From the NCBI GenBank assembly GCA_900473205.1, contig UCLB01000006.1, positions 62,001 through 126,000 of the forward strand: 64,000 bases of DNA, read 5' to 3'. The DNA is from Hyphomicrobiales bacterium. GTDB taxonomy: Bacteria; Pseudomonadota; Alphaproteobacteria; Rhizobiales; Rhizobiaceae. The stretch's first letter is position 1, and each line of letters starts with the position of its first letter. The notes below the pieces were generated by a model that was not told where the DNA came from, did not search any database, and saw only the letters and a program-made list of their open reading frames with translations. Shown one piece after another: positions 1 through 64,000 of the stretch. Position numbers and translations under genes: made by a program.

Positions 1-56
1 TTGGCGCGATTGTCGTTCTATATAACAGGGATAGAACATTCGGCAGGACCACCTCA

Positions 57-416
57 ATGGCACGACCAGCAATCAGCATCGCGGCTTTCCTTTTCGCCAG
101 TCTCTCCTGTGCTGCGACCGGTCAGGCGCAGACCGTTTATGAAAACGGCTACCTGCCTGCCCCGGATGCTTATGCCAACCTGCCGGGTGTGAAAGACCCG
201 AAGACGCTGCAGCAGAAAGAACGTTACACCTGCCATTCGGCCCCGGTGATTTCGAGCTACCCGGATGGTCCTTACCGCGACGTTTTTGGCAGTCGCGGGC
301 TGGCCGTGCAGGGCTATCGCTGCACCGGGTCTGCCGGTGTGACGGCGACTGGCACGCGCGTGCCGACATCGAAGGACTGGTATCCCGGCATCAACCCGCC
401 TGCGGTGGATTTCTAA
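57..416 (+). CDS. small secreted protein, unknown function
   Basis: A 119-aa protein whose first 25 residues form a signal peptide (hydrophobic core AAFLFASLSCAATG, likely cut near GQAQ). The mature part is small and polar, with two cysteines (in YTCHS and YRCTG) that could form a periplasmic disulfide. I do not recognise a named domain. The ATG at 57 is preceded by AGGA at a suitable distance. Upstream, positions 15-21 (GTTCTAT) and 31-37 (ATAGAAC) form a 7-bp inverted repeat with a 9-bp spacer that might be an operator. It stands alone upstream of pncB on the same strand, with about 160 bp between them. The ORF and export signal are credible; the function is not known. Confidence 0.7.
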   Translation: MARPAISIAAFLFASLSCAATGQAQTVYENGYLPAPDAYANLPGVKDPKTLQQKERYTCHSAPVISSYPDGPYRDVFGSRGLAVQGYRCTGSAGVTATGTRVPTSKDWYPGINPPAVDF

Positions 417-575
417 CCGCCAGCCAGAACCGTCTTTGCTGAAACCGGTCTGGACTTGCCGCTGTTTTATCAGATAAGTCTTTGTCTCCGGAGCAGATCA
501 GGCTCCTGAAGGCTCAACGCCTTTCGAAATGCGCGGCGACACCGGTTTTGTCCGGTGCGGGGGATAGCAGCAGCA

Positions 576-1880
576 ATGACGAAGACAGACATAGCGACCC
601 GTGTTCACAACCACACCTGGAAGCTCGACCCCATCGTCCGCAGCCTTATCGATACGGACTTCTATAAGCTCCTGATGTTGCAGATGATCTGGAAGCTATA
701 TCCAGAGGTGAATGCGACCTTCTCGCTGATCAACCGCACCAAAACCGTCAAGCTTGCCGATGAAATCGACGAGATGGAGCTGCGTGAACAACTGGATCAC
801 GCCCGCAGCCTGCGACTTTCCAAAAAGGAGAGCATCTGGCTGGCGGGTAATACCTTCTACGGCCGTTCGCAGATTTTCGAGCCGGAATTTCTGTCTTGGC
901 TGGATAGCTATCAGCTGCCGGAATATGAGCTGTTCAAACGTGACGGGCAGTATGAGCTGAATTTCCACGGTCGCTGGATGGATACCACGCTATGGGAAAT
1001 CCCGGCCCTCGCCATCATCAATGAGCTTCGTTCGCGCAGTGCCATGCGATCGCTCGGTTACTTCACGCTGGATGTTCTCTATGCCCGCGCAAAGGCCAAG
1101 ATGTGGGAAAAGGTGGAGCGCCTGCGCGAATTGCCGGGTCTGCGCATTTCCGATTTTGGCACCCGCCGCCGCCACAGTTTCCTCTGGCAGCGCTGGTGCG
1201 TGGAAGCGCTGAAAGAAGGCATCGGCCCGGCCTTTACCGGCACCAGCAATGTATTGCTGGCTATGGATTCCGATCTGGAAGCCGTCGGTACCAATGCGCA
1301 TGAGCTGCCGATGGTGGTTGCGGCACTCGCCCAGAACGACGAGGAACTGGCTGCAGCACCCTATCAGGTGATGAAGGACTGGAACCGGCTTTACGGCGGC
1401 AACCTGCTGATCGTCCTGCCGGACGCTTTCGGCACTGCCGCTTTTCTGCGTAACGCGCCCGAATGGGTGGCGGACTGGACCGGCTTCCGTCCCGACAGCG
1501 CTCCGCCTATCGAAGGTGGCGAAAAGATCATCGACTGGTGGCAGAAGATGAACCGCGACCCGAAGAAGAAGCTGCTGATTTTCTCCGATGGTCTGGATGT
1601 GGATGCCATCATCGACACCTACAAACACTTCGAAGGCCGCGTGCGCATGAGCTTCGGCTGGGGCACGAACCTGACGAACGACTTCGCTGGCTGCGCACCC
1701 AAGACTATCGAAAGCCTCAAGCCCATTTCGGTGGTGTGCAAGGTCATCGATGCCAACGGCCGCCCGGCCGTCAAGCTTTCCGACAATCCGCAAAAGGCCA
1801 CCGGCGAGCCGGAAGAAGTGCAACGATACCTGAAATTCTTCGGTCAAGAAGACCGCAAGGAACAGGACGTCGTCGTTTAA
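576..1880 (+). CDS. pncB: nicotinate phosphoribosyltransferase
   Basis: A 434-aa NAPRTase that makes nicotinate mononucleotide from nicotinate and PRPP with ATP, the entry step of the Preiss-Handler NAD salvage route in the cytoplasm. Family landmarks include an N-terminal DTDFYKLLM, central [17 protein letters not shown] (region of the phosphorylated histidine) and C-terminal [11 protein letters not shown] near the phosphate site. Length matches proteobacterial PncB. The frame opens at a GTG at 555, but the ATG at 576 is chosen because family members begin MTKTD and GGGGGA lies just upstream. It converges with the MFS gene, only 16 bp away, and no clear terminator is seen between them. Confidence 0.96.
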
Positions 1881-1896
1881 AGATGCGACGTGCGTT

Positions 1897-3093
1897 TCAC
1901 ACGGACGCCGCCTCAGCCTGCTGTGATCTGAATTTCAGGCTCAGCACCAGCGGTATGCTGATGGCGTAAATGGTGACGACCGACAGCCAGATCGCACCCG
2001 GCCATTGCTCCCTGACCACGAAATAGAAGCTGGAAAAGAACAGCGGTGCCACGATGGAAGCCAGACTGACGATGGATGCCAGTACGCCCTGGAACTGACC
2101 CTGCTGGCTGGCGTCCACCTGACGGGTGGCGAGAGACTGCAATGCCGGCACGCCGATGCCAGCAAGCGCAAATATGGGCATGATCGCAAAAATGACCCAT
2201 CCCTGCGTGGCAAAGGCCATGACGATCAATGAAACGCAGGCGCAGGTAATGCCGGTCAGAATGGCATTGCGCTCACCCAGCAGTTTGACGGCAGGGCCGG
2301 GAAGAAACGCGTGAGAGAGCGCCTGACAGATCCCGAACGTGCCAAGCGACAGGCCGATGGAAAGGCCGTTCCACTGAAAGGTGTCGGCACCCCAGAGCGC
2401 CCATGATGTGCCATAGGCTTCACCGGCGGCGCTGAAGATGGAAAACACGAAGACGATGGGCAGAACGTGTCTCAGCGAAAACACCCATCGCAATGGACGA
2501 AGCGGGTTGAGTGCTGCGATGTTGATCGCCTCACGGCTTGGCTTGCGCGATTCCGGCAGCACGAAGAATGCCAGCAGCAGATTGAACCCGTTCAGCACCG
2601 CGGCGGCGATGAAGGGTAGTCGCACCCAGTAATCACCCAACGCGCCGCCCAGTATGGGACCAATGATGAAGCCGATGCCGAACATGGCGTTGAGAAGGCC
2701 GAACCGCTTGGCGCGTGTGTCTTCGGGCGAGATATCGGTGATGTAGGCACTCGCCACAGACACATTGGCGCTGGTCAGCCCGGCGATAGCGCGACCGAGC
2801 AGCAGCATCCACAGGCTTGGGGCAAAGGCGAGGAAAAGATAGTTGATGGCGGCACCCGCCAGCGAGATCAGAAGGACCGGACGACGACCCAGCCGGTCGC
2901 TCAGCGAGCCGAGCACAGGGGCGAAAACGAACTGCATGGCCGCATAGAGTGCCGCCATCACGCCGATATAGGCAGCCACGTTTTCGGCATGGGTCACGCT
3001 TTGCAAGAGTGTTGGAAGAATTGGGAAGATGAGACCGATGCCAACGGCATCGAGAACGATGGCAGCGAAGATGACAATAAGGGATTTGCTCAT
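1897..3093 (-). CDS. Tet-like MFS drug/proton antiporter
   Basis: A 398-aa inner-membrane protein with about 12 hydrophobic segments and strong resemblance to the TCR/Tet(A) branch of MFS drug:H+ antiporters. Visible landmarks are LDAVGIGLIFPILPTLL in TM1, the motif-A loop GSLSDRLGRRP between TM2 and TM3, and GPILGGALGD in TM5. The C-terminal half keeps GIGVPALQSLATRQVD, also typical of TetA. It probably expels a small molecule; whether tetracycline is a substrate cannot be told from sequence. No divergent TetR is next to it, so it lacks the usual tetR-tetA arrangement. ATG at 3093 has a weak GGA upstream. Confidence 0.88.
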   Translation of the reverse strand: MSKSLIVIFAAIVLDAVGIGLIFPILPTLLQSVTHAENVAAYIGVMAALYAAMQFVFAPVLGSLSDRLGRRPVLLISLAGAAINYLFLAFAPSLWMLLLGRAIAGLTSANVSVASAYITDISPEDTRAKRFGLLNAMFGIGFIIGPILGGALGDYWVRLPFIAAAVLNGFNLLLAFFVLPESRKPSREAINIAALNPLRPLRWVFSLRHVLPIVFVFSIFSAAGEAYGTSWALWGADTFQWNGLSIGLSLGTFGICQALSHAFLPGPAVKLLGERNAILTGITCACVSLIVMAFATQGWVIFAIMPIFALAGIGVPALQSLATRQVDASQQGQFQGVLASIVSLASIVAPLFFSSFYFVVREQWPGAIWLSVVTIYAISIPLVLSLKFRSQQAEAASV

Positions 3094-3428
3094 GACGAGT
3101 TCCAGTCAACGCAAGCACGCGTAGGCGCTCGGCCTGATGGCTTGCGATTGGGTTGATATGCTGTGTTTGGAACCGCTGGCCGACAGTGGCCCTGAAAGAC
3201 CAGAGTGGCGTGTGCTTGACCGCCTGGACGACAATTCGTCCACCTGTTTACTCCGCTACCGAGCGGATCAAGGGAAGCAGCCGCTTTTCGCGACGGCTGC
3301 AAAATAAGACGAAATGCCGTGTGTGGCAAGCATGTTTGATGGACATAGAAAATGACAGGATTTGCAGATGCCCAGAGGCTTGTCTGGGCATCTCGAAAGC
3401 ACCTGTCAGGCTTGCAGTGACCGCCCTG
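3094..3428. other. intergenic region with terminator-like hairpin
   Basis: A 335-bp gap between the start of the MFS gene and the end of the M17 peptidase gene, both on the minus strand. No credible coding sequence was found. Positions 3366-3375 (AGATGCCCAG) and 3384-3393 (CTGGGCATCT) form a perfect 10-bp stem with an 8-nt loop. It lies 36 bp past the peptidase stop codon and probably ends that transcript, although no strong T-run follows. The rest should contain the MFS promoter, which I could not pin down. Confidence 0.5.
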
Positions 3429-4826
3429 TTACTTCTTGGCGAAGCTGCGCGAGATGTAATGGAACAGCGCGCGGATTGCCTGTGCCTCGCCGCCGACGGA
3501 TGAGTGTGAGCGGTCGCTCAGAGACCAGCCGTAAATATCGAAATGCACCCATTTCTTCGTGCTTGTTACAAAACGCTTGAGGAAGAGGGCCGCTGTAATC
3601 GATCCGGCCATGCCGCCTGCGGGCGCATTGGTAATGTCGGCTGCGCGCGAGCGGATGTCCTTGTCGTAGCCCATGTAAAGCGGCAGGCGCCACAAGGGAT
3701 CATCCACATCCATGCTGGCATCGGCAATGCTGTGGGCCAGGTCTTCGTCATCTGTGAAGAAGGGCGGTACGTCAGGGCCGAGTGCGACGCGGGCCGCACC
3801 CGTCAATGTCGCCATATCAATCATCAGATCAGGCGCATCTTCATCGGCATAAGCAAGCGCATCGGCCAGAATGAGGCGGCCTTCGGCATCGGTATTGTCG
3901 ATCTGGACCGTCAGCCCCTTGCGGCTCTGGTAGATATCGCCTGGGCGGAAAGCGTTTGCAGAGATGGAGTTTTCCACCGCAGGCACGATGACGCGCAGAT
4001 CGACGGGCAGGCGGGCATCCATGATCATCAGGGCCAGGCCCAGCACATTGGCCGCTCCGCCCATATCCTTCTTCATCAGAGCCATGGAGGAGGAGGGCTT
4101 GATGTCGAGGCCACCGGTATCGAAGCACACGCCCTTGCCGACCAGCGTCAGGCGCGGATTGCCCTTCTTGCCCCATGTCATTTCCAGAAGGCGCGGCGCG
4201 CTTTCGCTTGCGCGACCGACCGCATGAACAAGCGGGAAGTTTTCCTTCAGCAGGTCATCCCCGGCAACCACCGAAACCTGCGCCTTGTAATGGGCGGCAA
4301 GGCTGCGGAAGGCGATTTCCAGCTGATCCGGCCCCATATCGTTTGCAGGCACGTTGATGAGGTCGCGGGCCAGATAGACGCCAGCCAGAATACGCTTGAT
4401 CTCCGCATCTTCCGCATCGCGCGGGATCAGAAGCTTCGCGCCATTGCTCTTTACTGTGCGGTATTTGTCGAAGTGATAGGCGCCGAGACCGAAACCCAGC
4501 ATCAGGCGGTTGACCGTCAGCGGAGCCGTTTCGATGTGCCAGTCGCCTTCCGGCAATTCTCTCGCCAGCTTACCGCTGATGAAAGGCAGTTCGGATGGGT
4601 TGGTGCCGAGACCCATAAGCGCGCCACCGAGGGCACCTTCTGCAGACGGGATCAAAAGAATTGCACCCGCATCCGCCTTGAAACCTGCCTTGCGTGCCCA
4701 ATCCAGCGCAATCGGATCAATCGCACCCTGTTCGATATGGGCGGGCGTCACGGCAAAAACCGGCAGCGTCTTGCCTGCTTTGGAACTGAAAGGCGTGGTG
4801 CGTTCGATAAATTGATAGGGAGGCAT
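3429..4826 (-). CDS. M17 family leucyl aminopeptidase
   Basis: A 465-aa cytosolic metallo-aminopeptidase of family M17, which removes N-terminal residues from peptides using two metal ions. The catalytic half carries GKGVCFDTGGLDIKP (metal ligands and active-site lysine), KKDMGGAA and the M17 signature NTDAEGRL with its Asp and Glu ligands, all intact. The N-terminal half is the less conserved PepA-type domain; overall length is slightly shorter than E. coli PepA. The frame is open back to a TTG at 4859, but the ATG at 4826 is preferred. A perfect hairpin at 3366-3393 follows the gene. The divergent neighbour is tadD. Confidence 0.93.
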   Translation of the reverse strand: MPPYQFIERTTPFSSKAGKTLPVFAVTPAHIEQGAIDPIALDWARKAGFKADAGAILLIPSAEGALGGALMGLGTNPSELPFISGKLARELPEGDWHIETAPLTVNRLMLGFGLGAYHFDKYRTVKSNGAKLLIPRDAEDAEIKRILAGVYLARDLINVPANDMGPDQLEIAFRSLAAHYKAQVSVVAGDDLLKENFPLVHAVGRASESAPRLLEMTWGKKGNPRLTLVGKGVCFDTGGLDIKPSSSMALMKKDMGGAANVLGLALMIMDARLPVDLRVIVPAVENSISANAFRPGDIYQSRKGLTVQIDNTDAEGRLILADALAYADEDAPDLMIDMATLTGAARVALGPDVPPFFTDDEDLAHSIADASMDVDDPLWRLPLYMGYDKDIRSRAADITNAPAGGMAGSITAALFLKRFVTSTKKWVHFDIYGWSLSDRSHSSVGGEAQAIRALFHYISRSFAKK

Positions 4827-4967
4827 TAGGCTGCTTTCGTAAAGGTCTGGAATCGGCAAATTAACACTCTGTTAGGGTTAACAGATTATTGCTGGAGCGA
4901 GGGTTGCGTCGCATTTCATTATGCCACGCCGCCCATTGCGATCCAAACCGAAAGCCGGGGCAATGTC

Positions 4968-5792
4968 ATGATTGCTGTTTCTAACATTTCAGCCCGCCAC
5001 AAAACGCTGCTTCGCGGTGTCTGCGCGGCCGTGCTTGCCCTTTCGCTTGCAGGATGTTCCACCAACAAGCCGGATCGCATGTCGACGGGATCGATTGCTC
5101 CTGTCTCCCACTCCTATGATCAGATGAACATGGAGCAGTTGCGACAGGCAGAGGCCACCACCGGCAAAGCCTATGAGCGCAACCCTAGGGATCGCAACAC
5201 CGGGCTCAACTACGCCAATCTTTTGATGATGACCGGCAAGAACACACAGGCTCTCGCCGTGATGCAGCAGGTCGCCATTGCCTATCCAGCCGACCGTGAG
5301 GTTCTCGCCTCCTATGGCAAGGCGCAGGCCGCTGCCGGACAGCTGGAGCAGGCGCTTAGCACCATCAACCGTGCACAGACGCCGGATCGCCCCGATTGGC
5401 GTCTTTATTCCGCCGAAGGTGCTGTGCTGGACCAGCTGGGCCGCTCCAACGAAGCACGGGCCAAGTATCGTCAAGCCTTGGATCTGAAGCCCAACGACCC
5501 GAGCATTCTGTCCAATCTCGGCATGTCCTATGTGCTTCAGAGCGATCCGCGCACGGCAGAAACCTATATGCGCTCGGCCGCTTCCCAGCCGGGGGCTGAC
5601 AGCCGCATCAGGCAGAACCTCGCGCTCGTTGTCGGCCTGCAGGGCCGTTTCGAAGAAGCCGAACGCATCGCCATGCAGGAGCTTTCTGCCCAGCAGGCGC
5701 AGGCCAATCTCACCTATCTTCGCGGCATGCTGTCTCAGCAGAACGCCTGGTCGCAACTGTCGGACAAGAACAAGAAGACGGCGACGAACTGA
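4968..5792 (+). CDS. tadD: TadD-like TPR lipoprotein of Tad pilus
   Basis: A 274-aa lipoprotein with a lipobox LAGC (Cys30) after a hydrophobic signal. The mature part holds about four to five tetratricopeptide repeats, for example LNYANLLMMTGKNTQALAVMQQ, split by residues near 75-235, and LGRSNEARAKYRQALDLKPND. In Tad systems TadD is thought to help secretin assembly at the outer membrane. It sits tail-to-tail with tadC, separated by a shared bidirectional terminator, so it has its own promoter in the gap with the peptidase gene. The assignment rests on TPR architecture, the lipobox and linkage. Confidence 0.85.
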   Translation: MIAVSNISARHKTLLRGVCAAVLALSLAGCSTNKPDRMSTGSIAPVSHSYDQMNMEQLRQAEATTGKAYERNPRDRNTGLNYANLLMMTGKNTQALAVMQQVAIAYPADREVLASYGKAQAAAGQLEQALSTINRAQTPDRPDWRLYSAEGAVLDQLGRSNEARAKYRQALDLKPNDPSILSNLGMSYVLQSDPRTAETYMRSAASQPGADSRIRQNLALVVGLQGRFEEAERIAMQELSAQQAQANLTYLRGMLSQQNAWSQLSDKNKKTATN

Positions 5793-5812
5793 TAATCGTA
5801 TGAACTATAGCT

Positions 5813-5841
5813 AAAAAAGCGGCCTTGAAGGTCGCTTTTTT
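5813..5841. terminator. bidirectional rho-independent terminator
   Basis: AAAAAAGCGGCC and GGTCGCTTTTTT form a near-perfect 12-bp stem (one G-U type mismatch) around a TTGAA-type loop. A-run and T-run flank it on both sides, so it can stop tadD on the plus strand and the tadC operon on the minus strand. Confidence 0.85.
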
Positions 5842-5857
5842 CGTTTGTCCGTTGTCC

Positions 5858-6844
5858 TCAGAACGTGTCGGAAATACGAATGCCCGCAGGGCCGAGAATG
5901 ACCGCCACCAGAACCGGCAGGAAGAACAGGATCATCGGCACGGTGAGCTTTGGGGGTAGGGCGGAGGCTTTCTTTTCCGCTTCGTTCATGCGCTCGTCAC
6001 GGCCTTCCTGGGCCAGAACGCGCAGCGCCTGCGCCAAGGGCGTGCCGTAGCGTTCAGCCTGGATCAGCGCCTGCACTACGCTTTTTACGCCATCCAGCTG
6101 GGTGCGAATGCCGAGGTTCTCAAGGGCCGTTCGGCGGTCCTGAAGAAAGGAAAGTTCCGCCGTCGTCAGTACCATTTCCTCGGCCAGTTCAGGCGACTGG
6201 TCGGCCATTTCCTCGGCCACGCGGCGCATGGCCGCTTCCATCGATACGCCTGACTCCACGCAGATCAGCATCAGATCGAGCGCATCCGGCCATGCGCGCT
6301 TGATGGATTTTTGACGCTTGGACATCTGGTTGGAGATGAAAATATTGGGCGCATAGAAGCCGAGGTAACCGAAACCCAGCACGGCCATGAGACGCAGGCC
6401 AAACGGCCTTGTGATCAGATTTCCGCCGACGAAAACCCATAGGAAAGCAAGGATCAGAAATACGAAGGGCAGAATGAACCGGGCGGCCAGAAAGGTGTTA
6501 AGCGCGTTCTGGGATCGATAACCGGCAGCGCGCAGCTTGTTGACCGTATTGGCATCCACCAGCGCTTCGCGCAGATTGAAGCGCTCCACGATGCGCCGCG
6601 CCGACTTGTTGTTGTTGGCACGCAGCGACGCCTTGCCACCCTTTGCGGCCTCACTCATACGGTCGCGTTCGCGGCTTCTGATCTGGTCGCGCTCGGTGGA
6701 GACGGCCTTCATGCGCTTGTTGAGGTCGCCCTTTTCGAAATAGGGGATGGCCAGCGTATAGAAGGTGGCAAACACGGCCACAGACACCAGAATGGCGATG
6801 ATGAGGTGCGGGTTGGTGAGGCTAGCTGCAAGTTGTTCTGACAT
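5858..6844 (-). CDS. tadC: Tad pilus inner-membrane protein TadC
   Basis: A 328-aa inner-membrane platform protein with a T2SSF (GspF-like) domain in the C-terminal half (about 175-300: DALDLMLICVESG, LAEEMVLTTAELSFLQDR, ERYGTPLAQALRVLA). Hydrophobic segments occur near residues 15-32, 120-165 and 300-325. With TadB it forms the membrane base against which the CpaF ATPase works during Flp pilus polymerisation. It is the last gene of the minus-strand pilus run, 12 bp after tadB, and ends at the terminator at 5813-5841. It corresponds to CtpI in agrobacterial naming. Confidence 0.93.
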   Translation of the reverse strand: MSEQLAASLTNPHLIIAILVSVAVFATFYTLAIPYFEKGDLNKRMKAVSTERDQIRSRERDRMSEAAKGGKASLRANNNKSARRIVERFNLREALVDANTVNKLRAAGYRSQNALNTFLAARFILPFVFLILAFLWVFVGGNLITRPFGLRLMAVLGFGYLGFYAPNIFISNQMSKRQKSIKRAWPDALDLMLICVESGVSMEAAMRRVAEEMADQSPELAEEMVLTTAELSFLQDRRTALENLGIRTQLDGVKSVVQALIQAERYGTPLAQALRVLAQEGRDERMNEAEKKASALPPKLTVPMILFFLPVLVAVILGPAGIRISDTF

Positions 6845-6856
6845 AGTGCTACCGCC

Positions 6857-7861
6857 TCAAATATCAAAGTTGATCATCTGGCGCATGATGACGATGCCGA
6901 TGGACATCCAGATCGCCGATGCGCCCAGAATGAGATGTCCACGCGGATCGGTAAACAGCACCATGATGTAGTCTGGCGAGGTGAGGTAGACGAGCGTCGC
7001 CACGATGAAGGGCAGTGCGCCGATGATGACGGCAGACGCCTTGGCTTCCATGGAAAGTGCCGCGACCTTGGCCTTCATCTTGCGCCGCTCACGCAGCACC
7101 TTGGAAAGATTGGCGAGCGCTTCGGAAAGATTGCCGCCCGCCTGCGCCTGAATGGTGATGACGGTGCCGAAGAAGTTCACTTCCGGCAGTGGCATGGTCA
7201 GCATCATGCGGTTGATGCCTTCGGGAATGCTCATGCCCACTTGCTGCGCTTCCACGACGCGCTGGAACTCGGTCTTGACCGGCTCCTGACCATCGGACGC
7301 GATCAGGCGAACGGAATCGTTCAGCGGCAGACCGGATTTGATGGAGCGGTACATGACGTCGAGCGCGTTTGGAAACTCTTCCAGAAACTTGGTCTGCCGC
7401 CGCTTGACCAGAAAGCCAAGCACCCAGCGCGGCAGGCCGAGCGCGCCGACAATGCCCCCGCCCAGTGCCAGCAGCAGCGGTGCCGCATAGAGCAAGGCGA
7501 CGAGAAAGACGGAGAGCCCAAGCCCCGCGCTCATGAAATAGAATTTCTGGATGGAGATCGAAAGACCGGCCTGAGCGAGCCTGCTGCGCAGGCTCGTGTC
7601 CTTACGGTCTTTGGACTTCTCGTTCTGCTTCTTCTCCAAGTCCTTCAGCGTATCCTGAACGGATTTGCGACGCTTGCTCATTTCCTGAACGCGGTCGCGG
7701 GCAGCCTTGATCTTGGTGTGGTCGGTTTCCGCAGATTTGACGCGGTTTACGCGGCTTGCGGTCTTCTTCTCGACTTCGATTTGCGGGAACAGAAAGACGT
7801 AGGCCATCGCGCCTGCCGAAACGGCGACGAGGATCACAAGCAGCATCACCGTCATGTTCAT
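6857..7861 (-). CDS. tadB: Tad pilus inner-membrane protein TadB
   Basis: A 334-aa inner-membrane protein with an N-terminal TM (about 5-25), a charged coiled-coil-like stretch rich in Lys/Arg/Asp (about 35-95), a TM pair near 105-150, and a T2SSF domain (PNALDVMYRSIKSGLPLNDSV; AQAGGNLSEALANLSKVLRERR) before the final TMs. It is the partner of TadC in the pilus assembly platform. It lies 12 bp upstream of tadC and 59 bp downstream of cpaF, so they are probably co-transcribed. CtpH in agrobacterial naming. Confidence 0.93.
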   Translation of the reverse strand: MNMTVMLLVILVAVSAGAMAYVFLFPQIEVEKKTASRVNRVKSAETDHTKIKAARDRVQEMSKRRKSVQDTLKDLEKKQNEKSKDRKDTSLRSRLAQAGLSISIQKFYFMSAGLGLSVFLVALLYAAPLLLALGGGIVGALGLPRWVLGFLVKRRQTKFLEEFPNALDVMYRSIKSGLPLNDSVRLIASDGQEPVKTEFQRVVEAQQVGMSIPEGINRMMLTMPLPEVNFFGTVITIQAQAGGNLSEALANLSKVLRERRKMKAKVAALSMEAKASAVIIGALPFIVATLVYLTSPDYIMVLFTDPRGHLILGASAIWMSIGIVIMRQMINFDI

Positions 7862-7920
7862 TTACTGTCCGCCTTGGCCTTGGGCCTGCCGCGCGTCCCC
7901 TGACGCTGGCACGCTTTGAT

Positions 7921-9387
7921 TTATTGAGACTTGCTTTCCATTTCATCGAGAGCCGCCGCAAGGCGCTTTTCCTCGTTGAAATAACGGGCGCGATCCCAGA
8001 AATGCGGCTTGCTGATGCCGGTGGAAACATGGCGGCCCAGCAACTTGCCGCCCGCATCTTCGCCGTCGATTTCGTAGCGCATCAGATCCTGGGTGATGAT
8101 GACATCCCCTTCCATGCCCAGCACTTCGGTGATCTGAGTGATGCGGCGCGAGCCATCGCGAAGGCGGGCAGCCTGAATGACCACATCCACCGAGGAGGAG
8201 ATGATTTCGCGCACCGTTTTCGCAGGCAGGCTGAAGCCACCCATGGCGATCATCGATTCCATACGGCTGAGGCACTCACGCGGGGTGTTGGCGTGGATCG
8301 TGCCCATGGAGCCGTCGTGACCGGTGTTCATGGCCTGCAACAGGTCGAAGACTTCAGATCCACGCACTTCGCCGACGATGATGCGTTCAGGGCGCATACG
8401 CAGGCAGTTCTTGACAAGGTCACGCATGGTGATCTCGCCTTCGCCTTCAATGTTGGGCGGGCGGGTTTCCAGACGCACCACATGCGGCTGCTGAAGCTGC
8501 AGTTCGGCGGTGTCTTCGCAGGTGATGACGCGTTCGGTCTTGTCGATATAGCTCGTCAGGCAGTTCAGAAGCGTCGTCTTGCCCGAACCGGTGCCGCCCG
8601 AAATGACGACATTGCAGCGAACGCGCCCGATGATTTGCAGCAGAACGGCTCCTTCCGGCGTAATCGCACCGAAGCGCACCAGCTGATCGAGCGTCAGCTT
8701 GTCCTTCTTGAACTTACGGATCGTCAGAGCCGGCCCATCGATGGCAAGCGGCGGAGCAATGACGTTGACGCGCGAACCATCCGGCAGACGGGCGTCGCAG
8801 ATCGGGCTCGATTCATCCACACGGCGGCCAACCTGGCTGACGATGCGCTGGCAGATGGACAGAAGCTGGGCATTGTCGCGGAACCGGATATCGGATTCGA
8901 TAGTCTTGCCGCCGACTTCGATGAAGGTCTGGCCGGAGCCATTGACCATGATATCGGCAATGTCGTCACGCGCCAGAAGCGGCTCCAGCGGACCATAGCC
9001 CAGAACGTCGTTGCAGATGTCTTCCAGCAGTTCCTCCTGCTCGGAAATCGACATCGCGAAGTTCTTGATGGTGATGATATCATTGACGATATCGCGGATT
9101 TCCTCGCGCGCGCTCTCGGTATCGAGCTTGGCCAGCTGCGACAGATCGATGGTGTCGATCAGCGCGGAAAAGACCTGCGCTTTGGTCTGATAATAGTCGT
9201 CTGTGCGCACACGCTTTCGCGCCTGCGCAGGGGCCGCGTGGGTCGGTGGGGCAGGCGGCGCAAGCACCATGGTCTCGGCAGGCTCGGCCCGTGGCGTGGC
9301 GACGACGGGAGACGGGGCAGGGGCGGAGGCCGCCTGCCCTGTGGATGTGGCTCTGGAGAAGCCTTCGTTGCCACGTTTTCCGAACAT
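7921..9387 (-). CDS. cpaF: Tad pilus assembly ATPase CpaF/TadA
   Basis: A 488-aa hexameric secretion ATPase that powers Flp pilus extension (and in related systems retraction) at the cytoplasmic face. The first about 60 residues are a low-complexity Pro/Ala linker. Then come the N-terminal domain ([20 protein letters not shown]) and the ATPase core with Walker [13 protein letters not shown] near residue 265, the Asp box [10 protein letters not shown], Walker [15 protein letters not shown] and the His box [12 protein letters not shown]. All nucleotide-binding elements are intact. It lies between cpaE (39 bp) and tadB (59 bp) in the same orientation. CtpG in agrobacterial naming. Confidence 0.96.
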
Positions 9388-9426
9388 ATGTTTCTTCCGG
9401 CATGTCGCTGCGCAGGCAGCGATGCA

Positions 9427-10716
9427 TTATTTGCGTTTTATGAGGTCCATGATTTTGCCAATGCCTGCGCGCTTTGCCTTGCGTGCGGAAGATCGGCCCG
9501 TCACGACATGGGAAATCTGCGAGAAGGTTTCAGCAATCGGGGATTTTGCGTCGATTTCGCTGATCATGCGCCCGCTATTGGCGGCATTGCCAAACAGCTG
9601 CACATCGAAGGGAATGATCGCGATCGGTTCGATTTCCAGCGGCTCGAAGAAATCGGCAGGCGCGATTTCCGGGCGTTTGACCATTCCGACCTGGTTGAGC
9701 ACCAGATGCGGAACCTTGTCGTTCGGTCGCAGCTTTTTGAGCGCATCCAAGAGGTTCTTGGTGTTGCGAAGATTAGCAAGATCAGGCACCGCCGTAATCA
9801 CCACCTCGTCGGCCTCCGCCAGCACCGTCTGTGTCCATTCCGACCAGATGTGCGGAACGTCCAGAACGGCTATGGGCGTGCTGCGCTGAAGAAGCTCCAG
9901 CAAGGGCTGAAAGGTCAGCCGCTCGAAATCGTAAGACCTGTCCAAAAGCGACGGGGCTGCCAGCAGGGACAGATGCTCGGAGCATTTGGTCAGCAGGCGA
10001 TCAAGGAAAACCTCGTCCAGCCGTTCAGGCGCATAGACCGCTTCGGCAATGCCTTGCGCAGGATCCTGGTCGAAGTCGATATTGGCCGTGCCGAAGGGCA
10101 GGTCCAGATCGGCAAGAATGGTTTCGGTCGAAAACAGGCTCGAAATACCGAAGGCGCAGTTGTGGGCAATGGTGGATGAACCGACACCACCCTTCGCGCC
10201 AATGAAAGCGATGTTGCGGCCCAGCGGCTCAGCCTCTGGGTCCACGAAAATGGCCGAGATGGAGGCCAGCAGATCCGGCATCTTGATGGGCGCGACCAGA
10301 TATTCCGAAATGCCGTTGCGGATGAGGTCGCGATAGAGCGAAATGTCATTGTAACGCCCAACGATGATGACGCGGGTCGTGGGGTCGCAGACTTCGGCCA
10401 GCGGCGCCAGATCGTTCAGCAGGTTAGAGGGCTCTCGCACCGTTTCGAGAATGATGAGGTTCGGCGTCGGGCTGGAAGAAAACATCGTCGCTGCTGCTTC
10501 GATCTCTCCATTCGTCACACGCAGGCTGACCTTGGTCATGCGCCTGTCGTTGGAAAGGCGTTCCATCAGCCGCTGCATGGCCTCGCTTTCGCAAAAGGCA
10601 TGGATGGAGATGCGGGGCAGAGGCCGCAAACCATCCATGTCGCCTGCGCGCAATGGCTCGTCGGCGCTTGGCTCTTCGGGATGTCCGCGCTGAATATCGT
10701 AATCTACCGAGCTCAT
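9427..10716 (-). CDS. cpaE: Tad pilus localisation ATPase CpaE/TadZ
   Basis: A 429-aa ParA/MinD-like protein that places the pilus machine at the cell pole in relatives. It has an N-terminal receiver-like domain without clear phospho-acceptor context (residues about 45-165), then a MinD fold with deviant Walker A GAKGGVGSSTIAHN, ADLDLPFGTANIDFDQ (Walker A') and VLDVPHIW. A basic tail ends KIMDLIKRK. The frame stays open 35 codons further upstream, but that would run into cpaD; the ATG at 10716 gives a normal N terminus (MSSVDYD) and a 37-bp gap. CtpF in agrobacterial naming. Confidence 0.93.
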   Translation of the reverse strand: MSSVDYDIQRGHPEEPSADEPLRAGDMDGLRPLPRISIHAFCESEAMQRLMERLSNDRRMTKVSLRVTNGEIEAAATMFSSSPTPNLIILETVREPSNLLNDLAPLAEVCDPTTRVIIVGRYNDISLYRDLIRNGISEYLVAPIKMPDLLASISAIFVDPEAEPLGRNIAFIGAKGGVGSSTIAHNCAFGISSLFSTETILADLDLPFGTANIDFDQDPAQGIAEAVYAPERLDEVFLDRLLTKCSEHLSLLAAPSLLDRSYDFERLTFQPLLELLQRSTPIAVLDVPHIWSEWTQTVLAEADEVVITAVPDLANLRNTKNLLDALKKLRPNDKVPHLVLNQVGMVKRPEIAPADFFEPLEIEPIAIIPFDVQLFGNAANSGRMISEIDAKSPIAETFSQISHVVTGRSSARKAKRAGIGKIMDLIKRK

Positions 10717-10753
10717 TGTTTTTCCCGTTGCCGCATGCGTTCTCTGTCGGACA

Positions 10754-11452
10754 TCATTCCGTTGTTGCCGTCGTCTTGCCTGCACGATAATTGCCGATGA
10801 CGACGGAGCGGCGCTCCGCATCGATCGGGCTCATGCCGCGCGGGCCGACAAGGTCCATCGGGTTGGCCACCTGGGCCGCCAGATTGTTCTGGGAGGCGCA
10901 GCCGAAATTGTACCAGTTCTTGTTGGAATAGGTGTTGTTGGACAGGTCGTCCGGCCACTGTCCGCACTGCCCGGTCATCGCTGTCATGGCAATGAAGCTC
11001 AGTCGAATGGGAGCGGCATCGCCCGTTGGAGCAGCGCCATAATGCGTCTCGACGATCTTGCCAGCGGGGATGCCTGAAGAGTTCAGCACCGAGCGGATCT
11101 GACGCTTGAGGATCGAGGCGGCCGCTGAATTCGCAGAGCCCGTCGGCACCTGGATTTGCACGACACCGGAGGACGTCGCCGTGTAGCTCTGCGCAAAGCC
11201 CTTGATATTGTCGGCCATGCCTACCGTCAGGCGGTTGTCGCCGGACGAGACCGGAATATCCAGCGAGTGCTGCGCTTCCGAAAGCGTGATCGGGTGACGG
11301 GTGCGGTAGTCGTCTGGAATAGCGCCTGTTGACATCGGGTCACGCGCGCAGCCCTGCGCCAGCGCTGCCGTCGTCAGCAGTCCCAGAACGAGGCCGGCCC
11401 GGCGGATGGTGTGGCGTTGTGCGAAAGGCTTCATCTGAAATATCTTTGTCAT
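10754..11452 (-). CDS. cpaD: Tad pilus lipoprotein CpaD
   Basis: A 232-aa outer-membrane-associated lipoprotein of the CpaD family. Signal peptide with basic start (KPFAQRHTIRR), hydrophobic core LVLGLLTTAALA and lipobox AQGC at Cys35. The C-terminal half shows family features: MTGQCGQWPDDL, NNTYSNKNWYNFGCASQNNLAAQVANPMDLVGPR shortened here to its core NFGCASQNNLA, and SPIDAERR. It is thought to aid secretin function. Its ATG overlaps the cpaC stop by 4 bp (ATGA), indicating translational coupling. An internal ATG at codon 7 is an alternative start. CtpE in agrobacterial naming. Confidence 0.93.
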   Translation of the reverse strand: MTKIFQMKPFAQRHTIRRAGLVLGLLTTAALAQGCARDPMSTGAIPDDYRTRHPITLSEAQHSLDIPVSSGDNRLTVGMADNIKGFAQSYTATSSGVVQIQVPTGSANSAAASILKRQIRSVLNSSGIPAGKIVETHYGAAPTGDAAPIRLSFIAMTAMTGQCGQWPDDLSNNTYSNKNWYNFGCASQNNLAAQVANPMDLVGPRGMSPIDAERRSVVIGNYRAGKTTATTE

Positions 11453-13029
11453 TTGTAGATAAACCCTACCGAGCCCTGATAGGGCTGTGTGTGAGCCTGC
11501 TGCCTGTTGCCGTAAACCTTGTTCACCCGGTTCATGAAATACATGGCCGCATCGTTTTCCGGGTTGAAGTTGTCGTCAGGCCGGGCGATCTCGTTGCGCG
11601 ATACGGGCCGCACCAGATAAGGCGTGGCGATGATGACGAGTTCGGTTTCGTTGCGAATGAAGTCCTTGCTGCGGAAGAGCGTGCCCAATACCGGCACCTT
11701 GGAAACGCCGGGAATGCCGGACATTGCCTGGCGCACATTGTCCTGGACGAGACCGGCGATGACGATGGAGCCGCCGGAGGGAAGTTCCACGCTGGTCGAG
11801 GCCTCACGCTTGCGGATCGACAGATATGTGCTGCCGGGAACACTCGTGCTGCTGCCGTTGCCAGTCGTGACGCTGCCTTCATAGGTCGGCTCGGAAACGT
11901 TGGTCTCGATTTTCAGGCTTATGCGTCCGGGCGACAAGACAACGGGTCGGAAGTTCAACTCTATACCGTAATTCACCGTATCCGTTGAGCGCGTGACGGT
12001 CGGTTGACCTGTGGTGCTGTCGAAAGCGACTTCCTGTTCGGCAGCCAGACGGAACTCTCCGCCGACATAGAATTTTGCCTGCTCTCCAGAAATCGCTGTC
12101 AGGCTAGGCTCGGCCAGCGTCCGCATCACACCAGCCTGTTCCATGGCATTGAAATAGCTGCCGAGGGTCAACTTGCCGATGGTCCCGGTAATGTTGCCCG
12201 TGCCTGCGAGACCGATGGCGTTTCCGAGGTTGGATGGATTAGAGAATGAAACCTGACCATTTGAACCGCTGATCGAACCATTGAAACCAAGTTGCTTCAG
12301 AACCTGACGGCTGACTTCCGCAACAGTTACCTTCAGCGTTACCTGATCTTCACCCTCGATCGTCAGCATGTTGACGATGGAGGATTGCTGGCGGTCTTCA
12401 GCGAAAATGGCGACGGCGCCATCGCCATTGCTCTGGCTTGTTTCGGTAATGTTACGCGTGGTCGCCTCACCGCCTTTCAGGAAGGCGGTGGCGAGCTGAA
12501 CGGCACGGGCGGAATCCTGCGGCGTGCGCACACTTCCCGAAAGCACGATATTGTCCGATACGATCTCGACGCGAATATCCGATTCCGGAATAAAGCGACG
12601 CAGATTGGCCTGAAGCCCGGAAATGTCGCGTTCGACTTCCAGATCGAGGCTGACGATTTCCTGACCCCGATCTCCGAAGATGAAGATATTCGTTTGACCG
12701 ACAGCTTTGCCGAACAGATAGATACGCCGCGAACTGCGGGTCACGGCATCCGCCATGCTGGGATCGGCCACGAGAATATCATGCGCATCCTGCGGCAGAT
12801 CAATGACCAATGCCTTGTTCAGGCCCAGCTTCAAGCGTTTGCGAACGCCTTGGCCGCTCTCACTGATGCGCACGATGCTGGCGCTTTGGGCGAGCGCCTC
12901 ATGTGTCGAAAGCCCGAAAGGCGCATTCATGCCGGGGAAGCCCGAAAACGCGATACAAAACGCCAGTCCGCCCGTGACGGAAGAGCGCATGGCCTGTTTC
13001 AGGCGCAAAAATCCGTGAGATGCGATCAT
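11449..13029 (-). CDS. cpaC: Tad pilus outer-membrane secretin CpaC
   Basis: A 526-aa secretin forming the outer-membrane channel for the Flp pilus. After a signal peptide (about 1-48) there is a pilus-secretin N domain (KLGLNKALVIDLPQDAHDILVADP; AVGQTNIFIFGDRGQ), a BON-like domain (LRRFIPESDIRVEIVSDNIVLSGSV) and the secretin beta-barrel domain (residues about 220-475: VAEVSRQVLKQLGFNG, ISLKIETNVSE, SGGSIVIAGLVQDNVRQ, VPVLGTLFRSKDF). It overlaps cpaB and cpaD by 4 bp each, so cpaB-C-D are coupled. CtpD in agrobacterial naming. The plus-strand gene at 15187 resembles only the N domain of this protein. Confidence 0.96.
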   Translation of the reverse strand: MIASHGFLRLKQAMRSSVTGGLAFCIAFSGFPGMNAPFGLSTHEALAQSASIVRISESGQGVRKRLKLGLNKALVIDLPQDAHDILVADPSMADAVTRSSRRIYLFGKAVGQTNIFIFGDRGQEIVSLDLEVERDISGLQANLRRFIPESDIRVEIVSDNIVLSGSVRTPQDSARAVQLATAFLKGGEATTRNITETSQSNGDGAVAIFAEDRQQSSIVNMLTIEGEDQVTLKVTVAEVSRQVLKQLGFNGSISGSNGQVSFSNPSNLGNAIGLAGTGNITGTIGKLTLGSYFNAMEQAGVMRTLAEPSLTAISGEQAKFYVGGEFRLAAEQEVAFDSTTGQPTVTRSTDTVNYGIELNFRPVVLSPGRISLKIETNVSEPTYEGSVTTGNGSSTSVPGSTYLSIRKREASTSVELPSGGSIVIAGLVQDNVRQAMSGIPGVSKVPVLGTLFRSKDFIRNETELVIIATPYLVRPVSRNEIARPDDNFNPENDAAMYFMNRVNKVYGNRQQAHTQPYQGSVGFIYK

Positions 13030-13835
13030 TGTGACGACCCCCCCTGTCCTTCCCGGACGATAGAGCCGGATTTGATCACTTGAATTGCCGGTTGTCCCGA
13101 GCCACCGCTCAGAAGATAGTCGGCGGCTTTCGTATCGCTGTCCTGAGCATCGGCAATCGAGCGCAGGGATAGCGTCAAACGATCCGCCATCTGTTGCGCG
13201 ACGGTCATGATTTTCGCCTGCTCCGGAGTCAGTTCCAGGGTCGCAGTTGCACCGACGACCGCGGTCGTACCGCCTTCGCCTTCCTTGATCTGTTGGTCGA
13301 TGGCCAGAACGCGGACATTGTTGAGGACGTTTTCCGTGATGAATGTGCCTGCATCACCCTTGCGCACCATGATCACATCGACACGGTCATTCGGCAGCAC
13401 GAAACCGCCTGCACCCGTGGCGACCGAGATTTCCGTGGCGACGGCGCGTTTGCCGGCAGGCAGCAGCGAGGACATGATGCTGGTGCTGGAATCTACCAGC
13501 TTTTCAGAGCGCAAGGGCTCGCCTTCGAACAGCGGCAGCCGTACGATGGAGCCGGTCAGTTCAGTAATGGCGTCCGGTCTTTTGGTCTCTGTAACGAGGC
13601 TGTCATTGATACTTCCCTGTGGCCAAGGTGCCCAGCGCACCGAGTCCGGGCTCAACCGGCTGCCAACGGGAAGATTGACGGACGAGACCAGAACATTGAC
13701 CGTCGGCTCTTTCTGGATAATCGCTTCCGCTTTTTCAACCACCTGCTGAGGGGTCGCAAGCTGCATGGCCAGCAACCCGGCAAGACCGGCGGCAACGACA
13801 GCGACAGAAAGGATGATGACACGCGACGGCTTCAT
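13026..13835 (-). CDS. cpaB: Tad pilus assembly protein CpaB/RcpC
   Basis: A 269-aa protein with one N-terminal membrane segment (VVAAGLAGLLAMQLA), followed by a SAF-type domain (VNVLVSSVNLPVGSRLSPDSVRWAPWP) and an RcpC domain (KRAVATEISVATGAGGFVLPNDRVDVIM). It works in the periplasm alongside the CpaC secretin, perhaps contacting peptidoglycan. The cpaC start overlaps its stop by 4 bp. The gap to cpaA is 128 bp, relatively AT-rich, and may carry a promoter for the cpaB-onward genes. CtpC in agrobacterial naming. Confidence 0.94.
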   Translation of the reverse strand: MKPSRVIILSVAVVAAGLAGLLAMQLATPQQVVEKAEAIIQKEPTVNVLVSSVNLPVGSRLSPDSVRWAPWPQGSINDSLVTETKRPDAITELTGSIVRLPLFEGEPLRSEKLVDSSTSIMSSLLPAGKRAVATEISVATGAGGFVLPNDRVDVIMVRKGDAGTFITENVLNNVRVLAIDQQIKEGEGGTTAVVGATATLELTPEQAKIMTVAQQMADRLTLSLRSIADAQDSDTKAADYLLSGGSGQPAIQVIKSGSIVREGQGGSSQ

Positions 13836-13963
13836 GCTGGGACCTTGAAAGAGTCAGAATCTCTGCCCTCACCATGGCCCGCCATTAGTGTAATTATGGT
13901 TAATAAAATCTGTCGGCTTGTGGTTAATGAGAAATAAACGGCGTGGTTTTCGCCGGATTGACG

Positions 13964-14491
13964 TCACATCATGTGCTGCATTGCAAGTTGTACGATTGGT
14001 GTTTCGGGATAAGTCAGCAAGCCAGCGGCTGCGATGGCGATCCCATATGGCACTTTTTTAGCGAAAATTAACGAGTCGGGAATGGGCAAACCACTCGCCA
14101 TGATTTCCTGTGACCGTGAACGCAGCATAATAATGCCGATAGTGAGAAAACCGCCAAATACGGCTACAGTCAGAATAAAGACGGCGAGGGGGAGGCTCAA
14201 GCCAAACCACATAGAACAGGCGGTTAAGAGTTTGGCGTCGCCGCCGCCCATTATATTAAAAGCAAACAACGAAAAACAAACTGAGAAAACCAGAATTGCA
14301 GCGACGATGCTAAGCCCGATGTCGTTCCAGCCCATGGACGTGAAAGGACTTATAACAAAGAAAGAAATAAGAAGAATTGCGGATACCTTGTTCGGAATGG
14401 TCATCGTCAGTAGATCGGTAACCGCAGCGAAGGCCAAGCAAAGGGGAAGCAGAAATAGAATCGTAATTGCGAGCATATTACTTCTCTGCAT
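13964..14491 (-). CDS. cpaA: prepilin peptidase CpaA/TadV
   Basis: A 175-aa integral membrane aspartic peptidase (A24 family) that trims the leader of Flp prepilin. The two catalytic aspartates are in AAVTDLLTMTIPN (about residue 26) and in the GxGD-type motif GGGDAKLL. Four to five hydrophobic segments account for the rest, and there is no N-methylation domain, as expected for the short TadV class. Base composition is more AT-rich than in neighbouring cpa genes. It lies 89 bp downstream of the pilin gene on the same strand. CtpB in agrobacterial naming. Confidence 0.93.
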   Translation of the reverse strand: MQRSNMLAITILFLLPLCLAFAAVTDLLTMTIPNKVSAILLISFFVISPFTSMGWNDIGLSIVAAILVFSVCFSLFAFNIMGGGDAKLLTACSMWFGLSLPLAVFILTVAVFGGFLTIGIIMLRSRSQEIMASGLPIPDSLIFAKKVPYGIAIAAAGLLTYPETPIVQLAMQHMM

Positions 14492-14580
14492 TTGTTGCGA
14501 GGCTGTAGCAATTTGTTCAATATGAAAGAGTCGCCTCCACGCACTGGAAGCGACCCTCTATTGCCATGTGCAAATCTAAT

Positions 14581-14769
14581 TTACTTTGCAGATTCTGTCT
14601 TAGCTGCTGTCATCTTTGTGCCGAGGTTAGTGAACAGCGTATTCAGCTGTGTACCAACTACGCCAGCACCGGCGATAATAGCAACGGAAATCAAAGCTGC
14701 GATCAAGCCGTATTCGATGGCGGTCGCGCCGGATTCGTCTTTCATGAAGCGAGCGAAAATCTGTGTCAT
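14581..14769 (-). CDS. flp: Flp/Fap type IVb major pilin
   Basis: A 62-aa pilin precursor (agrobacterial CtpA). The leader MTQIFARFMKDESG ends in Gly14; cleavage before Ala15 leaves the Flp signature ATAIEYGLIAALISVAII with Glu at +5 and Tyr at +6. The mature 48-residue pilin is a hydrophobic helix plus a short polar tail. The frame is open 12 codons further upstream, but the ATG at 14769 has a good AGGAGA ribosome-binding site. First gene of the minus-strand pilus run. No TadE/TadF/TadG minor pseudopilin genes are seen in this window. Confidence 0.95.
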   Translation of the reverse strand: MTQIFARFMKDESGATAIEYGLIAALISVAIIAGAGVVGTQLNTLFTNLGTKMTAAKTESAK

Positions 14770-15186
14770 GCGGGTTCTCCTAAACTCTGTTTTGTTGTTC
14801 AGCACGCCGACAACTGTTTTCCGTTGTTCGGTTGTCCCTAAATTACAGAGGGTCGATTTCCAACCGCTTAAAAAATCTCGTTAAAAAACGGTAAATACGA
14901 TGTCGAATTGAGCATAGTAAACAATACGGTAAAGTAGATTTTCAAATTTTACAGAAGGCTGAATGCGCTTGTTTTCAAGGGTTTCAGCGTGTTTTTTTTG
15001 GACGCCGTGCGTCAAAACGTAACGCATGCGTTGTGCAATTATGGGTCATTGGGCAGGCGTAGCCGACGCAACCGGAAATTTGTGATCGATGCATATCATT
15101 ATGGGATTCGCACTTAACGCTTCATTCACCAATCCCGCGCATGGTGTTTTTGATCACGTTGCGTCAATCAAGGCTGCCCCCTGTCC
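14770..15186. other. divergent intergenic region of pilin locus
   Basis: A 417-bp AT-rich gap between the pilin gene (minus strand) and the orphan pilus-domain gene (plus strand). It must hold both promoters. It contains a perfect 12-bp palindrome AACGCATGCGTT at 15021-15032 and a T8 run just before 15001. I found no convincing ORF and could not fix a promoter. Confidence 0.4.
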
Positions 15187-15597
15187 ATGTCATCCGCTTT
15201 TATGGCTCGAATCGCTGTTTCCCTGACGTTGCTTGTCGCAACGCCAGCAATGGTGATGTCTGCCGATGACGATATGCTGCGTGTTTCCATGAATCACGCC
15301 CGCGTGCTGAAGCTTGATCGTCCCGTCAGCAAGGTCATTATCGGAAACTCCAAGGTCGCAGATGCCACCGTCGCAGACGCCACCACAATCGTTCTGACAG
15401 GCCGCAGCTTCGGCACTACCAATCTCGTGCTGCTGGATGCCGAAGGCAATGCCATCGTCGATGAGCGCGTGCTTGTTTCTATCGATGAAGGCAACACGGT
15501 GCGCGTGTTCCGACAGACCGCCCGCACGGTTTTATCCTGCACGCCGAACTGCGAAGAGCATTCGCCGAACGAAGGCGCAGCCGCTGGCGGTCAGTAA
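15187..15597 (+). CDS. orphan secretin N-domain pilus protein
   Basis: A 136-aa exported protein: a signal peptide (IAVSLTLLVATPAMVMSA) followed by one domain of about 80 residues (VSMNHARVLKLDRPVSKVIIGNSKVADATV ... GRSFGTTNLVLLDAEGN) like the N-terminal pilus-formation domain of type II/Tad secretins, for instance the start of CpaC in this window. It lacks the BON and secretin barrel domains. The tail has two cysteines (SCTPNCEE) close together. Located divergently from the pilin gene, it may be an accessory of the pilus secretin. The domain call is fair; the role is inference. Its stop is followed by about 180 bp before tRNA-Leu. Confidence 0.75.
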   Translation: MSSAFMARIAVSLTLLVATPAMVMSADDDMLRVSMNHARVLKLDRPVSKVIIGNSKVADATVADATTIVLTGRSFGTTNLVLLDAEGNAIVDERVLVSIDEGNTVRVFRQTARTVLSCTPNCEEHSPNEGAAAGGQ

Positions 15598-15779
15598 GCC
15601 ATAATCACATTTTTAGAGTGTTTTTGTCAGCCAAGACGCGAATCCGTTTTGGTCGTTGAAAAATGCGTTTTCGCTTGGCTGTTTCCCGAACAAACAACAC
15701 TCATCACCTCGCCCCGAGGGCGATTTTTCTCAGTGTCATTTTCGGTAAGTGATTGATCTGGCTAAGATCAAAAATGGAA

Positions 15780-15866
15780 TGGTGCCCAGAAGAGGACTCG
15801 AACCTCCACACCCTTTCGAGTACCAGCACCTGAAGCTGGCGCGTCTACCAATTCCGCCATCTGGGC
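15780..15866 (-). tRNA. tRNA-Leu (anticodon CAG)
   Basis: Read on the minus strand, an 87-nt class II tRNA: acceptor GCCCAGA pairing with TCTGGGC, D-arm with GGTAGACGC, anticodon stem CCAGC/GCTGG around loop TTCAGGT (anticodon CAG, reading CUG), a variable arm typical of tRNA-Leu, T-loop GGTTCGAGTCC, discriminator A and an encoded CCA (15780-15782). No frameshift-prone or mobile-element junction is seen on either side. Confidence 0.97.
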
Positions 15867-16034
15867 GACGAGGAGCCATGTACGGGGGCAGCCGTCTGGT
15901 GTCAACAGAGATTTTGAAGTTTTGTGACGATCATTGATTTTTCAGCGAAAAAACTTGAGGAACCGTCGTGGATGCCTGTTGGCGACACATTGAGAGGCCC
16001 ACGATAGGCCTTCGTGGACACGCCGTAAAAGGAA

Positions 16035-16346
16035 TCAGCTATCCAGCCCTTCGTTCTTGGATCGGTCGAGGTGGCCGAGGTCGCGGTCGGGGTCGATGAC
16101 ATCACGAACCCGTTGCTTGAGTTCCTTTGGTCCGGGGAAGCCGCCATCGCGCTTGCGTTCCCATAGGACGTTTCCATCCAGCAGGATTTCGAAGCGTCCG
16201 CCGGTTGCGGGCACGAGGGCAACTTCTGCGAGGTTGTCGGAGAATGTATGCAGCAATTCCTGCGCCATCCATGCCGAGCGCAGGAGCCAGTTGCACTGGG
16301 TGCAATAGATAATGGAAATGCGTGGCTTGGCCGCTGTGTCTGTCAT
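16035..16346 (-). CDS. SelT/SelW/SelH family CxxC protein
   Basis: A 103-aa thioredoxin-like-fold protein of the Rdx/SelW family: early motif IIYCTQCNWLLR (CxxC, cysteine replacing selenocysteine), then GGRFEILLDGNVLWERKRDGGFPGPKELKQRVRD, whose core GGFPGPKELKQ is family-typical. Likely a cytosolic redox protein; the partner is unknown. The start at 16346 has GAGGG five bases upstream; the open frame continues upstream only into shadow sequence. It lies 89 bp downstream of the GNAT gene on the same strand and may belong to the same transcript. Confidence 0.85.
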   Translation of the reverse strand: MTDTAAKPRISIIYCTQCNWLLRSAWMAQELLHTFSDNLAEVALVPATGGRFEILLDGNVLWERKRDGGFPGPKELKQRVRDVIDPDRDLGHLDRSKNEGLDS

Positions 16347-16435
16347 TTGGGCCCTCATCAATGGTCCGGTTTCGAAACGATGAGGCCATGTTCTGCGGCC
16401 AAGCAGATGTTTGCAAGCGTCGATGCGGCGAAAAT

Positions 16436-16954
16436 CTAGCCGATGTCTTTGTAGAACCACGTCGTATCGCAGTAACGACCATCGGGATGCATGGCGTAAT
16501 TGGGGATGACGCCAACGCGCTGCCAGCCGTAGCGAGGGTATATCGCTTCGGCCTTGCTGCCGGAGGCTGTATCCAGCACCAGAAGTGTACGGCCACGGCT
16601 GACGGCTTCGGCCTCCACCCGCTCCATGAGCAGGCGCGACAGTCCAAGCCCACGCGCGGAGCGATGCACCAGAAGTTTGATCAGGTCACCACGGTGAGGC
16701 TGGTTGGGTTTGGAGGAAAGTCCCACCTGTACGGTGCCGACGATTTTGCCGTCCACCTCTGCCACCACATGGATCGTGTCGCCATTTTCCACTGACTTTG
16801 CCACGTTCTGCCAGAAGGCAGTCGCATCTGCGGGTGCAAAGGGCAGCATGAAGCCGACGGAGGCGCCGCCATTGACGCAATCGGATAGGACTTCGCAAAG
16901 GTCCGGGAGTACGGCCAGGGTTTCCTCGCCGTTCAGCATGCGGATAGTCGTCAT
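16436..16954 (-). CDS. GNAT family N-acetyltransferase
   Basis: A 172-aa GNAT protein. The acetyl-CoA-binding motif A is visible as LIKLLVHRSARGLGLSRLLMER (R/Q-x-x-G-x-G/A type), followed by the C-terminal motif B region DTASGSKAEAIYPRYGWQRVGVIPNYA. The substrate is not predictable. It starts 17 bp after the XRE-cupin regulator gene, suggesting a two-gene operon in which the regulator may control the acetyltransferase; fusions and neighbours of this kind are common around small-molecule detoxification. Confidence 0.88.
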   Translation of the reverse strand: MTTIRMLNGEETLAVLPDLCEVLSDCVNGGASVGFMLPFAPADATAFWQNVAKSVENGDTIHVVAEVDGKIVGTVQVGLSSKPNQPHRGDLIKLLVHRSARGLGLSRLLMERVEAEAVSRGRTLLVLDTASGSKAEAIYPRYGWQRVGVIPNYAMHPDGRYCDTTWFYKDIG

Positions 16955-16971
16955 TTAAAACTCCTGAAATG

Positions 16972-17550
16972 TCAGCGCTTTCGCTGGTCCAGCACCACCG
17001 CATAACGGGCAGGGTGGTCGGACGGATTGTGAAATATGTGCCCTTCGCCCACGGGCATGAACAGGCAGTCGCCAGGCTCCATCAGGTAGACCTCGGCACC
17101 TGTCGTCATTTCGAGGGTTCCCTCCAGCAGCCAGACATATTGCGTCATGCCGCGGCTTGCGGTGTGTGGAGGAAAACTGACCTTTGCATGGGGCGGAAAA
17201 TCGACCTCGACGATATCGATATCGGAATCGACCCGCGGCGGAGAGATGACGCGGCGTACGTAACCGCTTTCCGGGTCCTTCCAGGTGGACTGATCCCGTT
17301 TGCGCATCAGCGGGGAAACGATCTCGTCATCCTCCGCAAAGAAGCCGGAAAGCGAAAGGCCCAATGCTGCGCAAATCCGCGCCAGTAGCGCTGCCGTTGG
17401 GCTGGCTTCTCCGCGCTCGATCCGCGAGATCATGGCGCGACTGACGCCGGAGGCGCTGGCGAGCTGCTCGAGTGTGAGGCTGCCCTGCGTTCGCAGATAC
17501 TTGATGCGATCCGCGATCGAGCGTTCGAAGGTGTCGGTTTCATTTTCCAT
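16972..17550 (-). CDS. XRE-family regulator with cupin domain
   Basis: A 192-aa transcription factor: N-terminal helix-turn-helix (residues about 12-66, RIKYLRTQGSLTLEQLASASGVSRAMISRIERGEASPT) and C-terminal cupin_2 domain (about 115-185, VDFPPHAKVSFPPHTASRG ... VYLMEPGDCLFMPVGEGHIFHNP). The cupin likely senses a small ligand. Its upstream region (17565-17620) contains two similar ATGATGGA elements about 20 bp apart that could be its own operator. It heads the GNAT gene, 17 bp away. Confidence 0.9.
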   Translation of the reverse strand: MENETDTFERSIADRIKYLRTQGSLTLEQLASASGVSRAMISRIERGEASPTAALLARICAALGLSLSGFFAEDDEIVSPLMRKRDQSTWKDPESGYVRRVISPPRVDSDIDIVEVDFPPHAKVSFPPHTASRGMTQYVWLLEGTLEMTTGAEVYLMEPGDCLFMPVGEGHIFHNPSDHPARYAVVLDQRKR

Positions 17551-17780
17551 TATGAGAGAATATAAATCTCAGATGATGGAGTCAATATCCATGATGATGG
17601 AATTATTGATCGCTAGGTGAGAAATGCGGCATGCAGCTGTGCCATGCAGCATCGCAACTCGCCATATCGCTTGTCACATTTCTGCTAACGCTCGTCTGCC
17701 TGCTGAAAAAGCCCAACTTAAAAGGCTTTTAACCAAATTCCCGCTTTTCCAGCGCAAAGGCCCCTGCTATAGCGCGGAGC

Positions 17781-19607
17781 ATGAGCACAAATTCGACCCG
17801 CACTCCGCTTGACCATATCCGCAACTTCTCCATCGTTGCCCATATCGACCATGGCAAATCGACCCTGGCAGACCGGTTGATCCAGTCTACTGGCGGCCTT
17901 GCCGAGCGCGATATGTCCGAGCAGGTGCTCGACAACATGGATATCGAGCGCGAACGCGGCATCACCATCAAGGCACAGACCGTGCGCCTGCATTACAAGG
18001 CGAATAACGGCGAAATCTATGTGCTGAACCTCATCGACACGCCCGGCCACGTCGACTTTGCCTATGAAGTGTCTCGCTCGCTTTCGGCGTGCGAAGGCTC
18101 GCTTCTGGTGGTGGATGCGTCCCAGGGCGTGGAAGCGCAGACGCTGGCCAATGTCTATCAGGCCATCGACAACAATCATGAACTGGTCACGGTTCTGAAC
18201 AAGATCGATCTGCCTGCTGCCGAGCCCGAGCGCATCAAGGAACAGATCGAAGAAGTCATCGGCATCGATGCATCTCAGGCCGTGTTGATCTCAGCCAAGA
18301 CCGGTCTCGGCATTCCCGACGTTCTGGAAGCCATCGTCCATCAGTTGCCGCCGCCAAAAAGCGAGCTTGGCGAAAAGGGTCCGTTGAAGGCCCTGCTGGT
18401 CGATAGCTGGTACGATACCTATCTCGGCGTCATGGTTCTCGTGCGCGTGCTTGATGGCGTGCTGACCAAGGGCCAGACCATCCGCATGATGGGCACGGAC
18501 GCAAAATATCAAGTAGAACGCGTCGGCGTTCTGACGCCGAAGATGGTGGCTGTCGATAGCCTCGGTCCGGGCGAAATCGGCTTCATTACCGGTTCGATCA
18601 AGGAAGTGGCCGATACCCGAGTCGGTGATACCATCACCGAAGACAAGCGCCCAACCGCGCAGGCTCTGCCCGGCTTTAAGCCTGCCCAGCCGGTGGTGTT
18701 CTGCGGCCTGTTCCCGGTCGATGCTGCCGACTTTGAAGATCTGCGCGCCGCCATGGGCAAACTTCGCCTCAACGACGCGTCCTTCTCGTTTGAAATGGAA
18801 TCGTCTGCCGCTCTCGGCTTCGGTTTCCGCTGCGGCTTCCTCGGCCTGCTGCATCTGGAAATCATTCAGGAACGCCTCGAGCGCGAATTCGATCTCGACC
18901 TCATCGCGACCGCCCCTTCGGTGGTTTATCAGCTGACCATGACCGATGGCTCCGAGCGTGAGCTGCACAACCCGGCTGACATGCCCGATGTCGTGAAAAT
19001 TTCCGAGATCCGCGAACCGTGGATCAAGGCGACCATCCTGACACCTGATGATTATCTCGGCGGTATTCTGAAGCTTTGTCAGGATCGCCGTGGTGTTCAG
19101 ACCGAGCTGACCTATGTCGGCAAGCGCGCCATGATCACCTATGAGCTGCCGCTCAACGAAGTCGTCTTCGATTTCTACGACCGCCTGAAGTCCATCTCCA
19201 AGGGCTATGCTTCCTTCGATTACCATCTCGATGGCTACCGCGAAGGCAATCTCGTGAAGATGTCGATCATGGTCAATGGCGAGCCGGTGGATGCGCTCTC
19301 CATGCTGGTGCACCGCATGGCCGCTGAAAAGCGTGGCCGTGACATGTGCGAAAAGCTGAAAGACCTTATTCCGCGCCACATGTTCAAAATCCCGATCCAG
19401 GCCGCCATCGGCAGCAATGTGATCGCACGCGAAACCATCTCGGCCATGCGCAAGGACGTGACCGCCAAGTGCTACGGCGGCGACGCCACCCGTAAGCGCA
19501 AACTTCTGGACAAGCAGAAGGAAGGCAAGAAGCGCATGCGGCAGTTCGGCAAGGTGGACATTCCGCAGGAAGCCTTCATCGCAGCGCTGAAGATGAAAGA
19601 CGATTGA
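17781..19607 (+). CDS. lepA: translation elongation factor 4 (LepA)
   Basis: A 608-aa ribosome-associated GTPase (EF-4) that acts on stalled or back-translocating ribosomes. G motifs are intact: AHIDHGKST (G1), [11 protein letters not shown] (G2), DTPGHVDF (G3), NKIDLP (G4), SAKTG (G5). Domains II, III and V follow and the distinctive C-terminal domain ends [25 protein letters not shown] in part ([13 protein letters not shown]). Length is standard. No obvious terminator separates it from the ccdA-like gene 54 bp on. Confidence 0.98.
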
Positions 19608-19661
19608 TCTTGCCTTAGGCTTTGATGCGTATAAACTATGCGCATCAAGCCGGAGGTTTTC

Positions 19662-19892
19662 ATGCCGTCTACAGCCAGAAAAGCAACAAATCTTTCCCTG
19701 GATAGCGCGCTCGTTGAGCAGGCGCGTGAGTTGAAGATCAATATTTCGCGCGCGGCGGAAGAGGGTATAAGCCGAGCCATCAAGGCGGAACGTGAACGCG
19801 TGTGGCGGCTGGAAAATGCCGAGGCCATCCGGCAGTCTAATGAGTATGTAGAAAAGCACGGTTTGCCACTGGCACAATATCGTAAGTTTTGA
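19662..19892 (+). CDS. ccdA: CcdA-like antitoxin
   Basis: A 76-aa antitoxin with an N-terminal ribbon-helix-helix (RKATNLSLDSALVEQARELKINISRAAEEG) for dimeric operator binding and a C-terminal toxin-neutralising segment (WRLENAEAIRQSNEYVEKHGLPLAQYRKF). The ATG at 19662 is preferred over an upstream in-frame ATG at 19638. Its TGA overlaps the toxin ATG by one base (TGATG), so the two are translationally coupled. It probably represses its own promoter between lepA and this gene. Confidence 0.9.
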   Translation: MPSTARKATNLSLDSALVEQARELKINISRAAEEGISRAIKAERERVWRLENAEAIRQSNEYVEKHGLPLAQYRKF

Positions 19893-20188
19893 TGGCGCGT
19901 TTCGATATCTATCGCCTGAAGTCTGGCGCGCTGGTCATTGATCTTCAGGCAACGATCATTGACAATCTCGACACACGCGTCGTGGCACCGTTGCTGTCTT
20001 TCGAAGAGTTTCCCAAGCCGATCCTGCGCCTCAATCCCAAATTAGAAGTGGCTGGAAAGACTGTGATAATGGTCACTCATATGTTGGGCGTCATATCCGT
20101 GCGGGATATTCACGAAACCATCGGTCGCTTTTCCGATGATGATCATGCGATCATGGCTGCGACGGATTTTCTGTTTCAAGGCTTTTGA
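19892..20188 (+). CDS. ccdB: CcdB-like gyrase-poison toxin
   Basis: A 98-aa CcdB family toxin (F-plasmid CcdB is 101 aa). It keeps the overall beta-sheet pattern (ARFDIYRLKSGALVIDLQ; VVAPLLSFEEFP; ILRLNPKLEVAGKTVIMVTHMLGVI) and ends DFLFQGF, where the F protein has the gyrase-poisoning Trp-Gly-Ile; the Gly is kept but the aromatic/aliphatic partners differ. The upstream TTG at 19889 is unlikely. The toxin targets DNA gyrase in known members; activity here is inferred. Confidence 0.88.
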   Translation: MARFDIYRLKSGALVIDLQATIIDNLDTRVVAPLLSFEEFPKPILRLNPKLEVAGKTVIMVTHMLGVISVRDIHETIGRFSDDDHAIMAATDFLFQGF

Positions 20189-20216
20189 TGTTTTCAGCCC
20201 GGATAGACGAGGGCGC

Positions 20217-20250
20217 AAAAAAACCGCCTGCCCGGTGGGGCAAGCGGTTC
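20217..20250 (-). terminator. rho-independent terminator
   Basis: On the minus strand, AACCGCTTGCC and GGCAGGCGGTT pair with one mismatch around a short loop, followed by TTTTTTT. It lies 27 bp after the stop of the minus-strand membrane protein gene at 20277. Confidence 0.85.
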
Positions 20251-20276
20251 TTCCATTCAACTAACAACCTCAGTTG

Positions 20277-20597
20277 TTATGGCTGTGTCTGCGTGCCGCC
20301 AGTGTTTGGCGAAGCAGGGGTCGTGTTGTTGGCTGGCGGAGCGGCCGGGGTCATTGGCGCTGGTGCCGGAGCCTGGTCGGTGACAGCCGGAGGCGTCGTC
20401 GAAGATGTTGTGGTTGGGTCAGTTGTCGAAGGTGCACTCATCTGCATCCATATGAAGCCGCCCACGAGAAGGACGGCGATGACGGCTACCCAAGGTGCCC
20501 AGCCAGCCGACTTGCGAGCGGCTTCTGGTGTGGTACGCAGCTCCGGACGGTCCGGACGAAGATTAGGGTCGCGTGGCAGATTTGGATCGAAAGTCAT
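20277..20597 (-). CDS. single-pass protein with Pro/Thr/Ala-rich tail
   Basis: A 106-aa protein: Pro/Asp/Arg-rich cytosolic N terminus (about 1-30), one membrane helix (PWVAVIAVLLVGGFIWMQM, about 34-52), and an exported tail of low complexity made almost only of Pro, Thr, Ser, Ala and Asn. Many short rhizobial envelope proteins look like this; I cannot name a function. ATG at 20597 is preceded by GAGGAG. It is followed by a strong terminator and its upstream gap leads to the palindromic repeat at 20679. Confidence 0.75.
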   Translation of the reverse strand: MTFDPNLPRDPNLRPDRPELRTTPEAARKSAGWAPWVAVIAVLLVGGFIWMQMSAPSTTDPTTTSSTTPPAVTDQAPAPAPMTPAAPPANNTTPASPNTGGTQTQP

Positions 20598-20678
20598 GGT
20601 ATTTTCTCCTCTTCTATGGGGAGAAAATGCAAATCTGCGTGATTGGTTCCAGAAATGTGAGAATGATGAAATATACCG

Positions 20679-20953
20679 CTAGAGCGTTTCCTTGTTAAAT
20701 GGAAACAGTTCTGTTGGTTCAAACGGGATCGACTGCTTGTCCGGACGGCGCGTGCCGTAGCCTTAGCATACCGCCAAGCCGTCCGGGCAAGCAGACGGCC
20801 CGTTTCAACCAACCCGAAGGGCCGGGCATATTTCCGCCAGGGCTAAGGCGATCGGCTCGACCGTACCTTTGGGTATGCCCTTCGCCGATCGCCTTAGCCC
20901 CGACGAAAATCTGCTCCGGCAGAACGTTTCCATTTAACAAGGAAACGCTCTAG
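20679..20953. repeat. 275-bp nested palindromic intergenic element
   Basis: The ends are a perfect 28-bp inverted repeat (CTAGAGCGTTTCCTTGTTAA... at 20679-20706 and its exact complement at 20926-20953). Inside are two further palindromes: 20713-20749 with 20778-20813 (few mismatches, core GTCCGGACGGC) and a perfect 17-bp pair 20840-20856 / 20884-20900 (core TAAGGCGATCGGC). It encodes no protein. Such mosaics of palindromes resemble the rhizobial intergenic mosaic elements (RIME-like) or a MITE. The stop codon of the MocR gene (20950-20952) lies in its right end. Confidence 0.85.
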
Positions 20954-22368
20954 GCGCGCGATCTCATGGAAGCCATCGCCTGTTGCAATATTTCGATCAT
21001 GCCTGGCCCATCGCATTGTGAGACATTGAACCGCATGAAGGCGGACGTGGTCTCTGCCTGACCGAAGATATTGCCCGGCGCGAGCACCATGTTTTTCGCC
21101 AGTGCGTGTCGGGCAAGTTCGGCGGCATCTACCCTGTCGGGCAGCTTGCACCACAGAAAGACACCCGCCTGCGGTTCGATCCACGGCGTGATGCCAATTC
21201 CTTTCAGTCGCGCCGCCACATCCAGTCTCGCATTGGCAAGCCGCGCCTTCACCGCCTCCATATGGCGGCGGTAATGGACGTCCTTGAGAGCGGTGAACAC
21301 CAACATTTCACTCAACTGGCTGCCGGAAAAGCTGGCGGCGATCTTCATGTCCGTCAGCGGCTCGATCCAGTCATTGGGTGCTGCAATGTAACCGCAGCGG
21401 GCCGAAGCCGAGAGGGTTTTGGAAAAGCTGCCGATCTGCACGACGCGGTTGAGCCCATCAAAAGCGGCAAGACGTGGTGCCTTCTGCTCTTCGAAATCCG
21501 CAAAGATATCGTCCTCGACAATGGTCATCCCGGCCCGTTCGGCCAGCATCAGTACCCGATGCGCGGTGACAGGCGACAGCACGGCTCCGGTCGGATTGTG
21601 GATGGCGGAATTGGTGATGTAGAGCCGGGGTTGATGCTCGCTCAAGGCCTGCTCGAACAGCGCCACATCCGGCCCATGGGGCGTGTAGGGTACCCCAACG
21701 ACCTTGACGCGGTGGGCGCGCAGAAGGGCGTGAAAGTTGAAATAGCATGGGTCATCCACCAGCACCGTCTGGCCGGGCTCCAGCAGAAAGCGGCAGAGAA
21801 GATCGATGGCCTGCGTGCCGGAATCGACCAGCATGATCTGCTCCGAACCCGCCTGCACGCCCTGTTCTGCCAGCCGGCGGGAGAGAAGCTGCCGCATGGG
21901 CAAAAGCCCGAGCGGAGTGCTGTAGTCCGTCAAGTGCTGCAGGTCGCCGCGTGAGAGGGTGCGCATGGCGCGGCGCAGGATGTCTTCCGGCATCCATGAG
22001 GCTGGCATCCAGCCGCAACCGGGCTTTGCCATATCGTCGCGGCCATCCAGCGCCAGCCGTGATACCCAGAATGGGTCGATTGCCCGGTCGAGTTTTGGGC
22101 CGATATCGGCTAGAGAGAGCGGTGCAAGAGTGCTCGACACATAAAAGCCGGAGCCGGGGCGAGACCGGATGGCGCCTTCCGCCACCAGCCGTTCATAGGC
22201 CTCCACAACGGTCGAAGCGGAGACCTGCATGGCCTTGGCAAAGCCACGCACGGATGGCAGCTTTGCGCCCGGCGTCAGCGTACGGGCAGAAATACGGCGT
22301 CGAATCTCCGCCATGACAGCCTCTATGCGGGGCGCGGAACTGTCCACTTTTAGGGCGGCCATATTCAT
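20950..22368 (-). CDS. MocR-type GntR/aminotransferase regulator
   Basis: A 472-aa MocR-family regulator: GntR winged helix (residues about 10-75, LTPGAKLPSVRGFAKAMQVSASTVVEAYERLVAEG) joined to a fold-type I aminotransferase domain (about 110-470). The PLP-lysine motif is SFSKTLSASARCGYIA and the other PLP contacts NPTGAVLS and EDDIFADF are present. It probably binds the inverted repeat at 22391-22408 and controls the divergent DMT exporter. The ATG at 22368 is preferred for its GGAG; an in-frame ATG at 22389 would abut the operator. The stop codon comes from the palindromic element. Confidence 0.88.
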   Translation of the reverse strand: MNMAALKVDSSAPRIEAVMAEIRRRISARTLTPGAKLPSVRGFAKAMQVSASTVVEAYERLVAEGAIRSRPGSGFYVSSTLAPLSLADIGPKLDRAIDPFWVSRLALDGRDDMAKPGCGWMPASWMPEDILRRAMRTLSRGDLQHLTDYSTPLGLLPMRQLLSRRLAEQGVQAGSEQIMLVDSGTQAIDLLCRFLLEPGQTVLVDDPCYFNFHALLRAHRVKVVGVPYTPHGPDVALFEQALSEHQPRLYITNSAIHNPTGAVLSPVTAHRVLMLAERAGMTIVEDDIFADFEEQKAPRLAAFDGLNRVVQIGSFSKTLSASARCGYIAAPNDWIEPLTDMKIAASFSGSQLSEMLVFTALKDVHYRRHMEAVKARLANARLDVAARLKGIGITPWIEPQAGVFLWCKLPDRVDAAELARHALAKNMVLAPGNIFGQAETTSAFMRFNVSQCDGPGMIEILQQAMASMRSRA

Positions 22369-22390
22369 CCGTACTGCTCCAGATACCATA

Positions 22391-22408
22391 ACAGTTTGTG
22401 TAAACTGT
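22391..22408. promoter_or_regulatory. inverted-repeat operator, MocR/DMT intergene
   Basis: ACAGTTT-GTGT-AAACTGT, a perfect 7-bp inverted repeat with a 4-bp spacer, sits in the 105-bp gap between the MocR regulator and the DMT exporter. A further CACTGTTT half-site follows at about 22413. It is a likely MocR binding site, by position. Confidence 0.6.
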
Positions 22409-22473
22409 ATCGCACTGTTTCTGTCATTACCAGCCGTGACGGCGCATAGCTTTAGCCGAAATGGAGTTATGAC

Positions 22474-23337
22474 ATGGACAGAACATCGAGCGGCTGGTGG
22501 AGCGGATTTTTAGGCGTGGTCATCTTCAGCGGCTCTTTGCCTGCGACGCGTATGGCAGTGACGGGCTTTGACCCGGCGTTTCTGACGCTTGCCCGTGCCA
22601 GCATTGCAGGGCTGCTTGCTCTGGCGCTGCTTGTCGCATTTCAGCAAAAGCGTCCGGCGCGCAGCGATCTTCTGTCGCTAGCCATCGTTTCGCTGGGCGT
22701 TGTCGTCGGCTTTCCGCTGCTCACCGCCTTGGCGCTGAAACATATCACCTCGGCCCACTCCATCGTCTTCATCGGTCTTCTGCCGCTCGCCACCGCAATC
22801 TTCGCAGTGCTGCGTGGCGGGGAAAGGCCGCGCTTGGCGTTCTGGGCATTCTCCTGCCTCGGCAGTGCCTTGGTCGCCGGTTTTGCACTGACGCAGGATG
22901 GTGCCGCGTCGCTCAGCGGTGATCTCTTGATGCTAGGTGCTATTGCCGTTTGCGGGCTGGGTTATGCGGAAGGCGCTGCCCTGTCTCGGCGTCTGGGTGG
23001 CTGGCAGGTCATTTCCTGGGCGCTGGTTTTGTCGCTGCCCGTCATGCTGCCGCTCGCCATTTTCACGATGCCTGCAAACTGGGGCAACATAACCGGCACG
23101 GCGTGGGGCGGCCTGTTTTACGTGTCGCTGTTCAGCATGCTGATTGGCTTCATCTTCTGGTATCGCGGGCTGGCGCTTGGCGGCATCGCGGCTGTCGGGC
23201 AATTGCAATTGCTCCAGCCCTTCTTCGGCCTCACGCTGGCCGCGACCCTGCTGGGTGAGCCAGTGAGTGTGGCGATGATGGTCGTCACACTGGGTGTCGT
23301 GGCCTGCGTGGCGGGTGCCAAGAAGTTTTCGACGTAG
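22474..23337 (+). CDS. EamA/DMT superfamily exporter
   Basis: A 287-aa inner-membrane protein with about ten hydrophobic segments arranged as two EamA repeats (residues about 10-135 and 150-285). Typical landmarks are ITSAHSIVFIGLLPLATAIFAVL at the end of repeat 1 and GGIAAVGQLQLLQPFFGLTLAATLLGEPVS in repeat 2. It likely exports a metabolite. The divergent MocR regulator suggests amine or amino-acid-related signals sensed through PLP, but this is inference. Confidence 0.88.
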   Translation: MDRTSSGWWSGFLGVVIFSGSLPATRMAVTGFDPAFLTLARASIAGLLALALLVAFQQKRPARSDLLSLAIVSLGVVVGFPLLTALALKHITSAHSIVFIGLLPLATAIFAVLRGGERPRLAFWAFSCLGSALVAGFALTQDGAASLSGDLLMLGAIAVCGLGYAEGAALSRRLGGWQVISWALVLSLPVMLPLAIFTMPANWGNITGTAWGGLFYVSLFSMLIGFIFWYRGLALGGIAAVGQLQLLQPFFGLTLAATLLGEPVSVAMMVVTLGVVACVAGAKKFST

Positions 23338-23352
23338 GCGCCCGCCCGGTGA

Positions 23353-24429
23353 TCAGCCGTTGCTGCGTGTCCAGCGATGCCAGGACTCTTCGCTGCCGCT
23401 GAAGACGTTGAGGTCGATCTTGCCTTCCACCCCATGCGACAGACCGGAGCCGGAATATTGCCAGAACAGCCATTTGCGATCCGGATAGACCTTGGATGGA
23501 TGCTGGGCCACAGCGCGCAGCCAGAAGGGGTAGTTCAGGAGTTCGCCTGACAGGTGATCCTTGTAGAAATCCGGTGCGGTATAGATGATCGGGCGCTGGC
23601 CATAATGGCGCTCCAGCATGTCCATGAAGACCTGCATCTTTTCCAGCACCTTGGCGCGGGGCAGGCGCATTTTGCAGCTGGATTCGCCGTTATATTCCAC
23701 GTCGATGACGGGTGGCAGGGCGTCCGGGTCACGCGGCACGTTGCGAATGAACCATTCAGCCTGATGACTTGCAGGGCGGCACCAGTAGAAGAAGTGGTAG
23801 GCACCTCGTTTGACACCAGCCGCCTTGGCGCGGTTCCAGTTGGTCTTGAACATCGGGTCCAGATGGTCGCCGCCATCGGTTGCCTTGATGAAGGCGAAGT
23901 TCGCGCCGCGTGATCTCAACCGTTCCCAATCGATATCGCCCTGCCAGCGGGAAACATCGACACCGTGAACCGGGAAATGCCGTGGCGTGACCTTGCCGAA
24001 ATTGATTGGCTTGGCATCGCTGAAATTGGACTTGAAAATGCGCGAGCGCACCGCCGGACCGGCATTGATGGCAGGTGCTGCGGCCATGGCCATCTGCACC
24101 GGCTTTTCATTGGGTAGAACCACACCGGCCTGCGGGGCCATCGGTCTCTCGATCTCTGGCACCACGCGCGGTGCCGTCTGATGATCAACGGCAGCAAAAG
24201 CGGGTGAACCTGATGGCATCGGACCGCCCCAGGCCAGCACTTTTTGCGCGGGTTCGGCACGAAACGGGGCGCCGACACTGGCTTGCGGCACGGGAGCCGA
24301 AGGCGTCACCGAACTCGTGGTTTCCTTGGAAGGTATGCCCGCCATCAGGCCTTCCGGCCCGGAACTGGACGTACAGCCGGTAATGGATAGGCAGGCTAGG
24401 ACGAAGGCTGGCACTGTCAATCGATGCAT
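23353..24429 (-). CDS. GH25 lysozyme-like lipoprotein
   Basis: A 358-aa lipoprotein: signal and lipobox SITGC (Cys19), then a Pro/Ala-rich linker to about residue 150, then a glycoside hydrolase family 25 (Chalaropsis-type muramidase) domain. Catalytic-site strands are visible as GVDVSRWQGDIDW (N-terminal Asp), FIKATDGG, GAYHFFYWC, PPVIDVEYNGESSC (Asp-x-Glu) and IIYTAPDFYKDH. It should cut peptidoglycan in the periplasm. The frame is open 15 codons upstream, but the ATG at 24429 leads straight into the signal peptide. It converges with the DMT exporter. Confidence 0.9.
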   Translation of the reverse strand: MHRLTVPAFVLACLSITGCTSSSGPEGLMAGIPSKETTSSVTPSAPVPQASVGAPFRAEPAQKVLAWGGPMPSGSPAFAAVDHQTAPRVVPEIERPMAPQAGVVLPNEKPVQMAMAAAPAINAGPAVRSRIFKSNFSDAKPINFGKVTPRHFPVHGVDVSRWQGDIDWERLRSRGANFAFIKATDGGDHLDPMFKTNWNRAKAAGVKRGAYHFFYWCRPASHQAEWFIRNVPRDPDALPPVIDVEYNGESSCKMRLPRAKVLEKMQVFMDMLERHYGQRPIIYTAPDFYKDHLSGELLNYPFWLRAVAQHPSKVYPDRKWLFWQYSGSGLSHGVEGKIDLNVFSGSEESWHRWTRSNG

Positions 24430-24613
24430 GAGAACCCGTACGCAAAACAAGCGGGCAAGCACAACGCGCACCACCCTGAGACCCGAGAAAAAATATGACT
24501 AACGACAAATTATCAAAAAAGGCTGAATCCAATCTTTACGGATGCAGATGAGCCAGAGCGGGAGGAATTTTTTAAGGTCAAGATTTCGCTATCGAGATGT
24601 GAACGCCAGAAAG

Positions 24614-24642
24614 CAAAACGCGCGGACAAGATGCCCGCGCGT
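24614..24642 (-). terminator. rho-independent terminator of chemoreceptor gene
   Basis: On the minus strand ACGCGCGG and CCGCGCGT form a perfect 8-bp stem with a 9-nt loop, followed by TTTTGCTTTC. It lies 26 bp after the chemoreceptor stop codon. Confidence 0.75.
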
Positions 24643-24667
24643 CAGTTAGATCATCAGTCGATGGAGC

Positions 24668-27181
24668 TTATGCAGCGAAACGGTGGTTCCGCTGTCTGTC
24701 ATGCGATTCCAGACGGAACTGCTCCAGCAGACTCAGCAGCTGATCGGTTTCTTCGTTCAGCTGTTCGCTGGCCGCACTTGTTTCTTCCACCATGGCCGCA
24801 TTCTGCTGCGTCAGCAGATCCACCTCGCCGACGGAGCTGTTGATCTGCTGCATGGCAACGGACTGGTCCTGTGTCGCCTGGGTGATCTGGTGGACCTGAT
24901 CGCTGACATGGGAAATCTGCGTGCCGATCTGGGCAAGTGCTTCACCCGTCTTGGTCACAAGGCTCGATCCGGCTGCGACTTCGGTGGAGGAGATTGCAAT
25001 CAGCTCACGGATTTCCTTGGCGGCTGCGGCTGATCTCTGGGCAAGCTCGCGGACCTCATGGGCAACCACGGCAAAACCCTTGCCGGCTTCACCCGCACGC
25101 GCCGCTTCCACGCCCGCGTTCAAGGCCAGCAGGTTTGTCTGGAACGAGATGGAGTCGATGACCTCGGTGATATTGCCGATTGTCTGGGACGCATTCTCGA
25201 TGCGCTGCATGGCCGAGACCGCGTTGCGGACGATGACCAGCGATTCCTCGGTGTTGCGACGGGTCTTGTCGACAATGCCGTTGGCTTCGCGGGCGCGGTC
25301 CACGGCATTGCGCATGTTGGAATTGACCTCGTCCACTGCCGCTGCCGTTTCTTCCAGCGACGCCGCCTGACGTTCGGTACGGCGGGCCAGATCGACGGCG
25401 GATTCCGACATTTGCTGGGCATTGCCTCTGATGGCACCGACATTCTCGCGAATGCCGCCAATCGTCTCGCGCAGCCGCAGCATAGACTGGTTAAAGTCTA
25501 CGCGCAGTTGCTCCAGGCGGTCGTTGAAGGGCGTGTCGATGGTGGTGGAGATATCACCGGCAGACAGGCGCTCCAGACCGCCAGCCAAGGCGCTGACCGC
25601 AAACTGGATCTGGCGATCCAGCTCCTTGCGCTCGGCATCATTGGACTGCCGCTGTGCTTCGGCAGAAGCGCGTTGCTCTTCAGTAGCAACCTCCAGGCGG
25701 GTGCGCTCCTCGGCATTTTCCTTAAAGACCTCAAGCGCACGCGCCATGTCGCCGATTTCGTCGTAACGGTTCTTACCATCCAGCGGAATGTCGATATCGC
25801 CCTTGGCCAGACGCTTCATTGCATTGACGATGCCGAGGATCGGACCCTTGAAGGTCATGACCAGACCGATACCGGCAAAGATTGCGACGAACACGCCGAT
25901 GACCATGGCAGAGAGCGAGATGCTGTCAGCCTTGCTGCGTTCCGTATCTGCAGCGGTGCGCTGCTTTTCGGCGAAATCCGTCAGATTGACCCAGACACGG
26001 CGGATTTGCTCTTCCGCCATGCTGAAGGCAACCTTGCGCTGCTGTGACAGGGCCAGAAGATCGGCTGCGGCGCGATCCAGTTTGGTTGCGGTTTCGTCGA
26101 TGATCTTGGCGCTCTTGCGGGTGATATCGGACATCGCCGCATCACTCGACATGCTACCTGCCGAAACATTCAGACGGAAAGCGGCATCGCTGAACTTTTC
26201 CTGTGCAGCCTTGGTTGGGGCGGCGACATAGCCTGCCATTTCAAGCTCAAGGTTCTTGGCATCATCACCGATCTGGCGCGCGGTTGCCAGAAATGTGCTG
26301 GCCTGTTCGATGGGCTGGTCAAGCTGGCCGAAAACTTCCGTCGCCTGCCGGGATTTGACGGTCGCAAAACCCTGGAGACGAATGGTTGCCGGGCGCATGA
26401 GGTTGACCACGCGCTCAATGGTGCCGACGGTGGCATCATTGACGACACCGATGTCCAGCTGCGCGCGGATTTGCGTCACGCCATCGGCAAGCTGATCGAT
26501 GATCATCTTCTGGTCGGCGGAGGCAATGGCGACAAGTTCCTTGACGGTCGGCTCCAGCGTGCCGATGGCAGCCTTCACCACGGCGGTCTTTTCTTCCGGC
26601 GAGGTGACCTTGTTGAAGTCGGTCACAACGGTGGCAATGAGGTTGGCGCCGCGGTTCAGCTTGTCGGCCTCACGCAAAAGCAGCTTGGCCTTGGTCTCGT
26701 CGGTCTGAAGCGTATTTCTGATGTTGGTGGCGTTGGCCAGAAGACCGTTCAGCTCTTTCAGCACGGTGGAGAGGTCGGCACCCATGCCAGCACGAAGCGC
26801 CTGCTCCTTCTGGTGGCTCGACCACAATTCATCGACTTGGCTATCGATGGTTTTTGTCCGCTCGATTGCATCTTTTATTTCGGTGGAGCTTCCATCTTCG
26901 TTCGCACGCAGGAAATTGGCCTGCTCGGCCAGCTGGCGGTGCAGCGCCGTGCGCGTCTCATCATTGGTGTTGTTCAGAAAAGATGTCATGCCGCCATAGA
27001 CTTCCTTAAATCCCGTCAAGGATTGAAGGATGGTGTTGGAAACATCCATGCGACTTTGCAAAAGGTTTGAGGCATAGAGGCCCGAAAGCCCTACTGCCAG
27101 AATACTTGCGACGAATGGCGCGATAAAAACAATGACTTTTGTCTGTATTTTGAAGCGCGCTAATAAGTTGTCGATAAGCAT
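24668..27181 (-). CDS. methyl-accepting chemotaxis protein
   Basis: An 837-aa transmembrane chemoreceptor. TM1 (about 16-38), a long helical periplasmic sensor (about 40-400, probably of the helical bimodular, HBM, type by length and helix pattern), TM2 ([21 protein letters not shown] shortened: [16 protein letters not shown]), a HAMP ([12 protein letters not shown]), a second HAMP-like unit ([13 protein letters not shown]) and the signalling domain with hairpin tip [19 protein letters not shown]. No C-terminal CheR-docking pentapeptide is seen (ends RNHRFAA). The ATG at 27181 has GGGGAA upstream; the TTG at 27193 is rejected. No che genes are nearby. Confidence 0.93.
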
Positions 27182-27316
27182 TATATTCCCCAAGGCCAGT
27201 TTTTGATTTTGACTTTCTTCGCGGCTGAAAAGACCAGCGCCCTACCACTTCTGCAACCGAGGTTTGAAAATAGTGTTAATATTCAGTGAGTTCCGTATTG
27301 TGTTGTTTCGCATGGC

Positions 27317-27344
27317 AAAGCCGGCGGAAAGAACCACCGGCTTT
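27317..27344 (-). terminator. terminator-like hairpin after hydrolase gene
   Basis: AAAGCCGG and CCGGCTTT form a perfect 8-bp stem with a 12-nt loop, 27 bp past the hydrolase stop. The T-run is weak, so this is only a probable terminator. Confidence 0.55.
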
Positions 27345-27371
27345 GATCGATATCCCTGACGGCTGAGACGG

Positions 27372-28442
27372 TCAGTTGCTGGCTTTAAGCGTCGTCTGAA
27401 ACGCATCCACGATCAGCTTCACCAGTTGCGCGTGAATATCCCTGCGGTCGCGCGGGCCTGCCGGTTCGCAGATCGGGTCTATCTCCCCGACCGATTTCAG
27501 AAACTCGGCGGCGTCAGGTTTGCACACGGGCAGGAAGCTGAAGTGATCGGCATCATCAACCTGCGCATAGGTCGCATGTGGCACAGCCCTGGCAAGCTGG
27601 TCCGACAGCACGGAAACAGGAATCTTGCCGACACTGCCCAGATTGATGAAGGACAGCGGAATGTCGATGGCCCTCAAGCTGTCCTTGGTGAAGGCAACCT
27701 CAAGACCGGGATCGACAAGAACCGCCGTGCGGATGCGGGCATCGTGGTTGGACTGTTCGAACCGTGCCTTGTCGACACTGCGTAGATCGAACTTCGGCAC
27801 GGTGATCGGCGCATCGTTTTTGTACCCACGCCCGCCCGAAAACCACCTGCAATCCATCGAGGTCGCATAATCAACGCAATATTGCACATAGGCGTCGAGA
27901 TCGGCCCGCGCACCGGCCAGTTCCAGCGCCGTACTACCACCCAAGGAAAAGCCGAGAACGCCGATACGACTGGCATCGATGGTTTTTGACCATTTCGCAT
28001 CGGTTGTCAGCGAGGTGATGATGGTGGAGATATCATCCGTCCGCTCCCATATTTTCGGCGTATCTTCCGGGGTGGAATCGCCGCTGGTCGTGCCGGGATG
28101 ATCGGGTGCGACGACCAGGAAACCAGCTTCGGCCAGCGCCGTTGCAACCCACGCCATGCCGATACCGCGTGAGCCGGAGCCGTGCGACAGGATAACAAGC
28201 GGCAAATGTTCGGGTTGAATGGCGGCATTCTTGAGAGCGGCGGCACCTTCGAAAATCCTGTTTTCGCCGACCCTGACCGTTTCGCCTCTGCCATCAGACG
28301 GATACCAGACGGTGACGGCCAAATCCTTGGCGCGGGCAGGGGAATGGATGGTGATATCACGGGTGCCGACACTCTCACCCGCCAGAGCGGATTGCAGGGT
28401 GAATGCCGACAGAAGAATGGTTGCGGAGATGATGGAGCGCAT
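27372..28442 (-). CDS. secreted alpha/beta hydrolase (PAF-AH/dienelactone type)
   Basis: A 356-aa exported alpha/beta hydrolase. Signal peptide IISATILLSAFTLQSALAG; strand HLPLVILSHGSGSRG (oxyanion region); nucleophile elbow GVLGFSLGGSTALEL (Gly-Phe-Ser-Leu-Gly); late VDDADHFSF with the likely catalytic His. The domain resembles platelet-activating-factor acetylhydrolase-like and dienelactone-hydrolase-like secreted esterases; the substrate is unknown. It is divergent from a membrane AraC regulator 143 bp away, which may control it. Confidence 0.85.
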   Translation of the reverse strand: MRSIISATILLSAFTLQSALAGESVGTRDITIHSPARAKDLAVTVWYPSDGRGETVRVGENRIFEGAAALKNAAIQPEHLPLVILSHGSGSRGIGMAWVATALAEAGFLVVAPDHPGTTSGDSTPEDTPKIWERTDDISTIITSLTTDAKWSKTIDASRIGVLGFSLGGSTALELAGARADLDAYVQYCVDYATSMDCRWFSGGRGYKNDAPITVPKFDLRSVDKARFEQSNHDARIRTAVLVDPGLEVAFTKDSLRAIDIPLSFINLGSVGKIPVSVLSDQLARAVPHATYAQVDDADHFSFLPVCKPDAAEFLKSVGEIDPICEPAGPRDRRDIHAQLVKLIVDAFQTTLKASN

Positions 28443-28585
28443 GGAAAAGCCTCATGGTTTGAAACAACGAGGCTGGTTTCGATCCATTGCAGTTTTTTCA
28501 CGCCCTGAAACATGTTTGAGGTCGTCCGCAAACGCGATCTGGTCCATGTAGGAGGCATTCTTCTTTTTGTTTCAGGTCGCCTGCC

Positions 28586-29647
28586 GTGGTTTTCATTCCC
28601 TTGCCCATTGTCGTCGCACTCTTGCTGTGTCTGATGCTGGTATCGATCCTTCGCGGTAATGGCGAAGGCAAAGCCAATCGACCGTTTCTGGCCTTGATTG
28701 CGCTGAGCGCCGTGCAATCCACTCTGGTCGGTCTGCGGTGGGGATATCAGATCGACGCGCTGAAATTCGCCCTGCCGATCATGGCGTCATTCTTGCCGTC
28801 GCTCGCCTATGCCAGTTTTCGCAGTCTGATGAAGGACTGGAACGTCAGGAGTGCCGCAAACATCGCAAGTATCGCCTTGCCGCCCGTGGTCATTGCCGTC
28901 ACACTGGTCGTGTTTCCTATCGCCATCGATTTCATGCTGATCACGCTCTTCGTCGGCTATGCGATTGCCATCGTGCTTCTCGGACGCCGAGGGCCGGATG
29001 GGTTGGAGGAGGCGCAATTTGCCAGTGTCACATCGGTCCACCACGCGCTCTATATTGCTGCCGCCGCCCTTTGCCTGTCGGCGGCTTTCGATGTTCTCGT
29101 CCTGCTCGATTTTCACTGGGCGCGCGGCGAAAATGCAGGCGTGATCGTCAGCAATGGCAATCTGCTCGGCCTTCTCCTGATCGGCCTCACCGCATGGGTT
29201 GCCGGAGACAGCAAACCGGAGGCACTGCCAAGCATCGTTGAGCCGGACACGGAGGCAGCCAGCCCGACTGCCGAAGATCAAGAGATCATGTCACGGCTGG
29301 ATGATCTGATGGCGCGGCAAAAATTTTATCGCGACGAGAACCTCAATCTGACCCGGTTGGCTCGCAGGCTATCGCTGCCCAGCCGCCAGATTTCCCACGC
29401 CATCAACCGCGCAACGGGCGGCAATGTCTCGCAATATATCAATGCGCTGAGGGTAAGGGATGCCTGCCGGCTGCTGGAGGAAACGGATCAATCCGTGACC
29501 GCGATCATGCTGGAAAGCGGCTTTCAGACCAAATCCAACTTCAATCGCGAATTCCGCCGCATCACCGGCATGAGCCCGTTGGCATGGCGGGAGCGGGAAG
29601 TCTGGAAGCTCGTCTCTGCCACCAATAAAAATGGCCACCCGGCATAG
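28586..29647 (+). CDS. AraC regulator with N-terminal membrane domain
   Basis: A 353-aa protein starting at a GTG. The first about 210 residues contain roughly seven hydrophobic helices (IPLPIVVALLLCLMLVS; IALPPVVIAVTLVVFPIAI; LLGLLLIGLTAWVAG), and the last 100 form an AraC-type DNA-binding domain (LNLTRLARRLSLPSRQISHAINRATGGNVSQYIN; GFQTKSNFNREFRRITGMSPLAWR). A membrane-bound AraC factor probably senses an envelope or external signal. Divergent from the secreted hydrolase gene. The dctP terminator hairpin overlaps its 3' end. Confidence 0.87.
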   Translation: MVFIPLPIVVALLLCLMLVSILRGNGEGKANRPFLALIALSAVQSTLVGLRWGYQIDALKFALPIMASFLPSLAYASFRSLMKDWNVRSAANIASIALPPVVIAVTLVVFPIAIDFMLITLFVGYAIAIVLLGRRGPDGLEEAQFASVTSVHHALYIAAAALCLSAAFDVLVLLDFHWARGENAGVIVSNGNLLGLLLIGLTAWVAGDSKPEALPSIVEPDTEAASPTAEDQEIMSRLDDLMARQKFYRDENLNLTRLARRLSLPSRQISHAINRATGGNVSQYINALRVRDACRLLEETDQSVTAIMLESGFQTKSNFNREFRRITGMSPLAWREREVWKLVSATNKNGHPA

Positions 29648-29660
29648 TCGGGCGGCCATT
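29626..29660 (-). terminator. rho-independent terminator of dctP-like gene
   Basis: On the minus strand AATGGCC...GGCCATT plus an inner CCCG/CGGG pairing, followed by TTTTATT. It lies 23 bp beyond the dctP-like stop and overlaps the last codons of the convergent AraC gene. Confidence 0.75.
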
Positions 29661-29682
29661 CGGTACGATCAAAATCAGATGA

Positions 29683-30870
<1,188 letters not shown>

Positions 30871-30935
30871 TCAAGAGAATCTTGGTGATATTGCGTCAAG
30901 CATTTCCGTTTTTCTAATGGACGCAAGCTCTTGCT

Positions 30936-31400
30936 TTATCGCTTCATTGCGGGATCATCGAATGCCGGATTGTAGAAGAGGGAAAGCGTCAGGCTGCGGG
31001 CGATGCGCTCGGCCGTGGCCATGAACCAGTCCCGTGCCTCCCGGCTGGGCGCGATCTCTTCCAGCGTCTGCGCAAAAAGCGCCAGCCATTGCGTGAACAA
31101 CCCCTCGCTCAGCCCATCCATGCCATGATGCGCCTGCACCGGCTTGCCGCCATAGGCTCCGGTCTTGAATGCGATGGCAGACCAGAAGCCTTTCATCTTA
31201 TCCATATGCTCCGGCCAGCGACCATTCAGGCGATTGTCGAACACCGGGCCGAGGGTCTCATGATCGCGAATACGGGCATAGAAGGTCTCTACCAGCCTGT
31301 CGATAAAGGCCACATCGACGCCGATCTCCGTCATTGCTGCCTCCGCACGGCTTTGTATCTCTGCACTGTGCGCGGCCCGTGCCTGAATGCTTTCGGTCAT
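30936..31400 (-). CDS. group III truncated hemoglobin
   Basis: A 154-aa 2-on-2 globin of group III (cgb/Ctb type). Helix landmarks: IDRLVETFYARIRDHETLGPVFDNRL (B/C/E), KMKGFWSAIAFKTGAYGGKPVQAHHGM, with the proximal His in QAHHGMDGLS, and FTQWLALFAQTLEE (G). It binds heme and O2/NO in the cytoplasm. The ATG at 31400 has a good GGAGA; an upstream ATG at 31418 lacks one. A sigma-70-like promoter is at 31425-31453. It is divergent from mbfA and shares its ICE-containing region. Confidence 0.9.
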   Translation of the reverse strand: MTESIQARAAHSAEIQSRAEAAMTEIGVDVAFIDRLVETFYARIRDHETLGPVFDNRLNGRWPEHMDKMKGFWSAIAFKTGAYGGKPVQAHHGMDGLSEGLFTQWLALFAQTLEEIAPSREARDWFMATAERIARSLTLSLFYNPAFDDPAMKR

Positions 31401-31424
31401 CAATATCTTCTCCGTCATGGGCGC

Positions 31425-31453
31425 ATTATGGACGCCCGATCCGCCGCTCACAA
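31425..31453 (-). promoter_or_regulatory. sigma-70-like promoter of hemoglobin gene
   Basis: On the minus strand TTGTGA (-35, 31448-31453), a 17-bp spacer, and CATAAT (-10, 31425-31430). It sits 25 bp upstream of the chosen hemoglobin ATG, leaving a very short leader that contains the Shine-Dalgarno GGAGA. Read from sequence only. Confidence 0.5.
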
Positions 31454-31469
31454 TGCGACGTTTTGGACG

Positions 31470-31499
31470 TTGAAAAAACGAATTAGAATCGTTCTAATT
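31470..31499 (+). promoter_or_regulatory. mbfA promoter overlapped by ICE (Irr) box 1
   Basis: TTGAAA (31470-31475), 17-bp spacer, TCTAAT (31493-31498) makes a near-consensus promoter for mbfA. A perfect palindrome AATTAGAA-TCG-TTCTAATT (31481-31499), matching the Irr box consensus TTTAGAAnnnTTCTAAA in its core, covers the spacer and -10. Irr binding there would block RNA polymerase. Confidence 0.75.
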
Positions 31500-31528
31500 T
31501 CACTTGCGGAAAATATCGCGGAGGATTA

Positions 31529-31545
31529 TTTAGAATTATTCTAAG
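31529..31545. promoter_or_regulatory. second ICE-type (Irr) box
   Basis: TTTAGAA-TTA-TTCTAAG matches the Irr consensus at all but one position. It lies 12 bp before the mbfA ATG, next to its AGGA ribosome-binding site, and 48 bp centre to centre from box 1. Confidence 0.7.
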
Positions 31546-31557
31546 TAGGATGATCCC

Positions 31558-32541
31558 ATGTTTCGCAGCCTGTTCTCCCTCTCCAAGCGCCCTTTCACAT
31601 CTCTGGGTGAGCAGGAAATCCTCGCTCTCGCCATTTCGTCAGAGGAGGATGATGCGCGCATCTATCGGTCCTATGCCGCGCATCTGAAAGCGCAATATCC
31701 GCAGTCCGCGAAACTCTTCGAGGACATGGCCGAAGTCGAGCAGACCCATCGCAACATGCTGATCGAGCAGCATCGGGATCGTTTCGGCGAAATCATTCCG
31801 CTCATCCGCCGTGAACATGTGCGCGGGTTTTATGAGCGCAAGCCGGACTGGCTGGTGAAGAACCTGCCCCTCGAAACCATCCGCGAAGAGGCCGAGCGCA
31901 TGGAGGCGCAGGCCATCCGCTTTTATGATGAGGCGATGAAGCACGTCACGGATGCTTCCACCCGCAAGCTGCTGGGCGATCTGGCCGAGGCCGAGCGCGG
32001 GCATGAAGACATTGCCGGCATGTTGAGCGGCAAGCATCTGCCGGAAGATGTGAAATCCGAGGAAGAGGAAACCGCAAAGCGCCAGTTCCTGCTGACCTAT
32101 GTTCAGCCCGGTCTGGCCGGTCTGATGGATGGTTCGGTCTCGACGCTCGCCCCCATCTTCGCTGCCGCTTTTGCCACACAGGACACATGGCAGACCTTCC
32201 TCATCGGCCTGTCCGCATCGGTCGGCGCAGGTATTTCCATGGGCTTTACCGAAGCCGCCCATGATGACGGCAAACTGTCAGGGCGGGGATCGCCTCTGAA
32301 GCGCGGCCTTGCATCCGGCATCATGACCGCCATCGGCGGTCTGGGGCATACGCTGCCCTATCTCATTTCGCATTTCTGGACGGCAACCGCTGTGGCCGCC
32401 GTCATCGTCTTCATGGAACTCTGGGCCATCGCTTTCATCCAGAACCGCTATATGGAAACGCCGTTCCTGCGCGCGGTGTTTCAGGTGGTGCTGGGCGGTT
32501 CGCTGGTGCTGGCGGCGGGCATTCTCATCGGCAATGGCTGA
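31558..32541 (+). CDS. mbfA: membrane-bound ferritin MbfA (iron exporter)
   Basis: A 327-aa fusion of an N-terminal ferritin-like/rubrerythrin four-helix domain (about 15-165, with iron-ligand motifs SSEEDDARIY, EVEQTHRNML, EAERMEAQAIRFYDE and EAERGHEDI) and a C-terminal VIT1/CCC1-like membrane domain (about 180-327: LTYVQPGLAGLMDGSVSTLAPIFAAAF, GASI-type SASVGAGISMGFTEA). In Agrobacterium and Bradyrhizobium MbfA exports iron and protects against iron and peroxide stress. ICE boxes upstream indicate control by Irr. Its last 61 bp overlap the convergent ABC-F gene. Confidence 0.94.
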   Translation: MFRSLFSLSKRPFTSLGEQEILALAISSEEDDARIYRSYAAHLKAQYPQSAKLFEDMAEVEQTHRNMLIEQHRDRFGEIIPLIRREHVRGFYERKPDWLVKNLPLETIREEAERMEAQAIRFYDEAMKHVTDASTRKLLGDLAEAERGHEDIAGMLSGKHLPEDVKSEEEETAKRQFLLTYVQPGLAGLMDGSVSTLAPIFAAAFATQDTWQTFLIGLSASVGAGISMGFTEAAHDDGKLSGRGSPLKRGLASGIMTAIGGLGHTLPYLISHFWTATAVAAVIVFMELWAIAFIQNRYMETPFLRAVFQVVLGGSLVLAAGILIGNG

Positions 32542-34106
32542 TAACGCTCGATGCCGATGGCGTTCAGAAACGCCTGATCGTGGCTGACAACCAGAAGCGC
32601 GCCGTCATAGGCGCGCAAGCCCGCCTCGACAGCTTCTATGGCGTCGATATCCAGATGGTTCGTCGGCTCATCCAGAATGAGAAATGGTGGTGGGGCGGCA
32701 CCTCCCAGGGTACAGGCCAGACCCGCCCGCAAAAGCTGCCCGCCGCTCAATGCTCCAACCGTCTGCAAGGCCGCGTCGGCACGAAACATGAAGCGGGCCA
32801 GCGCCGCGCGGCATGCATTGTCGTCCGACTGCGGGTTCATCCGGCGGAAATTGTCGAGAATGGATGTAGTGGCATCGAGAATGCTGACCTGCTGATCCAG
32901 CATGGCACAGTCCGTGAAAAGCCTGATCTCACCGCTCCACGGTTTCAACGCGCCTGTTATGAGCGAAAGCAGCGTGGATTTGCCCGAGCCATTCGCGCCG
33001 GTCACGGCAATCCGTTCCGGCCCGGTGATGGAAAAGGAAATATCACGCAAGATGGGCTGGCCCGGTAGATATCCCGCCGTAATCCCGTCCATCTGCAACA
33101 CCATCTTCGTTGCAGGCAGGCCGGTTGAAGCAAGCGAAACCGAGAGCGGTTGGAGCACTTCTATCTTGCGGCGTGCCGTCTCGAGTGCTTGCGTAGCGTC
33201 GGTCTCTCGGCTTTCCGCCAGCCTTGACTGGCTACCGCTGGTGCCCTCGCTTCGGTTTTTCATGGCTCCGAGGAGGATGCGGGGCTGGTCGCCCTTGGCG
33301 GCCTTGCGTCGCCCGTTGCCGTCTTTGCGCGCCTTGGCCTCGGCTCGCTCCTGCGTTTTGCGTGCGACCTCGTTCAGCTGTTTCTCAGCCTCGGACATGT
33401 CGCGCTCGACCGCGGCTAGCTCCAGCGCTTTCAGGCTGCGATAATGGCTCCAATTGCCGCCATATCGTTTTGCCCCAAGCGACGTGAGGTCTACGATGGC
33501 ATCCATCGTTTCCAGCAATTCGCGATCATGGCTGACGACCAGCGCCCCGCCGCGCCATGTCGAGAGAAAATCGATGACGGCGGTGCGGCCCTCGCGGTCC
33601 AGATTGTTGGTCGGCTCATCCAGCAGCATGAAATCAGGTTTTTGGAATACCAGTGCCGCTAGCCCTGCGCGTGTGCGTTGCCCACCGGACAGGGATGACA
33701 GAGACGTTTCGGCATTGGCATCGAGAGCGAGAAGGTCGAGGGCCGACCGCATGCGGTCTTCCAGCGTCCAGTCGGCAATCTCCAGTTCCGCAAGCGTGGC
33801 CTGACCGTTTTCGGCACGCCGAAGAATGGCCAGTGCTTGAGAGACGCCAAAGAGATCGGCAATGGTCTCATACGCATCCACCTGCATGATCTGCTGCATT
33901 GTGCCGATGCTGCCCGTGATGGAAACGCTTCCGGCATGCGGGGGAACGTCGCCAGCGATCAGTCCCAACAATGTGGATTTTCCAACGCCGTTGCGACCTA
34001 CAAGGCCGGTTCGCTCACTGTCGAAACTGAGTGTCAGGTTTGAAAAGAGGGCGCGCCCGTCAGGCGTGGACCAGCTGAGATTGGAGAGGGTTATGGAGGC
34101 AGGCAT
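32481..34106 (-). CDS. ABC-F family ATPase
   Basis: A 541-aa soluble protein with two ABC domains and no membrane segments. Domain 1: Walker A GRNGVGKST, signature LSGGQRTRAG, Walker B FMLLDEPTNNLD. Linker rich in Glu/Arg/Lys (about 235-330). Domain 2: Walker A GANGSGKST, signature LSGGQLLRAG, Walker B FLILDEPTNHLD and VVSHDQ. ABC-F proteins act on ribosomes (translation or antibiotic protection). Chosen start 34106 gives the family-like MPASITLSNLSW; the frame is open 38 codons upstream through the mRNA leader. A strong promoter lies at 34203-34231. Confidence 0.92.
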   Translation of the reverse strand: MPASITLSNLSWSTPDGRALFSNLTLSFDSERTGLVGRNGVGKSTLLGLIAGDVPPHAGSVSITGSIGTMQQIMQVDAYETIADLFGVSQALAILRRAENGQATLAELEIADWTLEDRMRSALDLLALDANAETSLSSLSGGQRTRAGLAALVFQKPDFMLLDEPTNNLDREGRTAVIDFLSTWRGGALVVSHDRELLETMDAIVDLTSLGAKRYGGNWSHYRSLKALELAAVERDMSEAEKQLNEVARKTQERAEAKARKDGNGRRKAAKGDQPRILLGAMKNRSEGTSGSQSRLAESRETDATQALETARRKIEVLQPLSVSLASTGLPATKMVLQMDGITAGYLPGQPILRDISFSITGPERIAVTGANGSGKSTLLSLITGALKPWSGEIRLFTDCAMLDQQVSILDATTSILDNFRRMNPQSDDNACRAALARFMFRADAALQTVGALSGGQLLRAGLACTLGGAAPPPFLILDEPTNHLDIDAIEAVEAGLRAYDGALLVVSHDQAFLNAIGIERYQPLPMRMPAASTSEPPSTT

Positions 34107-34202
34107 GAGCAGGGACTTTCCCGAAAACAACAAAAAAGGCGGCTGTTGTTGTGGGGGAGAAATCCATGTCGAACACATCCTGCAAGAATTGGCTGGAACC
34201 CT

Positions 34203-34231
34203 ATAATAGGGTCGGCTCAATATGTGTTCAA
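34203..34231 (-). promoter_or_regulatory. sigma-70-like promoter of ABC-F gene
   Basis: On the minus strand TTGAAC (34226-34231), a 17-bp spacer and TATTAT (34203-34208). The -10 lies inside a 15-bp palindrome ACCCTAT-A-ATAGGGT (34198-34212). The predicted leader to the ATG at 34106 is about 90 nt and contains in-frame codons and a short self-complementary stretch (AACAACA/TGTTGTT). Confidence 0.55.
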
Positions 34232-34306
34232 GCTAAAATGAGATGTTGGAAGGCGCGGTGACACGCCGTTCCCGAATTGCGGCAGGCACGAACCCGCATC
34301 ACGTCA

Positions 34307-34921
34307 TTAACGCAGCGCGCCGACCAGAACGTCGCGACCATCTTCGATGGAAACCCAGCGACCCGTGTTGAACGACGCCTGACGCTTGAGATAGGTGTAG
34401 TTGGTGTCCGTCCAAAGCTTCACATCGTCAGACAGATTGTCGAGAATGAAGTCACCCTCATTGGTGCGCACGGTCAGCACGGCGTGGCCTTCTCCGTCAG
34501 GCTTGCGCACGACGGTGATGAGAAGGTCGGACACGGCAAAGCCGCGTTCCATCAGCTTGCGGCGTTTCAGAAGCACGAAGTCTTCGCAATCGCCAGCGGT
34601 CTTGGGATATTCCCAGACCTCGTCCTTGCCGTAGACTTCCAGATCCGTCATCGCGACGATGGTGGAATTGACTTCCTTGTTGATGTCGCGAATAACCTTC
34701 CAGCCATATTCCGTCACGCGTGGTGGCGGGGTCAGTTTGCTGCGGATATCGCATTCGGACATGTACTTCTGGCAGAACTCATAATGGCCGATTGGCTGGG
34801 ACGTGATGCCGCCGGTGACCATGGACGGGCTACCCTTGTTATCTGCCTGCGCAGAGGCCGCAGAAAGTATTCCGGCCGCAACTGCTACAAGCAGAGCAAG
34901 CGCCCGCGGTGCATTCATCAT
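34307..34921 (-). CDS. transglutaminase-like cysteine peptidase (BTLCP)
   Basis: A 204-aa exported protein with signal peptide (ALALLVAVAAGILSAASAQA) and a bacterial transglutaminase-like cysteine proteinase domain. The catalytic triad is visible as Cys in KTAGDCEDFVLLKR, His in GEGHAVLTV and Asp in FILDNLSDDV. Relatives of this family (LapG type) can cleave surface adhesins under c-di-GMP control; here no LapD-like gene is adjacent, so this is only a family note. ATG at 34921 (or 34918). Confidence 0.9.
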   Translation of the reverse strand: MMNAPRALALLVAVAAGILSAASAQADNKGSPSMVTGGITSQPIGHYEFCQKYMSECDIRSKLTPPPRVTEYGWKVIRDINKEVNSTIVAMTDLEVYGKDEVWEYPKTAGDCEDFVLLKRRKLMERGFAVSDLLITVVRKPDGEGHAVLTVRTNEGDFILDNLSDDVKLWTDTNYTYLKRQASFNTGRWVSIEDGRDVLVGALR

Positions 34922-35018
34922 GAAACCCGTCCCTTAAAATCTTAACGAAAAGTTAAAAAGGTTAGGGGCGGGAGTCAATCGGAACTCATGGTCCATGAAT
35001 GCAAGATGAATAATATGG

Positions 35019-35828
35019 TTAAGATCGTTGCGCTTTTGCCGCCAAAACAAGGCTTTTGGCCGCCGCCAGCATCCGCTCGATATCCTGCGGACGCGACAAT
35101 CGGTGGTCTCCATCACGGATAAGGCTCAGCACCACATCATCGGCGGGCAGGTGGTTGAGCAGCTTGAGCGCATGCTGATATGGCACGTCATCATCCTTCA
35201 TGCCCTGTAGGATATGCACCGGGCATCCGGTTTCGATGATGCCCTTGAGAACGAGATTGTTGCGCCCGTCCTCGATCAGGTCACGGGTGAAGATGTTCGG
35301 CTCCGGGCTGTATTCCGATAGCTCCTCGAAATAGCCGCGCTCTGCCAGAGATGCTTTTTCGGCATCCGACAGATTGGGCTCTATCAGTTCGGCGGTGAAA
35401 TCCGGCGCGGGAGCAATCAGCAGCAATCCGGCAACCTGCGGTCCAGCCGTGTCTTTGCGCAGTTCCTCGATAAGCCGCAGCGCAATCCAGCCGCCCATGG
35501 AAGAGCCGATGGCAATGATGCGCTTCGGGGCCTTGTGGCGCAAAACGGCGATGGTTTCTGCCAGCCAGCGGGAGATCGTGCCCTTATTGAAGTGGCCCTT
35601 AGATGCGCCGTGGCCGGAATAATCGAGGCGTATGCAGGCAAGACCATTTTCAGATGCAAACCGGTCCAGCTCCACCGCCTTGGTGCCCGTCATGTCCGAA
35701 CGATAACCGCCCAGCCACACCAGGGTCGCTGAATCCTCACCCGCCTGGGATTCGCGCGCAAGGATCGCAATGTCTCTGGCGTCATCGGCGTTGCCAACGG
35801 TAATGTATTCAATCGCTTGTTCGCTCAT
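35019..35828 (-). CDS. alpha/beta hydrolase
   Basis: A 269-aa cytosolic alpha/beta hydrolase of the BEM46/ABHD-like type. LVWLGGYRSDMTGTKA (oxyanion loop), LDYSGHGAS, nucleophile elbow AIGSSMGGWIALRL (Gly-Ser-Ser-Met-Gly), acid loop PVHILQGMKDDDVPY and terminal GDHRLSRPQD with the catalytic His. Substrate unknown. The ATG at 35828 (MSEQ) is chosen over an upstream in-frame start at 35885. It is divergent from infC, with about 186 bp between the starts. Confidence 0.85.
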   Translation of the reverse strand: MSEQAIEYITVGNADDARDIAILARESQAGEDSATLVWLGGYRSDMTGTKAVELDRFASENGLACIRLDYSGHGASKGHFNKGTISRWLAETIAVLRHKAPKRIIAIGSSMGGWIALRLIEELRKDTAGPQVAGLLLIAPAPDFTAELIEPNLSDAEKASLAERGYFEELSEYSPEPNIFTRDLIEDGRNNLVLKGIIETGCPVHILQGMKDDDVPYQHALKLLNHLPADDVVLSLIRDGDHRLSRPQDIERMLAAAKSLVLAAKAQRS

Positions 35829-36014
35829 GGGGGCATAAATCTCCTGCTTTTTACGCACCTTGTAGAGCAGATTCTTAAAAAGCACGACAGGAGGTGATTT
35901 TTTTGCGCGGACGTGCTATTGACTTCGCGGCGGCATTCACGACATTTCCGCCATTTGCACCGACAAGCTGGTTTTTGCCGACGCGATCCCGAAACAGATC
36001 AGGAGAATACGACC

Positions 36015-36551
36015 ATTCGCAGACCGTTCAAAGCCGATGCCCCCGTCAAAGAGGGCCCGCGCTCCAACAGGGAAATTCGAATTCCCAAGATTCAGCTCAT
36101 TGATGAAGAAGGCCAGAACCTTGGCGTGATGCCGACGGATCAGGCGTTGAAGATGGCAGAAGATGCCGGTCTTGATCTGGTTGAGATTTCGCCGAACGCG
36201 GAACCGCCGGTCTGCAAAATTCTTGATCTTGGCAAGCTGAAATATTCGACCCAGAAAAAAGCGGCCGAAGCGCGCAAGAAGCAAAAGATCGTTGAAGTCA
36301 AAGAAATTAAGATGCGTCCCAACATCGACACCCATGACTATGAGGTGAAGATGAAGGCGATGAACCGTTTCTTCGATGAAGGCGACAAGGTAAAGGTAAC
36401 GCTGAAGTTCCGTGGCCGCGAAATGGCCCACCAGGAACTCGGCATGAAGCTTCTTCTTCAGGTCAAGGAAGACACCCTGGCGATTGCCAAGGTTGAAGCC
36501 GAGCCGAAGCTTGAGGGCCGTCAGATGATGATGGTTCTGGCGCCAAAATAA
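36015..36551 (+). CDS. infC: translation initiation factor IF-3
   Basis: A 178-aa IF-3: N domain ([32 protein letters not shown]), lysine-rich linker ([18 protein letters not shown]) and C domain ([19 protein letters not shown] ... [14 protein letters not shown]). It discriminates start codons on the 30S subunit. The start is an ATT at 36015, with AGGAGA eight bases upstream and the protein then reading (M)RRPFKAD like its relatives; no ATG or GTG gives a sensible N terminus. A non-standard start is a known autoregulation device of infC. First gene of the infC-rpmI-rplT block. Confidence 0.93.
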
Positions 36552-36694
36552 GTCCGAAACGTCTGAATCGCAGGCGTTTACGTCCCGTCGCAGGGGAATT
36601 TATCATTCCCCGTTGCTCTTTTTCATAACTGCGGTTATAGGAGCGCGTCCGAACGGTCCGGCAGGGCATGCCGTGGCCGTTCTAGAATAGCTTG

Positions 36695-36719
36695 AAAGCA
36701 GGCTTCGTCTGCCTGTTTT
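36695..36719 (+). promoter_or_regulatory. hairpin in infC-rpmI gap
   Basis: AAAGCAGGC and GCCTGTTTT pair as a 9-bp stem (one G-U) around a 7-nt loop, 25 bp before rpmI. It could be a partial terminator, attenuator or ribosomal-protein leader element. Function is unproven. Confidence 0.35.
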
Positions 36720-36744
36720 CGATACAAAATAATGGAGTAGCAAA

Positions 36745-36948
36745 ATGCCCAAGATGAAGACGAAGTCCGCCGCGAAAAAGCGGTTCAAGATCACTGGCAC
36801 TGGCAAGGTTCTCGCAGCCGCTGCCGGTAAGCGCCACGGCATGATCAAGCGTTCCAACAAGTTCATTCGCGACGCGCGCGGAACCATGGTTCTGGCCGAC
36901 GCTGACGGCAAAAAAGTCGTCAAGAACTACCTGCCGAACGGTCTCTAA
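36745..36948 (+). CDS. rpmI: 50S ribosomal protein bL35
   Basis: A 67-aa, strongly basic protein with the bL35 pattern: [21 protein letters not shown] at the start (core [11 protein letters not shown]), [10 protein letters not shown] and the C-terminal [12 protein letters not shown]. It binds 23S rRNA in the large subunit. ATG preceded by GGAG. It lies 193 bp after infC and 40 bp before rplT, the usual order. Confidence 0.97.
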
Positions 36949-36988
36949 GACTTTTCCGCACATTTGGACATTTTAAGGAGATCATGAC

Positions 36989-37393
36989 ATGGCACGCGTA
37001 AAACGTGGCGTAACTTCCCGCGCCAAGCACACCAAGACACTCAAGGCAGCCAAGGGCTTCTACGGCCGTCGCAAGAACACCATCCGCGCAGCCAAGGCTG
37101 CTGTGGACCGTTCCAAGCAGTACGCTTACCGCGACCGTAAGGTCAACAAGCGCAACTTCCGCGCTCTGTGGATTCAGCGTATCAACGCTGCTGTTCGCGA
37201 ATTCGGCCTGACCTATGGCCGCTTCATCGACGGTCTGAACAAGGCTGGGATCGAAGTTGACCGTAAGGTTCTGTCCGACATGGCTATCCATGAGCCTGCT
37301 GCTTTCGGCGCTCTCGTAGACGCTGCGAAGAAGGCTCTTGAGTACCTCAAGGACGCTGGCACGACCAACGAATTTGAAACCGCTGTAAAGTAA
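36989..37393 (+). CDS. rplT: 50S ribosomal protein bL20
   Basis: A 134-aa basic protein with the bL20 pattern: [58 protein letters not shown] and [12 protein letters not shown] (seen in pieces along the gene). It binds 23S rRNA early in 50S assembly. AAGGAG ribosome-binding site. Followed by a rho-independent terminator at 37425. Confidence 0.97.
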
Positions 37394-37424
37394 TTACGGC
37401 GCGGACAAACTGTTGTTCATTTTG

Positions 37425-37456
37425 AAACCCGCGCCGGGCCACCGGTGCGGGTTTTT
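37425..37456 (+). terminator. rho-independent terminator of rplT operon
   Basis: AAACCCGC and GCGGGTTT form the stem, with inner GC-rich pairing, followed by TTTTTCCATTTTT. It lies 32 bp past the rplT stop. Confidence 0.85.
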
Positions 37457-37513
37457 CCATTTTTACCGCGGTCCGTCCCGACTGCGAAACGGGCATATGC
37501 CCACGAGTTTTGA

Positions 37514-38362
37514 ATGTTAGAAGCCGCGGCCCCAGATGAGAAAGCAAGAGGTTTCCACGTCCATCTCGAGGACGCGGATATCGCTGCTCTCATGCAGGTT
37601 CTGCTGACGAGCGATCGGCGCATCCAGCAACTCAATCTTTCCGTCGGCTCCGTCTGGATCAAGCGGCAGGGCACCGAGCAGGCGCCGTGGTGGGTCAAGC
37701 TTCAATCGCTTCTGGGCTCGGCGCTGCCTTATAAGTTTCTCAAGCCATCGCCCATTCTGACGCCCGCCGCCATGATGGCGCGCGAAAAGCGCAGAATGAT
37801 CGAATTTGGCGAAAAGGGCTTTCCGGTGCCTGACATCATCTACGCATCAGAAACCGCCATCGTGCTGGGCGATGTGGGGCCAACCGTGCAACGCATCCTC
37901 AAAAGCAAAATCCGTGCGGGCGATGTCGATCACGATGCGCTGCTTGTCGATTGCGCGGCAGCCATTGGCGATCTGCACGCGGCCGGTCTTTGCCACGGTC
38001 GCCCACATGTGCGCGATTTCTTTCTGCGCGATGGCCGCATCGGTTTCATGGATTTCGAGGAAGAGCCACAGGCCGTCATGCCCATCGAGACTGCACAGGC
38101 GCGCGACATCTGGCTTCTCTTTTTACCGCTCACCAATCTTGCCCAGCATGGCCGGCAAACGCTCGACGCCGCCTACCGCGCCTGGGCATCGCGGGCGCCA
38201 AAAGCGGCAATTGCCGAATTGCACCGGCTGGTGCGTGTTCTCGGCCGTTTTTTGCCGCTCGCCCGGTTGATTGGGCGCGTGCAGATGGGTAGTGATCTGC
38301 AACGCTTTATCGAGGCGACCGACTATCTGAAGAACGCTGTTGAAACCGAAGCCGCAGGCTAA
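37514..38362 (+). CDS. kinase-fold protein (LPS kinase-like)
   Basis: A 282-aa protein with a protein-kinase-like fold of the small LPS-kinase/InaA kind. Visible elements are an N lobe with VWIKRQGTEQAPWW, hinge AIVLGDVGPTV, the catalytic-loop region DLHAAGLCHGRPHVRDFFL and GRIGFMDFEEEP. Compared with HGDxxxxN of active kinases, the catalytic Asp is replaced by Arg (HGR) and the Asn by Asp, whereas the metal-binding Asp of DFE is kept, so catalytic activity is uncertain. It sits 21 bp before pheS on the same strand, possibly in one transcript. Confidence 0.7.
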   Translation: MLEAAAPDEKARGFHVHLEDADIAALMQVLLTSDRRIQQLNLSVGSVWIKRQGTEQAPWWVKLQSLLGSALPYKFLKPSPILTPAAMMAREKRRMIEFGEKGFPVPDIIYASETAIVLGDVGPTVQRILKSKIRAGDVDHDALLVDCAAAIGDLHAAGLCHGRPHVRDFFLRDGRIGFMDFEEEPQAVMPIETAQARDIWLLFLPLTNLAQHGRQTLDAAYRAWASRAPKAAIAELHRLVRVLGRFLPLARLIGRVQMGSDLQRFIEATDYLKNAVETEAAG

Positions 38363-38383
38363 AGCCCGGCGAGGCAGGAAAAT

Positions 38384-39466
38384 ATGACTGAACTGGATAC
38401 TTTGAAATCGCAATTGATGTCGGACATCGCCGCCACCGGGGATGAAGCGTCTATCGAAGCCGTGCGCGTGTCTGCGCTGGGCAAAAAGGGTTCGGTCTCC
38501 GAGCTTTTGAAAACGCTGGGCTCGATGACGCCGGAGGAGCGCCAAACGCGCGGTGCCGCGATCAACCAGCTCAAGAACGAGGTGACGGATCTCATCACCG
38601 CCCGCAAGGCGGAACTCAAGGATGCCGCCATCACCGCGCGTCTGAAGGCCGAGACACTCGATGTCAGCCTGCCTGTTCGCCAGTCGCCTGCAGAACGTGG
38701 CCGCATCCATCCGATCAGCCAGATCGTTGATGAGATCACCGCCATCTTCGCCGATATGGGTTTTTCCATTGCCGAAGGTCCGGATATCGAAACCGACTAC
38801 TACAACTTCACGGCCCTGAACTTCCCCGAGGGACATCCGGCCCGCGAAATGCATGACACCTTCTTCTTCCAGCCGGATGAGAAGGGTGAGCGCAAGGTGT
38901 TGCGCACGCACACCTCGCCCGTGCAGGTCCGCACCATGGAAACCCAGAAGCCGCCGATCCGCATCGTCATTCCCGGCAAGACCTATCGTCAGGATAGCGA
39001 CGCCACGCACTCGCCGATGTTCCATCAGGTCGAAGGCCTCGTCATCGACAAAAAGTCGAATGTCGGCAATCTGCGTTGGGTTCTGGAGGAATTCTGCAAG
39101 ACCTTCTTTGAGGTCGACAGCGTCGTCATGCGCTTCCGTCCGTCCTTTTTCCCTTTCACGGAACCGTCTTTCGAGGTGGATATCCAGTGCGACCGCTCCG
39201 GCCCGATCGTTAAGTTCGGCGAAGGCAAGGACTGGATGGAAATCCTCGGCTGCGGCATGGTGCATCCCAACGTGCTACGTGCCGGTGGTCTCGACCCGGA
39301 CGAATATCAGGGCTTTGCCTGGGGCATGGGTCTCGACCGCATCGCCATGCTGAAATACGGCATGCCCGACCTGCGCGACTTCTTCAACGCCGACGTCCGC
39401 TGGATGACCCACTACGGCTTCCGCCCGCTTGATATGCCGACGCTGTTTGGTGGTTTGAGCGTATGA
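38384..39466 (+). CDS. pheS: phenylalanyl-tRNA synthetase alpha subunit
   Basis: A 360-aa class II synthetase alpha chain. N-terminal coiled coil (about 1-90) then the catalytic core with motif 1 region [19 protein letters not shown], motif 2 [16 protein letters not shown] with [18 protein letters not shown], and motif 3 GLGMDRIAML-like [14 protein letters not shown]. It pairs with PheT to charge tRNA-Phe. The stop overlaps the ASCH pseudogene ATG by 4 bp (ATGA). Standard length. Confidence 0.98.
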
Positions 39467-39881
39467 GCGAGCTACCAGAGGCATTCCGCAATGCCGTGAC
39501 TTTCGCATTTGGTGACACGCCAAAACTGGCGGATGATCTGCTTGCGCTTGTGCTTTCTGGCAAAAGACGGCAACATGCGGTGCTTTGCGGGACTTTGGCT
39601 CGGAAGGCGACCCTATGCCCGTCGTCGGACGTCGTGATGTCGTTCTGGATGGTGCGGGTCGTCCAGCAGCGGTGATTGAAATGGTCGAAGTCGTCATCCG
39701 GCGGTTCGATGCTGTAGACGCGGAATTCGCTTTTGACGAAGGCGAGGATGACCAGACACTGGAAGCGTGGCGAGTTGGGCATGAGGCTTATTTCGCTCGT
39801 AATGGCGGATTTGCGCCAGACATGGAATTGGTTTGCGAGCGATTTCGCCTCGTAGAAATATTGAAGCGGGATATGGATTAA
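39463..39881 (+). pseudogene. ASCH-domain gene with frameshift
   Basis: An ASCH-type (PUA-like, RNA-binding fold) protein of about 139 aa split over two frames. The first 34 codons (39463-39564, [17 protein letters not shown] ... LALVLSGK) are in frame 1; the rest (from about 39564 to 39881: KTATCGALRDFGSEGDPMPVV ... RFDAVDAEFAFDEGE) is in another frame. Adding one A to the AAAA run at 39562-39565 restores the family motif SGKKTAT. So the gene lost one base in a homopolymer, or the sequence has an error. It is coupled to pheS by an ATGA overlap. As read, the product would be a scrambled 70-aa peptide. Confidence 0.85.
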
Positions 39882-39885
39882 GAAC

Positions 39886-40122
39886 GTGCCGACCTTACTG
39901 ATCTGGCATGGGTACAAATTTCGATTTTACTCCTCGGATGGAGCGGAGCCACCCCATGTCCATATCGTCAAGGACAAGCTGTCTGCCAAGGTGTGGCTGA
40001 TCAGCATGGAAATCGCCTATAATCACGGATATAATAACCGAGAAGTCGCAGAATTTCTGGCAAAGATAAACGAAAGCCGCGACGATTGGATGGAGAAGTG
40101 GAATGAGTTCTTTGGAATTTGA
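39886..40122 (+). CDS. DUF4160 domain protein
   Basis: A 78-aa protein starting at GTG, four bases after the ASCH pseudogene. Family pattern: LIWHGYKFRFYSSDGAEPPHVHIVKD (H-x-H near PPHVHI), SAKVWLI, YNHGYNNREVAEFLAKINESRDDWMEKWNEFFG. DUF4160 genes are usually paired with DUF2442 genes, as here, an arrangement that has been suggested to be toxin-antitoxin-like; biochemical function is not known to me. It overlaps the next gene by 20 bp. Located between pheS and pheT. Confidence 0.85.
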   Translation: MPTLLIWHGYKFRFYSSDGAEPPHVHIVKDKLSAKVWLISMEIAYNHGYNNREVAEFLAKINESRDDWMEKWNEFFGI

Positions 40123-40378
40123 AACCGAGGAAATGTCACCCGTTGCTGCCGAGTGCGACGACCACTTCGTCTATGTGGCTTTGGCAGATGGTCGGCAAAT
40201 CCGAGCCCCGTTGTGGTGGTACCCATTTCTGAACGATGCAACACCAGAACACCGCGCGAATGTCGAGATGCAGTTTTCGGGCGTGTGGTGGCCAGACATC
40301 GATGATGGCGTTTCCGTAAAGTCTATGCTTCTCGGATGGAAAGCTCCCGGCGCCAAAGCGCCGCAGAAAGCCGCATAA
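40103..40378 (+). CDS. DUF2442 domain protein
   Basis: A 91-aa protein of the DUF2442 family: VAAECDDHFVYVALADGRQIRAPLWWYPFLNDATPEHRANVEMQ and GVWWPDIDDGVSVKSMLLG, with the typical L-x-x-A-x-P-E-x-R and W-P-x-x-D-x-x-I/V-S patterns. It overlaps the DUF4160 gene by 20 bp, so they are coupled. Its partner role is inference. 66 bp later pheT begins, so this pair must be co-transcribed with, or read through into, pheT unless a promoter lies in between. Confidence 0.85.
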   Translation: MSSLEFETEEMSPVAAECDDHFVYVALADGRQIRAPLWWYPFLNDATPEHRANVEMQFSGVWWPDIDDGVSVKSMLLGWKAPGAKAPQKAA

Positions 40379-40444
40379 GCTGGAAGCCGAGCGGCTCAAG
40401 ATCGCCAGTCCAGAAGAGACAAATACCGTTAAGGACAGACACAT

Positions 40445-42868
40445 ATGAAATTCACACTCTCCTGGCTGAAAGAGCATCTGGAAACCGATGCGTCTCTCGA
40501 ACAGATTTGCGAACGCCTGACCGCCATCGGTCTCGAAGTCGAAGACGTGGATGACAAGGCGGCTTACAAGCCTTTCGTCATCGCCAAGGTGCTGAGCGCC
40601 GAGAAGCATCCGGAGGCCGACCGTCTCAAGGTGTTGAGCGTCGATGCGGGTGATGGCAAGCCGGTGCAGATCGTTTGCGGAGCGCCGAATGCGCGTGCTG
40701 GTCTCGTCGGTGCGCTGGCGCGTCCGGGGGACTACGTTCCGGGCATCGATGTGACGCTGGCCGTCGGCAAGATTCGCGGCGTGGAAAGCCACGGCATGAT
40801 GTGCTCCGAAAAGGAGCTCAATATGTCCGACAGCCATGATGGCATCATCGACCTGCCGCAGGATGCGCCGGTCGGCACGTCCTTTGCGACCTATGCCGGT
40901 CTCGACGATCCAATGATCGAAATCAACCTCACGCCCAATCGCCCGGATTGCACCTCGATTTACGGCATTGCCCGCGATCTGGCGGCCTCCGGTCTTGGCA
41001 CGCTGAAGTCAAAGCCAGCGCCGACCTTCAAGGTGGAAGGCGCGACCTCGGTTGAGGTAAGCCTCGATCTGGACGATTCCGCACTCTGCCCCGGTTTCGG
41101 CCTGCGCCTCGTGCGCGGCGTGAAGAACGGCCCCAGCCCCAAATGGATGCAGCAGCGCCTTCTCGCCATCGGCCTGCGCCCTATCAATGCGCTGGTGGAT
41201 ATCACCAACTACATGACCTTCGATCAGGGTCGCCCCATGCACGTCTTCGACGCGGCTAAGGTCAAGGGCAACCTCGTCGTTCGCCGCGCCAGGGACGGTG
41301 AAACAATCCTCGCGCTCGATCAGCGCGAATACAAGCTCGGCCCGACCAATGTCGTCATCGCCGATGATAACGGCATCGAATCCATCGGCGGCGTCATGGG
41401 TGGCGAACACTCCGGCTGCGATGAAAACACCGTGGACGTGCTGATCGAATCCGCACTGTGGGACCCGATCAACATCGCCAAGACAGGTCGTTCGCTCGGC
41501 ATTATCACCGATGCCCGTTATCGTTTCGAGCGTGGCGTCGATCCCGACTATATGGTGCCGGGTCTGGAGCGCACGACCGAACTGGTGCTGAATCTCTGCG
41601 GCGGCACGGCGGCAGAAGCAACGGTGGTCGGCTACAAGGGCTTCGAGCCCAAGTGGATCGATTTCCCGCTGTCTGAGGTCAAGCGCCTGACCGGTCTGGA
41701 TGTTTCGGCTGATGAAACGCTCGATATCCTCAAGGGTCTCGGTTTCGGCATCGAAGGTTCGGGCGAGCGCGTCAGCGTCTCCCCCCCATCCTGGCGTCCG
41801 GATGTAGATGGCAAGGCCGATCTGGTGGAAGAGGTCATGCGCATTCATGGCGTCGATAACATCAAGCCGGAGCCGCTGGAAAGCCTTGGCGCGGTCAATG
41901 GCCGTATCCTGACGACGCTGCAAATCCGCACCCGTACGGCCAAGCGTTCGCTTGCCAGCCGTGGCATGCTGGAAGCGGTGACATGGTCGTTCATCCCGGA
42001 AGCGCAGGCCAAGCTCTTCGGTGGTGGTTCACCAGCGTTGAAACTGGCAAACCCCATCGCTGCCGATATGTCGGACATGCGCCCGTCGCTGCTGCCCGGC
42101 CTGCTGGCGGCCGCCCAGCGCAATGCCGACAAGGGCCATGGCGATGTGGCGATTTTCGAAGTCTCGGGCACCTACGAAGGTGACACACCGGAGGCACAAC
42201 GTCGCGTGGCCGGTGGCGTTCGCCGTGGCACGGCATCGCTGGCTGGCTCCGGTCGCATGTGGTCCAACACGGCCAAGGGCGGCGGCAAGCCGGTGGATGT
42301 CTATGAGGCCAAGGCCGATGCTCTGGCCGTCATCGAAGCCTGCGGCCTGCCCATGAGCAACGTGCAGATCGAAGCGGGCGCACCCGGATGGTATCATCCG
42401 GGCCGTTCCGGCACGATCAAGATGGGGCCGAAGGTCATCCTGGGTTACTTCGGTGAATTCCACCCGAAGACACTCTCCGAACTGGATGTCTCCGGCGCTT
42501 ACGCAGGCTTTGAAATCTATCTCGACGCCATGCCCGAGCCGAAGAAGAAGGCGACCCGCACCAAGCCTGCGCTGGAGCTATCGGCGTTCCAGACCGTCAA
42601 GCGCGACTTCGCCTTTGTGGTGGACCGCTCCGTTGAAGCCGGCTCCATCATCAAGGCCGCAACCAGCGCCGACCGCAAACTCGTGACCGGCGTCAATGTC
42701 TTCGACGTCTTCGAAGGCGCATCCGTCGGCGAAAACAAGAAGTCCATCGCGATCGAAGTCCAGATCCAGCCGGTCGATAAGACCCTGACGGATGAAGACT
42801 TCGAAGCTTTGACGGCAAAGATCGTCGGTAATGTCGAGAAATCGACTGGTGGCGTTTTGCGGGCGTAG
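40445..42868 (+). CDS. pheT: phenylalanyl-tRNA synthetase beta subunit
   Basis: An 807-aa beta chain. N-terminal tRNA-binding (EMAP-like) domain (about 40-150: [18 protein letters not shown]), B3/B4 editing domain (about 210-390: [26 protein letters not shown]), B5 (about 400-475), a catalytic-like core (about 480-690) and a C-terminal ferredoxin-like anticodon-binding domain (about 710-807: [17 protein letters not shown]). It works as alpha2beta2 with PheS. Unusually, three small genes intervene between pheS and pheT here. Confidence 0.98.
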
Positions 42869-42933
42869 TAAAACGGATGAGTCTCATGTTTAGGCTCATC
42901 CAAATCTTCAATTAAACTATTGATTTTTCTGGA

Positions 42934-42975
42934 TTTTACACGCAAAATGCGGAAATGCCGTTTTTGGGTGTAAAA
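42934..42975 (+). promoter_or_regulatory. inverted repeat at NTase gene start
   Basis: TTTTACACGCAAAA (42934-42947) pairs with TTTTGGGTGTAAAA (42962-42975) at 13 of 14 positions around a 14-nt loop. The right arm contains GGGTG, the likely ribosome-binding site, and ends right at the ATG at 42976. It could be an operator in DNA or a translation-controlling hairpin in RNA. Confidence 0.55.
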
Positions 42976-44007
42976 ATGTTTGAAATCAATGCGTTGAGTG
43001 GAGATGATATTCGGGCGTTTGTTGACGTGAGGCAACGCTATGAGGCCTTGCTGCAACTTCAGCATCAGCATTGGCACAGCTACCGTGGTACGATGCGGTA
43101 CGGTGAGCGCTCCGGCAAACAATATCTTCTTCGCCGCATCGATAAGTCAGATCGTTCCCTGGGATCGAGAACTGAGCAGACTGATAACGTCATCGAAAGA
43201 TTTCAGACCGAAAAAACGGCTATAGAGACGCGTATCGCTGGCTTGAAGGCAGAGATAGAGGCCCGTGCCCCATTAATGGCAGCGCGAGGTGTTGGCCGGA
43301 TTCCCGCTGTGCCGGCGCGGATACTTCGCCGGCTGGACACTGCTCGTTGGCTGGGCGAGGGTGTAGTGGTGGTCGGAACGAATGCATTGTTCGCCTATGA
43401 GGCGCTGGCGGGCGTACGTATTGTTTCAGATGTCATTGCAACAGAAGATATCGATCTTTTAAGGGATGCCCGCCGCCGCATGAGCCTGAGCGCTCATGGC
43501 GTAAGCGAGCGCGGTTTGGTTGGGTTGCTTCAAGATGTCGATCCTAGTTTCGCCGCTGTGCGTCAAGGCAGCTTCCGGGCTGTGAACCAGAGTGGCTTCA
43601 TGGTGGATCTGATCGAGCCTCTCTCGAAGTTTCCTCTGCATCAGCCAGAAAGCGGCCTTTCCAATCATCAGGATGATCTTGTCAGCGTACCGATTGAGGG
43701 ATTGGCTTGGCTGGTGAGTGCGCCGAAAAGTGAGGCCGTCATTCTTGATGAAACTGGCTTGCCGTTAAGAATGGTGACGATAGATGCAAGGGTTTTTGCG
43801 CTTCACAAACTGTGGCTGTCCGAAAAGGCAGATCGTGATCCGCTTAAAAAGCGCCGAGACAGACAGCAGAGCAATGTCGCTGCACAAATCGCCCAATACC
43901 ATTTAGGGCTAAGCTTTGACGCTCAAGAGTTGAGCGCACTTCCGGCAGCGTTGCGACAGATGAAAGATCGTCTGGAGATGTCACCACCATCAAAGGCTCA
44001 GTGGTGA
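42976..44007 (+). CDS. GSU2403-family nucleotidyltransferase-fold protein
   Basis: A 343-aa protein resembling the GSU2403/NTP_transf_8 family: N-terminal helical part (about 1-100: RQRYEALLQLQHQHWHSYRGTMRYG, Lys/Glu-rich coil), then a nucleotidyltransferase-like core with VVVVGTNALFAYEALAGVRI and the acidic DVIATEDIDLLRDAR, and C-terminal VTIDARVFALHKLWLSE. The G-T-N-A and D-x-D elements suggest nucleotidyl transfer; substrate unknown. Base composition is less GC-rich than its neighbours, suggesting acquisition. An in-frame ATG at 42955 is possible but lies in the hairpin and has a badly spaced ribosome-binding site. Confidence 0.8.
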   Translation: MFEINALSGDDIRAFVDVRQRYEALLQLQHQHWHSYRGTMRYGERSGKQYLLRRIDKSDRSLGSRTEQTDNVIERFQTEKTAIETRIAGLKAEIEARAPLMAARGVGRIPAVPARILRRLDTARWLGEGVVVVGTNALFAYEALAGVRIVSDVIATEDIDLLRDARRRMSLSAHGVSERGLVGLLQDVDPSFAAVRQGSFRAVNQSGFMVDLIEPLSKFPLHQPESGLSNHQDDLVSVPIEGLAWLVSAPKSEAVILDETGLPLRMVTIDARVFALHKLWLSEKADRDPLKKRRDRQQSNVAAQIAQYHLGLSFDAQELSALPAALRQMKDRLEMSPPSKAQW

Positions 44008-44022
44008 CATCTCGCAGCGCCT

Positions 44023-45024
44023 TTAACGGTTCGCCATCGCCGCCATCTGCTCGGGATACCGACCACCCGCGACCTTCGCCGGAGACAGCAACTCACCAAG
44101 CTTGGCAGCTTCCTCCGCACTCAGCGCCACATCTGCCGCGGCCACGTTCTTTTCCAGATTGGCTATCTTCGTGGTGCCTGGAATGGGGACGATGAAATCG
44201 CCCTGGGCCAGTACCCATGCTAAGGCCAGTTGTCCGGCCTCCACGCCTTTGTCGGCGGCCATCTCTTCCAGCAACGTGATCAGCGCCAGATTGGCGTCGA
44301 AGTTCTCGGCTTGGAAGCGGGGCAGGGAGCGGCGGAAGTCGGTTTCTGAGAGGCCGTCGAGTTTCTTCAGGGCGCCGGTCAGCACGCCACGGCCCAGCGG
44401 GCTGAAGGGTACGAAGCCGATGCCGAGTTCGCGGCAGGTGTCGAGCACGCCATTCGTTTCGACATCGCGCGTCCACAGCGAATATTCGCTCTGAAGCGCG
44501 GTGACGGGGTGGGTCGCATGCGCCTTGCGGATCGTCTCCGCATTGGCTTCGGACAGACCGAGATGCCGGATTTTTCCGGCCTGCACCAGTTCGGCCATGG
44601 CACCAACCGTGTCTTCAATCGGCACGTTGGGATCGACGCGGTGCTGATAAAAGAGATCGATGACATCGACGCCCAAACGCTTAAGCGATGCATCGGCCAC
44701 GGCGTGCACATTCTCCGGCCTGCTGTCAGTGCCCACCATCACCTGTCCCGCGGGCTTGGTGGCATCGATCTTGAAGCCGAATTTCGTGGCGATGACGACT
44801 TTGTCGCGGTGGGGCTTTAAGCCTTTGCCGACGAGAACTTCATTGGTGAAGGGGCCATAGACTTCTGCCGTGTCGAAGAAGGTCACGCCGAGGTCGACTG
44901 CACGGTGCAGGGTCGCGATGGATGCGCTTTCGTCTGCGGACGGGCTATAGGCGTGGCTCATGCCCATGCAGCCGAGGCCGAGCGCTGAAACGGAGAGATT
45001 GTTTCCAAGAATTCTGTTTTGCAT
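44023..45024 (-). CDS. aldo/keto reductase
   Basis: A 333-aa NADPH-dependent aldo/keto reductase. [14 protein letters not shown] near the N terminus, [18 protein letters not shown] (catalytic Asp and Tyr), [19 protein letters not shown] (catalytic His) and C-terminal [19 protein letters not shown] for the cofactor phosphate. It resembles the YhdN/IolS and AKR11/13 group. The ATG at 45024 has GGAAGG upstream. It is divergent from a LysR regulator 117 bp away that probably controls it. Confidence 0.92.
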
Positions 45025-45141
45025 CTGTCTGCCTTCCATAAAGGAACCGCCCGTCAATACGGGCATGGGGTCAAAATAGCGCAGCAAGTGGGCAAAAATA
45101 ATCGCTGTTATTCCCGCCGGGTTATTCTATCATTTGGAACA

Positions 45142-46032
45142 ATGAACCGTATTCAACTCTCCCAACTGGCCGTTCTGGCCGCCGTTGCCGAAGGGCGCAG
45201 CTTTCGCAAGGCGGCGGCGGAGCTTGGCATTGCGCCGTCCGCCGTCAGCCACGCCGTGTCTTCGCTGGAACTCAGCCTCGGCTTGCGTTTGCTTCACCGC
45301 ACCACGCGCAGCGTCTCGCCAACGGAAGAGGGCAGGCGGCTGCTGGAGACACTGGCACCAGCGCTGGCGGATATCGATGCCGTGATCGGTGCGCTGGCCG
45401 AACAGGGCGGTCGCCCCGCCGGGCCGCTGCGCATCACCATGCCGCGTCTTGCGGCGGAAGATATCGTCGTGCCACGGCTGGGCGAGTTTCTTGCGCGTTT
45501 CCCGGATATATCGCTCGAGATTTCCACGGATGACCGCTTCGAGGATATCGTGGCCAAGGGGTTCGATGCCGGTTTGCGGCTGGGCGAAAATCTGGAAGCG
45601 GATATGATTGCAGTTCGCGCCAGCGCCGCTTGGCGGGGTGCCATCGTGGGTTCACCTGAATATTTCGAGAAGCACCCGTTACCGCAGCATCCGCGCGATC
45701 TCATGCGGCATCGCTGCATTCGCCGCCGGTTTTCAAGCGGGCTGATCTACCGCTGGGAACTGGAGAAGGATGGCAAGCCGCTGGTGGTCGATGTGCAGGG
45801 GCCGCTCATCCTTTCCGATCAAAGCCTCATACGCTCTGCGGCAATCGATGGCGCGGGTCTGGCTTTTGTCTTCGAGCAGCGCATAGAGAGCGATGTGAAA
45901 GAAGGCCGGCTGGTGAAGGTGCTGGAAGACTGGTGTGCACCCTTCGATGGCTTTTACATTTATTACCCCTCGCGCCGGCAGATGCGTCCGGCGCTGAGGG
46001 CTTTCGTGGATTTTTTCCGCGTCAGAACTTGA
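45142..46032 (+). CDS. LysR-family transcriptional regulator
   Basis: A 296-aa LTTR: N-terminal winged helix-turn-helix (residues about 1-60: QLAVLAAVAEGRSFRKAAAELGIAPSAVSHAVSSLE) and a periplasmic-binding-protein-like effector domain (about 90-290). Sub-family resembles CrgA-type LTTRs. The frame is open upstream to 45019, but the ATG at 45142 starts at the conserved NRIQLSQL. It is divergent from the aldo/keto reductase, its likely target. Its 3' end overlaps the convergent GNAT gene by 11 bp. Confidence 0.93.
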   Translation: MNRIQLSQLAVLAAVAEGRSFRKAAAELGIAPSAVSHAVSSLELSLGLRLLHRTTRSVSPTEEGRRLLETLAPALADIDAVIGALAEQGGRPAGPLRITMPRLAAEDIVVPRLGEFLARFPDISLEISTDDRFEDIVAKGFDAGLRLGENLEADMIAVRASAAWRGAIVGSPEYFEKHPLPQHPRDLMRHRCIRRRFSSGLIYRWELEKDGKPLVVDVQGPLILSDQSLIRSAAIDGAGLAFVFEQRIESDVKEGRLVKVLEDWCAPFDGFYIYYPSRRQMRPALRAFVDFFRVRT

Positions 46033-46465
46033 TCCGGTAGCGGATATGGCCGTCGCTTTGGACATAGCTGTCATAGAGCTTGCGGGCCTGAGCATTGTCT
46101 TCGTTGGTGTGCCAATAAAGGCGTGACCAGCCTTTGTCCTTGCAGATGGATATCAGGTCGTCGATCAGCGCCCGGCCAATACCCTTGCCACGAATGTTGG
46201 CATCAATGAACAGGTCTTCCAGATAACAATCCGGCGTCTTGACCCAAGTGCTGTCATGGAAGTGGTGGATGGCGAAGCCAACCACCTGTCCATCCAGAAC
46301 CGCAAGACGCGCAGAGACGCGCGATGCGGGGTCGATGATGCGTTCCCATGTATGTGCGGTCACGTCGTCGGGCAGATTGACCTTGTAAAAGGCGAGATAG
46401 TCATTCCAAAGACCAAGCCATTCCGCCTGATCCTGACTGCTGGCATCACGAATGCTGAGATCCAT
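46022..46465 (-). CDS. GNAT family N-acetyltransferase
   Basis: A 147-aa GNAT protein with motif A YLEDLFIDANIRGKGIGRALIDDL (R-G-K-G-I-G), and C-terminal LYWHTNEDNAQARKLYDSY (motif B). Substrate unknown. Its ATG (46465) directly abuts the stop of the upstream aldo/keto reductase gene (46466), so the two are probably co-transcribed and translationally linked. Confidence 0.9.
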   Translation of the reverse strand: MDLSIRDASSQDQAEWLGLWNDYLAFYKVNLPDDVTAHTWERIIDPASRVSARLAVLDGQVVGFAIHHFHDSTWVKTPDCYLEDLFIDANIRGKGIGRALIDDLISICKDKGWSRLYWHTNEDNAQARKLYDSYVQSDGHIRYRIKF

Positions 46466-47401
46466 TTATGCGCCAGCCTTGTCCAGAAGAGCCACCATCT
46501 CGTCCGTCAGCTCCAGTTCCGTTGCGCGCTTGAAGCTTTCCAGCTGTGAAAGGCTGGTGGCGCTGGCGATGGGCGCAGTCACGGCCTTTTTGCACAGAAG
46601 CCAGGCCAGCGCGATATCGGCCAGCTTCGCCCCGGTTTCTGCAGCAATCGTGTCCATGGCACCGAGAATCGCCAGACCGCGCGTATTGACGTAATCGCCA
46701 ACGCGGTAAGACCGCGCCACACCTTCCGTATCCGCCTTGCTGCGATATTTGCCGGTCAGGAAGCCTGCGGCAAGGCTGTAATAGTTGATGACGCCGATGT
46801 CTTCTTTCGCCGTCAACTCGGCAAGCGGGCCTTCAAATCTTTCGCGGATGTAGAGGTTATATTCCGGCTGCACGACATCAAAGCGCGCCAGCCCCGTTTT
46901 AGCGGAGACATCGAGCGCTTCTTGTAGCTCGGGCGCATCGTAGTTGGAGCAGCCGATGGCGCGCACCTTGCCTTGCTCCTTAAGCTTGGTGAATGCACCC
47001 AGAGTTTCCTCGATGGGTGTACCGGCGTCCGGCTTATGGGCGAGATAAAGGTCGATGTAATCGGTCTGCAGACGGCGCAACGATGCCTCGACTGCTTCCG
47101 CGATGCGCTCGGCCTTGAGGCCTTTGTCATAACCAACCTTGGAAACAATGATCGCCTTGTCGCGCGCCACGCTGCCGCGTTTCAGCCATTTGCCGATGAT
47201 GGTTTCGGACTCGCCACCCTGATGGCCATCCACCCATGCGGAATAGACATCCGCCGTGTCGATGGTGTTGAAACCGGTGTCGAAGAAGGCATCTAGCAGC
47301 TGGAAAGAGGTGTTCTCATCCGCAGTCCAGCCGAAGACGTTTCCGCCAAAGACAATTGGGGCGATGGAAAGGCCGGTCCGGCCAAGCGCGCGTTTCTCCA
47401 C
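46466..47401 (-). CDS. aldo/keto reductase
   Basis: A 311-aa aldo/keto reductase distinct from the one at 44023. FGGNVFGWTADE, FDTGFNTIDTADVYSAW (catalytic Asp, Tyr), DYIDLYLAHKPDAGTPIEETLG (catalytic His region), VVQPEYNLYIR and APIASATSLSQLESF (cofactor phosphate loop). The GTG at 47401 with GGGAG eight bases upstream is the best start; the frame is open a further 15 codons. It is co-transcribed with the GNAT gene downstream. Confidence 0.9.
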   Translation of the reverse strand: MEKRALGRTGLSIAPIVFGGNVFGWTADENTSFQLLDAFFDTGFNTIDTADVYSAWVDGHQGGESETIIGKWLKRGSVARDKAIIVSKVGYDKGLKAERIAEAVEASLRRLQTDYIDLYLAHKPDAGTPIEETLGAFTKLKEQGKVRAIGCSNYDAPELQEALDVSAKTGLARFDVVQPEYNLYIRERFEGPLAELTAKEDIGVINYYSLAAGFLTGKYRSKADTEGVARSYRVGDYVNTRGLAILGAMDTIAAETGAKLADIALAWLLCKKAVTAPIASATSLSQLESFKRATELELTDEMVALLDKAGA

Positions 47402-47514
47402 GGATGATACTCCCTTTGTTTTTCTAATGTGTCGCAACAGTAGCAAGCGGATGGAGCCATAACCATTGAATTTCCTTGATGGCTGGCCCCCTGCTTGCGT
47501 GATGCAAACGACGT

Positions 47515-48501
47515 TCAGGAAGAAAGGGTTCGGTAAAAACTTGGCGGTTCTTTATGGTGCTGCTGCCACACGCGGCGAAGATGTCTGGCAGAAGCGAAGC
47601 CGGAGCGCTCGGCAACCGCCTCCATATCCAGCCGCGAATGCGCCAGAATATCGCGTGCGAGATTGACGCGCATCAGGTTGATGTAATCCACCACGCTGAC
47701 GCCGGTATGCTCCCGAAACAGCCGGGAAAGATGCCGCTCGCTCAAGGCCGCCGCCTTGGCAAGCCGGGCCAGCGACCATTCGGCGGCGGGGTCTGCCACA
47801 ATGGCGTCCTGTGCCTTGTGGACGGAAGGGTGAATGTGGTTGCGGCCTGAAAGCCAGGGCGAGATTTGAGGGTCGTTTGCTGTGCGCCTGATATAGATGA
47901 CCATGGTCTGGGCGATGCGCGCGGCAATCACCGGGCTGGTAAGTGTCGAGACGATGTGCAGCAGAAGATCGATGCCGGTGGAAATGCCAGCGCTGGAAAA
48001 GCACCTGCCATCTTCCACGAACAACCGGTTCTCAAGGACTTTGGCCAAGGGCGCAAGCCGCCGCAATTCACCCACGCAATCGGCATGGGTGGTGCAGTGG
48101 TGACCATCGAAGACACCGGCCTCGGCGGCGATCAGTGCGCCGGAGCAGATGGAGACGATGGTGGTGTCGTCCCGCACCGCTTTGCGCAGCCAGTCCGCGA
48201 GAATGCGCCGTTCGGACAGGCCTTGCTTTGTTTCCACCAGAGAGCCGCCGGAAATCACCAGCATGGCATTGTCGGGCAGGGCCTCAGGCAGGGCTTCCAG
48301 CCCCGTCAGGGAAAGGCCAATCGTCGTCGTCTGTGTGTCGCCAGCGGCAATATATCTGCAATCGAAGCGAATGTTGTCCTGTTGCTGGTTGGCATAGCGC
48401 AGCACCTCAAGCGGCCCCGCGACATCCAGCAACAGCGTTTGCGGTGGCAGCACCACGAAAACCGGAATGATCTTGGTCGATGTGCCGCCAGTCGTCATCA
48501 T
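47515..48501 (-). CDS. GlxA-type AraC regulator (DJ-1 domain)
   Basis: A 328-aa regulator: N-terminal DJ-1/PfpI class I glutaminase-like domain (about 10-190: VFVVLPPQTLLLDVAGPLEVLRYAN; nucleophile-elbow-like VSICSGALIAAEAG) and C-terminal AraC DNA-binding domain (about 225-325: WSLARLAKAAALSERHLSRLFREHTGVS; ERSGFASARHLRRVWQQHH). It lies just downstream of an isochorismatase-family gene with a 4-bp ATGA overlap, so it is the second gene of a two-gene operon. Likely a sensor of a nitrogenous or amide substrate; not proven. Confidence 0.92.
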   Translation of the reverse strand: MMTTGGTSTKIIPVFVVLPPQTLLLDVAGPLEVLRYANQQQDNIRFDCRYIAAGDTQTTTIGLSLTGLEALPEALPDNAMLVISGGSLVETKQGLSERRILADWLRKAVRDDTTIVSICSGALIAAEAGVFDGHHCTTHADCVGELRRLAPLAKVLENRLFVEDGRCFSSAGISTGIDLLLHIVSTLTSPVIAARIAQTMVIYIRRTANDPQISPWLSGRNHIHPSVHKAQDAIVADPAAEWSLARLAKAAALSERHLSRLFREHTGVSVVDYINLMRVNLARDILAHSRLDMEAVAERSGFASARHLRRVWQQHHKEPPSFYRTLSS

Positions 48502-49058
48502 GCGGCCTCTTTGCTTGTCTGCAACGCTTCGTCCACCGTTACGATGCGTGCAAAGCGGCCAGACAAAACCAGTTCCGTGCGTGTCGCGATGTCCTCTGCC
48601 GAAAAGACCTTGCCGGATGCATGCGTCATGGGAAAGGTCAGCGTTGCCTCGGTTACGAAATCGACCGTGTAGCCCAGATCGGACCCCTGCCGCGTGGTGG
48701 TTTCACAGCATTGTTCAGTGCGAATGCCGGAGATGATCAGCCGGTTGATGCCGTGCTTGGTCAGCCACACATCGAGAGCCGTGCCGATAAACGCCGAATG
48801 GCGGTTCTTGCGAAAGGTCACGGCGGGCTCAATGCGAATGCCGTCCAATGCGCGGATGAAACCGCTCTCCTCGGCAAAGGCCCGGTCGCCATCGACATGG
48901 AAAATCTGGATGACGGGAATTCCGGCCGCTACAGCGCCATCGATCAGCTTTTGCTGCGCGGCAAGATAGGCAGGCAGGCCGCTCTCCTCGAAATAGGGTG
49001 CATGCCGGAAGGATTCCTGCACATCGATAACCAGAAGCGCTGTGTTTGAATGGGACAT
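48498..49058 (-). CDS. isochorismatase-family cysteine hydrolase
   Basis: A 186-aa hydrolase with the isochorismatase/nicotinamidase fold. Catalytic triad: Asp in [10 protein letters not shown], Lys in [12 protein letters not shown] and Cys in [21 protein letters not shown]. Substrate unknown; the fold covers amidases such as nicotinamidase and N-carbamoyl-compound hydrolases. Its stop overlaps the GlxA-type regulator by 4 bp, and the divergent gene is a Gfo/Idh/MocA oxidoreductase 182 bp away. Confidence 0.9.
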
Positions 49059-49240
49059 TTTCTGTATCTCCAGTTTTTGATGATTACAGTTTTTCCTATT
49101 TGGTAGGAAGCCGAAAGTACGCAGAGCGCCGAAGAGAGGACATTTTCAGCCGTCACGCTTGTCGGGTCGGCCACGCGTTTCGAACGGTTGCTTGTCAGTT
49201 GCAGCATGTTAAAGTGCGGCCCATCACAGTGGAGGCAAGC

Positions 49241-50227
49241 ATGTTGCGTTTTGGAATTCTATCGACGGCGAAAATCGGCCGGGAACTCGTCATCCCGGCC
49301 ATTCAGGATGCGGAAAACGCTGTCGTCACCGCCATCGCCAGCCGGGATATAAGCAAGGCGCGGCAACTGGCCGACCGTTTCTCCGTACCGCATGCTTTCG
49401 GTTCCTATGAGGAGATGCTGGCCTCCGACCTAATCGATGCCGTCTATATTCCGCTGCCGACAGCCCAGCATGTCGAATGGTCCATCAAGGCCGCTGATGC
49501 GGGCAAGCATGTGCTCTGCGAAAAGCCGATTGCGCTCAAGGCCGACGAAATCGATAGCCTGATTGCCGCCCGCGACCGTAACAAGGTGCTGATATCGGAA
49601 GCCTATATGGTGACCTATGCGCCGGTTTGGCTGAAGGTGCGCGAGTTGCTTGCCTCCGGTGCCATCGGGACGCTGAAACATGTTCAGGGCTCTTTCACCT
49701 ATTTCAACCGTGATCCCGGCAATATGCGTAACATTCCCGAACTCGGTGGCGGCGCGCTTCCCGATATCGGCGTTTATCCCACCATCACAACCCGCTTTGC
49801 CACCGGTAAAGAACCGAAGCGCGTTCAGGCTGTGGTCGAGCGTGACCCGGAATTCGGCACAGATATCTATGCCAGCGTGAAGGCGGATTTTGGTGATTTC
49901 GAACTCAGCTTCTATATCTCCACCCAGCTTGCGGGCCGCCAACTGATGGTTCTTCACGGGACCGAAGGTTACATCGAGGTCAAGTCGCCCTTCAATGCCG
50001 ACCGCTGGGGTGCCGAAGAGGTGGAGCTGACCAACCAGAACCACGGCCAGTCGCAAATCTTCCGCTTTCAGGACAGCCGCCAGTACCGTCGAGAGATCGA
50101 AGCTTTCGCCAAGGCCGCGAACGGTGAAGAGGCAGAAATCGTTTCGCTGGAAAGCTCGAAGAACAGCCAGCGTTTTATCGATGCGATTTATCGTGCTGCT
50201 GAAAAGGATGGCTGGGAAACGGTTTAA
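49241..50227 (+). CDS. Gfo/Idh/MocA family oxidoreductase
   Basis: A 328-aa NAD(P)-dependent oxidoreductase. Rossmann N terminus ([20 protein letters not shown]), [17 protein letters not shown], the catalytic-type motif VLCEKPIAL (EKP), and a C-terminal alpha/beta domain ([14 protein letters not shown] with Asp/Tyr of the active site). Likely acts on a sugar or polyol. The ATG at 49241 has GGAGG five bases upstream; the longer open frame from 49046 is not used. Its stop overlaps the convergent membrane gene by 4 bp. Confidence 0.92.
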
Positions 50228-50583
50228 TCCCGGGACTTCAGAGCCCGCGCATAACCAAAACCACCCAGTGCCAGCGCGGCAATTGATGTTGCCGCGAAAA
50301 CCACTGGCCATTGCAATTGCGGATTTCTCGCCATCATCAGCGCGAAAAGTGCATAGCTTACGATGGATATGGTTGCGCTGATAATGATGGGTAGGGTGCC
50401 GTTTAAGCGGCCGGAGTTACGCCGCCGCCGAATGGCGTAGGCCACCACTATAAAAGCAGTGGATGCACCAATCAATCTGGAAACAAATAGGTCAATATTC
50501 GCAGCGGTGGCGGAAGCCCACGTCACAGCGAAGTCGATGATCGCACAGATGGAATGCAATAGAATGAAGAACACAAGCGTCAC
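50224..50583 (-). CDS. small membrane protein, unknown
   Basis: A 119-aa protein starting at GTG with about four hydrophobic segments ([75 protein letters not shown]) and short Arg-rich loops. No recognised family. The frame and membrane pattern support a real gene, but no homology is known to me. Confidence 0.6.
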
Positions 50584-50648
50584 TGGTTAATCTCGTTTCC
50601 ACGTCATGGGAACAAGACTATAGCGCAAACACTACGTTCGCCCAGAGG

Positions 50649-50879
50649 TCAGGCCGTGCCTAACCGACGCATTGCCATCATCCCGACAAAACCGCCTGCC
50701 AATCCGGCATTGTAACCGGCAACAGCAATCACCAGCGGCAAGAATTGGATGCCATGGGCGGAAAAGAGAGCTGCGCCCAGAAATGCGGTCACGATCAGAA
50801 TGCCGACGCCTGCCACAGCAATGGCGGATCGCAGCATGAGGGCGGTAAAACCAAGTGAGATTCCGAGAATAAATACCAT
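50649..50879 (-). CDS. small membrane protein, unknown
   Basis: A 76-aa protein with about three hydrophobic segments (VFILGISLGFTALML; VAGVGILIVTAFLGAALF; FLPLVIAVAGYNAGLAGG). The ATG at 50879 has a very strong GGAGGAGG. The open frame continues to 50963 but the upstream part is charged and unlike a start. Function unknown. It lies between the GTG-started membrane gene and xseA. Confidence 0.6.
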   Translation of the reverse strand: MVFILGISLGFTALMLRSAIAVAGVGILIVTAFLGAALFSAHGIQFLPLVIAVAGYNAGLAGGFVGMMAMRRLGTA

Positions 50880-51075
50880 GATGCCGCTCCTCCTCCAGTG
50901 GGCCTGAGGAAAGGCATCGTCATCCTCAAAAACCCTTATTCTCCTCCAGGCATGCACTTTCAACGACGGACCTTAGCAGATTGTTGCAATTTTGTGAAAT
51001 TTATTCGTCCGAAGATTGTCAAGGGCGTGTCATCAAGCGGATTTGCGAATCGCGGGCCATGGGTTAGAAACAGGC

Positions 51076-52674
51076 ATGAGCGATATTTTCAGCCAGCCAC
51101 TCACCAACCTCGCCGAATTTTCGGTTTCGGAGCTTTCCGGCTCCATCAAGCGCACGGTCGAAACCGCTTTCGACCAGGTGCGGGTGCGCGGTGAGATATC
51201 GGGTTATCGTGGTCAGCACACGTCCGGCCACGCTTATTTTTCGCTGAAGGACGACCGCGCCCGCATCGATGCCGTGATCTGGAAGGGCAGTTTCTCCAAG
51301 CTGAAATTCCGCCCGGAAGAGGGCATGGAGGTCATCGCCACCGGCAAGATCACGACGTTCCCCGGCTCTTCCAAATATCAGATCGTCATCGAAAGCCTGG
51401 AGCCCGCCGGTGCCGGCGCGCTGATGGCGCTTCTGGAAGAGCGCCGTCGCAAGCTGGCCGCCGAAGGTCTGTTCGATCAGGCACGCAAGCGCCGACTGCC
51501 CTATATGCCAAGGGTCATCGGCGTCGTCACCTCGCCAACCGGTGCCGTCATCCGCGATATTCTGCACCGCATTTCAGATCGTTTCCCCGTGCATGTGCTG
51601 GTCTGGCCGGTCAAAGTGCAGGGTGAAGGTTCCGGCGAAGAGGTGGCCAACGCTATCAGAGGCTTCAATGCTCTTGAGGTCGGCGGTGACATTCCGCGTC
51701 CCGATGTGCTGATCGTCGCGCGCGGCGGCGGCAGTCTGGAAGACCTGTGGAGCTTCAACGACGAAATCGTCGTGCGCGCTGCTGCCGAAAGCCAGATACC
51801 GCTGATCTCAGCCGTCGGCCACGAAACCGATACGACGCTGATCGACCACGCCGCCGATGTGCGCGCGCCCACACCCACGGGTGCCGCCGAAATGGCCGTG
51901 CCTGTCAGGGCCGATCTGGAAGCACAGCTCGCGGGCCTTTCCGCCCGTCTCTCCGGCTCCATGTCCCGGCAGATGGACAATCGCCGTCAGGGCGTGCGGG
52001 CGCTCGTGCGCGCCCTTCCGTCGCTGGATCAGTTGCTAGCTCTGCCGCGCCGCCGTTTCGATGAAGCGGCCAGCGGGCTCGGTCGCGGGCTGGAATTGAA
52101 CACGCTCAACAAGCGCCGCAGCTTTGAGCGCACGGCCTCGGGTCTTCGCCCGGATGTGCTGGCCCATGGCCTCAAACAGCAGCGCCAGCGCATTCAGGAG
52201 CGCATGCAGCGCGCCGAAAGCTTGGTTGAGCGCCGCCTGTTGCAAGCCCAATCCCGCGTCTCATCGTCGGCCTCGTCGCTGCGCTCTCTCCCCGCACGGC
52301 TTCTCGGCCAGTTGGAGCGTCAGAAGGAGAGGGTGGCCAGCGCCACCCGCCGCACCGATACGGCCGTCCTGCACCGCATGTCGCAAAACCGCTCCGGCCT
52401 CGCTTCGCATGACCGCATCCTGCAATCGCTCTCCTACAAAAACGTGCTGAACCGCGGTTATGCCGTCATCCGCGACGAAGATAACCGCCCGCTGACGCGT
52501 GCTGCTGCCGTTGCCTCGGGTGCTGTTGTATCGATGGAGTTTGCCGATGGCCGCGTCTCTGCCGTCGCTGGCGGTGCGGATGTTCAGCCGATCGAGCCGA
52601 CGCCCTCGGCACCCAAGAAGAAGCCGGTGAAATCGACCACATCAGGCCCGGTCGATCAGGGTAGCTTGTTCTAG
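51076..52674 (+). CDS. xseA: exodeoxyribonuclease VII large subunit
   Basis: A 532-aa large subunit that, with several XseB chains, degrades single-stranded DNA. OB-fold N domain (about 10-110: [40 protein letters not shown]), catalytic core (about 130-320: [64 protein letters not shown]), then a long coiled coil rich in Arg/Gln. The start at 51076 is preferred; the frame is open 20 codons further. A palindromic repeat follows its 3' end. Confidence 0.96.
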
Positions 52675-52734
52675 GGTGAGTTACGTTTATCGGGTTCGAG
52701 CCTCGTTGTATGACAGGCTTTTTACGTTCTCCAT

Positions 52735-52818
52735 CGTCATCCTCGGGCTTGACCCGAGGATCTAAAGACTCCCGACATTGAACGTGATTAGATACTCGGG
52801 ACAAGCCCGAGGATGACG
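52735..52818. repeat. intergenic inverted-repeat element
   Basis: CGTCATCCTCGGGCTTG (52735-52751) is an exact inverted match of CAAGCCCGAGGATGACG (52802-52818), 17 bp. Each arm holds its own small hairpin (CCTCGGG/CCCGAGG at 52741-52759; CTCGGG/CCCGAG at 52795-52812). This GTCATCCTCGGGCTTGACCCGAGGAT pattern is one I associate with dispersed alphaproteobacterial intergenic repeats. It may double as a terminator for xseA. Confidence 0.7.
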
Positions 52819-52886
52819 TAAAGCAATGGGTTGAAGTTCAGGGCTTTAGCATTCTGCGGTACGAAAGCTCGGCTCCCAACGACCCC

Positions 52887-53387
52887 TCACTCCAAATCCG
52901 CCAGAAACACCTTCAGCAACCGGTTGAACTCCCGCCGGTCATCTTCGCTCACCGCTGATATCAGCCGGTGCTGGTTCGCCACATGCGCCGTTACCGCCTC
53001 ATCCACGACAGCAAAACCCTTGTCCGTCAGAGCGATCAACACGCTGCGTCGGTCTTCCGGGTTGTTGATGCGCTCAACAAGACCCGCCTTTTCCAGCTGG
53101 TCGATGCGGTTGGTCATGGTGCCGGAGCTGACCATGGTCATATCAAGCAGTTCTCCGGGGGAGAGGCGGTAGGGCTTGGCCGCCCGGCGCAAGGTCGCCA
53201 GAACATCGAAGGAGGAGGATGACAGGCCGTGTTGCAGAAGAACGGCCTCCACCTCGCGCCCGAGATGGGTGGACAGCCGGTGCAGGCGGCCCATGATGCC
53301 CATCGGTTCGACATTGAGGTCGGGGCGTGCCTTCGCCCATTGCGCCAGAATTCTATCGACGTGATCATCTGCGGTTTTTTCACTCAT
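52887..53387 (-). CDS. MarR-family transcriptional regulator
   Basis: A 166-aa MarR regulator. Winged helix region (about 55-125: LSSSSFDVLATLRRAAKPYRLSPGELLDMTMVSSGTMTNRIDQLEKAGLVERINNPEDRRSVLIALTDKG in pieces), with the typical D-R-R-S wing. Dimerisation helices flank it. It is divergent from a DMT exporter; the gap contains a perfect 18-bp palindrome overlapping both promoters, its likely operator. Confidence 0.93.
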   Translation of the reverse strand: MSEKTADDHVDRILAQWAKARPDLNVEPMGIMGRLHRLSTHLGREVEAVLLQHGLSSSSFDVLATLRRAAKPYRLSPGELLDMTMVSSGTMTNRIDQLEKAGLVERINNPEDRRSVLIALTDKGFAVVDEAVTAHVANQHRLISAVSEDDRREFNRLLKVFLADLE

Positions 53388-53407
53388 GGAGAAGAGATAA
53401 CATCAGG

Positions 53408-53425
53408 TATCTTGACGTCAAGATA
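53408..53425. promoter_or_regulatory. MarR operator palindrome with -35 elements
   Basis: TATCTTGACGTCAAGATA is a perfect 18-bp palindrome. Each strand contains TTGACG, usable as -35; TATCCT at 53434-53439 (16-bp spacer) is a -10 for the exporter, and TATCTC on the minus strand serves the MarR gene. A partial second site is at about 53444-53459. Confidence 0.7.
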
Positions 53426-53468
53426 AAAGCGCGTATCCTGTATTTATCTTGATATAGAGATTCTTGAA

Positions 53469-54332
53469 ATGAAGAAAAATCCAAGTTACATCGCCGATGT
53501 CGTCATGACGGGCATCGCTCCAGCCATCTGGGGCAGCACTTATATCGTCACCACATCGTTTCTGCCGCAGGGCTACCCCATGCATGTCGCCATGCTACGG
53601 GCGCTGCCTGCTGGTCTGCTGTTACTGCTTTTGGTGCGCAAGCTGCCCTTCGGCATCTGGTGGGGCCGCGCCTTCATTCTGGGCGCGCTGAACTTTGCCT
53701 TCTTCTGGGCCATGCTATTCGTGTCGGCCTATCGCCTGCCCGGCGGCGTCGCCGCCACCGTGGGCGCGGTGCAGCCGCTGATCGTCATTGCGCTGTCGCG
53801 GCTTTTTCTAGGAAGATACATTCGCGCACTCACCATCGTCGCAGGTCTGATCGGCATGGCGGGCGTGGCGTTTCTGGTGTTGACACCGCATGCGGCGCTT
53901 GATCCCGTTGGCATCGCCGCAGCCTTTGCAGGCGCGGTTTCCATGGCTTTCGGAACGGTGCTGACCCGCCGCTGGCAGCCGCCGGTTTCCAACCTCACCT
54001 TTACGGCGTGGCAACTGACGGCGGGCGGGCTGCTGCTGGTGCCGATGGCGCTGTTTCTGGAGCCTGCTTTGCCAACTCTCACGAGCCAGAATGTGCTGGG
54101 CATGGCCTATCTCGGGCTGATCGGTGCGGCCTTCACCTATCTCCTGTGGTTCCGCGGATTGGCGCGCATTGAACCTTCGGTGGCGGCATCGCTCGGATTT
54201 CTAAGCCCGGTCACCGCCACCGTATTGGGCTGGCTGGCGCTCGGTCAAAACCTTGCGCCAGCGCAGATTGCCGGTTTCATCATGGTGCTGTTCAGCGTCT
54301 GGCTGAGCCAGAAAAGTCAGGCACCCCGATAG
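53469..54332 (+). CDS. EamA/DMT superfamily exporter
   Basis: A 287-aa inner-membrane protein with about ten helices in two EamA repeats (GIAPAIWGSTYIVTTSFLP; GGVAATVGAVQPLIVIALSRLFLGR; TLTSQNVLGMAYLGLIGAAFTYLLWF; SVAASLGFLSPVTATVLGWLALGQ). Likely a drug or metabolite exporter kept in check by the divergent MarR regulator. It converges closely with the M29 aminopeptidase gene. Confidence 0.9.
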   Translation: MKKNPSYIADVVMTGIAPAIWGSTYIVTTSFLPQGYPMHVAMLRALPAGLLLLLLVRKLPFGIWWGRAFILGALNFAFFWAMLFVSAYRLPGGVAATVGAVQPLIVIALSRLFLGRYIRALTIVAGLIGMAGVAFLVLTPHAALDPVGIAAAFAGAVSMAFGTVLTRRWQPPVSNLTFTAWQLTAGGLLLVPMALFLEPALPTLTSQNVLGMAYLGLIGAAFTYLLWFRGLARIEPSVAASLGFLSPVTATVLGWLALGQNLAPAQIAGFIMVLFSVWLSQKSQAPR

Positions 54333-54338
54333 CGCCTA

Positions 54339-55577
54339 TCAGGCCCACTCGCCCTTGCGCATCACAGGAACCTTCGAGCCATCGGCTCTGACACCGTCGA
54401 TATCGACCTTGTCGGAGCCGATCATCCAGTCGATGTGGATCAGGCTGGAATTGCCGCCCTGCGCCTTGATCTGGTCTTGGCTGAGCGAAGCGCCATCGAG
54501 GAAGCACTTGGAGTAGCACTGTCCCAGCGCAATGTGGCAGGACGCGTTTTCGTCGAACAGCGTGTTGTAGAACAGAATGTCGCTGGCCGAGATGGGGGAG
54601 GAATGCGGCACCAGTGCCACTTCACCCAGACGCCGCGCGCCTTCATCCGTATCCAGCACCTTGTTCAGCACGGCCTCGCCCTTGGAAGCCTTCGCCTCCA
54701 CGATGCGTCCGCCTTCAAACTTCACCTGAATATTGTCGATCAGCGTGCCCTGATGCGACAGTGGCTTGGTGCTGGAGACGTAACCATCCACCCGCAGCGC
54801 ATGCGGCGTGGTGAAGACCTCTTCGGTTGGAATGTTCGGGTTGCAGGTCACGCCATTCTTGGCCATCGATGCACCGCCGTGCCATTCATGGCTGTCAGCC
54901 AGACCGATGGTCACATCCGTGCCGGAGCCTGTGAAATGCAGCGCGGCAAAACGCTCGCCATTCAGCCACTTGGAGCGCTTGGCAAGGTTGGCATTGTGCT
55001 CGGCCCAAGCGGCAACAGGATCGGCCAGATCGACACGGGATGCAGCAAAAATCGCATCCGCCAGCTTCTTCACGGCCTCGTCTTCAGGAATGCCGGGGAA
55101 CACCTGTTTGGCCCAGGAGGGGTTGGGGTAGGAAATGATGTTCCAGTTGATGTCGAAGTTGGAAATCTTCTCCAGCGCCGGCTTGTAAGCCGTGGAATTG
55201 GCCTTGTTGGCGCGCGCCACCTTGGCCGGATCGGCGTCCGCCAGCAGCATGGGGTTGTCGCCGGAAATCGCGAGACGTGCCGCGCCATTGGCATAGGCCT
55301 TGGCCATGCCCTCATAGAGCCAGCCGGATGCCTTATCGAAATTGGCGTCGCTGGCGTGGGCGTAACGCGCAAGCGTTGTCTCTTCGTCGGAATAGAAGGT
55401 CGTCACCAGACCGCTGCCAGCCATATAGGCATGCTTGGTCAGAAACCGCACCAGCGGCAGGGCTGCCAGCGGCGCGGTGATGACCAGATCCTGATCCTTC
55501 TGCAATTGCAGCCCGACCTTGACGGCAACTTCGGCCAGTTTTTCGAGTTTGACGGGATCGATGGGAGAAACTGTCAT
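54339..55577 (-). CDS. M29-family aminopeptidase
   Basis: A 412-aa metallo-aminopeptidase of family M29 (AmpS/PepS type), cytosolic, with metal-binding Glu/His/Asp residues seen in DSHEWHGGASMAKNG, NIPTEEVFTTPHALRVDG and SHQGTLIDN, and the late LIHIDWMIGS. Length matches the family. It has an AAGG-containing leader and a 73-bp gap from ybaK on the same strand. Confidence 0.92.
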   Translation of the reverse strand: MTVSPIDPVKLEKLAEVAVKVGLQLQKDQDLVITAPLAALPLVRFLTKHAYMAGSGLVTTFYSDEETTLARYAHASDANFDKASGWLYEGMAKAYANGAARLAISGDNPMLLADADPAKVARANKANSTAYKPALEKISNFDINWNIISYPNPSWAKQVFPGIPEDEAVKKLADAIFAASRVDLADPVAAWAEHNANLAKRSKWLNGERFAALHFTGSGTDVTIGLADSHEWHGGASMAKNGVTCNPNIPTEEVFTTPHALRVDGYVSSTKPLSHQGTLIDNIQVKFEGGRIVEAKASKGEAVLNKVLDTDEGARRLGEVALVPHSSPISASDILFYNTLFDENASCHIALGQCYSKCFLDGASLSQDQIKAQGGNSSLIHIDWMIGSDKVDIDGVRADGSKVPVMRKGEWA

Positions 55578-55650
55578 GATGCGCCTTCATATGCTTCAAT
55601 AGGAGGCGCAAAACATAGCCCATTCGCTGCGAAAGCCAACCGGCTTTCTG

Positions 55651-56127
55651 CTATTCGGTGACCAGCGGCGCCGCGATGGCTTTCAAAACCGACTGTGCAT
55701 CCCGGGGTGAAAGGCGGACCTGCAATCCCCGCTGCCCGCCATTCATATAGACGAGATCATGGCCCATGGACTGGATCTCGATGGCTGTCGGCACCTGCTT
55801 TTTCTGGCCGAAAGGGCTGATGCCGCCGACATGATAACCCGTCGCCCGCTCGGCATTGTCAGGCTTCATCATCTGCGCAGATTTGCCGCCAAAGGCCGCC
55901 GCCAGCTTCTTCATGCTGACCTCGTGGTCGGATGGCACGACAACGCAGACCGCCTTGCCATCCACCTCGGCCATCAAGGTTTTCAGCACCAGATACGGCT
56001 CTGCCCCGATGGCCTCCGCCGCCTGAAGACCGATGCGCTCGGCATTCGGATCGTAGTCATAGATCACGGTGGTGAAGGAAATACCGGCTTTGGTCAGCAC
56101 CTGCGTCGCGCGCGTTGTCTTCGACAT
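55651..56127 (-). CDS. ybaK: Cys-tRNA(Pro)/Cys-tRNA(Cys) deacylase YbaK
   Basis: A 158-aa YbaK/ProX-type deacylase clearing misacylated Cys-tRNA(Pro). TRATQVLTKAGISFTTVIYDYDP, the catalytic Lys in PYLVLKTLMAE, VVPSDHEVSMKKLAAAFGGK and GYHVGGISPFGQKK are family hallmarks. Eight bases follow the arsC-like gene on the same strand, so they likely form a transcript. Confidence 0.94.
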   Translation of the reverse strand: MSKTTRATQVLTKAGISFTTVIYDYDPNAERIGLQAAEAIGAEPYLVLKTLMAEVDGKAVCVVVPSDHEVSMKKLAAAFGGKSAQMMKPDNAERATGYHVGGISPFGQKKQVPTAIEIQSMGHDLVYMNGGQRGLQVRLSPRDAQSVLKAIAAPLVTE

Positions 56128-56135
56128 GGGGTAGC

Positions 56136-56483
56136 CTAACCGAACAGCGCCGCATAGATGTCAGGCTTGAAGCCAACCGTGATCTTGCCCTTCGCCTCCA
56201 GAACCGGCCGCTTGATCATGGACGGCTGCGCCTGCATCAGCGCAATCGCCTTTTCGCGGTTGAGGTCTGCCTTCTGCGCCTCATCCAGCTTCTTGAAAGT
56301 CGTGCCCGCACGGTTCAGCACTGTTTCCCAACCGGCGGCATCGCACCAGGCATTGAGATGGGCCGCATCGATTCCGGCGCTTTTATAATCATGAAACGCG
56401 TAATCGATGCCTTCAGCGTCCAGCCAGCTGCGGGCCTTTTTCATCGTGTCGCAGTTCTTGATGCCGTAAATCGTAATCGTCAT
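56136..56483 (-). CDS. ArsC/Spx-like reductase
   Basis: A 115-aa ArsC-family (YffB/Spx-like) protein: ITIYGIKNCDTMKKARSWLDAEGIDYAFHDYKS at the start with a single active-site-type Cys (NCDTM), and C-terminal MIKRPVLEAKGKITVGFKPDIY. It lacks the full arsenate reductase arsenical site, so arsenate reduction is uncertain. The ATG at 56483 is preferred over the open frame from 56576. Co-oriented with ybaK. Confidence 0.85.
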   Translation of the reverse strand: MTITIYGIKNCDTMKKARSWLDAEGIDYAFHDYKSAGIDAAHLNAWCDAAGWETVLNRAGTTFKKLDEAQKADLNREKAIALMQAQPSMIKRPVLEAKGKITVGFKPDIYAALFG

Positions 56484-56679
56484 ATCATCAGCCTTTTCAT
56501 GCTCTTCCCAATGAATAGCAAAATACCGGCCGCATTCAATCTCCAATGAGCCATGCAAATTTGCATGGGCTGACATCCAAACGAGTTCGAGCTAAGCTGC
56601 ATGGCTTGCCTGCTATATCATGAGTTGTGCAAAAGCCTTCCAATGATCATATTCTGGGCAACACGAAGGAGAGACCTAC

Positions 56680-56847
56680 ATGCGTAACGTTGCTAAGACA
56701 TCCCGTAAATTCTTTGGCGAAACCTTTGCCGTTTTCGGTGCGGCTCTTGCAGTTTCCGCCGCTGTCCGTTCGCACCGCAAGCCAGCCGGCGCTGACCTCG
56801 ACGCACTCGGCATCGACCGCAAGGCTTTCGACAAGGTTCAGCTCTAA
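56680..56847 (+). CDS. 55-aa small protein, unknown
   Basis: A 55-codon ORF (MRNVAKTSRKFFGETFAVFG ... DLDALGIDRKAFDKVQL, ending in TAA) on the plus strand with AAGGAG eight bases upstream. A basic N terminus, a hydrophobic helix (about 16-29) and a charged Asp/Lys tail. It lies in the gap between the arsC-like gene and the PIN toxin, and is too short to be reported by a simple 60-codon scan. No family recognised; the ribosome-binding site and neat pattern support translation. Confidence 0.65.
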   Translation: MRNVAKTSRKFFGETFAVFGAALAVSAAVRSHRKPAGADLDALGIDRKAFDKVQL

Positions 56848-56926
56848 GCTTGAATTGACGCTGGCGAGGCATGATGGCCTCGCCTTAGCATGAGGCGGGA
56901 TATGTCTATCCTGTGCAAGCGACGCG

Positions 56927-57316
56927 TTAAGCCTCGCTGACTTGGTTAAAACCAGCAGCTTGAGCAGCCTTGACGAACTTGCGATCAAAGGTAATGAACC
57001 CGCTGCATTGCGCGGTTCTTGCCAGATGCAAAGCATCACCAAAATCCATAGATTTTTCCATCAGATCGAGTGCATCTGAAACGCAGTCGGCGTCCTCGAC
57101 GTTGACTGTCGGTAATCCGCAAAACGCGCGAAGTGCGTGGACGGATTGTATGCGGCTGTAGCCGTAGGCGCTGCGCAAGACCCATTCGCTTTCCAGTGCC
57201 ACCGTAACGGCGATAAACACGAGTTGCCCATCAATTATGGAACGGGCGCGAGCAGACTGCTCAGGGTGGTCGCCTGCAAGGTAACGAACGACGATATTTG
57301 TATCAATCGCGATCAT
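56927..57316 (-). CDS. PIN-domain toxin (VapC-like)
   Basis: A 129-aa PIN-domain ribonuclease toxin. Acidic active-site residues are seen in MIAIDTNIVVRYLAGD (Asp5), ALESEWVLRSAYGYS (Glu), DFGDALHLARTAQC (Asp) and FITFDRKFV (Asp). VapC toxins cut specific RNAs, often tRNA or rRNA. It overlaps the upstream AbrB-like antitoxin by 14 bp, giving a coupled antitoxin-then-toxin order. Confidence 0.9.
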   Translation of the reverse strand: MIAIDTNIVVRYLAGDHPEQSARARSIIDGQLVFIAVTVALESEWVLRSAYGYSRIQSVHALRAFCGLPTVNVEDADCVSDALDLMEKSMDFGDALHLARTAQCSGFITFDRKFVKAAQAAGFNQVSEA

Positions 57317-57578
57317 GGATTCTGCGCGCTTCGGCTAATACAGCCTCATCCATCTCTTCCAACGTCTTTGGTTTGCCACTGAATGGCAGCATTCCAAACA
57401 CGTCTTCGGGTCTTGTGGGTGCAAAGGCGGGAGCCCGTTTTAGCAGAACACCATCAGGGGTTTCCTCAACAGTCAAACGCGTTCCAGCTCCCCAGTCGCG
57501 ATGCTGGCGTATGGTTTTGGGAAGAATGACCTGCCCTTTTGTGGAAACAGTTGTGGTGAGTTTTTCCGGCTGCGGCAT
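57303..57578 (-). CDS. AbrB/SpoVT-type antitoxin
   Basis: A 91-aa antitoxin with N-terminal swapped-hairpin AbrB DNA-binding fold (TTTVSTKGQVILPKTIRQHRDWGAGTRLTVEETPDGVLLKR) and a C-terminal toxin-contacting tail (LEEMDEAVLAEARRIHDRD). It precedes and overlaps the PIN toxin gene, so it should neutralise the toxin and repress the operon. Confidence 0.9.
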   Translation of the reverse strand: MPQPEKLTTTVSTKGQVILPKTIRQHRDWGAGTRLTVEETPDGVLLKRAPAFAPTRPEDVFGMLPFSGKPKTLEEMDEAVLAEARRIHDRD

Positions 57579-57647
57579 CGCATCTACCTCAAAGTAAGAC
57601 AGAAGTAAGATAGCCTATTCTAAAGTTTTATCAACGCCCAAACAAAA

Positions 57648-57677
57648 GCCGGGCTCCGTCCTTCGACAGAACCCGGC
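57648..57677 (-). terminator. rho-independent terminator of guaA
   Basis: On the minus strand GCCGGGTTCTG and its near complement CGGAGCCCGGC make a stem with few mismatches, then TTTTGTTT follows. It is 24 bp past the guaA stop codon. Confidence 0.8.
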
Positions 57678-57700
57678 CATATCACGCCGTCAAACTGTTC

Positions 57701-59278
57701 TTATTCCCACTCGATCGTGCCCGGCGGCTTGCTTGTCACATCATACACAACGCGGTTGATGCCCTTGACCTCGTTGATTATGCGCGTCGCAGTACGTCCC
57801 AGGAAATTCATGTCGTAGGGGTAGAAATCCGCCGTCATGCCATCGACCGAGGTTACGGCGCGAAGCGCGCAAACGAAGTCGTAGGTGCGGTAATCGCCCA
57901 TGACGCCAACGGTCTGCACCGGCAGCAGCACGGCAAAGGCCTGCCAGATGGTGTCGTAGAGACCGGCCTTGCGGATTTCATCCAGATAGATGGCGTCAGC
58001 CTTGCGCAGAATGTCGAGCTTTTCGCGCGTGACGACGCCCGGGCATCGGATCGCGAGACCCGGGCCCGGGAAGGGGTGGCGGCCGATGAAGCTCTCGGGT
58101 AGGCCGAGTTCGCGGCCCAGCGCCCGGACTTCGTCCTTGAACAACTCACGCAGCGGCTCCACCAGCTTCATGTTCATGCGCTCTGGAAGACCGCCGACAT
58201 TGTGGTGGCTTTTGATGGTAACCGAAGGACCGCCGGAGAAGGACACGCTTTCGATGACGTCAGGGTAGAGCGTACCCTGTGCGAGGAATGCGGGTGCACC
58301 CTTGCCGTCGGAGGCGATCTTGGCAGCTTCAGCTTCGAAGGTCTCGATAAACAGGCGACCGATGGTCTTGCGCTTGGTTTCGGGGTCGGAAACGCCAGCT
58401 AGTTCCGTCAGGAACAGATCGGACGCATCCACATGCACCAGCGGAATGTTGTAGTGGTCGCGGAACATGGTCACGACCTGCTGGCTCTCGGCCAGACGCA
58501 TCATGCCGTGGTCGACATAAACGCATGTCAGCTGATCGCCGATCGCTTCGTGGATCAAAATAGCTGCAACGGAGGAATCGACGCCGCCGGAGAGCGCGCA
58601 GAGCACGCGGCCATCGCCAACCTGCTCGCGGATCTTGCGGATCATTTCGGCGCGGTAGGCAGCCATGGTCCAATCGGATTTCAGGCCAACGATCTTGTGC
58701 ACGAAATTGGATAGAAGCTTTGCACCGTCAGGCGTGTGCATCACTTCGGGGTGGAACATCGTGGTGTAATAACGGCGCTCTTCATTGACGGCGATGGCAA
58801 AGGGCGCATTCTCAGACGTTGCGGCAACTTCGAAGCCTGCCGGCAGTTGCGTCACGCGGTCGCCATGGCTCATCCACACCGGGTAACGTCCGCCCAGTTC
58901 CCAGAAACCGTCAAATAGCGGGCTTGCCTTCTTGATCTCGATATCGGCGCGACCGAATTCCGCCGCGTGACCACCTTCAACGACACCACCCAGCTGCGTG
59001 CACAGCGTCTGCTGGCCGTAGCAAATGCCGAGGATCGGAATGCCTGCATCGAACACCGCCTGCGGTGCGCGCGGGCTTCCTTCTGCGGTTACAGATGCCG
59101 GGCCGCCGGAAAAGATCACGCCCTTGGGCGCCAGCTTCTCGAATGCCTCTGCGGCGTTCTGGAACGGATGGATTTCGCAATAGACTCCGGCTTCGCGAAC
59201 GCGGCGCGCAATAAGCTGCGTCACCTGGCTGCCGAAATCGATGATGAGGATGCTGTCGGGATGGGCTATCTGGGTCAT
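57701..59278 (-). CDS. guaA: GMP synthase (glutamine-hydrolysing)
   Basis: A 525-aa GMP synthetase. Class I glutamine amidotransferase domain (about 10-205) with catalytic Cys in [11 protein letters not shown] and His/Glu in [11 protein letters not shown]-pyrophosphatase domain with P-loop [12 protein letters not shown] (about 228-240) and DVIESVSF; C-terminal dimerisation domain with [17 protein letters not shown]. It converts XMP to GMP. The gene is followed by a terminator at 57648-57677. Confidence 0.98.
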
Positions 59279-59362
59279 GGCGAGCCTTTAAAGAAATCCG
59301 GGGCTTTAGGCAACCCGTGACATGGCCTGAAAAGCCAGAAAATAAGCGGCTGCGCAAGAGTT

Positions 59363-60001
59363 TTAGAGCGAAATGCCGCCATCTTCTATCGCGCGGCATA
59401 GCCTGTCCACAGCGTCGGCCAGCTTCTCATCGATCACATGCAGATACTCCGTCCAGTCATCGATATGATGCACATCCGCCTTGCCATCGGAGATTCCGCG
59501 CAGACCGATCAGCGCCACATCGAACCGCTGGCAGGCGCGCAAAATTGCGAATGTCTCCATTTCCACCATGTCAGCATCCACCACGTCATAGGCAGCACCG
59601 GACACGACATTGGCCCCGGTGGAAAGCCGGGCTTGCGCCACGCCGGGAATACGCAGCGGCAGTGGAATCTCTGCGGGCAAATCGAGAAACGGCGTGCAGC
59701 CCTTCTGAAAACCGAAGGCGGACGCATCCATGTCACGGTAGGACACCGAGGTGGCCTGATAGACTTCGGCCTGCTCCAGCACGCGAGACCCGGCAGAACC
59801 AAGCGAGACGACAAGATGGGGCAGGTGGCCAACGGCGTGTAGCTCGCTCAGAACTGCGGTCAGCGATACCGCCGCCTCCACGGGGCCGACGCCTGTCATC
59901 AGCGGCTTGAAACGCGCCTTCAGGTACGAGCCATATTCGGCATCGGCTGCCATAACGAACAGCAGGCGCTTGCCCGCCACATCCACGATCTCATAGCTCA
60001 T
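59363..60001 (-). CDS. mtnN: MTA/SAH nucleosidase family protein
   Basis: A 212-aa nucleoside-phosphorylase-fold protein of the 5'-methylthioadenosine/S-adenosylhomocysteine nucleosidase group: MTGVGPVEAAVSLTAVL, VVSLGSAGSRVLEQAEVY, substrate-binding-type DADMVEMETFAILRAC and GLRGISDGKADVHH. It would cleave adenine from MTA and SAH in salvage. Its start overlaps the thioesterase stop by 4 bp (ATGA). The gene symbol is given for the family; the exact substrate is not proven. Confidence 0.88.
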   Translation of the reverse strand: MSYEIVDVAGKRLLFVMAADAEYGSYLKARFKPLMTGVGPVEAAVSLTAVLSELHAVGHLPHLVVSLGSAGSRVLEQAEVYQATSVSYRDMDASAFGFQKGCTPFLDLPAEIPLPLRIPGVAQARLSTGANVVSGAAYDVVDADMVEMETFAILRACQRFDVALIGLRGISDGKADVHHIDDWTEYLHVIDEKLADAVDRLCRAIEDGGISL

Positions 60002-60447
60002 TCGTCAAAACCTTCGCGGCCCTTCATCACCATCATCGTACCGGTCATGGAGGCAATCAGCTTGGCTGGTCCATCGGACAGCGCATAAGCACGGCCATCG
60101 GCGACGATGATGTTGCTGCCCGGCTTGGTGATCTCACCGCGAAACAGAAACCGCTCGCCACGCCCCGGCGACATCAGGTTGACCTTGAACTCGATGGTCA
60201 GCAGCGAGGCTTCCGGCTCGATGATCGTATAGGCGGCGTAGGTGCAGGCGGTGTCGAGCGCTGCGGCAATCACGCCCGCATGCAGGATGCCATGCTGCTG
60301 TGTCAGCTTTGGGTGAAACGGTAACTCGATTTCCACCAGCCGGTGCTCGATGCGCGAAATCTCAGCATTGATAGCCTGAACGACGCCCTGGCGTGCGAAG
60401 CTCTTTTCTATCCGCTGGCGAAAATCGCCGGGATCGGTGAAATCCAT
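59998..60447 (-). CDS. PaaI-family HotDog thioesterase
   Basis: A 149-aa HotDog-fold acyl-CoA thioesterase. Landmarks are HRLVEIELPFHPKLTQQHGILHAGVIAAALDTACTYAAYT with the catalytic-type loop HGILHAGV and the central-helix Asp, then EFKVNLMSPGRGERF. The ATG at 60447 is preferred over the frame start at 60474. It sits upstream of the nucleosidase gene with a 4-bp overlap, so they form a small operon; the functional link is unclear. Confidence 0.88.
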   Translation of the reverse strand: MDFTDPGDFRQRIEKSFARQGVVQAINAEISRIEHRLVEIELPFHPKLTQQHGILHAGVIAAALDTACTYAAYTIIEPEASLLTIEFKVNLMSPGRGERFLFRGEITKPGSNIIVADGRAYALSDGPAKLIASMTGTMMVMKGREGFDE

Positions 60448-60517
60448 TCCCCTGCCTTTCCTGTTCTTTGACAAGACATGGCGCGTTGATCACGACATGG
60501 CAAGGGGAGGGCGTGTG

Positions 60518-60970
60518 CTAATTCAGATAAACGATGCTCGCATTCAGCAGTGTGGCGAAGGCTACCCACGTCGCATAGGGCACGAAAAGCCACATGGAAA
60601 TCCGGTCGCGCGTCGATGTCATGATGATGAAGGCGATGACGCAGATCAGCATCGGCACGATGAGAATGAGTGCGCCAACCGGGCTTTCCATGGTGAAAAA
60701 GATAGGCGACCACATGAAGTTCAGCAGCATCTGGCTGCCCCACAGTTGCATGCGCCCGCCCATGCGGCTTTGCAGCCATGTGCGCGCACCGGCAATCGCG
60801 ATCATGATGTAAAGCGCGGTCCAGACCGGCCCGAAAATCCAGTTGGGCGGGTTGAAGAACGGCTTGTTGAGCGATTGATACCATTCGCCCGGCACATTGT
60901 TCATGCCGATGAAAGCGCCGATGGTAACGACGGCGAGGATGAAAACGAGATAGGCCAGCGCTTTTTTCAT
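60518..60970 (-). CDS. tspO: TspO/MBR family membrane protein
   Basis: A 150-aa five-helix membrane protein of the tryptophan-rich sensory protein family. WYQSLNKPFFNPPNWIFGPVWTALYIMI, the family motif W-x-P-P, then QLWGSQMLLNFMWSPIFF and MLICVIAFIIM are visible. In bacteria TspO binds porphyrins and affects tetrapyrrole or light and stress regulation. It precedes the thioesterase by 70 bp on the same strand. Confidence 0.92.
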   Translation of the reverse strand: MKKALAYLVFILAVVTIGAFIGMNNVPGEWYQSLNKPFFNPPNWIFGPVWTALYIMIAIAGARTWLQSRMGGRMQLWGSQMLLNFMWSPIFFTMESPVGALILIVPMLICVIAFIIMTSTRDRISMWLFVPYATWVAFATLLNASIVYLN

Positions 60971-61021
60971 GTGACATGAAAGGCGCAGAAGATGCTTTGG
61001 TTCCAGCGCTATTTCAATAAT

Positions 61022-62116
61022 TTAGCCGGCAAGCCTGACGATGTGCTGGTCCCACGCTACAGAACTGGTTTTCGCGCCAAACTGGCCGTCATAGGAGGAG
61101 GTGACAATGCCTCTTGCAGCGGCGGCGACGCCTGCCGCTTCGCGAAGAACGGTTTCACCAACAACTCGGCCAGTTTTCTCGTCCAGCATAACTGACGCAT
61201 TGCCATTGGGCGATGTCAGGCCCACCACGCCATCCCGGCGGTTGACGACAATCGCCCCGACATAATTGGCCAGCCGCGTGGTGGTCTCCTCCGGTAGATC
61301 GATGAAACGCAGATCGTCGCCCTTGGAAAAATGCCCCACCAGCGGCGGCAGATCGTTGCGCGGTCCCTCATACTGGCAGGCAAACCAGATGCGTTCGTCG
61401 CGGCCCAGATCGACGTGGCGGGTGGAAAGCTGGCGCAGGTCTTTTGCAAGCCCGTGCCGCTGGATCAGCCGTCCCGTCGCCGCATCCAGCAGTACCAGCG
61501 ATGGCTCCATCGTGTCGATATTCAGCTTCGTGCGCCCGAAATCTGGGTGGGTCTCGATGCCGCCATTGGCGATGATGATCATCCGCCCGTCATCGCTCAC
61601 CGTCATGTCGTGGGTGCCGATGCCCCGCGCATCATATTCGCCGATGCGCCTGAAGCCATCGCGGGCATCGTAGAGGCCGATCACACCGCGATTGCGGTCG
61701 AAGTCATTTTCGCTGGCGTAGAGGATTGATCCATCGGGCGAAAATTGTCCGTGGCCGTAAAAATGGCGGTTCTCCGGCGTGTGCATGACGATGGGTTCAC
61801 TACGTTTCGCCGGGTCGAACGCCATGAAGAAGGTGCCGGGTCTGCGCGCAAAAGCGACAGTTACCCCGGTGGCGCGGCTGGTCGCCATGCCATGGGCGCG
61901 GGCAGGCAGAACCAGCCGGTCGATAATCTCTCCGGCCTCGCTCACCGTCGCCACGCCATATGCGCCATCACGGTCGCGGAAGGCCGAGGCGAAAACGGCA
62001 TCGGTGCGCTCCAGTGCATAGAGCGAACGCGGCGTAAGCGATGCCAGAAACGGCAGGCCCGCCGCCTTGATAAAGGCGCGCCGGTCGATCAGCAGCCGTT
62101 TGTCGCGCGTCACCAC
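61022..62116 (-). CDS. DUF1513 beta-propeller-like Tat protein
   Basis: A 364-aa exported protein with a Tat-type signal (IDRRAFIKAAGLPFLASLTPRSLYA) and a WD-like repetitive beta-propeller body (HFYGHGQFSPDGSILYASEND; GTHDMTVSDDGRMIIIANGG; STRHVDLGRDERIWFACQ). DUF1513 genes cluster with imelysin and di-heme oxidoreductase genes in many proteobacteria. It abuts the imelysin gene stop on the same strand. Role in periplasmic iron handling is inferred from context. Confidence 0.88.
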   Translation of the reverse strand: MVTRDKRLLIDRRAFIKAAGLPFLASLTPRSLYALERTDAVFASAFRDRDGAYGVATVSEAGEIIDRLVLPARAHGMATSRATGVTVAFARRPGTFFMAFDPAKRSEPIVMHTPENRHFYGHGQFSPDGSILYASENDFDRNRGVIGLYDARDGFRRIGEYDARGIGTHDMTVSDDGRMIIIANGGIETHPDFGRTKLNIDTMEPSLVLLDAATGRLIQRHGLAKDLRQLSTRHVDLGRDERIWFACQYEGPRNDLPPLVGHFSKGDDLRFIDLPEETTTRLANYVGAIVVNRRDGVVGLTSPNGNASVMLDEKTGRVVGETVLREAAGVAAAARGIVTSSYDGQFGAKTSSVAWDQHIVRLAG

Positions 62117-63238
62117 TCAATCCCCATCAGAAAAGGAAAAGCCAGAGCTGAGGCCAATGGCCCCGCCATATTGGTCGTTGATGCGGTAGATCAGGTCCTT
62201 GCCGTTCAGCAGCAGGTAATCCACCTTGGCCCGCTCCTTGTCGTCATCAAGCGCCTTTTCGACATCGGGCTCGATGGTACCTGATACGCGGACCATGGAT
62301 TTGGCGATGAAATCGATGGAGCCGATGATGGAGCGCTGGTCGGGGGGCAGAAGATCGCTCATGCCAGCCTTGTGCAGCAAGCCTTGCACGGCAGCCACAT
62401 TGTCGCCAATGCTTTTCCATGTCAGGCCGGAGCGCCAGTAGATCGCGGTGCGCGGAAATTTGGCATTGTCCGGCCCCTTGTAGAAGGTCTCGATGCGCTG
62501 GTCGCGAATGGCTTCGGAGCCGTGCACCAAGATGCCCAGCAGTGCCACCAGCGCCTCGCGCTCATCACGAAACACCGGATTGTCAGGACCCGGTTCCTTC
62601 CAGTTCTTCGCGGTACCGTCAGGCGCGTCCCAGAGATCGGCTAGCTCTTGACCGATATTGGCGACATTGCCCGCAATGGCCGCGCCATAGCGGCAGCGGA
62701 ACCCGTTCTTGTCGGTCAAAATCTCATCTGCACCGGTGCCGTACAGCACATATTCCAATGCGCCAAACCCTTGCGCGGCAACGCTTTTCGCCGCCACGCC
62801 CTGCCGTGTCGTCACGCTCTCGTCTTTTTCCGAGAGGTAACGCTGCACCTGCTTGAGACCGAGACCCTTTTTGTCGGGATAATAGAGCACCCGCTCGAAC
62901 CGGTTCTGCTCGATGACGGGACCAACGCGGACGATTTCGATACCCGACCATGCGTGGGTCGCATCCGCAAAGCCCGCTTTCGCTGCCGCCATCGTGTCAG
63001 CGGAAGGGGCGGCACACAGCGCCTGCATCTTGTCCGTCAGCGCCTTGGCGCTATCGCGAAAACCGTCATAGCCGGGACGGATGAAGCCATCCACAGCCTT
63101 TGCCATCACGCTGCGCACCTTCACCGGGTCGAGCGGCGGTGGTGGCATCAGTTCCACATCCTGCGCCAGCGCGGTGCCGAAGCTCATCAGAAAGGCGAGC
63201 GGCAGAAGGGTATGAAATTTTCGCATCGCGTTTTCCAT
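62117..63238 (-). CDS. imelysin-family periplasmic protein
   Basis: A 373-aa exported imelysin-like protein. Signal MRKFHTLLPLAFLMSFGTALAQ follows the ATG at 63238 (or 63226). Its four-helix halves include FADATHAWSGIEIVRVGPV and AQGFGALEYVLYGTGADE, where the usual GxHxxE lacks the His. The ATG at 63238 overlaps the di-heme gene stop by one base (TGATG). Members are linked with iron-regulated operons and peroxide or iron uptake; the precise role is unknown. Confidence 0.88.
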   Translation of the reverse strand: MENAMRKFHTLLPLAFLMSFGTALAQDVELMPPPPLDPVKVRSVMAKAVDGFIRPGYDGFRDSAKALTDKMQALCAAPSADTMAAAKAGFADATHAWSGIEIVRVGPVIEQNRFERVLYYPDKKGLGLKQVQRYLSEKDESVTTRQGVAAKSVAAQGFGALEYVLYGTGADEILTDKNGFRCRYGAAIAGNVANIGQELADLWDAPDGTAKNWKEPGPDNPVFRDEREALVALLGILVHGSEAIRDQRIETFYKGPDNAKFPRTAIYWRSGLTWKSIGDNVAAVQGLLHKAGMSDLLPPDQRSIIGSIDFIAKSMVRVSGTIEPDVEKALDDDKERAKVDYLLLNGKDLIYRINDQYGGAIGLSSGFSFSDGD

Positions 63239-64000
63239 CACAGAGACTCCAGAAATGTCAGCAAAGCCTGCCGGTCGGACTTTTGCAAGGCAGCAAAAGC
63301 ATCGCGCGCCTTTTGCGCCTCGCCGCCATGCCATAGAATTGCTTCGCTCAGGCTGCGCGCCCGTCCGTCATGCAGGTAAAAACCATTGGCGTTGACGGCT
63401 TGCGTCAGCCCGATACCCCAGAGCGGCTGGGTGCGCCAGTCACGCCCACCAGCCTCGCCCACCTGCTGCCCATCCGCCAGACCCTCGCCCATGTCATGCA
63501 GCAGAAAATCGGAATAGGGCCAGATCAGCTGGAAGGAATGCAGCGGGTCGTTGGCATCGCGCTTCGTCACGAATTTTGGCGTGTGACAGGATGCACATCC
63601 CGCCTCGTAGAACTGCTGCTTGCCGCGCAGAACGTGGGGGGCATCGACATTACGACGCGCTGGTACGGCCAGATTTTCGGTGTAGAAGGTCATCAGATCG
63701 AGAACCGGGGAGGGCGCTTCCACATCGCCCAGCCGCTTCTGCACACCGGTCGGCATGGAAAGACAGTCGGTTTCCTTGTCCGTGCAGTCGCCAAAGGCAT
63801 TGGGCGCATCCGGCGAGGATATGCCGATATCGTGGGACAGGGCACTCGCCGCCTGATCCCGCACGCTGGCATTCTGCGCTTTCCAGCCGAACCGGCCGAG
63901 CTTCACCGCACCGCTGCGGTGGTCGCGCACCCATGCCGGTCTGCCACCGTCAGGCCTGGCATTGGCCAGAATCTCCTCATCCGCTATGGCCTCGATCAAG
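63238..64000 (-). CDS. di-heme oxidoreductase (DUF1111), 3' part
   Basis: The C-terminal about 254 residues of a periplasmic di-heme oxidoreductase-like protein; the 5' part runs off the window end. A c-type heme motif is seen in GCASCHTPKF, with a conserved YLHDGRARSLSEAILWHGGEA (His-containing) and DFLLHDMGEGL near the C terminus. It likely works with the downstream imelysin and DUF1513 proteins. Because it is truncated I cannot count all heme sites. Confidence 0.88.
   Translation of the reverse strand, partial: LIEAIADEEILANARPDGGRPAWVRDHRSGAVKLGRFGWKAQNASVRDQAASALSHDIGISSPDAPNAFGDCTDKETDCLSMPTGVQKRLGDVEAPSPVLDLMTFYTENLAVPARRNVDAPHVLRGKQQFYEAGCASCHTPKFVTKRDANDPLHSFQLIWPYSDFLLHDMGEGLADGQQVGEAGGRDWRTQPLWGIGLTQAVNANGFYLHDGRARSLSEAILWHGGEAQKARDAFAALQKSDRQALLTFLESL

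Follow-up and report, generated by a model that had tools for sequence, protein, structure and literature searches.

Phenylalanyl-tRNA synthetase is encoded by pheS and pheT, and the question raised by the locus described here is why small accessory genes should lie between them. The locus belongs to a stretch of 64,000 nucleotides from a member of the Rhizobiaceae (contig UCLB01000006.1, positions 62,001–126,000 of the forward strand), hereafter called the window. A preliminary description had reported three small genes wedged between pheS and pheT, two of which, encoding DUF4160 and DUF2442 proteins, were taken for a toxin–antitoxin (TA)-like pair. It further suggested that embedding such a pair in an essential operon would tie its expression to aminoacylation. 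The common picture of a type II TA system is that of a self-contained unit that regulates itself. Here, we report a computational analysis of the window and of the corresponding junctions in related genomes. The original observation is right in outline, wrong on the ASCH gene that stands first among the three, and understated: what it described is one load of a variable site.

Gene content between pheS and pheT in the window

Both host genes are intact, lie on the plus strand and are 978 bp apart (Table 1). The DUF4160 and DUF2442 genes stand between them on the same strand with a 20-bp overlap, just as they had been described; the coordinates and the Pfam matches agree, with 56.1 bits for DUF4160 (cut-off 23) and 43.6 bits for DUF2442 (cut-off 23.9). 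The G+C content falls from 0.57–0.60 in pheS to 0.47–0.52 across this stretch. A scan of positions 38300–40600 found no terminator-like site on the plus strand and one on the minus strand (mean of 2.5 in shuffled sequences). The promoter scan returned a single promoter-like match, situated within the toxin gene, a number equal to that in shuffles. Upstream of the region, a Kdo/WaaP-like kinase gene (window 37514–38362, identified with Pfam) is found between rplT and pheS, and an rplT–pheS gap of 946–1051 bp occurs in 28 of 79 named loci.

Table 1. Features of the pheS–pheT region, in window positions.
Feature	Positions	Strand	Evidence and remarks
pheS, phenylalanyl-tRNA synthetase alpha subunit	38384–39466	+	Pfam PF01409 E 2.3e-100, PF02912 E 6.9e-22; upstream host gene
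ASCH pseudogene (frameshifted)	39463–39881	+	frame a 39463–39675, frame b 39585–39881; ATGA overlap with pheS
DUF4160 gene, probable toxin	39886–40122	+	GTG start 3 nt past ASCH stop; PF13711 E 4.3e-15
DUF2442 gene, probable antitoxin	40103–40378	+	PF10387 E 3.4e-11; 20-bp overlap with toxin gene
Pre-pheT stretch, 66 nt	40379–40444	+	AAGGACAG Shine–Dalgarno-like stretch
pheT, phenylalanyl-tRNA synthetase beta subunit	40445–42868	+	five Pfam domains, best PF03483 E 1.9e-67; downstream host gene

The count of three small genes holds for the intact DUF4160 and DUF2442 genes but not for the first, the ASCH gene, which is broken. This gene had been described as coupled to pheS by an ATGA overlap. 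Its start does overlap the pheS stop in this manner, but no single open frame follows: frame a ends after 70 amino acids and has no Pfam match, and the ASCH domain (PF04266, E 3.3e-15, profile positions 23–103) is present only in frame b. The one-base frameshift falls in the conserved GKKTATC motif, and the intact reading frame through GxKTATC that is expected of a functional ASCH protein is absent. A single frame through this motif is kept in the 15 family ASCH copies with which we compared it. Furthermore, the congener G247 (locus L113), which carries the same insert at 86% DNA identity, has an intact ASCH gene of 139 codons at the same place. The frameshift in the window may reflect a sequencing or assembly error, the assembly comprising 55 contigs. 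Programmed frameshifting is unlikely because the relatives hold one frame at this point with varied codons; no conserved slippery heptamer was seen in the 15 copies.

The pheS–pheT junction across the family

The family sample was an even one of 297 Rhizobiaceae genomes, with pheS found in 292, and the best 149 pheS matches were examined together with the window. The 147 measurable regions amount to roughly half of the sample, the half whose pheS is closest to that of the window. Three loci of genus g105 (L210, L231 and L247), in which no pheT lies within 3.6 kb downstream of pheS, were left out; they have either a larger insertion or a separated pheT. In Rhizobiaceae, pheS and pheT cannot be taken to be neighbours as a rule. 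The distance between them is 10–138 bp in 67 of the 147 regions and 316–2098 bp in the other 80, with none at 150–300 bp, and of the 80 named Rhizobiaceae loci retrieved with PheS, 22 exceed 300 bp. The embedding of small genes in this essential operon, in turn, goes well beyond what had been claimed: 80 of 147 junctions are loaded, and a search of both strands placed each of the 153 classified cargo stretches on the strand of pheS. The recurrence of filled junctions across the family rules out the reading of the window as one odd genome.

Cargo was classified with profiles built here from Pfam-identified seeds, each gap being counted once per family. The 80 filled family gaps hold DUF2442 (38, by a profile that misses distant members), DUF4160 (35), GFA (32), ASCH (17), BrnA (9) and BrnT (8), as well as the rarer L034x family (5), Rv2179c-like exoribonuclease (2) and L038x family (1); two gaps contain unclassified frames only. 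DUF4160 and DUF2442 occur together in 35 gaps and BrnTA in eight, and a TA family is present in 47 and absent from 33. On the pheS tree, the distribution requires at least 32 changes of occupancy and at least 59 of cargo type, as counted on a quick tree with 43 of 146 inner branches open and for a gene that may recombine. The nearest relative of the window on this tree, G295, has an empty junction. The same site thus holds variable cargo and is empty in close relatives, as expected of an integration hotspot for mobile elements.

Core defence hotspots of Pseudomonas aeruginosa, in the part of that study used here, likewise hold variable cargo between conserved flanking genes (PMC10250203). The pheS|pheT junction differs from what is described there in its size (0.3–2.1 kb), in its single direction of transcription and in its place inside an essential operon. 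It also differs in that no mobility gene, such as an integrase, was recognized with Pfam in 20 cargo proteins of other genomes, of which 11 have no Pfam family at all; the remaining cargo proteins were classified only by the profiles made here. In the open-access literature, as searched by title or abstract, we found no paper on genes between pheS and pheT or on DUF4160 behind core genes.

Variable content of this kind could also arise without repeated insertion, if an ancestral pheS-…-pheT operon was already loaded and its descendants diversified mainly by loss and local reshuffling. Between the window and two congeners, the dS of the insert genes (0.5–1.1) is similar to that of pheS (0.57–0.70), so that at the genus level the load may indeed be old content with losses rather than a fresh insertion. 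Gene order is also partly regular: the TA pair usually adjoins pheS, and GFA is the last cargo gene or stands alone in 35 of the 36 distinct loci that hold it. In addition, among the best 26 loci of the same order outside the family, pheS and pheT are split by more than 300 bp in 11 (12 have at most 122 bp, and three have no pheT within reach). None of these 26 junctions contains DUF4160, however, and one holds an ASCH relative at 46%. The number of changes on the pheS tree and the presence of unrelated TA families, BrnTA and DUF4160/DUF2442, at the same point also count against old content, which we consider unlikely as the general explanation. The pheS|pheT junction of Rhizobiaceae is a site where short co-directional genes recur as cargo, with one such load in the window.

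DUF4160 genes behind pheS and other core genes

The association with pheS is strong for some cargo families. Of the 114 DUF4160 copies among the matches listed, taken from genomes whose pheS was also listed, 35 copies from 34 genomes are found no more than 3 kb downstream of pheS, every one on its strand. At random, 0.07 copies would be expected there, a comparison good to an order of magnitude only because related genomes are not independent. ASCH lies near pheS in 17 of 42 copies or, counting strong matches only (E<1e-14), in 17 of 19. BrnT is common, being present in 161 of the 297 family genomes, and at least four copies near pheS were picked out by eye among the matches listed; hence we claim no concentration of BrnT at pheS.

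Three control junctions are free of cargo in all measured loci: rpmI–rplT (36–41 bp in 79 of 79 measurable named loci), trpA–accD (at most 185 bp in 29 of 29) and rpsB–tsf (90–281 bp in 30 of 30). The glyQ–glyS pair proved unusable as a control; in the genome of the window, glyQ is followed by a LemA-like gene and then by another gene, as judged by reading. The trpB|trpA junction (L357–L386) had also been taken as a control, but it measures 421–1209 bp in 14 of 29 loci and proves to be another cargo site, with its own repertoire. The cargo phenomenon is therefore not unique to pheST. At trpB|trpA, ParE toxin-like proteins score above the PF05016 cut-off in L363 and L375, one partner has a sub-threshold RHH match, and CutA and ArsC are confirmed by Pfam. 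ParE-type toxin genes in L372 and L374, and further ParD/ParE-like pairs at this junction, were noted by eye.

The DUF4160 gene also recurs behind other core genes. From the best 150 family matches we kept 30 loci, comprising 13 with pheS, four that the profile left unscored and 13 others. Ten of these 13 non-pheS loci lie behind a same-strand core gene at a distance of 9 to about 166 nt; the remaining three are L090, L098 and L103. The upstream gene is rpoD, for the housekeeping sigma factor, in L082, L084, L087 and L102; nrdJ, for the B12-dependent ribonucleotide reductase, in L093, L094 and L110; argB in L089; hmgA in L091; and in L100 a pccB-like carboxyltransferase gene, then a pccA-like biotin carboxylase gene. 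These identities come from the C-termini and have NCBIfam support in eight of the ten loci, L084 and L094 being assigned by reading only. DUF2442 adjoins DUF4160 in all four rpoD-linked family loci (Pfam). The preliminary description had allowed that the small genes might prove to be ordinary single genes found broadly elsewhere; 79 of the 114 listed DUF4160 copies do lie elsewhere, but with ten of the 13 non-pheS loci examined standing behind a core gene, this objection holds only in part.

Spacing bears on how these genes may be expressed. In 29 of the 31 loci with DUF4160 as the leading cargo gene, 0–6 nt separate its start from the pheS stop, and the gap therefore has no space for a promoter. 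Among the 13 non-pheS loci, the nearest upstream frame stop is 7–14 nt from DUF4160 in six, and downstream of nrdJ and of two rpoD genes the distance is about 80–170 nt, which leaves room for one. A GTGGCCAC-like palindrome lies between pheS and the first gene in 14 of 15 BrnT-first loci, as against none of 37 distinct DUF4160-first loci. BrnA is reported to bind its own promoter, according to the portion of the literature consulted (PMC10714953). BrnTA, which like DUF4160/DUF2442 is a toxin-first type II TA system at the pheS|pheT site in other genomes, differs from it in its Pfam families and in this upstream palindrome, probably its own operator, which it would bring along to the site. By contrast, the DUF4160 cassette at pheS is most likely promoterless, relying on read-through transcription from pheS, and its dependence on pheS transcription is plausible, although a promoter may lie within the end of pheS or ASCH.

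Such an arrangement invites the stronger proposal that the cassette acts as a sensor for its operon, a fall in Phe-tRNA charging or in PheST synthesis shifting the ratio of toxin to antitoxin; for example, polarity past the toxin gene would starve both the antitoxin and pheT. The repeated strong association of DUF4160 and ASCH with pheS would fit this, as would the toxin-first order with its close spacing and the fact that some families at the site are RNA-active by name (BrnT ribonuclease, exoribonuclease-like). Nevertheless, GFA and other non-TA cargo use the same site, the same toxin family stands behind rpoD, nrdJ, argB, pccB and hmgA, and closely related genomes have nothing at the junction. 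In the rest of the class, where DUF4160 is rarer (18 of 239 other genomes), none of 21 copies lies by pheS and one lies by rpoD (L389). The unrelated cargo and the occurrence of the cassette behind other core genes argue against a phenylalanine-specific role, and for the same reasons no sensing of tRNA-Phe charging is needed to explain the locus. A link to aminoacylation is possible but unproven, and functional coupling of this kind seems to us quite improbable.

DUF4160/DUF2442 as a probable toxin–antitoxin cassette

The domain pair is known as a TA system elsewhere. In the sections of the Dickeya dadantii 3937 study drawn on here, the first gene of DhiTA is toxic and the second neutralizing, both in Dickeya and in E. 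coli, and dhiTA is cotranscribed from its own autoregulated promoter, which is repressed by the antitoxin and by the complex (PMC8198452). The window pair resembles DhiTA as described there, with a DUF4160 toxin first and a DUF2442 antitoxin second, overlapping and chromosomal, an order that matches type II systems of the DhiTA type. Unlike DhiTA with its own promoter, the window toxin lies directly behind another gene of a core operon. Moreover, it scores 20.7 bits (E 4.8e-4) against the NCBIfam DhiT model NF048015, for which the equivalog cut-off is 100 bits, and is therefore not filed as DhiT itself. For a DUF4160/DUF2442 pair on Thermus thermophilus plasmids, the available part of the report states that the first gene can be lost but the second cannot, and that the genes have no visible effect in E. 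coli (PMC12724237). The window pair shares the domains and the order of this persistence module but lies inside a housekeeping operon, whereas the Thermus module, on that account, serves plasmid stability. A further source, as far as it was consulted, gives the pair as predicted only (PMC12654330).

The pattern of gene loss at the junction is one-sided. The 100 distinct filled loci (80 from the family sample and 22 named, two of the latter having the same gap as a family region) include none with a toxin lacking its antitoxin, but the antitoxin occurs without its toxin in eight, DUF2442 in seven and BrnA in one. The seven include L015, with the domain fused to BrnA, and L024, with DUF2442 behind BrnTA; surplus DUF2442 is found in three further loci. 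In L163 the antitoxin is intact, and the toxin before it is a remnant that has suffered an internal deletion. Furthermore, dN/dS between the window and two congeners is 0.06–0.18 for the toxin and 0.04–0.09 for the antitoxin, and both genes are thus under purifying selection. The toxin of G247 deviates along a short stretch with compensating indels. Together with the shared domain pair, the antitoxin-only remnants and the purifying selection uphold the description of the pair as TA-like. We consider the TA reading of the window pair likely, and DUF4160 would then be expected to be toxic in its own host.

Several single loci show further rearrangements. L015 encodes a 201-residue protein (6352–6957, plus strand) in which BrnA is fused to a DUF2442 domain, a hybrid antitoxin behind BrnT. 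In L055, which shares its gap with L141, DUF4160 and DUF2442 form one fused frame of 164 residues (1062–1556). In L163 (oriented gap, 2015–2485), a cargo protein with a HEPN-domain match (E 4.4e-5) stands beside the decayed DUF4160 and the intact DUF2442 and is possibly the product of another toxin-type gene.

The AF2 model of DUF2442 (pLDDT 89.6) resembles two proteins of solved structure and unknown function, 2x8n (Z 9.8, r.m.s.d. 3.9 over 89 residues) and 3k8r (Z 9.5, r.m.s.d. 2.4 over 78), and more weakly the putative DNA-binding protein NE0471, 2auw (Z 5.7, r.m.s.d. 3.0 over 70). For DUF4160 (mean pLDDT 69.8, pTM 0.52), a relation to the RelE/BrnT fold was sought, but Foldseek returned nothing at E<=0.001 and VIA-align reached a Z of 5.3 at best, so its fold is not placed; no sequence relative was found in the PDB at E<=1. 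PADLOC, applied to eight proteins (three from the window, five from other gaps), returned weak exonuclease-type matches for one and a very weak CARF match for another.

That the inserted genes are inert passengers, relics without TA activity tolerated because they are short, co-directional and free of terminators, might be suggested by the broken ASCH gene of the window, by broken or fused pairs elsewhere (L163; L055/L141) and by the deviating G247 toxin, but it sits poorly with the low dN/dS of both genes, with the one-sided loss and with the evidence from two other genera, where TA activity of the domain pair is either demonstrated or strongly indicated, and we judge it improbable.

We therefore favour an account in which the window load consists of a decayed ASCH gene followed by a DUF4160 toxin/DUF2442 antitoxin cassette of the DhiTA kind. 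The cassette would be transcribed through from pheS, and, with the toxin start a few nucleotides past the preceding stop and the antitoxin start overlapping the end of the toxin gene, each gene may be translated by coupling. Its retention could be explained by addiction, as the antitoxin would not be lost before the toxin, and by the need for any deletion inside an essential operon to be exact. The junction would then serve as a docking site downstream of a core gene, of the sort that rpoD, nrdJ, argB, pccB and trpB appear to offer similar cassettes, rather than as a phenylalanine-specific sensor. We assign a probability of about 0.6 to this account as a whole, from cargo site and promoterless cassette to retention by addiction and exact deletion. 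The broader generalization that Rhizobiaceae maintain cargo bays behind the stops of pheS, trpB, rpoD, nrdJ, pccB and argB, with promoterless TA cassettes expressed only via the core operon, is offered as a tentative idea that may well prove too broad. The TA nature of the domain pair has experimental support elsewhere; here the pair is probably a TA cassette parked behind core genes, in the window inside pheST.

For annotation, these results are a warning that in Rhizobiaceae the pheST operon often holds more than two genes. They also provide concrete junctions, namely pheS|pheT, trpB|trpA and the position behind rpoD, at which small accessory genes enter or leave core operons among close relatives. 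If the broader idea of cargo bays is true, an addiction module wired to the synthesis of an essential enzyme, rather than to an autoregulated promoter, would represent a distinct regulatory class of type II TA systems. A promoterless form inside essential operons would also offer a natural test of the role of chromosomal TA systems, since regulation of the host gene would set toxin and antitoxin together.
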